Shown here piece by piece: positions 1-32,572 of a DNA stretch of 32,572 nt. Source of the DNA: Arcticibacter svalbardensis MN12-7 (GTDB lineage Bacteria; Bacteroidota; Bacteroidia; Sphingobacteriales; Sphingobacteriaceae). The stretch lies in the NCBI RefSeq assembly GCF_000403135.1, contig NZ_AQPN01000009.1, positions 1 to 32,572 on the forward strand, read 5' to 3'. Under the pieces are notes generated by a model that searched no databases, had not been told where the DNA came from, and saw nothing but the letters and a program-made list of their open reading frames with translations. How positions within the stretch are numbered: the first letter of the stretch is position 1; each line of letters opens with the position of its first letter. The position numbers and the translations under genes were made by a program.

Positions 1-2643
1 AATTTTATTTCGCGCATAGGTAAATGTTCCACGCATGCCAACTTTAACTGGACCAATATTTAGATGTCCCTCAACACTACCATCAATACCTTTGTTATTT
101 ACCTTGCCATAGTTTTCCCAAGGAAATTGTTGGAATCCGGCTGATGTAGGGATAGTCTTTCTTTGCAAAAGAATATTGCTTCGGGTGTTGTCAAAATAAT
201 CGGCAACAATATCCAGTTTGTTATTAAAAAGTCCAATATCAATACCAAAATTCTTTTTGTCCTCGATTTCCCAGCTAAGATTATTGTTTCCGAACTGACC
301 TTCAACGATGCCTGCACCTGCGTAATTCGATCCTCCACCTGATGTAATTCCCTGGTTGAATCCTGTAGCGGCCGTGTTGTAAGTTGACCGGTACAAAAAC
401 CTTGATGTTCCCGTAGCGTCATTTCCTGTACGTCCAATCGATGCTCTTAGCTTTAAACTTGTAATATATTTTTTGAGTTGTTCAGGATAAAAATTTTCAT
501 TAGAAATATAATATCCAACACCTACGGCAGGAAAGAATCCAAAACGGTGCCCCGCCGCAAAAGCTTCACTTCCCGTATAACCAAAATTACCTTCAATGAA
601 ATAACGATCAGAAAACGAATAGGTTAAACGTCCAACCATACCTTGTTTCCGGAAAGCGAGTGCCTCATTGTGATATTGTGTTTCTTTCTGATTATACAAG
701 GCCATTCCCGAAACGGTATGCTTACCAAAAATCCTGCTATAATTTAAAGAACCTTCAATATAAACTTTATTATTGGCGGAATTTGATTCAGAAGGTTCAC
801 CCATATCGGGACTTCCTGATACTGACTGTGCGAAAATAAGTTTTCCGTCTGCATTTCGACCTGTTGCATAAAAGCGACTGGGATTATAAGATCTACTTGA
901 CCCAAAAATGCCACTGTAGTCAAAACTCATCTTACCATTGAATGACAATCCCTTGCTAATCATGTCGAGTTTTTGCTGAATCCCGACATTCGATTGTAAT
1001 GCTGTTCTCCACTCTTTTGTATAGCCCGAATTCATTAACATGTTGTAAGGATTGCGGTTGTTTCCATCCGACTCAATCGGATAAGTTGCCAATGTTCCGT
1101 CACTATATACGCCGGGAAAAATATAAGGAGGCGTGTTAAGCATAAATCTGAATATATTGGTAGGGGAGTTGCCTGGGTCATTCAGCATCACGTACTGCCC
1201 ACTTATGTCGACGTTTAGTATGGTGGTTTTAGTCACGTCAATGTCAATGTTGCTTCGCAGATTGTACCGTTTTAATCCAATATTTGTATCGTACTGTTTG
1301 CCTGGATCGTTTTTAAAAACTCCATCTTCGTTGTAAAAAGCCCCTGAAACAAAATAGCGGGTTTTTTCTGTGCCGCCCCTAAAATTCATCGTATAGCGAT
1401 GGTTAGTGGTATTTTTCTGTAGTAATTCGTCCATCCAGTTAACGTCTGGATATAAATCGGGATCGACATGGTTACGGTAATTCGCGATCTGTTCATCCGT
1501 AAAAGCAGATGAGATCCCATCATTGTTAAGCGCTTCGTTGGCCAGTTCCATATACTGGGCGGAACCGACAAACTTTGGTAAACGGGTAGGTTGCGAAATG
1601 CCCTGTTCTGTTTTGAAAGAGATCACCCCCTTTTTTGCTTGTCCTCGTTTTGTTGTCACTAAAACAACGCCATTTGCACCTTCTGCTCCGTAAACTGCCG
1701 TAGCAGCGGCATCTTTGAGTATAGAAAAACTTTCGATTTCGTCCGGTTCAATATCATTCATTGCTCTTGGAATTCCATCAACCAAAATTAGTGGCGAAGT
1801 ACCTCCTGCAAAGGTGCTGATTCCTCTAATCCAAAAGGTTGCATCGTCATTTCCGGGTTCACCCGAACGTTGTATGCTGATTAATCCAGCAATCTGGCCT
1901 CCCAGGTTATTCGACAGATTTCGTGTAGGTAAACTTAGTTGCTTCGCAGTAATACTACTGATTGCACTAACAACACTCGACTTTTTCTGTTTACCATAAG
2001 CGACAACCACTACATCATTCAATTGCGAATTGTCAATCTCCAGCGAGATATTGATCTCCAGCTGATCAGCAACTGTTGCTTCTTTCCGCTTAAAACCGAT
2101 AAAAGTGTAAACAATCACCTGAGCACGCTCAGCGACCAGTTTGTAGATACCATCCTTATCGGTTACTGTGCCTCTTTGGCTACCCTTAATAGTCACGGAA
2201 ACGCCGGGTAAAGGAAGACCTTTATCATCGGTTACTTTTCCCGTAATATTTAACGGGATCTGCGATTGGCTCGACGGCTTTATTTTCTCATTGATTACGA
2301 TGGTATTATCCACAATGGTATAATTCAATGGCTGGTTCTTCAGCAAAAGATCCATTGACTCTCGTATTGTTCCATTCTTAATGTTGATACTGATAGCCTG
2401 AGCGTCTTTCAGTAATTTACTTTCGTACCAGAAGATATAACCGCTCTGTTGCTTAAACTTACCTATTGCCTTTTCAATGGAGATATTCTTTTCAGATAAA
2501 TTGATGTTTTGCGCATACGTGCTCGCCGATGCGCTGAGGCCTATAAAAGCTATTAAAACTACCGTTATTTTCATAACCAGAAAAATTTGAACTAATTGTC
2601 TTCGATTAATACGCGGAAGACCCGGAAGCGTATAAAAATTCAT
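1..2643 (-). CDS. SusC-like TonB-dependent receptor with STN domain (3' end outside window)
   Basis: This is an outer-membrane receptor of the SusC/RagA type, importing an unknown oligomeric nutrient with energy from TonB. Translating the minus strand from ATG at 2643 gives about 881 open codons to base 1 without a stop, so the gene is cut by the window edge rather than broken. The protein has an N-terminal export signal (hydrophobic stretch near residues 24-43, ending ASTYAQ). An STN domain follows at about 50-118, then a carboxypeptidase-regulatory-like domain (about 131-215, ITGKVTDDKGLPLPGVSV) and a plug starting near NDVVVVAYGKQ. Barrel strands fill the rest. A shorter start at 2574 is possible, but the longer leader ending in VMKIT is common in Sphingobacteriaceae SusC proteins. 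The STN domain and the upstream fecI/fecR genes indicate that ligand binding signals to the anti-sigma factor. A SusD partner should lie beyond the left edge. Confidence 0.93.
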   Translation of the reverse strand, partial: MNFYTLPGLPRINRRQLVQIFLVMKITVVLIAFIGLSASASTYAQNINLSEKNISIEKAIGKFKQQSGYIFWYESKLLKDAQAISINIKNGTIRESMDLLLKNQPLNYTIVDNTIVINEKIKPSSQSQIPLNITGKVTDDKGLPLPGVSVTIKGSQRGTVTDKDGIYKLVAERAQVIVYTFIGFKRKEATVADQLEINISLEIDNSQLNDVVVVAYGKQKKSSVVSAISSITAKQLSLPTRNLSNNLGGQIAGLISIQRSGEPGNDDATFWIRGISTFAGGTSPLILVDGIPRAMNDIEPDEIESFSILKDAAATAVYGAEGANGVVLVTTKRGQAKKGVISFKTEQGISQPTRLPKFVGSAQYMELANEALNNDGISSAFTDEQIANYRNHVDPDLYPDVNWMDELLQKNTTNHRYTMNFRGGTEKTRYFVSGAFYNEDGVFKNDPGKQYDTNIGLKRYNLRSNIDIDVTKTTILNVDISGQYVMLNDPGNSPTNIFRFMLNTPPYIFPGVYSDGTLATYPIESDGNNRNPYNMLMNSGYTKEWRTALQSNVGIQQKLDMISKGLSFNGKMSFDYSGIFGSSRSYNPSRFYATGRNADGKLIFAQSVSGSPDMGEPSESNSANNKVYIEGSLNYSRIFGKHTVSGMALYNQKETQYHNEALAFRKQGMVGRLTYSFSDRYFIEGNFGYTGSEAFAAGHRFGFFPAVGVGYYISNENFYPEQLKKYITSLKLRASIGRTGNDATGTSRFLYRSTYNTAATGFNQGITSGGGSNYAGAGIVEGQFGNNNLSWEIEDKKNFGIDIGLFNNKLDIVADYFDNTRSNILLQRKTIPTSAGFQQFPWENYGKVNNKGIDGSVEGHLNIGPVKVGMRGTFTYARNKI

Positions 2644-2727
2644 ATTTTTGTTGTGTTTGGGTTAATTGTATACTATCTGTCATAAGATTTTTTTTTTCGA
2701 TCTGATCGGGAAGGTTAGCCTGACATT

Positions 2728-2760
2728 GCCGGCGGTGTTCGTTGCACTTCCGGCTTTTTT
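2728..2760 (+). terminator. Terminator-like hairpin on the plus strand, opposite the susC leader
   Basis: GCCGG (2728-2732) pairs with CCGGC (2750-2754), and GTG/CAC extends the stem inside a CG/TT internal mismatch. Six T residues follow (2755-2760). The T-run is on the plus strand only, yet no plus-strand gene lies upstream, only the leader and 5' end of the minus-strand susC. It may end an antisense transcript (see findings) or be fortuitous. Confidence 0.45.
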
Positions 2761-2825
2761 ATGGGCTACCTGACGAGTAGTTTATCTTTCCATGTCGCTT
2801 GGTTTAGGGTTGAATATTTATTGAA

Positions 2826-4022
2826 TTATTGTTTGACGATCAATGTGTTTCCTTCGAGGGAATACTGGATATGGTTTAGTTCTAATATTTTAAACAAAGC
2901 AGAAAGGTTTGAGCGCCGGGAGATTGCACCGGTGAATGTCCGGCCCGAATTATTTCCCTGGTATTTTACCTCGATATCATACCACCTGGAAACTTTCCGC
3001 ATAATTGTTTTAAGGTCGGCATCCGTAAACGCAGTTAATCCGTTTTTCCAGGCAATGGCATCTTCAGTATCAGTGCTTACCACTTTGATATCCTGATCAA
3101 CGTGCGCTTGCTCACCAGGCTTAAGTGTTTTACTTTGCCCATCTTTAGCAATCCTAACGGAGCCCTCCAGCAAGGTCGTTATGATCTCCGGTTCGTCCCG
3201 ATAAGCCATAATGTTGAAATGTGTACCTAAAACAGTTACCGTTTGACCGGCAGAAGAAACACGAAAAGGTTTTGACTTGTCTTTGGTCACCTCGAAATAA
3301 ACCTCACCTGTAGTTTTGACATTCCGTTCGTTGCCAGTGAATACAACAGGAAAATGGATGGAGGATAGGGAGTTGAGCCAGGCTTTGGTGCCATCTGGCA
3401 GGATGACCTGATACTGGCCACCTCGAGGGGTTGTTACTGTGTTGAAATTTGCCGCCGCATTATTGAGCAAGGGGCTGCCAGGCAGTGCGTTCACCAGGTA
3501 AGCTACTAAACCGTTTTCTGTCTTATGAACAACGGTACCGCCCTGTTGTGCCAAATTACCATTTTGTGCACTATTTAGGGAGATTTGTCGGCCATTACTC
3601 AATGTAAGCACCGCTTTATTACTACCTGGGCCTAAATCATTTTGGGCAACATGTACAGCGGTGTTTTTTACCGGCTTCAAATTATAATAATAAGCACCGA
3701 GACCCATAAAGATCAACAGGATGGCCGCTGCCGCATATTGGACAAATTGAGATATTTTTTTTCGGACAGGCACCAAAGTTGAATGCTTATTGTAGCGAGC
3801 CTGTTCCGGAAATGATTCTTTTTGCTGCTCTTTGATCTGCCCGATCACAAACTGTGCTGCTTCCCTTGAAGCCCGGTCTATTTCCTCTGCAGGAGGTAAA
3901 GCATAGCCATTGGTTTCAAATTCATTATAACAAGCGTTAATTTGTTTAAGCTCTTCGGCTGTACATAAACCTGCCCGGTATTTTTCGGCAAGTTCCTTCA
4001 GTTTGGTGTGTTGTATCCCCAT
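2826..4022 (-). CDS. FecR-family anti-sigma factor with DUF4974 domain
   Basis: This is an inner-membrane anti-sigma factor that relays the state of the outer-membrane receptor to the cytoplasmic sigma factor. The 398-residue protein has a cytoplasmic N-terminal helical part (about 1-90). One transmembrane helix follows at about 93-113 (YAAAAILLIFMGLGAYYY). The periplasmic FecR domain at about 190-300 carries the hallmark segments TPRGGQYQVILPDGTKAWLN, GEVYFEV and TVLGTHFNIMAY. The C-terminal DUF4974 domain (about 330-398) ends in LEGNTLIVKQ and is the part thought to contact the receptor STN domain. Length and order are standard for Bacteroidota. It lies 92 bp downstream of the sigma gene and upstream of the STN-type susC, all in the same direction, which is the usual sigma/anti-sigma/receptor cassette. 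Confidence 0.95.
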   Translation of the reverse strand: MGIQHTKLKELAEKYRAGLCTAEELKQINACYNEFETNGYALPPAEEIDRASREAAQFVIGQIKEQQKESFPEQARYNKHSTLVPVRKKISQFVQYAAAAILLIFMGLGAYYYNLKPVKNTAVHVAQNDLGPGSNKAVLTLSNGRQISLNSAQNGNLAQQGGTVVHKTENGLVAYLVNALPGSPLLNNAAANFNTVTTPRGGQYQVILPDGTKAWLNSLSSIHFPVVFTGNERNVKTTGEVYFEVTKDKSKPFRVSSAGQTVTVLGTHFNIMAYRDEPEIITTLLEGSVRIAKDGQSKTLKPGEQAHVDQDIKVVSTDTEDAIAWKNGLTAFTDADLKTIMRKVSRWYDIEVKYQGNNSGRTFTGAISRRSNLSALFKILELNHIQYSLEGNTLIVKQ

Positions 4023-4114
4023 TCACCAGTATAATCCTTAAAACGGACAACCAGTACCATGAAATAATTGCAATCAAATTGTTAAATTAATATAAATGAA
4101 ATTGACCGGGACAA

Positions 4115-4705
4115 TTACCATTTAAAAAAGTAGGCAGAAGCTAAGGCAAAAATAAAAGAAAGGTTATCTTCTTTGAGGTAAGCACGCAGGCATTGCAATG
4201 CGGACGTGATATAGTTTTTTACTGTTTGTTCAGAAAGGTCAAGCCTAACAGCGATCTCCTTGATGGAAAGCCCTTCTTTCCTGCTCAGCCAGAATACGTC
4301 CTGAACGGTTACGGACAGTTTTAATAACTCCTGGTCAAATTCCTGTTGCAGGTCTTCAGCCAGTATCGTTTCTTCCACAGGTAAGTGGCTGGGGTCATCC
4401 ATTAGGGAAAGCGAAACTTCCAGAGCCGATCTTTTTTTACGAAAAAGATATTGGTCTACAATTGTATAATGGGCTGCCCTGGACAAATAAGGCAGGAACG
4501 ATTCGGTGATCACGATGGACATCCGGTTATTCCACAAAGACAGATAAATATCCTGTAGCATGTCTTTTGTATCGTCCTCTGAACCCAGTTTTCTATAGAT
4601 CTGAATGTAAAGCTTGCGGCGGTAGCGGTGGACAACAACTGCAAAGGCATCTGCATCATCCTGTTTCATCAAATTGAGCAGTGCATCATCTTTTAAATTT
4701 TCCAC
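4115..4705 (-). CDS. ECF RNA polymerase sigma factor (FecI-like)
   Basis: This is a group IV sigma factor that probably drives the adjacent susC operon when released by the FecR-like protein. The 196-residue protein has region 2 at about 20-90 (including DDTKDMLQDIYLSLW) and region 4 at about 125-175 with the helix-turn-helix LSIKEIAVRLDLSEQTVKNY. It starts with GTG at 4705. A TAATTTTG box lies only 5 bp upstream at 4711-4718, so if that promoter is real the mRNA would have almost no leader. The C-terminus ends in an unusual hydrophobic tail (LSFIFALASAYFFKW), seen in several Bacteroidota ECF factors. The upstream flank soon runs into the mobile-element remnant, so part of the native promoter region may be lost. 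Confidence 0.94.
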   Translation of the reverse strand: MENLKDDALLNLMKQDDADAFAVVVHRYRRKLYIQIYRKLGSEDDTKDMLQDIYLSLWNNRMSIVITESFLPYLSRAAHYTIVDQYLFRKKRSALEVSLSLMDDPSHLPVEETILAEDLQQEFDQELLKLSVTVQDVFWLSRKEGLSIKEIAVRLDLSEQTVKNYITSALQCLRAYLKEDNLSFIFALASAYFFKW

Positions 4706-4710
4706 AATTA

Positions 4711-4718
4711 CAAAATTA
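4711..4718 (-). promoter_or_regulatory. Possible Bacteroidota -7 box for the ECF sigma gene
   Basis: The minus strand reads TAATTTTG, matching TAnnTTTG, the -7 element of the Bacteroidota primary sigma factor. No TTTG -33 element is seen at the expected spacing. The box ends 5 bp before the GTG start, implying a leaderless or near-leaderless message. The match is short and could be chance. Confidence 0.3.
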
Positions 4719-4816
4719 GCGTTCGTATGTTAACTTCTTGTTAATTCCAGATTTATTCTAACCTTACCGGGGACCCTTTTTCCCTCAATCATGCCTCGCA
4801 CCTGAATAGCATCCAC

Positions 4817-5395
4817 AAACTGGAGCACTTCCGGTATTATTCCTACAAGGACAAGGAGGTGCTCGATGGGACCAGGAAACGCGGAGACCGTAAAGAAGGA
4901 TAGCAGATGCACATCCAGATAATTGTCAGCCGTAAAGATGCCACCAACAGGATCAAGCTGAGCCCGATGAATAAATCAAAAGGGAAAAACGAGGAGCATT
5001 CAAAAAAGCTGGGCCAGTTTAACCGTGTTGCCTTTAAACAATCCGGGGAAAACCTTTTTGATACTTTCTTTCAGTTTGATCGCGGGCTGAAAGATACCAT
5101 GGCCTATGCCAATATTGGAAAGAACGGGAACTTAAATCAGCGGCAACAGCTGGATATACTAGAGGCGGCGGCTGAAGGAAATCCAGAAAGTAAAGTACTG
5201 GCAAATGAACTATCCAGGGATGTGGCCATTGGGTTATTTAACTCTGTACAGGATCTGCTCCTTAGTGTTGGTCACACAGCAGGAGCTTTTCTGGAGATTC
5301 TCCTGGATACGCCTTTTGATTCCTCCATTGGATCTGATCCGAATGGAGAAGAGAAGAAAAGAAAAAAAAGAGTAAAGGTAAAAATTATGGATTAA
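4817..5395 (+). pseudogene. Remnant of a Bacteroidota mobilisation relaxase (DUF5712-like), 5' truncated with in-frame stop
   Basis: The open part is 162 codons from ATG 4907 and contains MHIQIIVSRKD, KLSPMNKSKGKNEEHSKKLG and FNRVAFKQSGE, then a basic C-terminus. I recognise these from memory as the C-terminal half of DUF5712-type relaxases of Bacteroidota mobilisable and conjugative elements. The same frame continues upstream from about 4817 (KLEHFRYYSYKDKEVLDGTR, then RGDRKEG). It is interrupted by TAG at 4901-4903 where the family, as I remember it, has Glu. The nicking domain with its catalytic Tyr and His triad is missing; upstream of about 4817 the family similarity stops. It is therefore a decayed fragment, not a working relaxase. 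It points to past insertion of a mobile element between the sigma gene and the hip operon. The family assignment needs a profile search. Confidence 0.72.
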
Positions 5396-5636
5396 GACGA
5401 TAAATAGGAAGTACCAGATAAGTTTAACTTGGATTCTTAGGACTTTATGCAGTTCGCTGGGAAAATTTGCATGTCATGATGATTGGAATAATCATGGAGA
5501 AAACTTATAATCTGAAAAATTTGCAATTTAGCTCATTATTAGCAGGAAAAATTTGTTTGTTTAGATAACATGGACAAGAACATACCGCTCCATCTTCAAG
5601 AGATCAGCCGAACCCATAATGTGAAAAAGCGGCTTG
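5396..5636. other. Junction stretch between relaxase remnant and hip operon
   Basis: This is an AT-rich 241-bp stretch with no convincing gene. A plus-strand reading frame opens at ATG 5570 and gives about 22 non-hip codons (MDKNIPLHLQEISRTHNVKK) before running antisense into the 3' end of hipT. It could be the beheaded start of another element gene, or chance. The motif AAAATTTG recurs three times (near 5463, 5517 and 5548). No terminator for either neighbour is obvious. Confidence 0.4.
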
Positions 5637-6560
5637 TTAATGAAACAACAGTTGCTTATTATTCCAAATTTCCAGATATCGTTCCTTTTTTTCGGGACTT
5701 AGGAAAGATGCTGCAATTAAGTTACCGACTTCCTTATTACCGGAGGCAAATTTATTATATGTATTCCTAACCGCCATTTCAGGTATATTCATACTTCTTG
5801 CCAGCACATCAAAATCAGATAATCTAATCCTTTTCTTTTTGCCGTTTATTGTCAGGGCCAGTTCTTCATCATCTTGCGGATTTACCAGATTCACATTGAT
5901 CAGGTCATAGGCAGGACTTAGACCTACGCCTTCGTCCGTGTATAGCACAGAAAAGTTTTTCAGGTGCATATCATTGTTCCCTGTTAAAAAAGAAAATAAC
6001 ACCAATTCAAAATAAGTCAGCGCATCAAAACCAGTTTGAGTGCAGTATTTCAGGATAAGCTTGCCGATCTTTTCATAAGATCCCTTGTATTTATTTTCTG
6101 TTAAAAATTCAGAAAGCTGGCAGAAATCTTCCATGTGAACTTTATGGCCTTTCACCCGGTCAAACCGCCTGGCAAGATAAACTAAACTGCCGTCTGATGC
6201 TTTTATTAGAGTGTGATCACAAGTTGGCATCTTAAACAGGCTCGCCAAATGCATCGTCAAATCTTCTGATTGCGGCATTTCCGGAAAATCAGGATGCTGA
6301 GGTTTAAGTATATATTCTCCCCAAAGTCCTACTATCGTCAGACGGTTCCTTTCCTTGGTCTTTTCCAACGTAACAGAAAGTTTGGGCTGAACTCCGGTCA
6401 CAGCAATCCTTTCGTTGATGGTTTGGTCAGCCAACGTTTTCAAAAATTTATCATTCAATTCCAGCTCAGGTACTTTAGCCGTACCAAAAAAACGCCTTGA
6501 ACACTTTTCATGATAAGACGACATACCTGCATCCTGATAACAAAACCAACAATTTGCCAT
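5637..6560 (-). CDS. hipT: HipT-type kinase toxin (HipA C-terminal domain) with N-terminal zinc-knuckle
   Basis: This is a Ser/Thr kinase of the HipA family; characterised relatives phosphorylate aminoacyl-tRNA synthetases. At 307 residues it lacks the N-subdomain 1 of full-length HipA, which is encoded separately just upstream. Kinase landmarks are a P-loop-like AVTGVQPKLS (residues 53-62), RRFDR (131-135), the catalytic GNNDMHLKN (Asp197, Asn202) and a metal-binding SPAYDL (Asp219). All catalytic residues are present. The phosphoacceptor motif, SIS in E. coli HipT, reads AVT here, leaving Thr55 as the only candidate. The first 20 residues contain C-x2-C-x9-H-x2-C (Cys4, Cys7, His17, Cys20), probably a zinc knuckle. 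It starts 3 bp after the hipS stop, so the two are translationally linked. The target is unknown. Confidence 0.9.
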   Translation of the reverse strand: MANCWFCYQDAGMSSYHEKCSRRFFGTAKVPELELNDKFLKTLADQTINERIAVTGVQPKLSVTLEKTKERNRLTIVGLWGEYILKPQHPDFPEMPQSEDLTMHLASLFKMPTCDHTLIKASDGSLVYLARRFDRVKGHKVHMEDFCQLSEFLTENKYKGSYEKIGKLILKYCTQTGFDALTYFELVLFSFLTGNNDMHLKNFSVLYTDEGVGLSPAYDLINVNLVNPQDDEELALTINGKKKRIRLSDFDVLARSMNIPEMAVRNTYNKFASGNKEVGNLIAASFLSPEKKERYLEIWNNKQLLFH

Positions 6561-6563
6561 AGC

Positions 6564-6887
6564 TTAATCTGTTTCGGGAATTACCGTCACAGCTCCAATT
6601 GCATCCCTGCATGTTAAAAGTAGTAATTCAAACCGGTCATTGCTTTTTACCTTCCAGTGCGTTGTAGCTAAATCCAACAGCCAGCCTTCCGGTATTAAGC
6701 CATCAAAAAAAGCAAAAAGCACTTTACTTTCGTATTTCTGGGCTGAAAGGGGAAGCGTTAAGCTTACAGGCTTCGCGTTTTTATTTTCTAAGTAACCGGT
6801 CTGGTAACTAAATTCGTAACCCCCCTCAGTTTCCGCAAGCACACCAGCCAGCATGTCCTGAAAATAAATCAAACCTTTCTTACTCAT
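6564..6887 (-). CDS. hipS: HipS-type antitoxin (stand-alone HipA N-terminal subdomain)
   Basis: This 107-residue protein corresponds to the N-subdomain 1 of HipA. It contains the family signature LFAFFDGLIPEGWLL (about residues 57-71), the earlier strand pair PVSLTLPL, and the terminal RDAIGAVTV segment. In full-length HipA this subdomain is fused to the kinase; in HipBST systems it is a separate protein that neutralises the kinase. The ATG at 6887 lies within the end of hipB, with an 8-bp overlap, and the gene ends 3 bp before hipT. That places B, S and T in the order known from enteropathogenic E. coli HipBST. Its role as the actual antitoxin here is inferred from that organisation. Confidence 0.87.
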   Translation of the reverse strand: MSKKGLIYFQDMLAGVLAETEGGYEFSYQTGYLENKNAKPVSLTLPLSAQKYESKVLFAFFDGLIPEGWLLDLATTHWKVKSNDRFELLLLTCRDAIGAVTVIPETD

Positions 6888-7083
6888 CTTCCTTTACTTT
6901 TGATACCACTCCGAGTTCTGCACCAAATAACATCAATACCTGATTCACTTTATCCATCCGCAATGTTGGTTTTCCCTGTTCCATCTCACGAACAACCCTA
7001 AGTCCTACACCTGCTTTCAATGCCAGGTCTTCCTGTGTAAGATTTAATAATTTCCTTTTTTTCTTTAAATATTCCGACAACAT
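6880..7083 (-). CDS. hipB: HipB-type XRE-family antitoxin/repressor
   Basis: This is a small helix-turn-helix DNA-binding protein that should repress its own operon and, in classical systems, bind the kinase. From ATG 7083 it is 67 residues: LSEYLKKKRKLLNLTQEDLA, then KAGVGLRVVREMEQGKPTLR, a typical XRE fold, followed by MDKVNQVLMLFGAEL. The frame also opens at a TTG at 7107, but that codon lies inside the TATATTTG promoter box and the extra residues would be encoded by the first operator, so ATG 7083 is preferred. The stop codon overlaps the hipS start. Three palindromes upstream are the likely binding sites. Confidence 0.9.
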   Translation of the reverse strand: MLSEYLKKKRKLLNLTQEDLALKAGVGLRVVREMEQGKPTLRMDKVNQVLMLFGAELGVVSKVKEDE

Positions 7084-7090
7084 ATATATA

Positions 7091-7184
7091 TACCCGATAG
7101 GGTACAAATATAGAATAAATACTAAAATTATACCCTATAGGGATTATAATAATCATTTTCTAAAGAAATATACCCTATCGGGAT
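7091..7184. promoter_or_regulatory. Three palindromic operators of the hip operon, 40-bp periodic
   Basis: Three sites share the pattern TACCC-(T/G)AT(A/C)-GGG(T/A): O1 7091-7104 TACCCGATAGGGTA, O2 7131-7144 TACCCTATAGGGAT, O3 7171-7184 TACCCTATCGGGAT. Their starts are exactly 40 bp apart. O1 covers the expected transcription start of hipB, O2 the -33 region, and O3 lies upstream, an arrangement suited to cooperative autorepression by HipB dimers. The classical HipB operator of E. coli (TATCC-N8-GGATA) has a similar inverted-repeat design. Confidence 0.75.
7105..7112 (-). promoter_or_regulatory. -7 box of the hip operon promoter
   Basis: The minus strand reads TATATTTG, a perfect TAnnTTTG, lying directly between O1 and O2 and 22 bp before the hipB ATG. 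No TTTG -33 box is present at 19-21 bp; that position falls in O2. The placement between operators supports its use and the downstream hipB start. Confidence 0.5.
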
Positions 7185-7333
7185 TATTATTTGGACGTAG
7201 GTATAAAAACCAACCCGTCTTGGTAACGGATGGTACAGATTTCTTCACATGGTTATTAAACCAAGCGCGCTAAGTAACTATCCATCGTTGTAAATGGTAG
7301 CACCTTAATGTTCATTTGTCTTTACTCACAGTC

Positions 7334-7879
7334 TTAAAGTCCCCTGGCCCTATGTGCCTGATTGCTTATTCCTAACTGAATGCCATTCATAGCGAAGCTC
7401 TCGTTGACCATGGCCAGTTGAATGCCATTATGCTTTTCGGCCATATTCATTACGAAACTAACAGAAACGCCATTTACCTGCCTGCTGATCTGACCAATTG
7501 CACCGGCACTAACACCATTGGTAGTGCAGTCGCAAATGGTACCGGCAGAAGAAAGATTGAACCCATTGATCTTTTCAGATGGAGAAGTTGACATTGTGGC
7601 CTTAAATTGTTCCTCACTTTCGGAAATAGGACTACTGGGTAAAAGAGGAATAATTACTCCCATACCAATAGCTTCTAACCGGATTCCGTTGGTATGGACA
7701 TTCACGAAGCTTTCACCAAAATCACCATAGCCTGAATACAAGCCTGCTGAAATGCCATTGATGTTCAAATTCTTTTTATGGAAGGTTCCAACTGGAAAAC
7801 GATTCGTTCTTTCGGCTAACTGAGCACTTGCAGCGTTTACGTCTCCAATGAGTACAAGAACGGTAATTATGGTTTTCAT
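7334..7879 (-). CDS. NGI-repeat secreted protein (LA_2272-like surface repeat family), C-terminally truncated
   Basis: This is a secreted or surface protein of unknown function. From ATG 7879 it is 181 residues with a signal peptide (MKTIITVLVLIGDVNAASAQ); an ATG six codons earlier (7897) would bury the signal, so 7879 is preferred. The mature part is a tandem series of NG(I/V/F)-centred beta repeats: INGISAGLYSG, TNGIRLEAIG, INGFNLSSAG, TNGVSAGAIG, VNGVSVSFVM, HNGIQLAMVN, MNGIQLGISN. Family members known to me continue after the last such unit into a terminal segment with QIGLWN-like residues. Here it stops abruptly after HRARGL, and no other frame downstream continues the repeat. It lies 42 bp downstream of the TonB-dependent barrel gene and is probably in its operon. 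Confidence 0.6.
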   Translation of the reverse strand: MKTIITVLVLIGDVNAASAQLAERTNRFPVGTFHKKNLNINGISAGLYSGYGDFGESFVNVHTNGIRLEAIGMGVIIPLLPSSPISESEEQFKATMSTSPSEKINGFNLSSAGTICDCTTNGVSAGAIGQISRQVNGVSVSFVMNMAEKHNGIQLAMVNESFAMNGIQLGISNQAHRARGL

Positions 7880-7921
7880 TATCGCTGGTTTCAACATTAG
7901 GCAACCTATTGCCTTATCATT

Positions 7922-10387
7922 TTAAAACTCTTTATCACCAAATTCACTTGCAGGAAGTTTAGATTTCCCCGTCAATTTATTCAAGTTAAAGCTAAAGTTT
8001 AATAAGAATACATCCGTTTCATAAATGTAATTGGTTGTTGTATAAAAGTCTCTTCCGCTAGTGGTTATTCGTTGGCGGTTAGTTTGTTTCATGCCTAGGT
8101 CAATGTTTTGCCATTGCAGTGTTGCAGAAAAACGGCCATCCATAAAAGTTTTCTTTAACGAGGCGTTTGGTATCAAAAACCTAGAATCATCTCCCTGTAC
8201 GGTTGGCCTTTGAGAAAGGTAATTTAGATTTCCCTGCAAGCTCCAGGTGGGATTGAGCTTAAAATTAGTATTGCCGTTAATGGAGTAAACCCATTCATCA
8301 TTGCTTATTATCGAGTTTGATCCTAAAATATTCAAATCGCCATCAATCTTGTAGTTGTAAACATTTGCACCTAGGTATAAACTCCACCATTTTACCAGCT
8401 GTAAATTAGTACCTGCCTCGATACCTAAAGTATATGCCCTTTTGGCATTTGTAAATACCCGATTTAAAATGGTGTCTGCGTACACACTATTAACCCTTTG
8501 AATTGGGTTTTTTATATGCTGATAATATAATGTAGTAAAGAACGAACCTTTCTTAAATGTTTTGATGATGCCCAGTTCTGACAAGTCAACAAATGAAGGT
8601 AAAAGATCAGGGTCCCCCTGTTCTAATGTTTCAGAATGTTCCCGTTCAGGAATTGGATTTAGCTCATAGTTATTGGTGCGTTGTATCCTTCTGCTATATC
8701 CTGCCTTAGCTTTCAAGTCATCAGAAATATTGTACATTAAGCTTAACGAAGGGAACAGGTTAGACAGGCTTAGTTTATGCGGGATGGGGTCATAAGATAG
8801 ATTCACGGTTCTACTGGCATATTCATAACGTAAGCCACCAATATATTCCAATTTATTGTACTTTGCCGAGTATTGCGTATATACAGCATTGATCTGGTTT
8901 TTTGCTTTGGCGCTTCCGCTAAATCTTGCCGCATCAGGTTGAGAGATGGCGGGTGTTACAAAATAATCAAATTGACCATCTTGTGTATCATACCTAAATT
9001 GATAGCCGCTTTCCAACTTTCCTTTGCCAATGTTTATGGCATAATCTAGTTTAAAACGATATCCGTTAACTGGGTTTTTGTAAGGGTTGTAAACATACTG
9101 TATGGTGTCGCCAATATTTGGGTAGTTTAGGTTGAGGTTTTTCGTATTGCCGAAAAGATTGGCATTTTCATACAAGACCGAAGCTGTTAAACTAGATTTA
9201 TTGCTAAAAGTATGGGTATAATCAAAATTCCCCAGTGTAAAATTACCCTCTTTGGTCTGTAAATTTGAATTGAAGTAGGTTGTGCTACTCATCAGGTTGC
9301 CGGTAGACAGGTTGGAAGTTGTATTTTTATAAAGCAAATCGGCCAGTCTTGCCTGATAGCGCTTTCCGCTAAAAAAACCAATAGAGAATGAGTTGCTTTT
9401 ATCAGCAGTATACAGGGCAGATAGTCTTGTCGCATAATTGTATTTATCGAAACTTCTTTCTCCGTTGGATGGAAAGCGGGTAATGGTTTGATTGCTAAAG
9501 TTTTTCGTAAATACATCGCCTTCCCGGTAGCCTGCGTTATCATTACGCAAGTAATTGGCACCAACAGAAATATCCCATTTGTCTTTTAGGTAGTTCAAGG
9601 TGATGTCGCCCCCAAAGCGTTTTGGCTGTTCTTCATTGTTGTAGGTTGTAGTGCTTGGTAAACCAGCTTGTGCATTTGCAGCTATGGTAAATCCATCATT
9701 TGCTCCTTTTTTGGTAACGATGTTGATAATACCCGCTTTTCCGTCTGGGTCATATTTGGCAGATGGAGAAGTAATCAGCTCAATATTTTCTAGGCTGTTT
9801 GCAGGCAGCTGGCTTAACACTGCCTGTGCGTCGGTAAGTACAGGTTTGCCATTTACAAGAACCAAAAAGCCTGTAGAGCCTCTAACGCTAATCTGCCCTT
9901 CTCCATTTACAGCAACTGATGGCAGGTTTTTCAACACATCTACCGCCGTTCCCCCTTTGGCACTTTCAAACTGATCGGCCCGGTAAGATTGCTTGTCAAT
10001 TTTATTCATTGCATTACCTTTTTGTCCAGCTATTGTTACCTGGTTAAGCATTTCGGCGGCTGGATTTAAAGTGATGCTGCCTAAATTCAAGTTTTGGGAA
10101 GTTGTTAGGTTTATAACCGATGTATACCGGTTCGCATACCCGATAGATGCACACTTTAGCATGTACAATCCGGGCGGTAGCTTTAAAAATTCAAACGAAC
10201 CATTACTTTTGGTTAATGTGCCACTAATAATTGTCGAGTCGTTTTTTAATAGTGCTACGCTGGCGTACTCAATAGGTTGTCTGTTTTGCAAATCGTTTAA
10301 GGCGCCTCTAATAGATGAGGTTTGGGCCAATGTTATTTTCGATATTAAAATTACAAAAATAAAGGCTATCGCTTTTTTGAAACTCAT
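7922..10387 (-). CDS. TonB-dependent outer-membrane beta-barrel protein (carboxypeptidase-regulatory N-terminus)
   Basis: This is an 821-residue outer-membrane receptor-like protein. The signal peptide ends near LAQ (residue 22). A carboxypeptidase-regulatory/CNA-B-like domain spans about 24-105 (SIRGALNDLQNRQPIEYASV). A plug-like region at about 115-230 contains DVLKNLPSVAVNGEGQISVR and YDPDGKAGIINIVTKKG. A long C-terminal barrel of the OMP_b-brl_3 type follows, with frequent aromatic-ended strands. It differs from SusC in lacking the long SusC insertions and a SusD partner. Members of this family are often linked to peptide or metal uptake or have no known substrate, so the ligand cannot be stated. 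The ATG at 10387 is the first in frame. The AraC-type regulator directly upstream in the same direction is its likely controller. Confidence 0.88.
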   Translation of the reverse strand: MSFKKAIAFIFVILISKITLAQTSSIRGALNDLQNRQPIEYASVALLKNDSTIISGTLTKSNGSFEFLKLPPGLYMLKCASIGYANRYTSVINLTTSQNLNLGSITLNPAAEMLNQVTIAGQKGNAMNKIDKQSYRADQFESAKGGTAVDVLKNLPSVAVNGEGQISVRGSTGFLVLVNGKPVLTDAQAVLSQLPANSLENIELITSPSAKYDPDGKAGIINIVTKKGANDGFTIAANAQAGLPSTTTYNNEEQPKRFGGDITLNYLKDKWDISVGANYLRNDNAGYREGDVFTKNFSNQTITRFPSNGERSFDKYNYATRLSALYTADKSNSFSIGFFSGKRYQARLADLLYKNTTSNLSTGNLMSSTTYFNSNLQTKEGNFTLGNFDYTHTFSNKSSLTASVLYENANLFGNTKNLNLNYPNIGDTIQYVYNPYKNPVNGYRFKLDYAINIGKGKLESGYQFRYDTQDGQFDYFVTPAISQPDAARFSGSAKAKNQINAVYTQYSAKYNKLEYIGGLRYEYASRTVNLSYDPIPHKLSLSNLFPSLSLMYNISDDLKAKAGYSRRIQRTNNYELNPIPEREHSETLEQGDPDLLPSFVDLSELGIIKTFKKGSFFTTLYYQHIKNPIQRVNSVYADTILNRVFTNAKRAYTLGIEAGTNLQLVKWWSLYLGANVYNYKIDGDLNILGSNSIISNDEWVYSINGNTNFKLNPTWSLQGNLNYLSQRPTVQGDDSRFLIPNASLKKTFMDGRFSATLQWQNIDLGMKQTNRQRITTSGRDFYTTTNYIYETDVFLLNFSFNLNKLTGKSKLPASEFGDKEF

Positions 10388-10457
10388 AAAATGTATAGGT
10401 CTACTGATAATTATGGTGCAATTTTAAGTATTTCACTATTAAAAAAGTCGTAGCTAA

Positions 10458-10473
10458 ACCATCAATTCATGGT
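10458..10473. promoter_or_regulatory. Imperfect palindrome upstream of the TonB-barrel gene
   Basis: ACCATCAATTCATGGT is symmetric except for one mismatched pair (positions 6 and 11). It sits 70 bp before the start of the barrel gene, between it and the AraC-type gene, so it could be a regulator-binding site. AraC proteins usually prefer direct repeats, which weakens the link. Confidence 0.25.
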
Positions 10474-10494
10474 ACATTTGAAAATATTGTGTTA

Positions 10495-11322
10495 CTAAAG
10501 AGAATTAAGCCTGTATTTTTGAGGAGTAATACTTACAAATCGCTTAAAATACTTGTTAAAATGCGATGGATCATTAAAGTTTAGGCTATAAGCAATTTCT
10601 GCAACGGTTTGGTCGGTGTATATCAACAAGCGTTTAGCCTCGTTAATAATAAATTCTGATAAAATACTCGATGCTGTTAAGTTCAATTCTTTTTTGCAGG
10701 ACATATTTAAGTTTTGGGCCGAGGTGTTAAGCTTGTTAGCATAGTAAGCTACGTTATTTTTAATTTTGTAGTCTTGGCTCAGGAGTTCACGAAAACTATG
10801 GCAAAGCCCTGTTTCAGTTTTGCTTTTAATTTTATGTGGTCTTCCTCCTTCCGACAAAATTTTAGCAAGTAAAGCCTTTAGTAGCCCTTCAATAATCGCA
10901 TTAAGGGAGTTGCCTTGCATTTTATTCTCGTCAACCAATATCTCGAATAGTTTAAGGATAGAATTGGTTTCTTTAACATATAGAATTGCATTTTTGCTTA
11001 ATTGATATAGCAGTGATTTTATTTCCTTGTCAATACTCTGTTCAAATAAGCCCTTTTTAATAATAACAACATAGCCATCGGGTTCCGAAGTTAATTGCCA
11101 GTAGTGAATTTGTTCTTTGCGTACAAAAAAAACCGTGTCTGGCACAACTTGGTAACGTTGAGAATCGATATAGTGATAGCCGCTTCCTTTAGAAAGAAAA
11201 ATGATCTCGAAATAACTGTTATGTTTATGTGGTTTTGTTATTCTAATCTCTTTTTTAAAGGGAGAGACTTTAAGCAATTTATCTTCAGTGATCTTGTTCT
11301 TAATTATAATTGAGCTACTCAT
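10495..11322 (-). CDS. AraC-family transcriptional regulator (cupin sensor + HTH)
   Basis: This 275-residue one-component regulator has an N-terminal cupin-like sensor (about 20-90; PHKHNSYFEIIFLSKGSG is the metal/ligand pocket signature). A linker follows, then a C-terminal double helix-turn-helix at about 172-272. The second helix-turn-helix carries the hallmark DQTVAEIAYSLNFNDPSHFN, then KYFKRFVSITPQKYR. The gene is complete. It precedes the TonB-dependent barrel gene and the NGI-repeat gene by 107 bp in the same direction, so control of those genes is likely, though unproven. The effector is unknown. Confidence 0.94.
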   Translation of the reverse strand: MSSSIIIKNKITEDKLLKVSPFKKEIRITKPHKHNSYFEIIFLSKGSGYHYIDSQRYQVVPDTVFFVRKEQIHYWQLTSEPDGYVVIIKKGLFEQSIDKEIKSLLYQLSKNAILYVKETNSILKLFEILVDENKMQGNSLNAIIEGLLKALLAKILSEGGRPHKIKSKTETGLCHSFRELLSQDYKIKNNVAYYANKLNTSAQNLNMSCKKELNLTASSILSEFIINEAKRLLIYTDQTVAEIAYSLNFNDPSHFNKYFKRFVSITPQKYRLNSL

Positions 11323-11615
11323 CTTTTATATTTTGACGTATATTTTTTAATATCCGATATTTAAAAACTTGATTTAAGTTAACTGCTATGACTAAACATG
11401 ATTTTTTTCAAATATATAATTGAATTCACAGCGAATGGTATAGCTTATTATTTTATTACCAACGTCATCTTTTTTTAAACTTCCGTTACTTTTATGGGTA
11501 TATTTAAGCTTACTTTAAAAAGTCTTGTTTTGTGAAAGTGTGTGGCAGAAATTGGTAAGGCCGAATTTTTTCCGAAAGTTCCTTAAGAGAAGATTTCTAA
11601 CTTCCCTAAAACAAA
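11323..11615. other. Gene-free stretch upstream of the AraC-type regulator
   Basis: These 293 bp are very AT-rich and hold no supportable gene. They contain the presumed regulator promoter and end at the terminator of the metG/tRNA unit. No RNA gene or repeat was recognised. Confidence 0.5.
11409..11416 (-). promoter_or_regulatory. Possible -7 box for the AraC-type regulator gene
   Basis: The minus strand reads TATATTTG (TAnnTTTG), giving a leader of about 80 nt. No matching -33 TTTG was found at the right spacing, and the surrounding AT richness makes chance matches likely. Confidence 0.3.
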
Positions 11616-11646
11616 AATCCCGCTCTACTTATCATAAAGCGGGATT
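11616..11646 (-). terminator. Rho-independent terminator after tRNA-Arg
   Basis: A perfect 9-bp stem (AATCCCGCT / AGCGGGATT, 11616-11624 and 11638-11646) with a 13-nt loop is followed on the minus strand by TTTTTGTTTT. It begins 1 bp after the tRNA 3' end and terminates the metG-tRNA unit. Confidence 0.85.
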
Positions 11647-11647
11647 G

Positions 11648-11719
11648 TAGCCCCGACGGGAATCGAACCCATATCTAGAGTTTAGGAAACGCCTATTCTA
11701 TCCGTTGAACTACGGGGCC
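11648..11719 (-). tRNA. tRNA-Arg (anticodon CCU)
   Basis: The minus strand folds into a cloverleaf. The acceptor GGCCCCG pairs with CGGGGCT (first pair G-U), the D-stem is GTTC/GAAT, and the anticodon loop TTCCTAA has anticodon CCT, reading AGG. The T-arm is ATGGG-TTCGATT-CCCGT. CCA is not encoded; discriminator A73 is followed by CAA. The anticodon stem GGCGT/ACTCT contains a C-U mismatch at 29-41. The gene starts 21 bp after the metG stop, leaving no room for a separate promoter except inside metG, so co-transcription and processing are likely. Confidence 0.9.
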
Positions 11720-11740
11720 AAAATCTTAAAGTAAAAAACT

Positions 11741-13810
11741 CTATCTGATCGTACTTCCGTTAGGCGCACTTTCAAATGGAGCGACAAAATTAAGCTTTCC
11801 ATCTGAATTTTCCGACATTAAAATCATTCCCTGCGAAAGGATCCCTTTAATCTCTCTCGGTTCCAGGTTTACCAGTATACTCACCTGCTTGCCAATAATC
11901 CCCTCAGGTTGAAAATATTCTGCAATCCCCGATACCACAATCCGCGTATCAATGCCCGTATCAATCGTTAACTTCAACAATTTCTTTGTTTTAGCCACTT
12001 TCTCAGCCGCTAAAATAGTACCCACACGGATATCCATGGAAGCAAACTGCTCAAAAGAAATATTCTCCTTAGCCGGAGCCGAAGGAGCTTCCAATACATC
12101 AGTAGCAATTTCTTGAGCCTTATTTGCCAGTTTCGCAAGTTGCAGTTCAATCACTTCATCTTCCACCTTTTCAAACAACAATTCAGGCTTTCCAAGCTGA
12201 TGTCCCGCAGCAAAATCAATTTCCTGATCATAAAAATACGTTACCTGATCCAGGTTCAGCATCGCAAAAATCTTCTTTGCAGCAGCCGGCAGAAAAGGTT
12301 GAGCTAAAACAGCCCAATGAGCGATGATATGAAGACAATCTTCCAACACCACACGTGTAGCATCAGGATCAACTTTAAACGTCTTCCAGGGCTCCTTTTC
12401 AGTCAGGTATTTATTACCCAAACGGGCAACGTCCATCAAACAAGATAAAGCCTGTCTGAATTTATACGTTTCAATGCTCTCTTCAATCTCATCATAATGC
12501 TTTGCAATCTGCACCTGCAACTCCGGATTACTAAACGATGCAGAACCACTTACGCGACCATCATAATACTTATGCATCAAAATCATCACCCGGTTAACAA
12601 AGTTCCCGGCGATAGCCACCAGCTCATTATTAATCCGCGCCTGGTAATCCTTCCACGTAAACTCACTATCCGAAGTTTCAGGAAGGATAGATGTCAGCAC
12701 ATACCGCAACTCATCCTGTTTGCCTGGAAACTCAGCCAAGTATTCATGTAGCCAAACGGCATGATTGCGCGAAGTAGAAAGCTTTTCACCTTCCAGATTC
12801 AGGAATTCATTTGCCGGAACATTCTGAGGAAGGATATACTCCCCATGAGCGTGCAGAATAGAAGGGAAAGTAATGCAATGAAACACGATATTATCCTTAC
12901 CGATAAAATGAATCAGACACGCGTCATCCGCTTCATTTGCCTGTTTCTTCCAGTAAAGTTGCCAATCCTTGCCAACATTCGAAGCCCATTGTTTGGTAGC
13001 CGAAATATAACCGATCGGTGCATCAAGCCAAACATACAGTTTCTTACCCTTTGCCTCAGCCAGAGGAACATCAATGCCCCAATCCAGGTCACGGGTCATC
13101 GAACGAGGTTGCAACCCAGCCTTCAGCCATGAACTGCACTGACCGTAAACATTCGTCTTCCACTTATTCTTTTTGCCTTCCAGCAACCAGCTTTCCAACC
13201 AGGGTTGATATTTATCAAGAGGTAAATACCAGTGTTTTGTTGTCCGGAGAATAGGCGTTTTGCCACTTAGCGTTGATTTAGGATTAATTAAATCCGTCGC
13301 ATTTAGCGAACTGCCACACTTTTCACACTGATCACCATACGCATCCTCATGACCGCAATTTGGACAAGTACCCGTAATATACCGGTCAGCTAAAAACTGA
13401 TCGTAATCAGCGTCGTAATATTGTTCCGATTCCTTTTCAATAAATTCACCCTTTTCATAGAGATTCAAAAAGAACTCTTGCGAAAGATCATGATGTACCG
13501 GGGAAGATGTCCGGTGATAAATATCGAAAGAAATTCCAAATTCAGCAAAACTCTCCTTAATCTGGAAATGATATTTATCAATAATCTCCTGCGGCGTGAT
13601 CCCCTCCTTCTTGGCACGGATCGTTATAGCAGCACCGTGCTCATCAGAGCCACATATATAAACCACATCCTTCTTCTTCAGGCGAAGGTGTCGTACAAAT
13701 ATATCAGCAGGAATATAAGCACCCGCCAAATGACCAATATGTAAAGGTCCGTTTGCATAAGGCAATGCAGAAGTAATCGTATATCTCTTAAAGGAATCTA
13801 ATTCAGACAT
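11741..13810 (-). CDS. metG: Methionyl-tRNA synthetase
   Basis: This enzyme charges tRNA-Met with methionine using ATP in the cytoplasm. It is 689 residues from ATG 13810; the frame extends nine codons upstream to a TTG, but that region holds the promoter box. The HIGH motif is at residues 24-27 (PLHIGHLAGAY). A connective-peptide zinc site reads CPNCGHEDAYGDQCEKC. The KMSKS-type loop is KLSTS within LNLEGEKLSTSRNHAVW, an accepted variant. The C-terminal 100 or so residues form the EMAPII/Trbp111-like tRNA-binding OB fold (FASMDIRVGTILAAEKV, then LVNLEPREIKGILSQGMIL), which mediates dimerisation. Length and order match Bacteroidota MetG. tRNA-Arg follows 21 bp downstream. Confidence 0.97.
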   Translation of the reverse strand: MSELDSFKRYTITSALPYANGPLHIGHLAGAYIPADIFVRHLRLKKKDVVYICGSDEHGAAITIRAKKEGITPQEIIDKYHFQIKESFAEFGISFDIYHRTSSPVHHDLSQEFFLNLYEKGEFIEKESEQYYDADYDQFLADRYITGTCPNCGHEDAYGDQCEKCGSSLNATDLINPKSTLSGKTPILRTTKHWYLPLDKYQPWLESWLLEGKKNKWKTNVYGQCSSWLKAGLQPRSMTRDLDWGIDVPLAEAKGKKLYVWLDAPIGYISATKQWASNVGKDWQLYWKKQANEADDACLIHFIGKDNIVFHCITFPSILHAHGEYILPQNVPANEFLNLEGEKLSTSRNHAVWLHEYLAEFPGKQDELRYVLTSILPETSDSEFTWKDYQARINNELVAIAGNFVNRVMILMHKYYDGRVSGSASFSNPELQVQIAKHYDEIEESIETYKFRQALSCLMDVARLGNKYLTEKEPWKTFKVDPDATRVVLEDCLHIIAHWAVLAQPFLPAAAKKIFAMLNLDQVTYFYDQEIDFAAGHQLGKPELLFEKVEDEVIELQLAKLANKAQEIATDVLEAPSAPAKENISFEQFASMDIRVGTILAAEKVAKTKKLLKLTIDTGIDTRIVVSGIAEYFQPEGIIGKQVSILVNLEPREIKGILSQGMILMSENSDGKLNFVAPFESAPNGSTIR

Positions 13811-13834
13811 CAAAAATGGAATTCGTGTAGCTTG

Positions 13835-13842
13835 CAAAGATA
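13835..13842 (-). promoter_or_regulatory. -7 box of the metG promoter
   Basis: The minus strand reads TATCTTTG, a perfect TAnnTTTG, 24 bp before the metG ATG. At a 20-bp spacing upstream the -33 position reads TATG, three of four matches to TTTG. Its position also argues against the upstream TTG start. Confidence 0.55.
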
Positions 13843-13885
13843 ATCATGATGTTGAGTAAATGCATAAAATAAATCAAAGGATCAA

Positions 13886-13917
13886 TTTGGGTTTAACTGT
13901 GATAGTATGTATTTTTG
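13886..13917 (+). promoter_or_regulatory. Full Bacteroidota promoter of the toxin-antitoxin operon
   Basis: TTTG (13886-13889), 20 bp spacer, TATTTTTG (13910-13917) matches the -33/-7 consensus TTTG-N19-21-TAnnTTTG. It ends 17 bp before the antitoxin ATG at 13935, giving a short leader, and fixes that start codon over the one at 13860. Confidence 0.65.
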
Positions 13918-13934
13918 TTTATAGCTTAATATCT

Positions 13935-14174
13935 ATGGCAACTACAACGATCCGGGATAGATTATACGATTATATTCGTTATGCTGACGATAAGAAGGTA
14001 AAGGCAATATATACTATGGTTGAAGATGAAATTAATGAGCAGATTGATCCTTGGGAAGATAAAGAATTTCTAAAAGAGATAGACTTGCGTTTAAATGAAT
14101 TTGAATCAGGTAATATTAAAACATCAACCTGGGAGGAAGTAAAGCAAAAAGCTAAATTCTTGAAAAAAAGTTAA
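13935..14174 (+). CDS. Antitoxin of a ParE/RelE-type module
   Basis: This is a 79-residue acidic, helical protein (start MATTTIRDRLYDYIRYADDK, later EDEINEQIDPWEDKEFLKEI). It is the probable antitoxin for the toxin encoded next. An upstream ATG at 13860 would add a hydrophobic stretch, but a complete promoter lies between 13886 and 13917, so 13935 is the start. The N-terminus resembles the small Bacteroidota addiction-module antitoxins that precede ParE toxins; I cannot name its DNA-binding fold with confidence. The stop and the next start overlap as TAATG, so translation is coupled. Confidence 0.82.
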   Translation: MATTTIRDRLYDYIRYADDKKVKAIYTMVEDEINEQIDPWEDKEFLKEIDLRLNEFESGNIKTSTWEEVKQKAKFLKKS

Positions 14175-14470
14175 TGTATAATATTCGCTTTCATCCAGCC
14201 GCTGAAACTGAATACTTAGAAGCTTACCAATGGTATGAAGAACGGTTGGAAGGATTGGGTCAGCGATTCAGCCACGCAGTTGAAAAACAGATTAGTCTCA
14301 TTTCAAAAAAACCAGAACAGTATCAACTTAAAAAACGCGATTGCAGAGAAAGTAAAGTAGAGGTCTTTCCCTATATTATTGTTTTCAAGATGTACCCTGA
14401 AAGAAATGAAATATTAATTACTGCCATCTTTCATACCAGTAGAAAACCAGTAAAAAAATTTCGTAAATAA
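14174..14470 (+). CDS. RelE/ParE-family toxin
   Basis: This 98-residue toxin has the RelE/ParE fold. An N-terminal beta strand and helix (YNIRFHPAAETEYLEAYQWY) are followed by a long second helix, then the beta-sheet core VEVFPYIIVFKMY and ILITAIFHTSRKP with its conserved His and Arg. ParE members poison gyrase and RelE members cut mRNA on ribosomes. The lack of a clear RelE catalytic set and the overall shape favour ParE, but the activity is not settled by sequence. The start overlaps the antitoxin stop by one base. Confidence 0.9.
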   Translation: MYNIRFHPAAETEYLEAYQWYEERLEGLGQRFSHAVEKQISLISKKPEQYQLKKRDCRESKVEVFPYIIVFKMYPERNEILITAIFHTSRKPVKKFRK

Positions 14471-14495
14471 ATTAAACCAGGACTTTAACCACTCC

Positions 14496-15392
14496 ATGAT
14501 TGCTCCTCCATATTTAAAAAAAGGCGATAAAATTGCCATAACCTGTCCTGCTAAAAGTCTTCCCGGAGACATTACAAGTGCCATTCACTTACTTGAATCC
14601 TGGGGATTAGAAGTCGTTATTGGCGATACCGTCAGCGCATCCTATCATCAGTTTGCCGGCAGCGATGAACTCCGCACACAAGACATGCAGCGTTTTCTGG
14701 ACGATACCGAGATCAAAGCAATAATCGCAGCAAGAGGAGGATATGGAACCATACGGATCATCGATCAGCTTGATTTCTCCAACTTTACTAAAAGTCCCAA
14801 ATGGCTGGTAGGATTTAGTGATATCACCGTCCTTCACAGCCACATCCATGCCTGCTGTCAAACGCAGACCGTTCATGGTCAGATGCCTTTAAATGTACCC
14901 GACGGCACCAAACCATCCCTTGAATCGCTTCGTAAGGCCCTCTTTGGCGAATCCTTAAGCTATCAATATAAAAGTCAAACCACAGGCCGCAATGGAAAGA
15001 CAACAGGCACACTCATTGGTGGCAACCTTACTCTACTGGTCATGATGAGTGGTTCTGTCTCTGAAATGGATTTTGATGATAAGATTCTTTTTATCGAAGA
15101 CATTAGCGAATATCTGTATTCCGTTGACCGCATGTTATGGCAGCTAAAAAGAGCCGGTAAACTAGCCAAATTAAAGGGTTTAATTATTGGCGATTTCACC
15201 GATATGAAAGACAACTCAACTCCTTTTGGAGAAACTATTCCCGAAATGGTCTTGAATCATGTCAAAGAATATGATTATCCGGTCTGCTTCGATTTTCCAG
15301 CAGGACATATTGCAGATAACTTCGCCTTAAAACTGGGTTTCCAAATAGAATTAAGCGTACAAGACTTAAACGTCAGTACTGAACAAAAATAA
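14496..15392 (+). CDS. LD-carboxypeptidase (peptidase family S66)
   Basis: This cytoplasmic serine peptidase removes the terminal D-Ala from tetrapeptides during murein recycling. At 298 residues it matches family length. The nucleophile is Ser108 in KWLVGFSDITVLH, the catalytic Glu is Glu201 in LFIEDISEYLY, and His271 lies in FPAGHIADN, giving the S66 Ser-Glu-His triad. An ARGGYG segment (79-84) shapes the pocket. It begins 25 bp after the toxin gene on the same strand and may be read through from that promoter; a functional link is unlikely. Confidence 0.93.
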   Translation: MIAPPYLKKGDKIAITCPAKSLPGDITSAIHLLESWGLEVVIGDTVSASYHQFAGSDELRTQDMQRFLDDTEIKAIIAARGGYGTIRIIDQLDFSNFTKSPKWLVGFSDITVLHSHIHACCQTQTVHGQMPLNVPDGTKPSLESLRKALFGESLSYQYKSQTTGRNGKTTGTLIGGNLTLLVMMSGSVSEMDFDDKILFIEDISEYLYSVDRMLWQLKRAGKLAKLKGLIIGDFTDMKDNSTPFGETIPEMVLNHVKEYDYPVCFDFPAGHIADNFALKLGFQIELSVQDLNVSTEQK

Positions 15393-15600
15393 AAGGCTAT
15401 TTGATAACTGTAGATTTTCCATCATTCTCAGCAATTGCCAAAGCAATATATATTAAGGCCATTGTTTAACCAAGTAAACTCATCTCCGTTTAATAGTAAA
15501 AATCAAATCTTGCATTACAAACTGATAACCTTCCAATCTATGCACTATTAAAATCACTAACCACTCAACTTTTATATCACCATAACTTCTTAAAACAAAA

Positions 15601-15647
15601 AAAGTCCTGTTAAAATATGATTAACAATCACATTCCAACAGGACTTT
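15601..15647 (-). terminator. Hairpin terminator after the first SusD gene (possibly bidirectional)
   Basis: The 11-bp arms AAAGTCCTGTT (15601-15611) and AACAGGACTTT (15637-15647) are followed on the minus strand by a T-rich run (TTTTTTTGTTTT). It lies 16 bp after the SusD stop. On the plus strand it could also stop transcription from the LD-carboxypeptidase gene. Confidence 0.75.
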
Positions 15648-15663
15648 AAATAATTATCATATA

Positions 15664-17136
15664 CTAAAATTTATCCCAGTAAAGTTTAGTTTCTACTGTA
15701 TTTCCTCCAATAGCATCGGAAGCAGCTTTAAAGTTAACGACGTTTACGTTTTGCTCTTTAACCGGATAAGTTAAACGATTAGGATAACCGGATAAAAAGT
15801 CAATAGGAACAGCCATTGCAGGATAGTCAAATTTACGTATGTCTATCCAGGCATCCCATCCACGATTGTAAAGAGCCAACCATTTCTGTAAACCTATTTT
15901 TTGTTTGTAAGTACCTGGTGTGGTAGCATAATTAACTTGAGCTAGATAAGCAACAACACTTGGAGTAGTCGCCGCAACAGTTTCAGTTACACCCATCCAA
16001 TAAGCCATAGACCCTACGATAGCTTTAGTATAATGTTCAGCAGCTGTACCACCAACAGCATATCCTCTGGCAGCTGCTTCAGCAAGGCAAAATTCTACTT
16101 CAGAATAATCCATAAGTAAAGCAGGCGCATTCGGTACACCTAAAAATGTAGTTGCAGGATCACTTGCTGAAACCTTTGCAAATACCGGTTTAGAAAAGCG
16201 GGCAAAGGAACTTGGTGCTCCAATAGAACCTCCAGAGTATGCATTCTTGTCGTCTACTGTAAAATAGTAAGGACGTCTTGGATCTGATAAAGTATTCATC
16301 TGAGTAGTCAACGTAGTTGCTGCAACAAAGTCAGTCCTTCCTCCCTGAATCTGATCAAGCCATACCGGATTGGTGTTTGGTGTGCTGCTTGAAAACTCAA
16401 ACGAAGCATTGTCGGTATTAGCTGTAAAAACCCCTGAGGCTACAGCTTCTTCAGCTGCAGTTTTAGCTTGTGCATTATCAGAATCTGCAATGGTCATTGC
16501 CATCTTCAGCTTAAATGAATTTGCAAACTTTTTCCAGGAAGCAACATCACCATTGAAAATAATATCTGCTCCATCAAAACTACTGCCACCTGTACTTAAA
16601 GTTGCTATATCAGCATTTATACGGGTAAACAAATCGTCCTGAATAGTTTTAGCATCATCATACTTTGGAAATAATAAATCCGGATTCAATGCTTCTGTAT
16701 AAGGTATATTTCCATAAGTAGTAACCAGGTAATACCAGGTACAAACTTCCATAATATCCAGAACTGCCAATTGATTCTTTTGTACAGTAGCATCACTAAC
16801 ATCCGTAGGAATAAGTTTTTTTGAACTTTCCAGATCAATTAATACATCCCTGTAAAGATGATTCCAAATGTTATCTGGAATAGGACGGGTAGAGAAGTCA
16901 TAGTTACTCTCATCTGTGTATGTTGTTTCCTGCCACTGTTGAGTGATAAGCCTAAAAACATTCGTGTTTACATCTGAAGTAGTCAAATTACTCATCAACT
17001 CTCTCTGAGCACTCGTAAACAGCGAGTAAGAAGGTACAGATGAGGGGTTTTTAATATCTTCGTTCAGACTCGTTAAGTCTTTTGTGCATGACGCCAGTAG
17101 CGATACGGACAGAAATGCAATTATATATTTTTTCAT
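15664..17136 (-). CDS. SusD/RagB-type nutrient-binding outer-membrane lipoprotein
   Basis: This is a surface-exposed lipoprotein that lids the SusC channel and binds the nutrient. It is 490 residues, with a lipoprotein signal ending LLASC (lipidated Cys17) followed by TKDL, which includes the acidic residue typical of Bacteroidota surface export. The body matches the SusD-like_2 subgroup: TSAQRELMSNLTT, QQWQETTYTDES, NSFKLKMAMTIAD and, near the end, KWLALYNRGWDAWIDIRKFD. It starts 8 bp after the stop of the SusC gene, so the two are co-translated partners. The substrate is unknown; this subgroup is often not linked to polysaccharide enzymes, and no glycosidase is present nearby. Confidence 0.94.
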   Translation of the reverse strand: MKKYIIAFLSVSLLASCTKDLTSLNEDIKNPSSVPSYSLFTSAQRELMSNLTTSDVNTNVFRLITQQWQETTYTDESNYDFSTRPIPDNIWNHLYRDVLIDLESSKKLIPTDVSDATVQKNQLAVLDIMEVCTWYYLVTTYGNIPYTEALNPDLLFPKYDDAKTIQDDLFTRINADIATLSTGGSSFDGADIIFNGDVASWKKFANSFKLKMAMTIADSDNAQAKTAAEEAVASGVFTANTDNASFEFSSSTPNTNPVWLDQIQGGRTDFVAATTLTTQMNTLSDPRRPYYFTVDDKNAYSGGSIGAPSSFARFSKPVFAKVSASDPATTFLGVPNAPALLMDYSEVEFCLAEAAARGYAVGGTAAEHYTKAIVGSMAYWMGVTETVAATTPSVVAYLAQVNYATTPGTYKQKIGLQKWLALYNRGWDAWIDIRKFDYPAMAVPIDFLSGYPNRLTYPVKEQNVNVVNFKAASDAIGGNTVETKLYWDKF

Positions 17137-17144
17137 GTTATTTC

Positions 17145-20100
17145 TTAGAAGGTTAATTTAACATTAAACGTTAATGTCCGGGTTGTTGGATAAGACCCAA
17201 CCTGGTATCCTTGGAAATTTCCAGCACTCAAACCATCTTCAGGATCAGCATATGGCAAGTTTTTATGAATGATCCATAAATTCCGTCCAATTAATGAAAG
17301 ATCAACTCCTTTAACAGGTCCCAAAGTAGTAACAGCACTCTGTGGTAGCGTATAAGTAAGCATTGCCTCTCTAAGCTTAACATAACTGGCATCATAAACA
17401 AATGCTGCTGCAGGAGAATAACGATATCCATAAGCACCATAGGTATTTGCAGCAGCTCTTATTGTATTAGGAGTACCATCTGCTAGTACGCCTTCTCTTA
17501 TAATACCACCACCATCAGCTAAGGTGTTTCTTAGCGGATTTCCTAAATCATTCAAGCCAGCAGTTTCTTCATATAAACCTGTAGCCAGTCCGTAATACAT
17601 ATCGGTAGAAAATACTTGTCCACCATGCCTGATATCAATTAAGAAACTTAAAGCAACATTTTTGTAACTGAACCTGTTATTGATACCTCCAAGCCATTTT
17701 GCATTCGGATCAGCAATTTGCTCGTTAGACGTTGGCGAAATAGCGTACCGTCCATTTGGATTAATGAGTTTCTCACCATCTACATAAACAAAGTTACTTC
17801 CTCTAAGTACACCAAAAGGCTGACCTAATGTAGCATTGGAAGATATGCCTCCTTGAAATGTAGCTAACTGCAAGTTAAGTGCATCATTTCCTGTTGCATC
17901 TTTAAACAGTTCAGTAACCTTATTTCTGTTTCTGGTCCAGTTCACATCAACTTTCCATGTAAAGCCATTTGAAACGATAGGTGTTCCATTCAAGGTAAGC
18001 TCCAAACCAGTATTTCTAACTTTACCTGAATTCAAATACTTTGAATCATAACCAGTAGAAGTTGAAACGGTAACAGGTAAGATCTGATTAACAGTCAACG
18101 TACGGTAATAAGTAGCATCCAATCCTAAACGACTTTTAAAGAAAGCCAACTCGAAACCAGCTTCAGTACTTTTAGTTCTTTCTGGTTTAAGGTCAGGGTT
18201 ATTTTTAATTGACCTTACTGAAGCCTGCGCTGCAGAACCGAAAGGAGCAATAATATTGTACGTATCCAGGATACTTCCAATAGGCGCATCATTACCTACT
18301 TCTGCATAATTCGCTCTTACCTTACCATAAGATAACCAATCTGTTTTCAACAATTCAGAAAACACAAAACCTCCCGATACGGATGGGTATAAATAACTGT
18401 TATTTTTTGCAGGAAGTGTAGACGACTGGTCAGCTCTTAACGTTCCATCCAGAGTAACCATCTTATTCCAAACGAATGTAGCACCTGCAAAATAACCATC
18501 TACTTCACGTTTTCCATCATATTCATTCGGTGCAACTGGTGCACTAACTGAATTAGATAAAGCATAGATGTCTTTTACAATCAAACCTCCATTAGTTTGT
18601 GCCTGAATACTTTGATCATGCTGTTTTCTAATATTGGTTCCCAATAAACCTTTAAATTCAAGGTTATCAGAAATACCTGTATTAAAATTTGCGATTAAAT
18701 CATAATTGGTTTCTCTCCAGGTATGATCATAACGGCTATATCCTGAAACTCCAATGGTTCCAACCGCTTTTCTCTCTTCCTGAAGCTCTGTATAATAATC
18801 TACTGCAACACGACCTAAAATACTGAACCAATCTGCAACCTTATAATTTAAATTAACATTACCGAAATAACGGTCACGTGTGTCTGTTGAAAAGTTTTCA
18901 TATCTCACAAAGTAAGGGTTATCCCAGTAACTTGGAGCGCCATTACTTACACTCTTACGATTCCAGGTAACGTTACTTCCAGTTCTGTCATATGCATCTT
19001 TTAAAGACTGCACATCTGCATTCACCTGGTACCACTGTCTGAAGTTAGTCATTAGATTTCTTCCTCCATCGCCATCATATCCTGTTCCGTAACGACCTAA
19101 ACCATTCACATTTGAATAATTGACACTCGCTGCTGCAGTCAGTTTGGGAGTGATATTATAAGATGATGAAAAATCCAGAACATTCTTTACGATCTTACTG
19201 TTCGGCATAATACCACGTTCGTCGTTGCGTGTAAATCCTAATTTGTACGTCCCTTTGTCTGTCCCACCGTTAATAAATATACTCTGGTTGTTTGATACCG
19301 GAGTAATAAATATACTGGAAGGATCATTTTTAGCAGCTACCCATGGAGTAGCTTTACCGAAGTTGGGTGATGTAGCATCAAATGCATCCCATTGGTAAAC
19401 CAATAGATTCGGATCAAAGGCACCACCGTAGGAAGCATCTTCACCAAAAGGAACCACTAAGTCCAAAACTCCATCTCCATTTACATCTTCAGAATTAAAA
19501 AAAGCGTCTTCGTTTGGACCATAGTATGCACCATAACCACCTCCATATTTGTGTTGGTATTTAGGGAAAGTAGATTTATCATAAGATCCTACACTGATAC
19601 TTGAGTTAACAGCAATACCAAGGCCTTTTTGCCCTTTTTTTGTTGTGATCAATATTACCCCATTACTACCTTGCGATCCGTATAACGCACTTGCTGCTGC
19701 TCCCTTTAATACAGAAATTGACTCTATATTGTCTGGGTTCATGTCAGCCACTGCATTACCATAATCATATCCACCTCTACCTGTAGATTGATCATTTCTG
19801 GTTGAAACCCCAGAATTGTCAGTTACCTGGCGATTACCACTATTCGCATTGTTAACTGGTACTCCATCAATAACAAATAACGCCTGGTTGTTTCCTGTAA
19901 TTGATTTCACCCCACGAAGAACAACGTTTGATGATGCACCAATTGCATTATTCTGTCTGATTTCCAAACCAGCCACTTTACCCGACATACCGGTTATAAA
20001 GTTTCCCGAACGTGTCTTGCTCACTTCATTACCCTCAACCTTTTGTGCCGAATAAGCAACTTCATTTCTGTTTCTTGTGATACCTAGGGCAGTTACTACC

Positions 20101-20423
20101 ACTTCTCCTAGTTGTGTAGCATCAGCTGCTAGAGCAACATAAATAGTACTCTTTTGTCCAACAGCAACTTCCTGAGAAGTATAACCTACGTATGAAAATA
20201 CTAGAACTGCCTTATTGTTGGGTATTCTCAGTGAGAATTGACCAGTAGCACCTGATTGGGTTCCTGCTGTAGTCCCTTTTACTACAATACTTACTCCTGG
20301 GAGTGAAAGTTTGTCATCTGCTCCTGTAACTGTTCCAGTTATAGTTCGTTCCTGAGCTGAAACGAAATTAAACATAAAAAAACAGATTAACAGGAAAGCA
20401 ATTTTTAGGTAATTGTCTTTCAT
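17145..20423 (-). CDS. SusC/RagA-type TonB-linked outer-membrane receptor
   Basis: This is a 1092-residue TonB-dependent channel from ATG 20423; an upstream in-frame TTG at 20429 is disregarded. A signal peptide ends at VSAQ (residue 24). The carboxypeptidase-regulatory domain covers about 26-100 (TITGTVTGADDKLSLPGVSI). The plug begins at LGEVVVTALGITRN and includes ITGNNQALFVIDGVPV and VLKGAAASALYGSQGSNGVI. The barrel closes with a final strand ending NVKLTF. There is no STN domain, so control by an anti-sigma factor is not expected. Residues 313-321 form DVNGDGVLD, an EF-hand-like calcium loop. It forms a pair with the downstream SusD gene. Confidence 0.95.
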   Translation of the reverse strand: MKDNYLKIAFLLICFFMFNFVSAQERTITGTVTGADDKLSLPGVSIVVKGTTAGTQSGATGQFSLRIPNNKAVLVFSYVGYTSQEVAVGQKSTIYVALAADATQLGEVVVTALGITRNRNEVAYSAQKVEGNEVSKTRSGNFITGMSGKVAGLEIRQNNAIGASSNVVLRGVKSITGNNQALFVIDGVPVNNANSGNRQVTDNSGVSTRNDQSTGRGGYDYGNAVADMNPDNIESISVLKGAAASALYGSQGSNGVILITTKKGQKGLGIAVNSSISVGSYDKSTFPKYQHKYGGGYGAYYGPNEDAFFNSEDVNGDGVLDLVVPFGEDASYGGAFDPNLLVYQWDAFDATSPNFGKATPWVAAKNDPSSIFITPVSNNQSIFINGGTDKGTYKLGFTRNDERGIMPNSKIVKNVLDFSSSYNITPKLTAAASVNYSNVNGLGRYGTGYDGDGGRNLMTNFRQWYQVNADVQSLKDAYDRTGSNVTWNRKSVSNGAPSYWDNPYFVRYENFSTDTRDRYFGNVNLNYKVADWFSILGRVAVDYYTELQEERKAVGTIGVSGYSRYDHTWRETNYDLIANFNTGISDNLEFKGLLGTNIRKQHDQSIQAQTNGGLIVKDIYALSNSVSAPVAPNEYDGKREVDGYFAGATFVWNKMVTLDGTLRADQSSTLPAKNNSYLYPSVSGGFVFSELLKTDWLSYGKVRANYAEVGNDAPIGSILDTYNIIAPFGSAAQASVRSIKNNPDLKPERTKSTEAGFELAFFKSRLGLDATYYRTLTVNQILPVTVSTSTGYDSKYLNSGKVRNTGLELTLNGTPIVSNGFTWKVDVNWTRNRNKVTELFKDATGNDALNLQLATFQGGISSNATLGQPFGVLRGSNFVYVDGEKLINPNGRYAISPTSNEQIADPNAKWLGGINNRFSYKNVALSFLIDIRHGGQVFSTDMYYGLATGLYEETAGLNDLGNPLRNTLADGGGIIREGVLADGTPNTIRAAANTYGAYGYRYSPAAAFVYDASYVKLREAMLTYTLPQSAVTTLGPVKGVDLSLIGRNLWIIHKNLPYADPEDGLSAGNFQGYQVGSYPTTRTLTFNVKLTF

Positions 20424-20672
20424 ATTCAATTTTAATTAATGATTCTTCAAATATCATGATCAATCATTAAAAAAACAAGAATTTATTAACATTTTATTAA
20501 TAATAGTTACATTTTGAGAAGAATTAGAATATAAAATTTTTACAAACATTGCTTTAAAGCCTTTAAACATAATATATTTAATAAAACATAGACGAAAATT
20601 CACACCATAACCTAAATTATGAGAATTTATGATTAGTAATCTTAAATATTTGGCTTTTTTATCGAAAAAAAC
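20424..20672. other. AT-rich spacer upstream of the SusC/SusD pair
   Basis: These 249 bp hold no gene. A 7-bp inverted repeat AATGATT/AATCATT (20438-20444 and 20463-20469) flanks ATCATGAT in the presumed leader. No clean TAnnTTTG promoter box or GC-rich terminator was found. Confidence 0.4.
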
Positions 20673-23051
20673 TTATTTTACCTCAAATTTAAAAACCTTT
20701 TTACCCGGAATTCCATTTAAACCCAACCCCTCAATCACACCCATATAAACTCCCGGCCTATCTGAAGTATAAAAATTTAACGTTCCTTTTCCTCGAATAT
20801 CCGTAGAAACATCCGGAGACCAGTACAACAGACTTCTAAAATCAGGCAAACGATGACTAACACCCGCATCATACTTTGGCGAATAGAATTCCCTGTTTAA
20901 TTGCAGTCCCTCGTAATCCAACACAACAGAACCCGGATCAAGCTCCAGGTTATCCATATTATTTTTATACGTATTGAATTTAATGATCCCACCATAAATT
21001 GCCGGACCATAAAAATATTTCTTTGCCACCACCTCTATGCTTCTTACCTTAAGCGGATCATAATTAAAAATCTTATCCGTATTCACTACAGGAACCCCAT
21101 CAAAAAGCACCAGTGGCCTCTCCTCAAAGAAACCCTCATTCTGCACACCGGAATACACCTGCATCACCGGCTTCCCATTTCTATGCCTAACCCCAACAGC
21201 AAGCACATATTCCTTCAACACCTCATCTATTGTTGGAAACCGCACATAGTTATCCAACAAATAATATTCACCCGGTTTACCAAAAAAAGAAACACTATCC
21301 AGGTTCAAAGCAGTCATCTGGTTTAACTCTTTTTTATGATACATGTTTAACGCCTGCATATTAATACTATTCACCAGAAGCGTATGGTTTAATTCCGAAG
21401 GCAAACGTAAAGCAGGCAAGCTACGCGAAGAAAAACGATCCGAAAAAGGACTTAGCAGATCAAAATCATACAAGCTATCCGACGATGAATTCGTTTGCAG
21501 CACAGCTACATGCGGTCCATAAAGGTCCTTCGTATAGAAATTAACCATTCCATTTGCATCACTTTGCCCATTATAAAACTGAACCCGACTCCCGGCAATA
21601 GCAAAATCCACATCAACACCAACTGCCGGAGCTTTCGTATCCGCAGCAACAAGCTTTCTCGTAATCACATGATATTCCAATTCCGGAGCATATACAGGAA
21701 CAAAAGGTTTAAAAACCAAATCCCATTTAAACCTGCTCCAACCATGAGTAAGCATTAAATTATCCAAAGCGACAGCCCTATCCGCCACACTACCCGAAAA
21801 ATAATATTCTGGCTGTTCAATAGTACCAGCCAGTTCCGAACCAAGAAGCAGGTAATTCACAATATCAACAGATACAGCAGGATCCATTTGCAGCGAATCA
21901 GCACGATACACCGAAATAGAAAGATCAGCCGCTATAGGTTTTAAATCAGCAGTAGCCGAACTAATATCAACCACCACAGGTTTACGCAAACCATATTCCT
22001 GCTGATCAGGAGAGGCATTTACCAAAAGACTATTACCTGGCAAATCATTAAAATATAAACGTTCACAAACCGGCCGACCCTGAACATCAAACAAAGTAAA
22101 ATGAGAAATCCCATCCTTCAGCCTATCCTTAGAAATTTCCAAAGTAAACAAACCATCAATTAGAGTTCCCTTTCCCGCATATTCAACCCTATTCCTCGAA
22201 TGAACAAATAAATATACCGAACCTGCCACTCCTGCAGTAGACTTTACCGTAACCTTAATTTGATTCTGAACCTCATTCAAAGCCATTACCACACCCTGGT
22301 CAAACCGCTCAGGCAAATTCTCCTTTAAAACCCGACCAGCAGGCAAGTTTAAAACAGCATGATACTTAACCCCTTTCATAGGCGTAAAAGAAAAATTACC
22401 GATCCCAAATTTCGTAGGCTTAAATTCAGCAATGACCGTATTGTCTTCATCCAGAATTACCCCGTTAAAATTAACGCCATTGCCCGAATGATCCGTTGCC
22501 CTAAAACCAACCTTACTCGTTAAACCATCCACCAGGTTGCCCCCTTCAGGGAAAAACTGAACATCATACTGAAGCTCCTTAGCCACTAAAATAGCGTCCG
22601 GCTCTTTTAACGTATTGATAATATTTATAGACTCCTCAAAAAAGAACTCAGGCGAGAAATTCTTCATCCATCGCGTATAAGCACGCAAACGATACCCGCC
22701 CGACGACAGCGACACCGGCAAATACAAAGACCCTTTACCCTTGCCATCCTGCAGTTTCACCTTCGCCTGCACTACCGCCTTGTTCTCCCGATCCAGAATT
22801 TCTACATAAGCCACCGCACTTACGCCCATTGGTTTATGAAACGAAGCATCCACATCATAGATCTTAAACCAGGCAATCTCACCAGCCAGGTAACTCGTCC
22901 TGTCTGTATGCACAAACAGTTTTTCCTGCAATTGAGCAGTCCTGTACCGATCGAAAGAGGCAGGGATACTATCCAGATCTGTTGTTTGTCCCATTGCCAG
23001 GACGGAAATCAACAGCATACAAAAAGACAAACTGTATTTATATATCATCAT
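20673..23051 (-). CDS. MG2-domain protein with C-terminal TonB-plug-like domain
   Basis: This is a secreted or outer-membrane-associated protein of unknown function, 792 residues. After a signal peptide (cleavage near AMGQ, residue 21) comes a macroglobulin MG2-like domain at about 43-128, with the hallmark KLFVHTDRTSYLAGEIAWFK and GSLYLPVSLSSGGYRLRAYT. Further beta-sandwich domains follow. Around 605-697 is a TonB-receptor plug-like region (FPTIDEVLKEY, RPLVLFDGVPVVNTDKIF, VRSIEVVAKKYFYGPAIYGG) but no beta-barrel follows, only about 95 residues of beta-rich tail. The start overlaps the DUF4249 gene stop by 4 bp (ATGA), so it is the last gene of a tight operon with a receptor and a lipoprotein. 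It may bind or process a ligand or assist the receptor; this is inference. Confidence 0.82.
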   Translation of the reverse strand: MMIYKYSLSFCMLLISVLAMGQTTDLDSIPASFDRYRTAQLQEKLFVHTDRTSYLAGEIAWFKIYDVDASFHKPMGVSAVAYVEILDRENKAVVQAKVKLQDGKGKGSLYLPVSLSSGGYRLRAYTRWMKNFSPEFFFEESINIINTLKEPDAILVAKELQYDVQFFPEGGNLVDGLTSKVGFRATDHSGNGVNFNGVILDEDNTVIAEFKPTKFGIGNFSFTPMKGVKYHAVLNLPAGRVLKENLPERFDQGVVMALNEVQNQIKVTVKSTAGVAGSVYLFVHSRNRVEYAGKGTLIDGLFTLEISKDRLKDGISHFTLFDVQGRPVCERLYFNDLPGNSLLVNASPDQQEYGLRKPVVVDISSATADLKPIAADLSISVYRADSLQMDPAVSVDIVNYLLLGSELAGTIEQPEYYFSGSVADRAVALDNLMLTHGWSRFKWDLVFKPFVPVYAPELEYHVITRKLVAADTKAPAVGVDVDFAIAGSRVQFYNGQSDANGMVNFYTKDLYGPHVAVLQTNSSSDSLYDFDLLSPFSDRFSSRSLPALRLPSELNHTLLVNSINMQALNMYHKKELNQMTALNLDSVSFFGKPGEYYLLDNYVRFPTIDEVLKEYVLAVGVRHRNGKPVMQVYSGVQNEGFFEERPLVLFDGVPVVNTDKIFNYDPLKVRSIEVVAKKYFYGPAIYGGIIKFNTYKNNMDNLELDPGSVVLDYEGLQLNREFYSPKYDAGVSHRLPDFRSLLYWSPDVSTDIRGKGTLNFYTSDRPGVYMGVIEGLGLNGIPGKKVFKFEVK

Positions 23052-24205
23052 TCCCAGAAATCAGGTTTAATTGCAGATCCTTTTAAGCGGCAATCCACAC
23101 ATTCCGGAGGGGCACCAGTATAGCGGTCAATATTATTTCCAAGGTCATATTGGTAAAATAAAGGAATATAATACGGAAATATAGTTTGTAGACTATCCGG
23201 ATTATTCTTCACAGAAATAGACTCGCATCCCGTACGGTACCTCCAGTCCGGCACCTGCCCACTCGAAATATACAGCCTCTTTTCCTCCAACGTAGAGGCA
23301 TCAAAATAACCGATTACCGGCTCATTCGGATCCGTTACACACATCAAATTCCCCTTCACTTCTGAAGGCTGCGGATCAAAGATACTTCCCAGTCCCTCAG
23401 TATTCTTTTTCATGTTCTCCCAATATTCAAATCCAGCCGCTGTCAATGCATACTGTTTAACCAGAATGCTATATCGCCGATCCAATTTCCATGATGAGTA
23501 CGGAATAAACGAAACAGGCGCCAGGTTGATCACATCGGCCACTAATTTACTCGACGACCCAATCCGGATATTAGTAGAAAGTTCATTTTGCCAGCAAGCT
23601 AAAGGTAAAGCATCAGCAGAAGTTCTATTCACGATTTCAAAACTAAGACCATCCTCATTCGGCTTATCTAACCTAACAATTTTAAGACTCGAGTAGAAAG
23701 TAGGAATGATGATCCAGGTTTCCTTAAATTCCCAGCGGTAATACTTGGTTTTATTTTCCGCATCATGCGTGTTCACGTAAATCTGCACCCCTTGATTTAC
23801 TCTTTTCCAGGGCAGACTGTCAATTGCAGGCGTCTTCAACAACGAAACAAATTCCGAAGTATAATCCTTCCCTGCCGAAGTATGGATTAGCAATTTATAT
23901 TTTAAAGCAGAAGAGAAAACGGCATTAGTGGTATAATTTCCATCAGCACCCTCCGTCAGTATAACCCGATTAGAGTTATCCGCCTCAATTACCACTTTAG
24001 CACCCAATTCTGGTGATTTTGCCGTAGAAGCATTGCTTCTGGTTCGCGATAACTTAATTGAAGTCTGGCCATTTCCATTCAAAAAACCCTCCACAACCAG
24101 GTAGTTCAAGTCCGTAGACACAATCTCAGGATCATACGCCTCTTTACACTGAAAAAGCAGTAGCATAACCACTGACAAGCACAGGCCTATATAGATCTTT
24201 TTCAT
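23048..24205 (-). CDS. DUF4249 family lipoprotein
   Basis: This 385-residue lipoprotein has a signal ending LLFQC (lipidated Cys20) followed by KEAYDPE, an acidic-rich start compatible with surface export. DUF4249 features are the opening LNYLVVEGFLNGNGQTSIKL and the late cysteine-containing motif TGAPPECVDCRLKGS near the C-terminus, with GNLMCVTDPNEPVIGYF before it. DUF4249 genes are typically next to TonB-dependent receptors, where they take the place of SusD. Here the gene starts 1 bp after the receptor stop and overlaps the next gene by 4 bp. The molecular function is not established. Confidence 0.88.
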   Translation of the reverse strand: MKKIYIGLCLSVVMLLLFQCKEAYDPEIVSTDLNYLVVEGFLNGNGQTSIKLSRTRSNASTAKSPELGAKVVIEADNSNRVILTEGADGNYTTNAVFSSALKYKLLIHTSAGKDYTSEFVSLLKTPAIDSLPWKRVNQGVQIYVNTHDAENKTKYYRWEFKETWIIIPTFYSSLKIVRLDKPNEDGLSFEIVNRTSADALPLACWQNELSTNIRIGSSSKLVADVINLAPVSFIPYSSWKLDRRYSILVKQYALTAAGFEYWENMKKNTEGLGSIFDPQPSEVKGNLMCVTDPNEPVIGYFDASTLEEKRLYISSGQVPDWRYRTGCESISVKNNPDSLQTIFPYYIPLFYQYDLGNNIDRYTGAPPECVDCRLKGSAIKPDFWE

Positions 24206-24206
24206 A

Positions 24207-26999
24207 TCAGAATCGAAGGTTATAATTTATAAATGGAATCGCAGAAGCAAAAATAGATAACTGGTAACCCTTTACTGCACCCTGCTCTGTCGTAAAGTAA
24301 GTCGAATATGGATTATGTCTCCCCGTTAAATTATACACCCCCAGCGTCCATGAACTATGAATCCATTGATGAACTTTATGGTTTCCATCAATATTTATGG
24401 AAAGGTCTGTCCTGAAATAATCAGGAATTCGGTATTGATTACGATCCGAATACAGTAGTCGCTCCGATCCCCCATAATAATATTTCCCTACCGGAAGCGT
24501 AATAGGCCTTCCTGTACTATACGTCACATTAGCCGAAACACTAAACCGGTGCGAAGCTTTAAAGTTACCCACCACAGTAAAATCATGCGGTTTATCATAA
24601 TTAGCAGGATAATACGCCCCATCATTAACCAACTGTATCGCAGTAGGATCATCCATCTTCAAAAACGTTCTCGAATACGTATAACTCACCCAGCCATTCA
24701 GCCTCCCAGCCGTCTTTTTAATCATGAGTTCCAAACCATAAGCCTTTCCCTGTGTGTTAATCACATCCTGTTCAATATGATGATTCAAGATCAAGGTCGC
24801 CCCACTCTTATAATCCAGGTAGTTATTCAGCCATTTATAATACACCTCCATGGAAGTCTCAATCGTATTCGACTTTAAGTTCTTATATAAACCCAGGGAA
24901 ACCTGTTTACCCTCCTGCGGTTTAATGTTCAGGTCACTCAGTTTCCAGATATCTGTAGGCGCAATAGCCGTTGTATTCGACAACATGTGAATATACTGTC
25001 TCAATGTATTATAGGCCAGTTTGACTGAAAAATCACTTGTAAAGGTATACCTGGCCGAAACACGATATTCCGGTCCCCCATACGTCTTCACCACATCCCC
25101 CTTTTTATAAGCCACACTATCCGTGATGTTAAACTCATTTTTAGGCAAACCATCAGCATACGTATATGTAGAAGCCGGACCCAGAGAATTAAACATCGAA
25201 TACCTGATCCCCACATTTAAGGACAAGGCCGGAGTAATCTCAAAACGATCGCCAAGATATATAGCAGTCTCCAGTGCCTGTTCAGGATCAAGAACATCGG
25301 GACTAACCAGCGATTCCCCACTTGCAGGAACAAAACTCCCCGGATGTAATCTATAATATATACCACTGGCACCAAAGTCAAGCGTATGTTTAGAATTCAC
25401 ATAATACGTAAAGTCCGTTTTTATGTTAGATTGATTAATATCGAAACCCATCTTATACGCATTCACCACATTATCCTCACTATTCACCTTGTATTCATAG
25501 CGGTCTATTCCAGTAGAAATACTCCCATTAAACTTGTTATTAAAAATATGTTTCCATTTCAGCGATGCATTCGTATTGAAATACCTATAAACCGTATCGC
25601 TATTCAAATTAAAGCGGTCGCTGCTTAAATACCCGGTTATTGCCAAACTATTCTGATCATCAAACTTATGATGCAGATGCATATCAATATCCGAAAAAGC
25701 AGCCTTACTATTCCTATATCCCGATTTTGCAGGCAATTCCTTCAACAGCCAATCCGAGTAAGTCGTTCTGGCACCAACCATAAACGAAGTTCGATCCTTA
25801 ATAATCGGGCCTTCCAGGTTAATGCGACTCGTAAGCAAGCCAATTCCTGCCGTACCCGCAAATTTCTTATTATTCCCTTCGCGGCTATGCACATCCAGCA
25901 CCGAAGAGATCCTTCCACCAAACTTAGCCGGAATACTACTTTTATACAGTTCAATATCCTTGATCGCGTCAGAGTTGAAGGCCGAAAAGAAGCCAAACAA
26001 ATGCGAAGGATTGTAGATGGTGGCATCATTATATAAGATCAGATTCTGATCCGTACCGCCACCCCTGACATTAAAGCCCGTACTCGCTTCCCCCACAGAC
26101 TTTACGCCCGGCAAAGTCAGAATCACCCTTAAAATATCAGGCTCCCCAAATACCGTAGGAATCTGTTTGATGGTAGCCATACTCAGTTTCTCCACACCCA
26201 TTTGCGTATTCCTGATATTCGCAATCTTCTCCGCCGAAATTTTCACTTCATTTAAAGAACGAACCTGATTAATCACCTCAATATCCAGTTTGCCATCCGA
26301 ATACAAATTAATGATCCTTGAAGCATCCCGCATACCGATAAAACGAATATTCAGCACATGCCTGCCAGCAGGAAGACTGATCGAGTAATAACCAGATTGA
26401 TTCGTACTCACACCAATTCTTGGAGACTCAATATATACACTAGCCCCAATTACCGGCTCGCCGCTGTTCGCCTCTTTAATATAACCCGCCAGCGTCACGT
26501 TTCCTTTCTTAAACGTTGCCGTCCGGTTCCCAATCGTATACACCTTATTGGCTGAAGATGCCACAGCAGGACTCTTGTCCACGTCCACCAGGAACTCAGA
26601 AATTAAAGGCGGCTCTTCATTTACCTGAGGAGCCTTAATCCCACTATTATCCCAAAACCCCTCAGGAAGACCAACAATAAGCTCCTGATCCAGACTCAGA
26701 AACACATGTTTCTCAAAGTCAATTGCATATTTAATCTTCGTATTCAAAAAAGCACGGTTAAGGACCGCATCAAGCGGCATATTTTCAAAAGTCACACTAA
26801 TGCGAAGACTATCAAAAGCAGTGCTATCGTAGTAGATCTGGCAATTCGTCGCTTTCTCTAAATAGTCCGCAAACTCAGAGACCTTAACCCGGTCAAATTG
26901 TCCCGATAGAAGAGGGTCCTTTTTATCCTGAGCACAAAGCTGCGCCAGACCAAAAAACAGAAAAGCAGAAAGAAAGATTAGCGAATAGGGAAGGCGCAT
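24207..26999 (-). CDS. TonB-dependent receptor with STN and carboxypeptidase-regulatory domains
   Basis: This is a 930-residue outer-membrane transporter. The signal peptide ends near LCAQ (24). An STN domain lies at about 35-100 (VSEFADYLEKATNCQIYYDS, then DAVLNRAFLNTKIKYAID). A carboxypeptidase-regulatory domain is at about 170-245 (LAGYIKEANSGEPVIGASVY). The plug at about 255-375 contains PTVFGEPDILRVILTLPGVK and GFNVRGGGTDQNLILYNDA. The barrel ends in FINYNLRF, with a terminal Phe. The plug signature belongs to the receptors that pair with DUF4249 proteins rather than SusD. STN domains usually signal to FecR-type regulators, but none is adjacent. It begins 3 bp after the stop of the upstream secreted-protein gene. 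Confidence 0.93.
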   Translation of the reverse strand: MRLPYSLIFLSAFLFFGLAQLCAQDKKDPLLSGQFDRVKVSEFADYLEKATNCQIYYDSTAFDSLRISVTFENMPLDAVLNRAFLNTKIKYAIDFEKHVFLSLDQELIVGLPEGFWDNSGIKAPQVNEEPPLISEFLVDVDKSPAVASSANKVYTIGNRTATFKKGNVTLAGYIKEANSGEPVIGASVYIESPRIGVSTNQSGYYSISLPAGRHVLNIRFIGMRDASRIINLYSDGKLDIEVINQVRSLNEVKISAEKIANIRNTQMGVEKLSMATIKQIPTVFGEPDILRVILTLPGVKSVGEASTGFNVRGGGTDQNLILYNDATIYNPSHLFGFFSAFNSDAIKDIELYKSSIPAKFGGRISSVLDVHSREGNNKKFAGTAGIGLLTSRINLEGPIIKDRTSFMVGARTTYSDWLLKELPAKSGYRNSKAAFSDIDMHLHHKFDDQNSLAITGYLSSDRFNLNSDTVYRYFNTNASLKWKHIFNNKFNGSISTGIDRYEYKVNSEDNVVNAYKMGFDINQSNIKTDFTYYVNSKHTLDFGASGIYYRLHPGSFVPASGESLVSPDVLDPEQALETAIYLGDRFEITPALSLNVGIRYSMFNSLGPASTYTYADGLPKNEFNITDSVAYKKGDVVKTYGGPEYRVSARYTFTSDFSVKLAYNTLRQYIHMLSNTTAIAPTDIWKLSDLNIKPQEGKQVSLGLYKNLKSNTIETSMEVYYKWLNNYLDYKSGATLILNHHIEQDVINTQGKAYGLELMIKKTAGRLNGWVSYTYSRTFLKMDDPTAIQLVNDGAYYPANYDKPHDFTVVGNFKASHRFSVSANVTYSTGRPITLPVGKYYYGGSERLLYSDRNQYRIPDYFRTDLSINIDGNHKVHQWIHSSWTLGVYNLTGRHNPYSTYFTTEQGAVKGYQLSIFASAIPFINYNLRF

Positions 27000-27002
27000 A
27001 GG

Positions 27003-27740
27003 TTAAAGTTTATCATCATACTTTTTGGAAGCAATTACCAAAGCAGCCTCTTTACTTTTTCTAAATTTCACATGATTTTTTCTAAGATAGACTACCACCG
27101 CTTTCTTTTTACTGCCAAGCAGGGCATACATCTCTTTTTTAGAATTTACAGAGTGATAAGAGCCACTGATCAAAAAATAATACAGGTTTTTACTCTGAAA
27201 CTCACGCTCCAGACTTTGCATATTGAGCAGCTCAGATATAATTTTACTTCTCTTAGCATACAAAGAAATAGAATCACCCGCATAAATCTGTTCATAAAAA
27301 CCAGGAACCATCTTAGAATCCAGGTTAGTTAACCCTATTTTCTTAAACACATGCCCATTCATATTGAATTGATCCACTCGCTCAGTAACAAGAGACATTT
27401 TGTATAAGCCATCATAATGAAGAATGATAACCTGATCCATAACCAAATCATAAAGGAGAGGAAGCTTATACCAAACATGGTCATAAAGCACATTACCGTT
27501 CACCATTTTATCGGTATCAAAGTAGGCAAAACCCTTTATCTGCCTGAAATAGCCCCGATGTTCAGGTCCATTATAAAGCACTAATTTTTTGTCAGGAGAA
27601 TTCTGGTAATAATTGATTAACCCACCAACAGCCTTAGCATAATAAACACTATCGATAACAGGTGACTGAGAAAAAGCAGTCCCGGTAGAAACAGAGGAGA
27701 GAAATAAAACAGCTAAAACGAATTTTATTAGTTTAGACAC
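27003..27740 (-). CDS. Secreted protein of unknown function, first gene of the receptor/DUF4249 operon
   Basis: I do not recognise a family. The 245-residue protein starts with GTG at 27740 (MSKLIKFVLAVLFLSSVSTG) and has a signal peptide cleaved near AFSQ. The mature part is a mixed alpha/beta chain rich in Tyr and Lys. It contains KLVLYNGPEHRGYFRQIKGF, VLYDHVWYKLPLLYDLVMDQ and a basic C-terminal segment (KKKAVVVYLRKNHVKFRKSK). The conserved-looking pattern of a short protein asking for its own localisation in the periplasm fits a small accessory of the receptor encoded 3 bp downstream. The tight spacing makes a shared function likely. Confidence 0.75.
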   Translation of the reverse strand: MSKLIKFVLAVLFLSSVSTGTAFSQSPVIDSVYYAKAVGGLINYYQNSPDKKLVLYNGPEHRGYFRQIKGFAYFDTDKMVNGNVLYDHVWYKLPLLYDLVMDQVIILHYDGLYKMSLVTERVDQFNMNGHVFKKIGLTNLDSKMVPGFYEQIYAGDSISLYAKRSKIISELLNMQSLEREFQSKNLYYFLISGSYHSVNSKKEMYALLGSKKKAVVVYLRKNHVKFRKSKEAALVIASKKYDDKL

Positions 27741-27786
27741 CCTGAGAGATTAAATTAAGATAAGGATTAACAGCTCAACAAGGTAC

Positions 27787-27825
27787 AAAGATTCATTGAT
27801 AATAAAATATTACCAATGAATCTTT
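27787..27825 (-). terminator. Hairpin after the second SusD gene
   Basis: The perfect 12-bp arms AAAGATTCATTG (27787-27798) and CAATGAATCTTT (27814-27825) have a 15-nt AT-rich loop, 5 bp beyond the SusD stop. The downstream T-run is poor (TTTGT), so it may act as an mRNA 3' stabiliser or partial terminator that lets some transcription enter the next operon. Confidence 0.55.
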
Positions 27826-27830
27826 CTTAA

Positions 27831-29306
27831 CTAATTTCCATCCCACCATACAGGAACCTGCATGGCAGCAAGATAACCAGCCGGAACATTATCCGGTATA
27901 TTATCTGCATTATATGATCTTTCAGAAGAAGGATAAGGAAACCGGAGTGGAATTATATCCAGCAAAGGCTCAGTCGTCAGCTCAACATCCGGATAAACTT
28001 CATTGTTGATGGGCAGATTAGGGTAACCTGTTCTTCTATAATCGTTATAAGCTTCAAATTGCAAATAGTTCGCTATATATTTCTGCGTCATAATTTGTTC
28101 ATAAGCAGTAGCAGGAACCAGGGCATTTGCTAAAAGGTAAGCAGGAACACCCGTGCTAATACCATACATATCCATTGATGCTGTTATTCCTTCATTATAA
28201 GCGCTCACGACAGCCGTATTAACCGTTTTGCCAGCCTTCAAGTATTCCGCTTCAGCTCTTATAAACGGAACCTCAGCATAGATCAATAAGAATAAGGGTG
28301 CATTAGAGGCACTATAAAAAGGTGAAATTGAAGAGTAGGCTGTCAAGGCAGATGGAGGAGCATCATTTGTCACACCCACGTATTTGCCGATATCAGCTCC
28401 AGTAGTAGCTGTCCTTACCTGGTAAGGAAGTCTTGGATCTCCCGTAGATTGCAATAGATTCACATAATAAATAGATGGCTTGGTAGAAGTACTCCATTTT
28501 CCATCAATTGCAAACTGATACCAGGGATTTTCCTGATCAGGACTATCGAAATATTTTACCACAGGCATCTCAGAAACATCAGAAATTGCACCAGCATCTA
28601 ATGCCGCTAAAGCAAGCGTTGCCTGGGTTGACGCGTTATAACCTGGAGCATTGGATAATCTCAAATAAAAACGAGCCTTTAGAGTCCTTGCCAACTTTTG
28701 CCAGCTTGACATCACTCCACCATATATCAAATCATCAGCTGCGGGGTGTAAACCAGTAGTTTCACCTGCAGAAACAATTGCCTCATCCAGCAACGTTTGA
28801 ATATGCTTATAGATGTCTTCCTGTGAATCATATGTAGGTTTTAGATTACCATTTTCACCCTGAAAAGCCTCCGAAAAAGGAGCATCACCAAAAGCATCAG
28901 TAATATAAGACATATTCCATGCAATCATAATTTTTGCAATGGCGCTATAAGAAGGATTGCCATTCGCATCAGCCTTCGTTATCAATTCAGAGCTGGTTTT
29001 CATGATATCCGTATAGGAAGAATATCTCCAAAAATTATCAACATCATTTGAGGTGATCTGATAATTCCCCTGATGCGGCCCATCTGTAGCATCAGCAACA
29101 TTTTTAGTTAGTAATGTCGCTGTACGCACCGGATCCCCACCAGCCACTTCAAATGAAAAAGTACTTAAAATAGCAGGAAGCATAAGCTTCTCCGTGACGT
29201 CACTAGGACTATTTGGATCGTAATTTATATCCAGGCTATCTTTACAGCTATAAAGCGAAGACGCAATAAATGCCAGTATTAAAACTAATATATTTTTTGT
29301 TTTCAT
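27831..29306 (-). CDS. SusD/RagB-type nutrient-binding outer-membrane lipoprotein
   Basis: This 491-residue partner of the SusC protein encoded upstream (13 bp gap) has a lipoprotein signal ending SLYSC (Cys21) followed by KDSLD, matching the acidic surface-export pattern. Characteristic SusD-like_2 segments are MKTSSELITKADANGNPSYS, IAKIMIAWNMSYITDAFGDA and QKLARTLKARFYLRLSN, plus the C-terminal YLQFEAYNDYRRTGYPNL. The protein is complete at normal length. It shares organisation and subgroup with the other SusD gene in the window, but similarity between the two is only patchy by eye, so different ligands are likely. Confidence 0.94.
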   Translation of the reverse strand: MKTKNILVLILAFIASSLYSCKDSLDINYDPNSPSDVTEKLMLPAILSTFSFEVAGGDPVRTATLLTKNVADATDGPHQGNYQITSNDVDNFWRYSSYTDIMKTSSELITKADANGNPSYSAIAKIMIAWNMSYITDAFGDAPFSEAFQGENGNLKPTYDSQEDIYKHIQTLLDEAIVSAGETTGLHPAADDLIYGGVMSSWQKLARTLKARFYLRLSNAPGYNASTQATLALAALDAGAISDVSEMPVVKYFDSPDQENPWYQFAIDGKWSTSTKPSIYYVNLLQSTGDPRLPYQVRTATTGADIGKYVGVTNDAPPSALTAYSSISPFYSASNAPLFLLIYAEVPFIRAEAEYLKAGKTVNTAVVSAYNEGITASMDMYGISTGVPAYLLANALVPATAYEQIMTQKYIANYLQFEAYNDYRRTGYPNLPINNEVYPDVELTTEPLLDIIPLRFPYPSSERSYNADNIPDNVPAGYLAAMQVPVWWDGN

Positions 29307-29319
29307 CTTAATCTACGTT

Positions 29320-32300
29320 TTAAAATTTAACATTCAATGAGAATGTCACCCCTTTTGTTCCCGGAGTAACGGCATGATAAAACCCTTGAGCATTTCCACT
29401 ACCATACAAACTACCCTCCGGATCACCATAGCTAAAATTCGATTTTACCCACAGATCTCTCCCGGTAGCCGCAAAACCTATACTTTGAAAAGGAGTTTTT
29501 TGCACTAAAGAAGCCGGTAAATTGTAGCTCAATGTTACTTCTCTAAGTTTTATAAAAGAACCATCCTCTACAAAATTTTCGTCAATAGCACTAAACCAAT
29601 TTTGATAATAAGCCTGATCTCTTAAAACAGGAGTCGTATTAACCGTACCATCCTCCATTACGCCATCATAAGTGGTAAATGTATTCCTGTTTTCTGTTAC
29701 CTTAGCCGTTCCATAATAAGAACTGTAATATAAGTCGAGATTCAACAGATCACCGCCCTTACGAAAGTCAAATAAGGTTGACAAACTGAGGCTTTTATAT
29801 CTGAAGGTATTCCGGATCCCACCATTATACTTTGCAGTAACGTTACCAATAGGGCCGTAATCATCATTGGTAATCGGCAAACCATCTTCACCAATAATAA
29901 GTTTACCTTCTTCATTTCGTTTAAATCCAAGGCCCCATATCACACCATACCCATAATCTTTATCGATCCGAATCTGTGGAGTAGTAAAACCTCCAAGGAA
30001 AATATTATCAACCCCTTCAGCAAGTGCTTTTAGTTTATAATTGTTCTTTGCATAATTCACCTGGATACTCCACTCAAAATCCCTTGTTTTAATTGGTGAT
30101 CCAGTTAATGTTAATTCTACACCCTTATTCGAAACCTTACCCGCATTTACAACCGCTTCCACATAACCACTCGAAGCAGCAACTTCCTGAGATAAAATTT
30201 GTTTATCACTTACCTTGTCATAGTAAGAAAAATCTATCCCCAGCCGGCTCTTAAAGAACCTTAAATCGGCTCCAATTTCCTTTTCAGTCACCATTTCAGG
30301 AGTTAGTTCATTATTAGCTAAAGTAGTACCGGTTTGAAAAGCATTCAATCCATTATACGGAAAACTAATATTACCTCTGGTACCATCACTAGGGTTTGCC
30401 TGAGAATAAGTCTTATTAGTCAGGTATTCTGGTGCATCGTTTCCCGCTCTCGCATAAGATACCCTCAACTTACCATAAGGGAAAATATCGTTATTAGCTA
30501 AACCCAATAAATCTGTAAATACAAACCCTACAGAAGCAGAAGGATAAAAGAATGAATTGTTCTTCACAGGTAAAGTCGATGACCAATCATTTCTAGCGGT
30601 AAGATTTAAATAGAGATAGGTTTTATAATCTATCGTACCAGAAGCATAAAGTCCATACGTTCTTCTTTTAGAATCCGCTTGATAAGCTGTAACTGACTCC
30701 ACATTCGTTATATCGTAAAAACCAGGGATACTCAGATTTAAGCCCCTTATTGTCCTGCTCGTATAGGTTCTTGAATTGATATTATTCCCAATCAATCCAT
30801 TAATTGACCAATCATCATTTATTTTCTTTTCAGCCAACAAAATCAAATCATTATTAATCTGACGCCTATTGATCATTGCCTCATACATTCTGCCGTCGGG
30901 AACACTTATTTCACCAACATTTACCTGCTCCTTGTCCAACTGGTTATAGGTATCTAAACCAACGCGATTGGTCAGTTTTAGCCAGGGAAGTATCTCTAAA
31001 GTAGATTCGTTAGATAGAATAAAACGATCTACAGACGATGGCATGGAAACGTTATTAACTAACCAGTACGGGTTATCAAAGCCGGCACCCGTCGTCCAGG
31101 AACGATTCGTATTCCCATCCTCATAAGCTTTTTTACTATCAAAACTTATCGGTGCAAAATTCAACGTATAAAGGTATGATCTCTTTGTATTACCTTCAGG
31201 CATACGTTTATTCACCGAATTGATGTAGTTGACAGAGGTACTGGTATTAAAGCTCTTCGTTAATTTAGAAGTAAAATTAGCCTGAAGACTATTCCGTTTA
31301 AACGTGTTATTTGGAACCACACCTTCCTGATCTAAGTTAGTATAAGTCATGATGTAAGTAGAATTATCCCCACCACCACTTAACGCAACAGAATTATTCC
31401 AAACCTTGCCATCTCTATAAAACTCCTTCCGGGGATCAATGATAGTAGGCATGCCAACCGCATCAATCACTGCCTGACTTACAGAATCTCTATGAGGTCC
31501 CCAGCTAGCAGAAGTCTGAGATGCGCCATTAGCCACTTCAGAATAACCACCACTTGTTAAAGGCAGTCCATTTTTATATTTACCTAAAGACCCTTGTAAA
31601 TAAGTAGATTGAAATCCTTTTATAATTGCCTCATCCAAACTCAAACTTGAAGTATAACTTACAGAAGGAAACTTTCTGTCTAAAGTCTTTTGTCCTTTTT
31701 TCGTAGTGATTAAAACTACACCGAAAGCACCCCTGGCACCATACAGCGCAGTCGCTGCAGCACCTTTAAGTACAGTCATTTCCTGAACGATATTTGGGTC
31801 AATGTCTATACCTCTATTTCCTCCAACACCATTAAAAAGTACACTTTCAACATTTTCAGTAATGCCCCTGTTGACAGAATTATCCATTGGAATTCCATCA
31901 ATTACAAATAGAGGCTGATTATCACCAGTTATTGAAGTATTACCCCTAATTACTATTCTAGCAGACGATCCGGCTTGTCCACCGGAACTGTTAATCTGTA
32001 CACCGGCAACTTTACCAGCCAAAGCGTTCACAAGATTCGTTTCCCTTGAATTCTGAATTTGATCACCACCAACCTTTTGAACAGAATAACCCAATGTTCT
32101 CTTATCACGCCCAACGCCTAATGCTGTTACTACAACTTCCCCTAGTTGTTTAGAGTCGCTGGTTAATACAATGTCAATTGTACTCCTTGTCCCTACATTT
32201 ATTTCCTGTGAGGTATAACCGACATAAGAAAATACAAGGACTGCATTATTCCCTGGTATTTTTATCGAAAATAATCCATTTGACCCCGTTTGAGTTCCTT

Positions 32301-32448
32301 GCTGACTCCCTTTCACTCTTACGCTTACTCCCGGTAGAGGTAATTCGTCATCTTTTCCTTTGATTGTACCGGTAACAGTTCGATCTTGTGCTATTACATG
32401 TGTAACTAATATGCACAAAATGAACAAACTAGATAGAATTTGCTTCAT
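29320..32448 (-). CDS. SusC/RagA-type TonB-linked outer-membrane receptor
   Basis: This 1042-residue TonB-dependent channel has a signal peptide ending VIAQ (about residue 20), a carboxypeptidase-regulatory domain (TVTGTIKGKDDELPLPGVSV), and a plug from LGEVVVTALGVGRDK containing ITGDNQPLFVIDGIPMDN and VLKGAAATALYGARGAFGVV. A barrel ending FSLNVKF follows. There is no STN domain. The first 190 residues are close to those of the other complete SusC protein in the window (for example VLVFSYVGYTSQE is identical), while the barrels differ, as expected for paralogues with different cargo. ATG 32448 is the first in-frame ATG after an AT-rich leader; no clear promoter box was found in the 124 bp left. 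Confidence 0.95.
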   Translation of the reverse strand: MKQILSSLFILCILVTHVIAQDRTVTGTIKGKDDELPLPGVSVRVKGSQQGTQTGSNGLFSIKIPGNNAVLVFSYVGYTSQEINVGTRSTIDIVLTSDSKQLGEVVVTALGVGRDKRTLGYSVQKVGGDQIQNSRETNLVNALAGKVAGVQINSSGGQAGSSARIVIRGNTSITGDNQPLFVIDGIPMDNSVNRGITENVESVLFNGVGGNRGIDIDPNIVQEMTVLKGAAATALYGARGAFGVVLITTKKGQKTLDRKFPSVSYTSSLSLDEAIIKGFQSTYLQGSLGKYKNGLPLTSGGYSEVANGASQTSASWGPHRDSVSQAVIDAVGMPTIIDPRKEFYRDGKVWNNSVALSGGGDNSTYIMTYTNLDQEGVVPNNTFKRNSLQANFTSKLTKSFNTSTSVNYINSVNKRMPEGNTKRSYLYTLNFAPISFDSKKAYEDGNTNRSWTTGAGFDNPYWLVNNVSMPSSVDRFILSNESTLEILPWLKLTNRVGLDTYNQLDKEQVNVGEISVPDGRMYEAMINRRQINNDLILLAEKKINDDWSINGLIGNNINSRTYTSRTIRGLNLSIPGFYDITNVESVTAYQADSKRRTYGLYASGTIDYKTYLYLNLTARNDWSSTLPVKNNSFFYPSASVGFVFTDLLGLANNDIFPYGKLRVSYARAGNDAPEYLTNKTYSQANPSDGTRGNISFPYNGLNAFQTGTTLANNELTPEMVTEKEIGADLRFFKSRLGIDFSYYDKVSDKQILSQEVAASSGYVEAVVNAGKVSNKGVELTLTGSPIKTRDFEWSIQVNYAKNNYKLKALAEGVDNIFLGGFTTPQIRIDKDYGYGVIWGLGFKRNEEGKLIIGEDGLPITNDDYGPIGNVTAKYNGGIRNTFRYKSLSLSTLFDFRKGGDLLNLDLYYSSYYGTAKVTENRNTFTTYDGVMEDGTVNTTPVLRDQAYYQNWFSAIDENFVEDGSFIKLREVTLSYNLPASLVQKTPFQSIGFAATGRDLWVKSNFSYGDPEGSLYGSGNAQGFYHAVTPGTKGVTFSLNVKF

Positions 32449-32572
32449 ATGCCTTTTTAATTAAATGATATAATAATAAATTTGAGAAGTTTATTTCTAT
32501 TTATCAAATTTTTATTATATATTTTAAGGCATTTTTAATAAAAGCAGTGATTGAAAATCAATTATATTACTA

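Follow-up and report, generated by a model that had tools for sequence, protein, structure and literature searches.

A HipBST operon of Arcticibacter svalbardensis whose kinase belongs to a large Bacteroidota HipT clade with a conserved CCHC motif

The closest described relatives of the locus reported here are the tripartite HipBST systems of Escherichia coli O127:H6 and Legionella. HipT of the E. coli system phosphorylates Ser197 in the KMSKS motif of TrpS; an S197A exchange abolished this phosphorylation, and mass spectrometry detected Ser199 as well, with lower localisation (PMC6581861). Trp65 of E. coli HipS is needed for neutralisation. With regard to the phosphoacceptor positions in the P-loop, the first was judged the more conserved among 48 HipTs, and PsiPsiT is already listed among HipT motifs (PMC10627512). 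The AIS form of E. coli HipT was not toxic and was phosphorylated at the remaining Ser59 (PMC10627512), whereas the Legionella kinase, HipT(Lp), was still toxic as S54A and as S54D (PMC10653801). In HipT(Lp) the phosphoserine is held by an RxDR motif (PMC10627512). An N-terminal mini-domain was called of unknown significance in E. coli HipT (PMC10627512), and residues 4-28 of HipT(Lp) have been described as part of the kinase N-lobe (PMC9325769). HipBST systems of Bacteroidota are already published, homologues of HipBST(Lp) being said to be widespread in that phylum (PMC10653801), and some of these may well be of the type analysed here.

The DNA under study, referred to as the window, is a stretch of 32,572 nucleotides from Arcticibacter svalbardensis MN12-7. 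An earlier note had read from it a complete three-gene HipBST-type operon with separate genes for repressor, HipA N-subdomain 1 and kinase, overlapping or 3 bp apart. Gene order and matches to HTH_3, Couple_hipA and HipA_C bear this reading out, and the parts of the operon are:

6880-7083, minus strand: hipB, XRE/HTH repressor, 67 amino acids from the ATG (HTH_3 1.3e-08, TIGR03070 4e-22)
6564-6887, minus strand: hipS, stand-alone HipA N-subdomain 1, 107 amino acids, antitoxin by homology (Couple_hipA, PF13657, 2.2e-24; TIGR03071 3.8e-30)
5637-6560, minus strand: hipT, HipA-like Ser/Thr kinase, 307 amino acids, toxin by homology (HipA_C 9.5e-45)
6453-6560, minus strand: stretch of hipT for the N-terminal mini-domain, with the CCHC ligands
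6381-6404, minus strand: HipT P-loop, A53-V54-T55-G56-V57-Q58-P59-K60

The hipB stop overlaps the hipS start by 8 bp (6880-6887), and a 3 bp gap (6561-6563) separates the hipS stop from the hipT start. NCBIfam matches were to couple_hipA and couple_hipB/Y4mF, and in the Pfam search HipT matched HipA_C only, with no N-subdomain 1. The order B-S-T in separate genes is kept in relatives: a hipS-like gene adjoins hipT on the upstream side in 174, and a hipB-like gene lies near it in 173, of 176 HipT-type rows. Three of these rows are the window operon, and two other genomes contribute two rows each. A scan of genome contigs matched at least 590 stretches, at least 574 of them confirmed as encoding relatives. 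Because so many stretches encode relatives and hipS and hipB stand beside hipT in nearly all rows, the operon is genuine, far beyond chance. The kinase G-loop, Lys86, H199-x2-N202 and Asp219 are invariant in 29 aligned rows.

Upstream of hipB, a motif search found three operator-like boxes, with a promoter-like word between the first two:

7093-7102, plus strand: operator-like box 1, core CCCGATAGGG, adjoining the hipB start
7105-7112, minus strand: promoter-like word TATATTTG, fitting TAnnTTTG, between boxes 1 and 2
7133-7142, plus strand: operator-like box 2, core CCCTATAGGG, 40 bp from box 1
7173-7182, plus strand: operator-like box 3, core CCCTATCGGG, 40 bp from box 2

The first start of the hipB open reading frame is an alternative TTG at 7107. 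Because the frame is common to close relatives only from MLSEYL, directly after the operator, the ATG at 7083 is the likely start of hipB, and given that start 7093-7182 consists of operator-like boxes and not of coding sequence. The palindromic pattern CCCKATMGGG has three exact matches in the window (7093, 7133 and 7173), spaced by exactly 40 bp, where shuffling leads to an expectation of 0.05 per window and none of 100 shuffles contained three. Three or four similar boxes lie upstream of hipB in 12 of 13 relatives, L016 being an ambiguous exception, and the box at the hipB start codon mostly reads CCCGAAAGGG in the 13 compared. A word fitting TAnnTTTG, which we take to be the Bacteroidota -7 promoter consensus, occupies the same place in 11 of the 13 (exceptions L011 and L016). 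Across the whole genome, four sites match a 16-base form of the box with at most one mismatch, one pair here and the other pair upstream of a lone hipB on a different contig; with up to three mismatches the box was not enriched genome-wide (38 matches against 32 for the reversed pattern). Boxes and spacing are what autorepression by HipB would need, and we infer that HipB binds them.

The lone hipB (L189:1537-1752, near 14776-14832 of G000:C54) encodes an HTH core nearly identical to that of the window HipB. The box occurs twice there, at a spacing of 41 bp, and TATATTTG recurs as well. An AbiEi_3 antitoxin gene follows this hipB; a profile search of this 3 kb locus found no hipS- or hipT-like frame. 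The product of the lone hipB could cross-regulate the window operon.

HipT begins with the motif C-x2-C-x9-H-x2-C, whose ligands are C4, C7, H17 and C20, and the knuckle that the earlier note had described is real and conserved. All four ligands are found in 79 of the best 80 of at least 574 homologues, the remaining one being N-truncated, and this rules out the knuckle as a one-off quirk. When the mini-domains of 172 HipT rows were realigned (giving, for example, CTSC and CCCC in other clades), 130 were CCHC (128 distinct, two pairs being the same sequence), five CCCC and one CHCC, while 36 had at most two ligands and none had exactly three; these counts omit the window copies L001 and L083 and the truncated or interrupted L026, L027, L057 and L110. 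The knuckles of L061 and L063 have longer loops, seen in the alignment and missed by the regular expression, and L027, which is N-truncated, has no hipS or hipB neighbour.

The earlier note had proposed a phylogeny to see whether zinc-knuckle HipTs form their own clade, and a single CCHC clade emerged. The unrooted trees were built without the mini-domain and motif columns, from rows merged at 85% identity (126 in all, 82 of them CCHC), and E. coli and Legionella HipT are absent from them. The CCHC rows make up one side of one branch (SH-aLRT 98), and in a second tree with 40 CCHC rows the clade has 92/95 and appears in 94% of 200 bootstrap trees; its UFBoot value of 92 lies under the tool's star level. 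In a second clade, with SIS P-loops, the kinases at the first forks are CCCC, and most of those further in have degenerate ligand sets. Metal-competent kinases also stand among these degenerate ones: the rows L171 and L181 are placed there, and the position in that part of a CCCC kinase of a tripartite Arcobacter operon and of a CHCC kinase has weak support. A third clade, mostly SIQ, reads CTSG or CSSG throughout (support 100). The tree requires at least three changes of metal competence. One simple account would be that the ancestor had a metal site whose ligands were later lost, and gain is the alternative direction. Mini-domains with CxxC...CxxC, once CxxH...CxxC, were seen outside the CCHC clade in L168-L171, L174 and L181, one of them from an Arcobacter plasmid hipBST.

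In the parts of the open HipBST main texts searched, no zinc or Cys motif in HipT was found. Within those parts, 'zinc' does not occur in PMC8262856, PMC10653801, PMC9325769 or PMC6581861 and occurs once in PMC10627512, in a reference title, and 'cystein' occurs once each in PMC10653801 and PMC6581861, both times in the methods. The earlier note had asked whether its motifs were already described: this is so for AVT, which is covered by the published PsiPsiT (PMC10627512), and is not so for the knuckle in the literature searched.

An AlphaFold2 model of HipT (mean pLDDT 85; residues 1-30 at 90-93) places C4 and C7 in a turn between the bridge-paired residues 3 and 10, H17 just before the helix 18-25 and C20 in its first turns; the first 36 residues modelled alone gave the same elements up to residue 25 (mean 89). 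The ligands of knuckle and treble-clef fingers usually lie at such turns and helix starts, and the model suggests that the four conserved ligands are arranged in the same way, as in a CxxC-HxxC zinc finger. The whole model could be aligned right from its N-terminal end to HipT(Lp) (7wcf, 7vkc) and to the HipT of E. coli (7ab3-7ab5), beginning at residue 1 or 2 for 7wcf (Z 36.1) and 7ab3 (Z 33.0), whereas with the HipA chains of E. coli and Shewanella the alignment starts only at model residues 26-34; the mini-domain is therefore common to HipTs. By sequence, too, the best solved relatives are HipT(Lp) (E 8.6e-50) and the HipT of E. coli HipBST (E 2.5e-20).

For the mini-domain alone, a Foldseek search returned no significant match; HipT chains were among its 11 rows, and the best was a chain of an E2-E3 complex (4ccg, E 2.9), presumably the FANCL RING. 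A VIA search gave no row at Z 2, the window mini-domain matches no Pfam model, and a mini-domain profile run against PDB sequences matched only ribosomal L18 (E 0.38), which we took as chance. Some of 26 mini-domains weakly touch RING, LIM and FCS zinc-finger models (best E 0.0027), although the window's own does not. Earlier work had likened Lpg2370 to FANCL, and the structure paper reports that the two share neither significant sequence similarity nor an apparent resemblance in structure (PMC9325769). This argues against a simple RING link, and a RING-like origin of the mini-domain was rejected.

The lack of a significant fold match is what could be expected if the Cys/His set were a redox (disulfide) switch or had some other role than that of a metal site. 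This alternative appears very improbable to us, as one ligand, the third, is His in 130 rows with Cys in its place in six others, and no row has exactly three ligands, which together are as expected of a structural metal site; the weak zinc-finger matches also speak against it. Most likely, one zinc ion is bound by the CCHC motif, which thereby keeps the small mini-domain ahead of the P-loop together. In E. coli HipT the mini-domain may represent a zinc finger that has decayed.

The earlier note had also suggested that the knuckle may be a recognition surface, through which the kinase would dock with its target or with HipS. The ligands are indeed invariant in the clade, and the same clade has a distinctive HipS: Glu67 and Trp69 of the window HipS occupy the positions of E. 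coli Glu63 and Trp65, and this Glu-Trp pair is present in 126 of 128 CCHC partners versus 2 of 41 partners of other types. However, the Trp wedge and the CCHC set could both be simple inheritance within one clade. Moreover, the residues that link the two ligand pairs differ from row to row (in number they are 9-11 in 124 of 130 rows and at most 18 in the others), and few residues besides the ligands are constant (Y8, F25, P31 and nearly G26 in 26 rows), which hints, if weakly, at a core more than at a contact face. On this evidence a structural role seems to fit somewhat better, and we regard a recognition role as unlikely.

A further claim of the earlier note concerned the P-loop. The window HipT reads AVT, and of the two published phosphoacceptor positions only Thr55 can indeed be phosphorylated, but AVT falls under the PsiPsiT motif already listed (PMC10627512). 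Among the CCHC kinases (n=130) the first position is A in 74, T in 35, S in 20 and C in 1, and the third is T in 101, P in 23, S in 4 and A in 2, so that in this clade the third position is the more conserved. The two positions changed 10 and 9 times, respectively, over 118 HipT tree rows. Within the subclade to which the window kinase belongs (30 tree rows), Ala is always found at the first position and Ser or Thr always at the third; L011, which was merged at 85%, has TVT. Ala and Pro occupy the two published positions in L117, L121, L126, L130, L132 and L133. The six CCHC kinases with no Ser or Thr at either position have a Ser two residues before the Ala in five cases and a Thr directly before it in the sixth.

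These data bear on the idea that autophosphorylation of Thr55 is the sole control of the kinase. The Ala53/Thr55 pair and its persistence throughout the subclade would agree with it, as does the phosphorylation of Ser59 in the E. coli AIS form (PMC10627512). Yet a single regulatory Thr is not a rule: both positions change often, 25 of 130 CCHC members have Pro or Ala at the third, and six have an acceptor at neither, though all six carry the nearby Ser or Thr. HipT(Lp), moreover, is toxic with or without its acceptor serine (PMC10653801), and we think control by Thr55 alone rather unlikely. The AVT kinase is also a natural match to the E. coli AIS form that lost toxicity (PMC10627512), and the HipTs of this clade could be weak or non-toxic kinases kept for operon regulation or other signalling. 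This we consider quite improbable, given that the kinase motifs are kept (RxDR and the catalytic GNxDMH each in 129 of 129 CCHC rows checked) and that hipS is kept beside hipT in nearly all loci. Since the E. coli AIS form is non-toxic whereas HipT(Lp) tolerates S54A, we treat the Ala kinases as putative toxins.

The single TrpS of the host reads KMGKS, and thus lacks the Ser197 equivalent and has that of Ser199. TrpS was looked up in ten other genomes, of which nine carry a CCHC hipT, while all matches in the tenth, G100, are HipA-like. The eight readable CCHC genomes have KMGKS in three and KMSKS in five, and G100 has KMSKS; the TrpS pattern search of L200 found nothing. The KMGKS sequences of the host and three other CCHC HipT genomes are L195, L204, L205 and L206. 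Host GltX reads KLSKR. Because Gly stands at the Ser197 position, the target in this host cannot be TrpS at that site, and the site known from E. coli is not to be assumed here without more ado; judged by these sequences, it is missing in this host and kept in most other hosts read.

The cassette is widely distributed. The best 80 of at least 574 loci belong to named Bacteroidota as far as titles tell, and the closest named HipTs among the matches listed are from Mucilaginibacter (92% identical). In 395 genomes of the phylum we found 53 CCHC hipT genes (L083-L135, of which L110 is interrupted) in 52 genomes, the window's included. The earlier note had called the kinase features unusual, which holds relative to the enterobacterial proteins but not within the phylum, where CCHC is the commonest of three HipT types, with 53 genes versus 41 others read. 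Of the HipA-like matches in these genomes five were read, and the partial or interrupted matches of G184, G436, G141 and the second places of G425 and G223 are left out. A search of 60 genomes of relatives gave a match in 26, many of them distant and HipA-like. No match was found in 50,697 phage records, and six pattern matches in viral_contigs included no relative; a phage or viral origin was rejected on these grounds. The same genome has a second hipBST (L002:753-2307, G000:C84), of SIS type and without the metal motif, and two HipT types also occur together in some other genomes of the phylum, about 3 kb apart in G263.

DNA similarity to ten close Mucilaginibacter loci begins at 5610-5629 and ends at 7183-7189 in nine of them, the tenth being truncated by the end of its contig; in five more distant loci it runs from 5635-5831 to 7112-7193. 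Several of the Mucilaginibacter loci share flanks with each other, up to a few kilobases. That hipBST and its boxes stand at a different place here suggests that the cassette arrived horizontally. A conjugative plasmid of Runella carries a hipT 52% identical to that of the window, with a relaxase gene nearby. Beside the window hipT, at 4814-5395 on the plus strand, part of a DUF5712 gene is left, interrupted in frame by a TAG. This remnant spans about positions 121-237 of the 289 in the model, and by the family's usual context we take it to be a relic of a mobilisable element.

Taken together, we consider it probable that the operon is a tripartite HipBST cassette of a large Bacteroidota HipT clade, with a kinase toxin restrained by HipS and a mini-domain held by zinc. 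HipB, alone or with HipST, would bind the three boxes 40 bp apart around the promoter and repress the operon. HipS would restrain HipT with Glu67 and Trp69 wedged at the P-loop, as Glu63 and Trp65 are in E. coli. Freed from HipS, HipT would phosphorylate a cellular target other than the TrpS Ser197 equivalent and thereby stop growth. The CCHC set would bind one zinc and stabilise the N-terminal mini-domain, which other HipTs have without the full ligand set. Zinc binding, repression, neutralisation, toxicity and target are all conditional parts of this proposal, whereas gene order, families, the boxes with their spacing, ligand conservation, the clade and the alignment of the mini-domain with solved HipTs were observed directly. 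More tentatively, and short of a reading we would favour, the zinc-finger mini-domain may have decayed in the E. coli and Legionella types, while in CCHC kinases P-loop control was given up or rewired, HipS became the main brake and the target in some hosts ceased to be TrpS Ser197; that P-loop control changed in this way is suggested by Ala at the first position in most members of the clade and by the lack of an acceptor at the known positions in some.

The operon itself is an ordinary one, from a frequent but little-described branch of HipTs, and the part worth following is the metal motif together with the degenerate mini-domains of its relatives. It offers a testable reading for a mini-domain to which its discoverers assigned no clear significance. 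In addition, natural HipTs with Ala, or with no Ser or Thr at either published position, provide material on the importance of phosphorylation in the P-loop, and the question of the target becomes directly testable in hosts with a TrpS that is missing the serine phosphorylated in E. coli.

Finally, the locus can be set against the known systems. It shares with E. coli O127:H6 HipBST, whose HipT targets TrpS, the order B-S-T, the HipS wedge of Glu and Trp, the RxDR motif (PMC10627512) and the position of the mini-domain (7ab3 aligned from residue 2). It differs in its P-loop (AVT versus SIS), its CCHC mini-domain, an identity of 27% in the structural alignment and a host TrpS without the Ser197 equivalent. 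Legionella HipBST(Lp) is likewise tripartite and contains the closest solved kinase by sequence and fold, but has the motif SVQ and a Cys-x-x-Thr mini-domain where the window has AVT and CCHC. The S-Psi-Q type is not matched, as the window kinase has an AVT P-loop and belongs to a separate clade from the kinases with that motif (the Legionella protein being outside the tree); the CTSG/CSSG kinases, mostly SIQ, form a clade apart from the window's and have the HipS Trp in 2 of 17. The second hipBST of the same genome (L002) is also tripartite, with HTH-, HipS- and HipA_C-like genes, but its kinase is 33% identical to the window HipT and has an SIS P-loop, SNGDAHYKNF, RFDT and two of the four ligands. 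HipBA of E. coli K-12 and Shewanella shares the kinase core and the HTH partner, whereas its HipA carries N-subdomain 1 in the same chain and lacks the mini-domain.
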